Shown here piece by piece: positions 1-13,711 of a stretch of 13,711 nt of DNA (position 1 is the stretch's first letter; every line of letters begins with the position of its first letter). Where the stretch lies: the NCBI GenBank assembly GCA_945873875.1, contig CAMCER010000004.1, positions 1-13,711 of the forward strand, in the 5' to 3' direction. Both the position numbers and the translations under genes were made by a program. Source of the DNA: an uncultured Clostridia bacterium (GTDB lineage: Bacteria > Bacillota_A > Clostridia > Peptostreptococcales > Anaerovoracaceae). Below the pieces are notes generated by a model. It ran no database searches. It was not told where the DNA came from and saw nothing but the letters and a program-made list of their open reading frames with translations.

Positions 1-170
1 TAGTTTCTTCCATCGAAAGAACAGAAAGCGATAAGATTCTTTTCCACAGGAACATCTTTTCCCGTTTTCATATACCTGGACCTCTGTGATGAGTAAACTG
101 CCTTTCTGGCGATCTTCCTCAGCAGCGCATTGTTCAGTATGAAGTTTTTCAGGCTTTTCTTAAGACTCAA
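1..170 (-). CDS. CDP-glycerol glycerophosphotransferase-like protein, N-terminal part (runs off the window)
   Basis: Only the first 56 codons lie in the window; the gene continues beyond position 1. The reading begins MSLKKSLKNF and passes through VEKNLIAFCSFDGRNY. That stretch matches the 'NLIvFeSf.Gr.Y' segment seen early in TagB/TagF-type (CDP-glycerol or CDP-ribitol) polymer transferases, which add polyol-phosphate units to wall polymers at the inner membrane face. The start is a TTG at 168-170, chosen because an AGGGG ribosome site (178-182) lies 7 bases upstream and no better start is seen. It lies 21 bases after the end of the acidic-tail frame and is probably the next gene of the same operon. 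It may be the polymerase that partners the transferase at 7604-8725. The identification rests on about 20 informative residues, so family assignment is likely but donor and acceptor are unknown. Confidence 0.65.
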   Translation of the reverse strand, partial: MSLKKSLKNFILNNALLRKIARKAVYSSQRSRYMKTGKDVPVEKNLIAFCSFDGRN

Positions 171-177
171 TCCTGCA

Positions 178-182
178 CCCCT
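178..182 (-). promoter_or_regulatory. Ribosome binding site for the TTG start at 170
   Basis: On the minus strand, AGGGG sits 7 bases before the TTG. It decides the start of the partial transferase gene, which has no in-frame ATG or GTG close by. Confidence 0.5.
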
Positions 183-191
183 TTCAGATCT

Positions 192-542
192 CTATACATC
201 CTCGTCCACATCATCATCGTCGTCCAGATCATCCTTTATATCCTCTTTCAGATCATCAGGATCATCTTTATCGATATCTTTATCCAGATCATCATCTACA
301 TCAGAGATATCGACAGTATCTGTATCATCATCAAGATCAGCCTCATCATCTGCATAAGATGCATCTGGCGCAATGCTTTCCTCAGCCGCAGTTTCTGCAG
401 CATCGTCCGCTGTCTCTTCTGCCGCTGCGCTCTTCTGCGCTTCCGTTTCTCCTGTCACAGCTTTCTCTGCCGGCTCTTCAGATACGCCTGCTGCAGCCAT
501 GGCAGCGGCTTCAGCAGCAAGAGCTTCCTCTTCCGCCTTCAT
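192..542 (-). CDS. Acidic Ala/Asp-rich tail: frameshifted C-terminus of the upstream ATP-grasp protein, or a small coupled gene
   Basis: This frame encodes 116 residues from an ATG at 540-542 that overlaps the stop of the 868-residue ATP-grasp gene as ATGA. The first half is Ala/Glu-rich and looks helical (ALAAEAAAMAAAG). The second half is almost entirely Asp/Glu with a few Lys (DDLKEDIKDDLDDDDDVDED). No enzymatic domain is visible. The frame is open further upstream to about 656 and already looks coding before the ATG: residues RDRLRELRRLEE follow directly from the AG-rich tract at 574-586. A -1 shift there would join it to the ATP-grasp protein as a tail of about 128 residues. The only SD-like sequence before the ATG is a poorly spaced GGAAG, which favours the fused reading. 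If this frame were not translated, a 368-base hole would remain in an otherwise tightly packed operon. Function unknown; a disordered anionic tail is the simplest description. Confidence 0.6.
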   Translation of the reverse strand: MKAEEEALAAEAAAMAAAGVSEEPAEKAVTGETEAQKSAAAEETADDAAETAAEESIAPDASYADDEADLDDDTDTVDISDVDDDLDKDIDKDDPDDLKEDIKDDLDDDDDVDEDV

Positions 543-3145
543 TTCTTCCAGACGCCTGAGCTCGCGGAGCCGGTCTCTCTCTTCTTGTCCCAGTAGCGCT
601 GAGCTATCCTCATGACCGGAGAGATGAACGTGTAGAACTTGCTGAAGTGCCTCCATCCCTTAGGATCGTCCACGTCTTTGACGAAATGGACATCCACTTC
701 ATTCATCATACGCTTCATGTCAGCTCTGGTGATACGGCTCTTGACGTACTCTTCTATCATGACCTTCTCACTGATGAAGGTGCAGCATTTGTCGTCTATA
801 CTGCAGTTAAGATCAATAGGCTTTCCGTGGAGCACGTAATCTGCGTACATTGCAGGCAGATTGACACCGCACTTAGTCACGGCATATCCGGAAGCACCGA
901 ATCTCATGTTGATCTCGATGAAGTACATCTTTCCGTCTTTAGTCTCTATAAGGTCGATGTCGAAGAGCCCTTCGAAATTCAGGCTTTCAACGAATTTTAT
1001 AAGGTTGGACACAAGAGGCTGCCAGTCTCTGCACGGAAGCAGCTGTCCTGTAATGGCCACGCCTCTGTGCTCCTGCTGACCTCCGTGAGTCGCCACGAAG
1101 AATCCCGGCGCCACGACTCCCTCCCGGGTACTGAGACCTAACAGCGAGTATTCCTTATCGATCTCCACGAAGTCCTCTACCAGCATCTCCACGCCTTTTT
1201 TACGTGAATAATCTGTAAGAGTCTCTCTCAGTTCCTCCTCGGATTCACACTTTTTCATCCTGCTCTTGGAACTGAATCTGCTTATGTTCGGCTTTATAAA
1301 GCAGGGATAGCTGATGGTGGAAGGTATCTCCGGCTCTTCTTTTCTTCTGGTCTTTATGAGACAGCTGTTCACTACAGGAAGACCTGCCTGTCTTGCCAGT
1401 TCTTTCTGCACTTCCTTGCTCATGATCCTGTTTATCTCTCTCGGCGTATCGTTGATATTCGGGAGATAATAGTAATCGCGGAGCTCATCCATATAGTCAT
1501 CTGCGATATTTGCGATAAGGTCATCTGCCGGTATCAGCAGCATCTTCCTGTCAGGATCAGCCAGTCTTATCAGTCTCTTCACGATCCTCCTGGTCCTTCT
1601 CTTTGATACGCAGACATAGTATGCCTTGATGTATTTGCTGTATGCGTCAGGCTTCAGCCTCTTCATGATATTCTTTTTCTTGGGCCTTACCTGGAATATC
1701 CTAAGCACTTCCACTTCATAACCGGCCTCGCCAAGGGATTTGGCGATGGTAAGGTTGGTGGAATAGTTCCTTCCGGATACCAGTATCCTGGGGTCTTTCG
1801 ACTCGGGATCTCTGGCATTCTTCTTGAAGGCCTGCGGATACCCGGCCAGAACATGCTTTATCTTTCTCAGCGGCGGGAACAAAGTCCTCTTTATGAGCTT
1901 CTTTACCTTCTTCTTCTTCCTGCTCAGCTTTCTTCTTCTGGTCTTGGCCTTGAAGTACTCGCCCGGAGCAGGGTCATCATCATCGAAAAGGAGATGAATA
2001 TCTGCTTTGTCGATGAGGTCGTTAAGTTCCTTCTTAGTTATCATCTCATGGAGATAGTCATCCCATGCCACTTTCTCGTATATGAAGTGCTTGTTCAGCT
2101 CCTTCACCTGACCGTCTTCAGGGCTGTGGCCCTGTCCCTTGGCTTCCTTGACAAAGAGAGCCGGCAGGTTCACTCCGCTCTTGAAGTACGAATAGTTGGG
2201 GCCGCCGCTTCTCAGGTTCACTTCGTTGAAATAGAGTTTATCCCCCACTACGTTGAATTCCATATCGAACATACCGAAGTAGTGGAAGCTCTTCATCATC
2301 TTTACGACAGCGTCCCATATATCAGATATATAGCTGTTGTCTACTACCTGCCCTGCCAGGGTGACGCCTTTTTCATACTGGGCCACCTGGGTCTTTCTGA
2401 TGACAGCAGGTATTATGACCTCCTGATCAAAGCAGACTCCGGAAAGGTCTATCTCATTATCTATCTCAAGGAACTCCTGCACCAGGATGGATCTCTTGTC
2501 GAATATCCTCCTGAGTCTGTGCAGATGGCTCAGAAGGTCATCTTTATCCTCACACACCTTCATCTCGTGCTTGTATCCGGTGATGCTTTCTATAGGCTTG
2601 CAGAAACAGGGATATACCATGTCGTCAGGGATGACGATCTCCTCTTCAAGTGAGAATACCCATTCCTTCGGGATAAGGAGCCCCGCCTTTTTCGCCAGAT
2701 CGCTCTGCACGCGTTTGTCCATGCTGCGGGTCATGGATCCGTCTCCGCCGCCTATTATCTCAGGCATTATGAATATATCCTCAAGGAGACTCTTGTTCAG
2801 GTCCATGATGGAAGTGGTGTAGTCGTCTGTAGGAAAAAGCACCGGCTTGTGGTCGTACCTTCCGGCATAAGCCAAAAGAGCGTCCAGCAGTTTCAGGTCG
2901 TCTCCGTCTTTTACCTTCTTAGATACGACTTCAACTGAATCACGTACGTATTTACTGCATGCCACCAGTTCCGACCGGTCCCGCCTGAAGGCACTTGCAA
3001 CCAGGTCCACTGTATATCCTGCCGAGCCTAAAGATCTTACTACACTGAGTCCTGTGGAATAGTTCCTGGATAAAACCACTACCAGATTATCCAGATCCCT
3101 GTCGTTTCTTTCTGCTATGATCTGATCGATGTTGTTGTTTTCCAT
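539..3145 (-). CDS. Tandem (two-domain) ATP-grasp protein, paralogue C
   Basis: This is an 868-residue protein with two ATP-grasp units. Unit 1 begins with a pre-ATP-grasp segment (LVVVLSRNYSTGLS, 21-34). It carries the nucleotide-contacting lysine (CKP, K183), the acidic strand VQEFLEIDNEID (222-233), and the metal/ATP site FNEVNLRSGG (E308, N310, R312). Unit 2 restarts at about 453 with ILVSGRNYST and has IKP (K618), VEDFVEIDKEY and FIEINMRFGA (E744, N746, R748). Both units therefore look catalytically intact. A very basic linker (about 401-442) joins them. ATP-grasp enzymes couple ATP to carboxylate-amine or related bond formation through an acyl-phosphate; the substrate is not predictable here, but context points to surface-polymer modification in the cytoplasm. 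The start is ATG with GGAGAG (3149-3154) ahead, 11 bases after the previous stop. The last 13 residues (from about 856) lack homology-like character, and the -1 frame continues as an acidic tail, so the true C-terminus is uncertain. Confidence 0.85.
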   Translation of the reverse strand: MENNNIDQIIAERNDRDLDNLVVVLSRNYSTGLSVVRSLGSAGYTVDLVASAFRRDRSELVACSKYVRDSVEVVSKKVKDGDDLKLLDALLAYAGRYDHKPVLFPTDDYTTSIMDLNKSLLEDIFIMPEIIGGGDGSMTRSMDKRVQSDLAKKAGLLIPKEWVFSLEEEIVIPDDMVYPCFCKPIESITGYKHEMKVCEDKDDLLSHLHRLRRIFDKRSILVQEFLEIDNEIDLSGVCFDQEVIIPAVIRKTQVAQYEKGVTLAGQVVDNSYISDIWDAVVKMMKSFHYFGMFDMEFNVVGDKLYFNEVNLRSGGPNYSYFKSGVNLPALFVKEAKGQGHSPEDGQVKELNKHFIYEKVAWDDYLHEMITKKELNDLIDKADIHLLFDDDDPAPGEYFKAKTRRRKLSRKKKKVKKLIKRTLFPPLRKIKHVLAGYPQAFKKNARDPESKDPRILVSGRNYSTNLTIAKSLGEAGYEVEVLRIFQVRPKKKNIMKRLKPDAYSKYIKAYYVCVSKRRTRRIVKRLIRLADPDRKMLLIPADDLIANIADDYMDELRDYYYLPNINDTPREINRIMSKEVQKELARQAGLPVVNSCLIKTRRKEEPEIPSTISYPCFIKPNISRFSSKSRMKKCESEEELRETLTDYSRKKGVEMLVEDFVEIDKEYSLLGLSTREGVVAPGFFVATHGGQQEHRGVAITGQLLPCRDWQPLVSNLIKFVESLNFEGLFDIDLIETKDGKMYFIEINMRFGASGYAVTKCGVNLPAMYADYVLHGKPIDLNCSIDDKCCTFISEKVMIEEYVKSRITRADMKRMMNEVDVHFVKDVDDPKGWRHFSKFYTFISPVMRIAQRYWDKKRETGSASSGVWKK
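574..586 (-). repeat. Short AG-repeat tract at the suspected frame switch
   Basis: The minus strand reads AAGAAGAGAGAGA in codons 854-858 of the ATP-grasp gene. Losing one AG unit, or gaining one base, would change the reading from RETGSASSGVWKK-stop to RDRLRELRRLEE and onward into the acidic frame. The tract is short for phase variation, so its role is inferred. Confidence 0.4.
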
Positions 3146-3156
3146 GTTCTCTCCAA

Positions 3157-5130
3157 TTACTTTTTCTTACTGAGTATCTTGTCGTAATACAGTTTCTGCT
3201 TTTCGTCTGACATCCTACAGAAATGATGTTTCCTGTAATCGTTATATGATATGCCCAGTCTCTTTCTGGCGTCTTTTATCTTTTCTTCTGCCTCCTGCCT
3301 GCTCCAGCCCATCTCATTCATGGCTTCAGCTATGCATTCTTCTTTTCTCAGTCTCTGCCGCTCTTTCTTCTCCTGTATGTTCTGATATTCTTTTACCTGC
3401 TGTTCTTCAGACAGTTTCCAGAACGCGTGCTTAGCATAGTCTTTAAAACTGATATCGAGTCTGCTTCTGGCATCAGCGAGTTTTTCCTCTGCTTCCTGCC
3501 TGCTCCAGCCCATGTCCTCCATGGATGAGGTGATGCATTCTTCCCTCTGCTGGCGCCGCTTTTCTCTGCGTTCCTTTATTTTATCATACTGGGCCTGCTG
3601 ATCATCAGGGCTTATCTCCCAGAATGAGAACTTTTCATAGTCTCTAAAGGAAATGCCGATGCGGCTGCGGGCATCTCTTATCATCTCAAGGGCCTCTTCA
3701 CGCTGGATGCCCTTTGCTTCTGACACCGCGTTTATACAGGATTCTCTCTGCTCAAGGCGTCTCTGTCTGCGTTCAACGCGTTTCTTGTATTCTTCTTCCA
3801 GATCTTCCGGCGCAACTTCCCAGAGCCTGTATCTCACATAGTCTCTCAGTCCCGCTCCGATCTTCTCTTTCGTCTGAGCCACAGCGCCTTCCGCATCTTC
3901 TCTGCTCATGCCGGTCTCCTCCATGACCCTGGCATACAGCTCTTCACGGCGTGCTTTACGCTTTATCCTCTTTTCCTGCTCCTCAGTGAATATCTCACCC
4001 GGTTCAGGGTCTTCTTCATTTACGAAGAATTTTATGTCTGCCTTCTGATCCCATTCGTCGAAGGTCTTTTTCGGAAGGATCTCATGGAGAAGATCCTCGT
4101 ATCCCATCTTCTCGTAAAAGTATGTCTTTCCGAATTCAGGGGTCAGTTCATCTTCCCCGTACGGTATGCCTTTCATATGTTTTACGAAAAGATCCGGCAG
4201 ATTGACTCCGCTTTTGAAATATACGAAATTAGTGCCGCCGCTTCTCAGGTTCATCTCGTTGAAATAGTATTTTTCACCTACAAGATTTATCCCCAGGTCG
4301 AACATGCCTGTGTAATGATACTCCCTGATGAGCTCCTCCACCTGTTCCTTCAGTCCCGGGAACCTGTCAAAGGGCATGAATTCGCCGGCCAGAGGCACGC
4401 CTCGGTCGTATCCTGCGACGATGGATTTCCATACCACGCCAGGAAGTATCACTTCCTGATCCATGGCAACTCCTTCTATATCTATCTCATTATCGATGTC
4501 TATGTATTCCTGAATCAGAAAATCTCTTTCGCTGAAACTTTCTGAAAGCTTATCAAGATGCTCCTGCAGCTGCTCTTTATCTTCGCACTTTGCCATCTCC
4601 TGCTTATATCCTGTAAAGCTCTCAAGTGGCTTTATGAAGCATGGATAAGTCACTTCATCGGGTATCTTCACAGGTCTTTCCCTCAGAGACACCACCCAGC
4701 ACGCTGGCGCAGGCATTCCCATATCCTCAGCTATCCTGCACTGGATGCTTTTATCCATGTATTTAGTCAGTCGTTCTCCCTCTCCGGCAATTCCCGGCAT
4801 GAGGAATATCTCTTCCAGAGCCTGTCTGTTCTCATCCATGACAGATGCAGTGTAATCATCAGTCGGTATAAGGACAGGCTTCTCGCTGTATTTATCCTTA
4901 TATTCCAGCAGTCTTGCTAACAGTTCTTCATCCTTTCCACTGTCGACTTTCTGAGATACTACCTCCGCAGTATTTCTCAGATACCTGCTTTTTGATATGG
5001 CAAGAGATCTGCCCTCACGCAGAGCGCTGGCTATCAGGTCCACTGTGTATCCTGCCTCGCCAAGCGATCTTATGACAGAAAGCCCTGTGGAATAATTTCT
5101 CGACAAAACAACTACCAGATTATCTGACAT
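3157..5130 (-). CDS. Single-domain ATP-grasp protein with four C-terminal 67-residue repeats, paralogue B
   Basis: This 657-residue protein matches unit 1 of its two neighbours from its first residues (NLVVVLSRNYSTGLSVIRSL). ATP-grasp residues are in place: IKP (K167), IQEYIDIDNEID (206-217), GMFD (D278), and FNEMNLRSGG (E292, N294, R296). A shared post-domain element follows, with LLHEILPKK and then NEEDPEPG at about 371-378. The second ATP-grasp unit found in the siblings is absent. From residue 398 to the end there are four units, three of exactly 67 residues and a last one of 59, rich in Arg, Lys, Glu and Gln and probably helical. Start ATG is well supported by AAGGAGG (5139-5145) eight bases upstream; the preceding gene ends 24 bases away. 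The enzyme core probably ligates or activates a carboxylate, as in its family. The repeats may bind a partner or polymer, but this is inference and I do not recognise them as a named domain. Confidence 0.88.
   Translation of the reverse strand: MSDNLVVVLSRNYSTGLSVIRSLGEAGYTVDLIASALREGRSLAISKSRYLRNTAEVVSQKVDSGKDEELLARLLEYKDKYSEKPVLIPTDDYTASVMDENRQALEEIFLMPGIAGEGERLTKYMDKSIQCRIAEDMGMPAPACWVVSLRERPVKIPDEVTYPCFIKPLESFTGYKQEMAKCEDKEQLQEHLDKLSESFSERDFLIQEYIDIDNEIDIEGVAMDQEVILPGVVWKSIVAGYDRGVPLAGEFMPFDRFPGLKEQVEELIREYHYTGMFDLGINLVGEKYYFNEMNLRSGGTNFVYFKSGVNLPDLFVKHMKGIPYGEDELTPEFGKTYFYEKMGYEDLLHEILPKKTFDEWDQKADIKFFVNEEDPEPGEIFTEEQEKRIKRKARREELYARVMEETGMSREDAEGAVAQTKEKIGAGLRDYVRYRLWEVAPEDLEEEYKKRVERRQRRLEQRESCINAVSEAKGIQREEALEMIRDARSRIGISFRDYEKFSFWEISPDDQQAQYDKIKERREKRRQQREECITSSMEDMGWSRQEAEEKLADARSRLDISFKDYAKHAFWKLSEEQQVKEYQNIQEKKERQRLRKEECIAEAMNEMGWSRQEAEEKIKDARKRLGISYNDYRKHHFCRMSDEKQKLYYDKILSKKK
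3160..3939 (-). repeat. Four in-frame 67-codon repeats
   Basis: Units run 3739-3939, 3538-3738, 3337-3537 and 3160-3336 (the last shortened to 59 codons). Shared positions include MGWSRQEAEEK in units 3 and 4, DAR.R..IS..DY..., FW..S...Q...Y..I, and a basic Arg/Gln/Glu stretch ending REECI or KEECI. Units 3 and 4 are the most alike and share a 17-base identical run (around 3296-3312 and 3497-3513, 201 bases apart), which suggests recent expansion at the C-terminal end. Unit 1 is the most diverged. Confidence 0.9.
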
Positions 5131-5154
5131 TTACTGATCCTCCTTCCGCATCTT

Positions 5155-7557
5155 TCAGCCGCCCCTTTTGAATCTCCTTATTTTTTCAGCCAGTTTCAGT
5201 GTCTTCATATAGTGTCGATATGGCATGATATCACATTTATCGTATATAAACAGCACATCTGCTGCATTTATTTCCCTGTCAAGCTGGCTTCTGCTCATGT
5301 CGCCTGCCGCAAACTCCTCAAGAAGCACTTTTTCACTTGCAAAGACCGTCTCGCCGATCTCTTCAAAGTCTTCAGGAGGCTCGATTCCTTTCAGAAGGAA
5401 GTCAGCCATCATACCCGCAAGGTTTATCCCTCTTTCCGTGAAAACATGGATTGATGCTCCTGCCCTGAAGTTGACTTCAAGGAAGAACACATTGCCGTCT
5501 TTGTCTTTTATATAATCGACGTCGAAGAGCCCTTCATAGCCCATGGAGCTTATGAGCTGCATGCTTTTTTCCGGCAGATCGCCGAGCGTATCCAGCGGCA
5601 CAGTCACGCCTGTGGCTGCAACGCCTTTCCTTGCCTTTGTCCCGCCTCTGAGAGTCCTGAAAAGGCACGGCGCGGTCACTTTCCCGCCTGCAGCAAATCC
5701 CAGGAGCGCATATTCCTCTTTTATGTCTGCCCACTCTTCTGCGATGAGGCCTCCTTCAGGGACGTTTCCTTCAATGTCTCCTGCATCTTCACATCTTCTC
5801 ATGACAGACTTTACAGATTTCATGCTGACAGCCGGCTTTACGAAGCACGGATAAGGAACATCAGAAGGTATATGCTCCCCGTCCGGTATGAATACACTTC
5901 GGAGCACCGGAAGGCCTGCTTTTTCTGCAAGCTCCTTCTGGAGCCTCTTATCCATCATCTTTATCTCTTCGCCCTGGCGGTCTCTGACGCCGGGCAGTAA
6001 AAATGCGTTTTTCAGAAGATCCCTGTGTTCATCAACGGCATATGCAGCATAATCATCCACAGGTACAAGCAGCTTTCTGCCGCCTGCCATAGAAAGAAGC
6101 TTTGATGCCACCTTTTCTGTATCGTTATCTGCGATGCACTCTCTGTAGTCAGTCACGTATCTGCTGAAAGCCTCAGGTTTCATCTTCCTTATGATCTGCG
6201 TGATCTTTGGCTTTGATTTATATATCCTCAGCACGCCGACTCTGTATCCTGCTTTTCCCAGGTCTCTTGCCATCACCAGCAGATTGCCTGAGTTTCTGCC
6301 GGTGATGATCACATCACTTTCAGGAGCTTCTGCGTGAGCTCTCTTTTCACGGCCTGCCATCTGAAGCACCCTGTGCTTCAGCGCGCTCAACCGGATCCTT
6401 CTTCTGAAATGTTTTCCCGGAGCGGGATCATCATCGTTTTCAAGGAGCCTGAAGTCGCTGTTTTCAATACAGTCATGAAATTCCTGATCCGAAAGATATC
6501 CGCGCATGTGATCTTCCCAGGCCACTTTCTCGTAAACGAAGGACCTGCCGTACTGGTCTACTGTCTCCATTTCCTTATCGTGTCTTCCTTCAGTCAGTTC
6601 ATCCACAATGATGGCCGGAAGGTTGGCACCGTTTAAGAAATATGAGATATTAGGACCGCCGCTTCTGAAATTGATCTCATTGAAATACATGCGCCCCTTG
6701 CTCTTTATGAATTCCATATCGAACATGCCTGTGTAATGATATCTTCTCAGCATGTCCGTGATCTTTTCTTTAGTATCGCCTGCTTCTTCCAGGGGGATCA
6801 GCTTTCCGGACATGGTGACGCCCTTCTCATATCCTGCGATCCTGGTCTTTTCAATGAGCGCAGGTATGATTATCTCCTGATCCAGGCTCACTCCGCACAG
6901 GTCGTATTCCTTTTCTATCTCAAGATAATCCTGAAGCAGCACTTTTCGCCTGCTGTAAAACTTCTGCATCTTTTCAAGATGCGGCAAAAGTTCTTCTTCA
7001 GAGCCGAATACTCCCATCTCCATCTTCTGCCCCGATATGCTCTCTAACGGCTTGAGAAAGCATGGGAAAACCAGATCCCCGGGAAGAGTTATCTCCCCGT
7101 CAAGTTCAACAGTCCAGCTTTGGGGCACGTCAAAACCGCTGGCAGAAGCAAGTTCTGCCTGCAGGCTTTTATCCATGCAGTCTGTTATGGTCTTTCCGCT
7201 GTCATCCCTGATGTCGGGAAAGAGAAAATGCTTCTTCAGAAGGTCGCGGTTGTCCGCTACCACAGAAGCAGTAAAATCATCCACAGGGAAAAGGACTTTT
7301 ACAGTATCCCTGTCAGATATATAATCGATAAGTGCGTCGATAAGGCCGCTGCCGTCATCTCCCTGGATCTTCTCCGAGAGGACCTCGCGTGACTGTCTGA
7401 CGTATTTGCTGGAAGATGCTATTATTGCACTTCCCTTTTTCTTGACACTGGCGATCAGATCAACTGTATATCCTGCTGAGCCCAGTGACCTTATGACACC
7501 AAGTCCTGTTGAATAATTCCTCGAGAGGACTATCACAAGCGGTTTCTTCTCACTCAA
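5155..7557 (-). CDS. Tandem (two-domain) ATP-grasp protein, paralogue A
   Basis: This is an 800-residue protein with two ATP-grasp units. Unit 1 opens with VIVLSRNYSTGLGVIRSLG (8-26) and has LKP (K169), LLQDYLEIEKEYD (207-219), GMFD (D280) and FNEINFRSGG (E294, N296, R298). Unit 2 starts near 415 with DVIITGRNSGN and carries VKP (K574), FDVDYIKDKDGN, and FLEVNFRAGAS (E694, N696, R698). Each unit ends in a shared EDxL/EEF...D-x-x-F subdomain. Both active sites look complete. Unit 2 resembles unit 2 of the 539-3145 protein more than its own unit 1, so the tandem form existed before the gene duplicated. The start is a TTG at 7555-7557, supported by GGGAGTAGGA (7561-7570) and by alignment with the siblings' N-termini. 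It lies 46 bases after the transferase gene and 24 before paralogue B. Role: ATP-dependent ligation or activation, probably in polymer decoration (inferred from neighbours). Confidence 0.87.
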   Translation of the reverse strand: MSEKKPLVIVLSRNYSTGLGVIRSLGSAGYTVDLIASVKKKGSAIIASSSKYVRQSREVLSEKIQGDDGSGLIDALIDYISDRDTVKVLFPVDDFTASVVADNRDLLKKHFLFPDIRDDSGKTITDCMDKSLQAELASASGFDVPQSWTVELDGEITLPGDLVFPCFLKPLESISGQKMEMGVFGSEEELLPHLEKMQKFYSRRKVLLQDYLEIEKEYDLCGVSLDQEIIIPALIEKTRIAGYEKGVTMSGKLIPLEEAGDTKEKITDMLRRYHYTGMFDMEFIKSKGRMYFNEINFRSGGPNISYFLNGANLPAIIVDELTEGRHDKEMETVDQYGRSFVYEKVAWEDHMRGYLSDQEFHDCIENSDFRLLENDDDPAPGKHFRRRIRLSALKHRVLQMAGREKRAHAEAPESDVIITGRNSGNLLVMARDLGKAGYRVGVLRIYKSKPKITQIIRKMKPEAFSRYVTDYRECIADNDTEKVASKLLSMAGGRKLLVPVDDYAAYAVDEHRDLLKNAFLLPGVRDRQGEEIKMMDKRLQKELAEKAGLPVLRSVFIPDGEHIPSDVPYPCFVKPAVSMKSVKSVMRRCEDAGDIEGNVPEGGLIAEEWADIKEEYALLGFAAGGKVTAPCLFRTLRGGTKARKGVAATGVTVPLDTLGDLPEKSMQLISSMGYEGLFDVDYIKDKDGNVFFLEVNFRAGASIHVFTERGINLAGMMADFLLKGIEPPEDFEEIGETVFASEKVLLEEFAAGDMSRSQLDREINAADVLFIYDKCDIMPYRHYMKTLKLAEKIRRFKRGG

Positions 7558-7603
7558 AATTCCTACTCCCTGATCATGACCTTCAGATGAAACTAGCGAT
7601 TTT

Positions 7604-8725
7604 TCATATCCCGGCTTTCAGCCTTCTTCCCTTTATCATCTCACATACTGCATCAGCCATTTTCTCTGTGCAGCATCCCGGCTCTACTTCTATGAATCTT
7701 TCCATGAACGCTGCCAGAGCATCTGAGTCATATTCTTCTTCAAGACATGCGGCAAGCTCTTCTGCGTCTGTGAACTGGTATTTTCCGATACTTTCTTCGC
7801 TGAACCGGACATTGAGCCCGTTGTCTGCCTCATACTGCTCAAGATCATATGTGTATAAATAAAGGGGTTTTCCCGTTATGGACGCCTCAACGACAAAGGA
7901 CGAATAATCGCTTATCACTATGTCACATGCCTTCAGAAGATCATAGGATCCGTATTCATCTGCGAAAATGACTCCTTCCGCCGGCTCCTTCGGCGTATCA
8001 TCCAGAGGATGGAGCCTTACCAGAAGATCGTACTTTTCCTTGTCGATGTGCCTCGCAAGGGACATGTAGTCCGTCCTGCTGATCCTTCTGAAAGTAGGCA
8101 CGTACAGGATGACCTTCTTTCCGTCCCTGCCTGCGCCGTAATGCTTTCTTATCTCATCGGACATTTCCGGATCTTCTGATGCTATGAAGTCGATCCTGGG
8201 AAGTCCTAAAAGCACTGCGTTGCTCCCGTCATATCCGAAGCCTTCACTGAAATGCCTTCCGGTGATGCGGCTGGGACAGGCTATATAGTCATAGTTCTCA
8301 TGCATATGCATCCCGGAAGAAACGGCCTCTGAAGAACCTTCCTTCTTTCCCACAGTCTGTCTGCCAAACTGCTTGACAGCGCTGACAGCATGCCATATCT
8401 GCATTATCTGAAGGTTTTTTTTATGTCTCAGAATGCTGACAGGTATGCTGTAGGAATCTGTGATCACAGCTTTTGACGCAGCGATCTGCTTCATCTGGGC
8501 CAGCATATGAAAAAAGTATCCCGGGCTCATGGAAAGTTTCCTGCACATGAGGCGTGTCTCAACTCCCCGCCGGGCAAGTTCTTCTCTCAGCATCTGATAG
8601 TCAAGAGATTCCTCATCACTCTGGCGGCTGACCATAGTCACCTGTTCTTTTTCCGGTGTGAGCCTGATGAACATATAAATGAATCTCATCAGGCCTGTGA
8701 ATAAAGCCATAAGGACCTTTTTCAA
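7604..8725 (-). CDS. CDP-glycerol glycerophosphotransferase family protein (TagB/TagF-like)
   Basis: This 373-residue protein is close in length to single-domain TagB-type enzymes. It has a short hydrophobic/amphipathic N-terminus (ALFTGLMRFIYMFIRL, about 7-22) that may help membrane attachment. Family landmarks follow in order: ITDSYSIP (88-95), QIWHAVSAVKQFG with the key histidine H112, GLPRIDFI (174-181), ILYVPTFR (206-213), RLHPLDD with H239, and the nucleotide-binding block DIVISDYSSFVVEASITGKP (268-287). In this family these histidines and the SDYSS block act in transfer of glycerol- or ribitol-phosphate from a CDP donor to a lipid-linked acceptor at the cytoplasmic membrane. The start is TTG, with a perfect AGGAGG five bases upstream overlapping the stop of the ABC ATPase gene. 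It sits between the exporter genes and the ATP-grasp genes in one operon. Donor sugar or polyol is not determined. Confidence 0.9.
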   Translation of the reverse strand: MKKVLMALFTGLMRFIYMFIRLTPEKEQVTMVSRQSDEESLDYQMLREELARRGVETRLMCRKLSMSPGYFFHMLAQMKQIAASKAVITDSYSIPVSILRHKKNLQIMQIWHAVSAVKQFGRQTVGKKEGSSEAVSSGMHMHENYDYIACPSRITGRHFSEGFGYDGSNAVLLGLPRIDFIASEDPEMSDEIRKHYGAGRDGKKVILYVPTFRRISRTDYMSLARHIDKEKYDLLVRLHPLDDTPKEPAEGVIFADEYGSYDLLKACDIVISDYSSFVVEASITGKPLYLYTYDLEQYEADNGLNVRFSEESIGKYQFTDAEELAACLEEEYDSDALAAFMERFIEVEPGCCTEKMADAVCEMIKGRRLKAGI

Positions 8726-8730
8726 ATCAG

Positions 8731-8736
8731 CCTCCT
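8731..8736 (-). promoter_or_regulatory. AGGAGG ribosome site overlapping the ABC ATPase stop codon
   Basis: The minus strand reads TAGGAGG, so the stop TAG (8735-8737) of the ATPase shares bases with a consensus ribosome site five bases before the TTG at 8723-8725. This fixes the TTG start and implies tight translational linkage between the two genes. Confidence 0.8.
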
Positions 8737-9562
8737 AAAAATCTTGGATCTCGTGTTCTTTATCATCGTCAGACTGGTCATCCTTGTGATCGTCCTTGTG
8801 CTCCTCATCTTCACCTGCAGTGAGCACCTTGGTCTTATACTTAGTACGGAACTCCTTTATGGCCTCATCCAGAGGTCCGTCATACATGACCATGCCCTCG
8901 TGAAGCACGATGCCTCTGGTGCAGAGCTCCACAGTGATGGGCCAGATATTGTTTACCATAACAAGCGTTCTGTTCTCGTCGCTGGTTATCTCCTTCAGTT
9001 TCGCCACGCATCTTGCTCTCTGGTCCAGATTGCCTACCGCAAGGAAGCAGTCAAAGACCATGATGTCATTGTCATCCACAGCCATCATGGAAAATCCCAG
9101 ACGTGATATATCCACCGGTTTGAAAGCCTTCATCTTCATGTCTATGAGCCTGTCAAGCTCTGCGAACCGGATGATCTCCTCTTCTCTTTCTGCCACCTGC
9201 TCCTTTGTCCAGCCAAGCATCCTGCCCTTCATGTATATGTTATCGCGGCCGGTGAAGTTCATGTCAAAGCCCGACCTCATATCAAAGATAGGCAGGATCT
9301 TTCCTTCGACTTCGGCTGTACCTTCAGTAGGGAAAGTAACTCCTGAGATTATCTTGGCAAGTGTACTCCTGCCGGAGCCGATATTGCCTATTATGGCGAC
9401 ATTCTCGCCTTTTTTTATCTCTATGTTCACGTCCTTCAGCGCATGGAAAGGAATGCCCTTGTTGAATCCGAAAAGCTCATGGGCCACCTTCTGCCTGTTG
9501 GACTTGTATATCCTGTATTCTTTAGAAATGTTTTCAAGTTTTATTATAGTCCTGTCTTCCAT
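8735..9562 (-). CDS. TagH-like polymer-export ABC ATPase with degenerate catalytic motifs
   Basis: This 275-residue protein has the layout of the ATPase of TagGH/Wzt-type polymer exporters (IKLENISKEYRIYKSN near the start, SGFDMNFTGRDNIYMKGRMLG at 97-117 in place of the family's 'GAGF.pelTGreNIyl.g..lG'). The catalytic positions are altered. Walker A reads GNIGSGRST (59-67) with Arg65 for the essential Lys. The signature region, usually YSSGMRxRLgFS, reads FKPVDISRLGFS (147-158) without the SGM/SGG core. Walker B reads IMVFDCFLAVGN with Asp171 kept but Cys172 for the catalytic Glu. The switch region, usually VSHD, reads VNNI with Asn205 for His. The protein ends in a charged tail (about 250-275) rich in Asp, Glu, His and Lys. 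The frame is uninterrupted and start ATG has AGAGGTG upstream. It may be an inactive half that pairs with another ATPase, a regulator, or a decaying exporter subunit. Confidence 0.88.
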   Translation of the reverse strand: MEDRTIIKLENISKEYRIYKSNRQKVAHELFGFNKGIPFHALKDVNIEIKKGENVAIIGNIGSGRSTLAKIISGVTFPTEGTAEVEGKILPIFDMRSGFDMNFTGRDNIYMKGRMLGWTKEQVAEREEEIIRFAELDRLIDMKMKAFKPVDISRLGFSMMAVDDNDIMVFDCFLAVGNLDQRARCVAKLKEITSDENRTLVMVNNIWPITVELCTRGIVLHEGMVMYDGPLDEAIKEFRTKYKTKVLTAGEDEEHKDDHKDDQSDDDKEHEIQDF

Positions 9563-9572
9563 CGATGCACCT

Positions 9573-10391
9573 CTATATGATATCCGGCAGTACTCTTCTC
9601 AGTTTCTTGTACAGCCATACTGCCACTATTGCCATCACTGCCAGCACAAGGATAAAGTATCCGAAGGACTCCATATCCTCCCAGAACCATATGTGATAAC
9701 ACATGGCGTTCCTGTAGCCCTCAACGATATATGTTATGGGGTTGAGCTTGAAGAATATCTGGGCGTGTTCCAGCGGCCTGGAGTTGAACAGTATTCCAGA
9801 AAGCCAGAAAAACGCCGGGTTCACCGCTTTTAAAAGATCCATGAAATCGCCGGAGATCACCGCAAGAAGGCCCGATGCCATGTTCCATATCACCGTCAGA
9901 AGCACCATAAAAAGCGCATATATCGGTATCTGCAGCCAGTATATGCTGGGATATGTCTTGAAACATATGCAGATCACGAACCCTATCCCTATCATTATCA
10001 CGTGTATGTACAGAAATGATACGGCTATCACCGAAGGTATCGTCGATACAGGGAAAGTGCTTCTGGTGACCAGATACTTGTACTTCCTGAAGCATCCGGC
10101 TCCCCCCAGTATCATGTCCCTCATGTAAAACCAGGGGATCATCCCGGCCATGAGCCAGACAAAGTAAGGACAGATTATCCCGTCTATATCTTTTGCGTGT
10201 CTGAATCCTATGGAAATAGCAAAATAAAAAATGCACAGATAAAACAGCGGCTTGACCAGTGCCCAGAACCACCCCAGGTCCGATGACCTGTACATGCGTC
10301 TCTGGTTCACAGTAGCCAGTGCTACAGTGCCTGAAAAGTTATGTATATTCTCCCTGATTATCTCTTTGAATGCCTTTATCAACTCAATCAC
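9573..10391 (-). CDS. ABC-2 type polymer-export permease (TagG-like)
   Basis: This 272-residue integral membrane protein has about six hydrophobic segments. It begins with a cytoplasmic amphipathic stretch and then the family-typical SSDLGWFWALVKPLFYLCIF (36-55). WLMAGMIPWFYMRDMI follows, then two long segments (VSFLYIHVIMIGIGFVICIC; IYALFMVLLTVIWNMA). The conserved loop NPITYIVEGYRNAM precedes the last transmembrane helix (FILVLAVMAIVAVWLY). The family moves undecaprenyl-linked wall polymers across the membrane with a TagH/Wzt-type ATPase. Its partner is the gene 10 bases downstream, whose catalytic motifs are lost. It is the first gene of the operon. The start is uncertain: GTG at 10389-10391 has AGGA four bases upstream, while an in-frame TTG at 10380-10382 has AGGTGA five bases upstream. 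Confidence 0.92.
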   Translation of the reverse strand: MIELIKAFKEIIRENIHNFSGTVALATVNQRRMYRSSDLGWFWALVKPLFYLCIFYFAISIGFRHAKDIDGIICPYFVWLMAGMIPWFYMRDMILGGAGCFRKYKYLVTRSTFPVSTIPSVIAVSFLYIHVIMIGIGFVICICFKTYPSIYWLQIPIYALFMVLLTVIWNMASGLLAVISGDFMDLLKAVNPAFFWLSGILFNSRPLEHAQIFFKLNPITYIVEGYRNAMCYHIWFWEDMESFGYFILVLAVMAIVAVWLYKKLRRVLPDII

Positions 10392-10422
10392 CTAATCCTG
10401 TAAAAAATAATCCCTTGTTGAG

Positions 10423-10451
10423 ATTTTAACATTATTTCAGCCATATCGCAA
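10423..10451 (-). promoter_or_regulatory. Sigma-A-like promoter for the minus-strand polymer operon
   Basis: On the minus strand, TTGCGA (10446-10451, four of six to TTGACA) is followed by exactly 17 bases and then TAAAAT (10423-10428, five of six to TATAAT). Predicted transcription would start near 10416, about 25 bases before the GTG of the permease gene. It is the only good match in this intergenic stretch and lies before the first gene of the run. Confidence 0.55.
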
Positions 10452-10452
10452 C

Positions 10453-10481
10453 GAAGAGCAGAAAATGTGTTCCTGCTCTTC
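10453..10481. repeat. Perfect 9-bp inverted repeat beside the operon promoter
   Basis: GAAGAGCAG (10453-10461) and CTGCTCTTC (10473-10481) are exact reverse complements separated by 11 bases. The left arm begins two bases from the -35 hexamer of the minus-strand promoter. On the plus strand it is followed by a moderately T-rich run (TTTGATTTTATTTA, 10487-10500), so it could be an operator or a weak terminator. No plus-strand gene ends just before it. Confidence 0.5.
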
Positions 10482-10530
10482 TCCGCTTTGATTTTATTTA
10501 CCGTTCATTCTCAGACAGTAAGACTCAGAT

Positions 10531-11004
10531 ATGAAAGCGAAACATAAAAAACTGGCCAAGGGCCAGATCCAGACAGTATCAGGATCAAAATACAGGATCA
10601 CGAAAGTCGCTTCCGCATCTGCTCAGGGCACAGTCACTCTGACCAGAGCAAAGAATGTAAAAAGTTTCGCTGTTCCCAAAACAGTAAGACTCAGCGATAA
10701 GAAGCTCTATAAAGTCACTGTCACTGCAGCAGGCGCTTTCAAAGCTGCAAAGCTCCGCACTGTGACTGTTGGCGCTAACGTGAATAAACTGGCTAAGAAC
10801 TCTTTTGCGAAAAGCAAAGCAGTGAAAGTCATTCTCAAAACGAAAAAGCTCACCGCGAAAAACATAAAGGGATGCTTCAGATCATCGAAGGTGAAAACAG
10901 TCAAAGTCAGCGTAGGAACCAAAAAGATGAACAGGACCTACGTGAAAAAATACAGAAAAATAATCACAAAGAAAAACACCGGGCGTTCAGTCACCGTCAA
11001 GTGA
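10531..11004 (+). CDS. Lysine-rich BspA/LRR-like C-terminal domain without signal peptide (probable remnant)
   Basis: This 157-residue, very basic ORF has almost no acidic residues. It resembles the C-terminal module of BspA-like leucine-rich-repeat surface proteins of Clostridia: GQIQTVSGSKYRITKVASA (11-29) and KKLYKVTVTAAGAFKAAKLR (57-76) followed by TVTVGANVNKLAKNSF, KAVKVILKTKKLTAKNIKG and a Lys/Tyr-rich end. Such modules normally sit at the end of long secreted proteins. Here there is no signal peptide, no anchor, no clear ribosome site before the ATG, and an in-frame stop only 12 bases upstream (10519-10521). None of the upstream frames supplies a secretion signal. It is most simply a 5'-truncated remnant, but the frame is intact and a short expressed protein cannot be excluded. 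It lies divergent from the polymer operon and convergent with the protease gene. Confidence 0.55.
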   Translation: MKAKHKKLAKGQIQTVSGSKYRITKVASASAQGTVTLTRAKNVKSFAVPKTVRLSDKKLYKVTVTAAGAFKAAKLRTVTVGANVNKLAKNSFAKSKAVKVILKTKKLTAKNIKGCFRSSKVKTVKVSVGTKKMNRTYVKKYRKIITKKNTGRSVTVK

Positions 11005-11013
11005 TCTTCCTGC

Positions 11014-11038
11014 CCGGTGATGATCACACCGGTGGTCT
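11014..11038 (+). terminator. Weak hairpin between convergent genes
   Basis: CCGGTG (11014-11019) and CACCGG (11027-11032) form a 6-bp GC-rich stem with a 7-base loop, 10 bases after the stop of the plus-strand ORF. The following TGGTCTTT is only mildly T-rich. It could serve either convergent gene but is not a strong intrinsic terminator. Confidence 0.3.
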
Positions 11039-11071
11039 TTATCCCGCAAGTCTGCCGGACTCTGCGGCTTA

Positions 11072-13606
11072 TCAGATAACTCTCACGCTGACCGTCACTA
11101 TGTCGGTCAGCTTTTTATAATTGCTGTTACCTGCCGCAGTCACTTTTATCTTCACCCTGTAAAGGCCTTTCCTCACGCCTTTCTTCACAGTCAGTTTGCC
11201 TGTGCTTTTATTTACGACGAATTTCTTGGAGTACCTTGTCTTGCTGACGCTGGCTTTGACGTATGTCAGAGTCCCTCTGGCGCCGCTGACGCTCATGATC
11301 TTTCTGCGTAATCTAACGAGGCTCTTTTTCTTAAGTATGCTGGCTTTCAGCTTTATGGTCTTTCCTTTCGCTGCAAGAGTGTTCCTCGCCTTATTGATCC
11401 TGTATGAGGCTTTGGCGGTCCCTGTATATGCGCCTGTTCCCTTTATGGTCACAGTGTAAGTTCCAGCGTTTTTCGGCGTTGCAGCAGACCATACTGTCGT
11501 GTAGTCAGTACCCTTCAGCAGAGCCATCCCGCCGATGGATACTATAGCAGGCCTGTGAACGTATCCGTTGTATGTATACGCAGTCTTCGACAAAACCACT
11601 TTCATACCTGATATATATGTGAGTTTCGGGATCGCTGCGGTCTTCGTCCGGGTCTGGAAAGTCGGATCCCGGAATTCTGCTGTATAAGTGATCTGCCCCT
11701 CTTCATCCGCAGTCGGCTCCTTTGTCACCTCTTCAGTCACAGCTGCCGTCTCCTTCAGAGTCTTTCCGCAGCCTTCTCTTTCGCACGTGGCTGATGCTGT
11801 CACGCTGCTGTTATCATCAGACCATGTGTACTGCGGCTCTCCCCAATCATGGCCAAGAGCCTGCTCTGTCTCACGGACAGTCCTGCTGAGTTCAACCCCG
11901 CAGCCGCTGCAGTAAACGACTTCTTCGCAGGATCCTGCATGTTCGCAATCCGCTGCCTTTTCATTTTCTTTAACTGAGTCTCTGGGAGTGTGTCTGCCGA
12001 TGCTGACCGTCATCTGACTTCCTGAGTCTGAAGTAAATATTACACCTATGCTGGACAGGCTTCTGCTGTTTGTAGACGAATCTGCATCCTCGCTGTATAC
12101 AGGAAGGTGCAGGATATCTCCCTCACCTGATGGGAAATATGTCTCCCATGCCGTAAGATCAAAGAACGGCCTTGTTTTGAACGGAGTGAGTCCTATAAAG
12201 GTGTAGCCTCCGCTGCTGGTCTTCTTTTCCGGATAAAGAGGCATCACTGCCGGCCGGTGCGATCCTGTATTATTGACTTCGTTTTCATCATTGTACTTTT
12301 CATACACCTGCTCATCTATATGCCACAGCACTATGCCTCCTCTGTTGGAGGGTTCCGCCATTGAAGATATCAGCTTCGGGTCCCATTTGCCTGCCTGCCG
12401 GTTCTCAAGAAGATAATACTCAGCGCCTGAATCATCTACTTCGATCTTCAGCGCTGAAACTGCTTCACTGATGTCGCTTTCACCGGAAGCGCTGTCACTG
12501 CTGTTATTATCGCCTTCGCCGGCATCCATGCTCTCGATTCTGTATTCTCCATGTTCTGATGCTGTCACAGGTTCTGTCCATCCAAGAATCGACCTGCACC
12601 AGATATCCATGGAATATGGAGAGTACTCACCCGCTGCATCGCGGCCCCAGATACCGTTGGCCATGACGCTCATTTTATCGACTTCATATGCGTGCCATAC
12701 ACCGCTGGAACTGTATTCAGTGTCGTAAAGATCCGGCAGTCCCAGATAATGACCCAGTTCGTGAGCCATGAGGCTTATGGGAGCCTGCTTTATACTGCCG
12801 TCTTCAACTTTTTCGCTGATGGCGATGTAGTCTATGACCTGTTTGCCGTCGTGCTCCAGTCCCGAGCTGCTGTATGCATCCAGTGACCATGCGTGAGACC
12901 ACAGGTACTGATCATATGGGTTAGTGCCGTCCGATGTAGCTCCTTCATATCCTGCAACGACAAAGCCCAGAGCCATCTCGTTGTTTTCGATAGTGCCGTC
13001 TGCGTCCGTATCGTACTGACTGAAGTCCACATACGCATCTGCCTTATCCACTGCTTTTCTGAGCATCCTGATCACGCTCAGGTTCTCTTCATCACTATCC
13101 AGATTCCATCTTTCATGCTCTGCATCAAGACTGATATGCACGATGCCGTCATTAAGACCGTCTGCCGCATTTGTATTTTTATCTGTGCCGTACTGACTGG
13201 ATTCTGCGGCCGGCGTGAATGTAAACCTGTCGCAGGACATGTCTTTATAGTACGCGCACAGTGAGTCATCCTCTGTGAATAATGTATTATGCCAGTCATA
13301 GCCATCATCATATCCGATATCTGTGAATCCGACTACCACCACCAGGAGCGGAAGGCTCTTCATCTGTCCTTCCTGAGGCGCTTTAGCGCTTTTGATGCTT
13401 TTCTTTCTGATATCTGCCGCAACATCATCTAAAGTGACCATTTCGCCCACGTGTGATCTGCAGCCTTTTTCCGTTCCGTCATATTCGCTTCCCGGTGCTG
13501 CAGGTACGGCAAATGCATCTGCCGCAGAAAGCGCAAACAAAGCTATCACTGCCAGCGCAGATGTTATGATGATCTTTCTTATCTTTTTCAGACTGGTGGT
13601 TTCCAT
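11072..13606 (-). CDS. Secreted M6-family zinc metalloprotease with C-terminal cell-surface beta domains
   Basis: This 844-residue protein has a Sec signal peptide: basic KKIRK, hydrophobic core at 11-28, probable cleavage after ADAFA (about residue 33). The mature part begins with an M6-type domain (LPLLVVVVGFTDI at 85-97). An EF-hand-like calcium loop follows (DTDADGTIENNE, 199-210). The zinc site HELGHYLGLPD has H282, E283, H286 and D292. A Met-turn region follows (DKMSVMANGIWG), then LGW and a C-terminal part of the catalytic domain. Next come a Cys-rich GHDWG-type module with CxxCG motifs, an MBG/Ig-like repeat (about 665-740), and a Lys-rich Ig-like end. All catalytic residues are present, so it should be an active extracellular protease. 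No LPxTG motif or C-terminal membrane helix is seen; retention on the wall may rely on the basic domain. Start ATG has AAGGG ten bases upstream. The gene follows another surface gene by 36 bases and is convergent to the LRR remnant. Confidence 0.92.
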   Translation of the reverse strand: METTSLKKIRKIIITSALAVIALFALSAADAFAVPAAPGSEYDGTEKGCRSHVGEMVTLDDVAADIRKKSIKSAKAPQEGQMKSLPLLVVVVGFTDIGYDDGYDWHNTLFTEDDSLCAYYKDMSCDRFTFTPAAESSQYGTDKNTNAADGLNDGIVHISLDAEHERWNLDSDEENLSVIRMLRKAVDKADAYVDFSQYDTDADGTIENNEMALGFVVAGYEGATSDGTNPYDQYLWSHAWSLDAYSSSGLEHDGKQVIDYIAISEKVEDGSIKQAPISLMAHELGHYLGLPDLYDTEYSSSGVWHAYEVDKMSVMANGIWGRDAAGEYSPYSMDIWCRSILGWTEPVTASEHGEYRIESMDAGEGDNNSSDSASGESDISEAVSALKIEVDDSGAEYYLLENRQAGKWDPKLISSMAEPSNRGGIVLWHIDEQVYEKYNDENEVNNTGSHRPAVMPLYPEKKTSSGGYTFIGLTPFKTRPFFDLTAWETYFPSGEGDILHLPVYSEDADSSTNSRSLSSIGVIFTSDSGSQMTVSIGRHTPRDSVKENEKAADCEHAGSCEEVVYCSGCGVELSRTVRETEQALGHDWGEPQYTWSDDNSSVTASATCEREGCGKTLKETAAVTEEVTKEPTADEEGQITYTAEFRDPTFQTRTKTAAIPKLTYISGMKVVLSKTAYTYNGYVHRPAIVSIGGMALLKGTDYTTVWSAATPKNAGTYTVTIKGTGAYTGTAKASYRINKARNTLAAKGKTIKLKASILKKKSLVRLRRKIMSVSGARGTLTYVKASVSKTRYSKKFVVNKSTGKLTVKKGVRKGLYRVKIKVTAAGNSNYKKLTDIVTVSVRVI

Positions 13607-13642
13607 AGGGCATTTTCCCTTGCAGCGGATCCATTCTTCACT

Positions 13643-13711
13643 TTATTTCACTGTCACGCTGACAGTTTTCCACAGACCGTTTATAGCCTGCACATATATG
13701 GTGCAGGTCCC
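13643..13711 (-). CDS. C-terminal end of a surface-type (Ig-like) protein, partial
   Basis: The last 22 codons of a gene entering from the right edge read GTCTIYVQAINGLWKTVSVTVK and then TAA (13643-13645). This resembles the end of bacterial Ig-like (Big_2-type) domains of clostridial surface proteins, where a 'G...IYV.A.nG..k.v.VtVk' strand is the final one. The frame is open to the window edge. With 36 bases to the protease start and no terminator between them, the two genes are probably co-transcribed. The main body is outside the window, so its function cannot be stated. Confidence 0.6.
   Translation of the reverse strand, partial: GTCTIYVQAINGLWKTVSVTVK

Follow-up and report, generated by a model that had tools for sequence, protein, structure and literature searches.

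Introduction

Transport driven by ATP is what defines ABC exporters, and the ATPases of the polysaccharide exporters WzmWzt and KpsMT are catalytic. The ABC architecture may also serve as a gate and not as a pump; the precedent is SUR1/CFTR-type proteins, which are eukaryotic single chains that retain ATP binding or hydrolysis. The closest known system to the locus described here is the wall teichoic acid exporter TarGH/TagGH, a type V ABC transporter (S. aureus TarH, 9cfl; B. subtilis TagH, 7dd0). S. aureus TarGH is reported to have ATPase activity, and its TarH motifs are given as YSSGM, Glu169, Asp175 and His201 (PMC11971408, extract). In degenerate-site ABC exporters, one composite site stays catalytic (PMC7756269, extract). 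In RbsA and NupO of B. subtilis, the fused double nucleotide-binding domains (NBDs) of importers, one of two sites is degenerate (PMC11466899, extract). The degenerate exporters in these papers, as their extracts describe them, thus keep one working site. The literature searched, in its titles and abstract openings, held no recognized report of a catalytically dead TagGH lineage.

An ABC ATPase with eroded motifs

The window, meaning the whole stretch of 13,711 nucleotides that was analyzed, encodes an ATPase and permease pair with the following features. Motif coordinates are derived from residue numbers.

8735..9562, minus strand: degenerate TagH-like ABC ATPase, 275 aa
9573..10391, minus strand: TagG/KpsM-like permease of 272 aa, encoded 10 bp from the gene of its partner ATPase
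9362..9388, minus strand: Walker A region GNIGSGRST, residues 59-67, with Arg65 for Lys and Ile61 for Asn
9104..9124, minus strand: signature region FKPVDIS, residues 147-153, in place of the YSSGM of canonical TagH
9029..9067, minus strand: Walker B and D-loop DIMVFDCFLAVGN, residues 166-178, Walker B being read as DIMVFDC
8942..8962, minus strand: switch-His region VMVNNIW, residues 201-207, with Asn205 for His
8738..8827, minus strand: acidic C-terminal tail, residues 246-275, net charge -11, low pLDDT

The reading frame is open throughout, with neither stop nor frameshift, as the first-pass annotation of this DNA had stated. The four motif changes that it described (Arg65, a signature region without SG, Cys172 for Glu, Asn205) read as claimed. 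It had missed three further losses, namely Asn178 for the D-loop Asp, Ile61 for the Walker A Asn, and Asp94 for a Glu in the region after Walker A. Asp171 of Walker B is retained. The signature stretch reads AFKPVDISRLG, compared with xYSSGMxxRLG in canonical relatives. Walker A Lys, YSSGM, Walker B Glu, D-loop Asp and switch His are therefore all replaced (5/5), and with them every TarH residue named in the extract of PMC11971408. The ATPase activity reported there for S. aureus TarGH would not be expected of the window ATPase.

The protein has a TarH-like NBD fold, and its gene adjoins that of a TagG-type permease, as for TagH/TarH. It passes the gathering score of PF00005 (42 bits against a cut-off of 25, in an alignment limited to residues 42-90) and falls below the NCBIfam cut-offs of PRK13545 (145.6 vs 538 bits) and PRK13546 (128.3 vs 320 bits). 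Set beside WzmWzt/KpsMT, it has its acidic tail where any C-terminal domain would stand. The permease is weakly recognized by curated models (NCBIfam KpsM, 32 bits, cut-off 300) and has no match in Pfam.

Among 65 canonical relatives, sorted by motif beforehand and picked among known canonical loci so that the counts describe the class, Lys, DE, VGD and His each occur in 65 of 65 and SSG in 64 of 65. Because canonical relatives keep the motifs at this rate, the losses in the window ATPase exceed chance. Sequencing error was rejected as their source, related changes being present in independent assemblies.

Gene neighborhood

Downstream of the ATPase, the same strand carries four genes.

7604..8725, minus strand: CDP-glycerol glycerophosphotransferase-like enzyme (PF04464), encoded immediately downstream of the ATPase
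5155..7557, minus strand: tandem ATP-grasp protein
3157..5130, minus strand: ATP-grasp protein (Pfam ATPgrasp_Ter and NCBIfam ATP-grasp models, all below cut-off)
539..3145, minus strand: tandem ATP-grasp protein with acidic C-terminal tail

Three successive ATP-grasp genes (539-7557, minus strand) thus stand behind the PF04464 gene, and two of them encode tandem double ATP-grasps. Like the window ATPase, the last of the three proteins ends in an acidic tail. The middle one (3157-5130, minus strand) contains in its C-terminal part, by eye, four imperfect units of about 67 residues. Upstream of the permease and on its strand lies a gene for an M6-family (immune inhibitor A-like) metalloprotease of 844 aa (11072-13606, minus strand), with a 157-aa plus-strand ORF between the two (10531-11004).

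The order permease, ATPase, PF04464, ATP-grasp is kept in two related genomes, G892 and G893, on contigs of 4,021 and 3,871 bases. There too the PF04464 gene adjoins the orthologous ATPase, and a homolog of the tandem ATP-grasp gene 5155..7557 comes after it. Identity to the window is 56-57% for the ATPases and 68-79% for the permease, PF04464 and ATP-grasp parts. A Pfam scan of 28 neighbor proteins, chosen across several loci, found ATP-grasp types, PGA_cap, LicD, Mur ligase, D-Ala-D-Ala ligase, MBOAT, AMP-binding and PF04464 families; four of the 28 had no Pfam match. PF04464 was found in 17 of 18 genomes searched. These family assignments show the degenerate modules placed among predicted phosphopolymer and ATP-grasp genes.

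The 991-aa product of one such locus (L177 of G509, 11875-14847) combines the middle and C-terminal domains of Mur ligases with BspA-type leucine-rich repeats and matches PGA_cap weakly. Its gene lies next to the degenerate module and to a gene for a D-Ala-D-Ala ligase. Similar N termini occur in proteins of L178 and L180.

Relatives and their distribution

A protein search returned eight nearest proteins, P0001 at 95% and P0002-P0008 at 53-59% identity. All eight are degenerate: Arg replaces Lys, PVD aligns with the SSG core, and both Glu and His are missing; no close ortholog with normal motifs was seen among them. A recent pseudogene of an active TagH was rejected, since the eight share the losses. 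The ATPases of G892 and G893 equal P0002 and P0004 at the motifs and in the C-terminal 30 residues. A contig search found relatives no closer than 37% identity over long stretches. In PLSDB, blastn found no plasmid match to window positions 7400-10600, and no viral contigs carried close relatives of the ATPase.

Sampling by taxon gave mixed results. In the family of G007, 85 of 398 genomes had an ATPase match at 1e-45, and all 33 ATPase loci read from this sampling and one other search were canonical. Another search of 398 genomes matched 15, where 13 loci had a canonical ATPase and two had none in the stretch. In the order of G002, 70 of 393 genomes had a permease match; the 30 loci read (L129-L158) comprised 10 degenerate and 20 canonical ones, one of the latter with TNG for SSG. 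In the family of G636, a profile matched 167 of 349 genomes at 1e-45. Here 29 loci were read, 17 of them degenerate (9 seen already) and 12 canonical, while among 92 further matches, unsorted by motif, the full set was present in 87, one had SAG for SSG, and four were degenerate. The total is at least 23 degenerate modules in at least 22 genomes (among 349), a count that mostly leaves partial Wzt-like matches aside. A TagH-like ATPase at L326 (G739) has SAG for SSG and keeps Lys, Glu, His and Asp; it is possibly an intermediate, or an unrelated variant.

Residue states

States were counted over the window and 23 degenerate modules (n=24). The Walker A position holds Arg in 14, Lys in 7, Cys in 2 and Val in 1. 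Neither SSG nor the switch His occurs in any of the 24, the signature Ser being lost throughout, and the D-loop Asp occurs in one. Glu follows Walker B in 10, Walker B Asp is present in all 24, and Walker A Gly64 is kept in 27 of 27. From these states, the shared loss is that of signature, His and D-loop, with Lys and Glu lost in part of the clade. In G597 and in the second module of G700, a His lies one residue past the aligned switch position.

The first-pass annotation had proposed conservation of the replacement residues as a check. This is borne out only in part: Arg65 is found in 14 of 24, and Asn205 in 10 of 24, as the commonest residue at a position where the two closest relatives with shared synteny have Ile and Ala, while Cys172 is found in one of 24. 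Such variety points more to released constraint on the catalytic site than to new catalytic residues.

An acidic tail (net charge -6 or below) ends 16 of 20 degenerate ATPases against 2 of 60 canonical ones, the latter count leaving out 5 of the 65 ORFs, those of 320 aa or more. Four degenerate members added later have tails of -1, -3, -8 and -2, one of which reaches -6; the tails of P0003, P0005, P0008 and P0026 fall short of it.

The same states bear on the idea of a slow but ordinary ABC pump, in which Arg65 or Lys together with Asp171 binds Mg-ATP and another group activates water. The invariant Walker B Asp and Gly64 would suit it. Because Lys and Glu are kept in 7 and 10 modules, some members may retain weak activity. 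Signature cores are near canonical in two branch members known as proteins alone, without genome context (P0009, TAGM with Lys kept; P0010, TSGM with Arg), and the polymer genes are retained. Against this stand the composite-site residues, with signature Ser and switch His lost in 24 of 24 and the D-loop Asp in 23, and replacements that vary among relatives and so do not suggest a new fixed catalytic residue. We regard a slow pump as unlikely.

Phylogeny

Trees were drawn with midpoint roots, and long branches were flagged. ATPase rows were trimmed to the first 250-290 residues and identical rows removed; 12 near-duplicate loci were left out before the 81-row ATPase tree, and 12 loci before a second tree, with L118 retained. 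In an 87-row tree, the permeases of the 24 modules all group on a single branch with support 100/100, and in an earlier tree of 83 rows the 20 permeases of degenerate modules all fell together. The ATPases form one branch of 22 in the 81-row tree. With the motif columns removed, 27 ATPases still form one branch among 91 rows (SH-aLRT 100, by a quick method). On these trees, the putatively inactive ATPases are shown to share a common branch. Repeated independent decay is not favored, given one branch in both ATPase and permease trees, with long branches flagged.

Constraint on the ATPase

In ten pairs of degenerate ATPases, differences at second codon positions amount to 0.12-0.29 and at third positions to 0.48-0.65. 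For the dN/dS check proposed earlier, dS is saturated or undefined in many pairs. The codon pattern shows purifying selection acting on the degenerate ATPase. The first-pass view of a selected protein and not a recent pseudogene is borne out by this constraint, by the eight nearest proteins, all degenerate, and by the single permease clade of 24 modules.

Its companion argument, that mainly catalytic positions were hit, fares worse. Among the positions that canonical TagH conserves, 12 of 24 within motifs and 13 of 48 elsewhere were lost (Fisher p 0.07). Losses are commoner at motif sites, not significantly so, and strict confinement to catalytic sites is not shown. Average retention of canonical-conserved sites is 54% in degenerate ATPases (72 sites) and 78% in their permeases (34 sites); a control split within the canonical sets kept 95% (ATPase) and 91% (permease). 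The ATPase is more conserved than the permease in 1897 of 1953 canonical pairs and in 11 of 190 degenerate pairs, pairs that are not independent. Fast ATPase evolution would also be expected from relaxed selection.

This faster evolution is what one would look for if the modules were decaying remnants of an unneeded TagGH, replaced, for instance, by Wzx-type flippases. One copy fits that description: the degenerate ATPase at L176 of G597 (9269-9964), a genome that also has canonical TagGH, is shortened at its C terminus, with no evident continuation in other frames over the next 170 bases, and may be decaying. Matches to the PF01943 flippase family occur in 17 of 18 genomes with degenerate modules, but all 12 comparison genomes with canonical ones have them too; being present with and without degenerate modules, they are uninformative on replacement. 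A frame of near-canonical length or longer remains open in 23 of 24 modules despite large divergence, and the codon-position differences and the 78% retention in permeases likewise argue against decay, which appears highly improbable for the modules at large.

Availability of another TagH

The first-pass annotation had reasoned that the exporter would need a catalytic ATPase from elsewhere or would work in another way. Searches used one canonical TagH query at 1e-20, 1e-18 and 1e-15 and a profile at 1e-45. Of 22 genomes with degenerate modules, G597 and G805 have a canonical copy. The canonical query found none in the other 20, assemblies for which completeness is not stated; there the best match was a degenerate copy (4e-57 to 1e-41), followed by ABC proteins at 2.6e-21 or weaker. 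Genome G700 has two different degenerate TagGH modules (L181 and L185), with no canonical TagH found; the two are possibly a natural hetero-assembly.

These data also bear on whether the permease is driven by the catalytic ATPase of another transporter, acting alone or paired with the window-type ATPase in a heterodimer. The two genomes with canonical TagGH and the double module of G700 are compatible with this, and degenerate-site heterodimers are a known kind (PMC7756269, extract). However, the distant ABC matches in the remaining 20 genomes speak against it. In addition, a normal partner would leave both composite sites incomplete, since the window ATPase lacks both the Walker/His and the signature sides. 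As judged from these searches, a TagH borrowed from elsewhere, the first of the two options named earlier, is unlikely in most relatives, and powering by any other transporter's ATPase seems decidedly unlikely.

Discussion

The module is, on its sequence, a real, conserved and unusual variant of the TagGH exporter. Degeneracy, constraint, and no other TagH found in most related genomes are each shown by the comparisons above. We consider it probable that the window ATPase belongs to a single TagGH-derived clade in which an eroded NBD is kept beside a TagG-like permease as a non-hydrolyzing structural or gating subunit. It resembles the exporters of PMC7756269 (extract) in its eroded motifs with NBD fold and selection retained. 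Unlike them, it has lost both site halves, and in 20 of 22 genomes no TagH other than the degenerate type was found. With RbsA and NupO (PMC11466899, extract) it shares the character of a bacterial ABC ATPase with a degenerate site.

As in TarGH, two ATPase copies would lie under a permease dimer. They would no longer hydrolyze ATP; their dimer would keep the channel assembled and may control its opening by way of the gate-helix region. Nucleotide may remain statically bound, given that the Asp of Walker B and Gly64 of Walker A are kept. More speculatively, the acidic tail of most members could dock cytosolic enzymes (ATP-grasp, PF04464), and the polymer could be pulled by synthesis or by ligation outside the cell instead of an ATP cycle. 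The full picture, of monophyletic TagG-type exporters without ATP hydrolysis whose NBD dimer is gate and docking platform and whose export of an amino-acid-decorated phosphopolymer is driven by synthesis or ligation, is offered tentatively, as somewhat less likely than not.

The modules point to a surface polymer whose synthesis involves many ATP-grasp ligases; of such a polymer no description was found in the titles and abstract openings searched. The clade looks like a lineage of exporters working without ordinary ATP hydrolysis. If this is true, it would separate the structural role of the nucleotide-binding domain from ATP hydrolysis, and its members would be natural test objects for how far TagG-type polymer export needs the ATP cycle.
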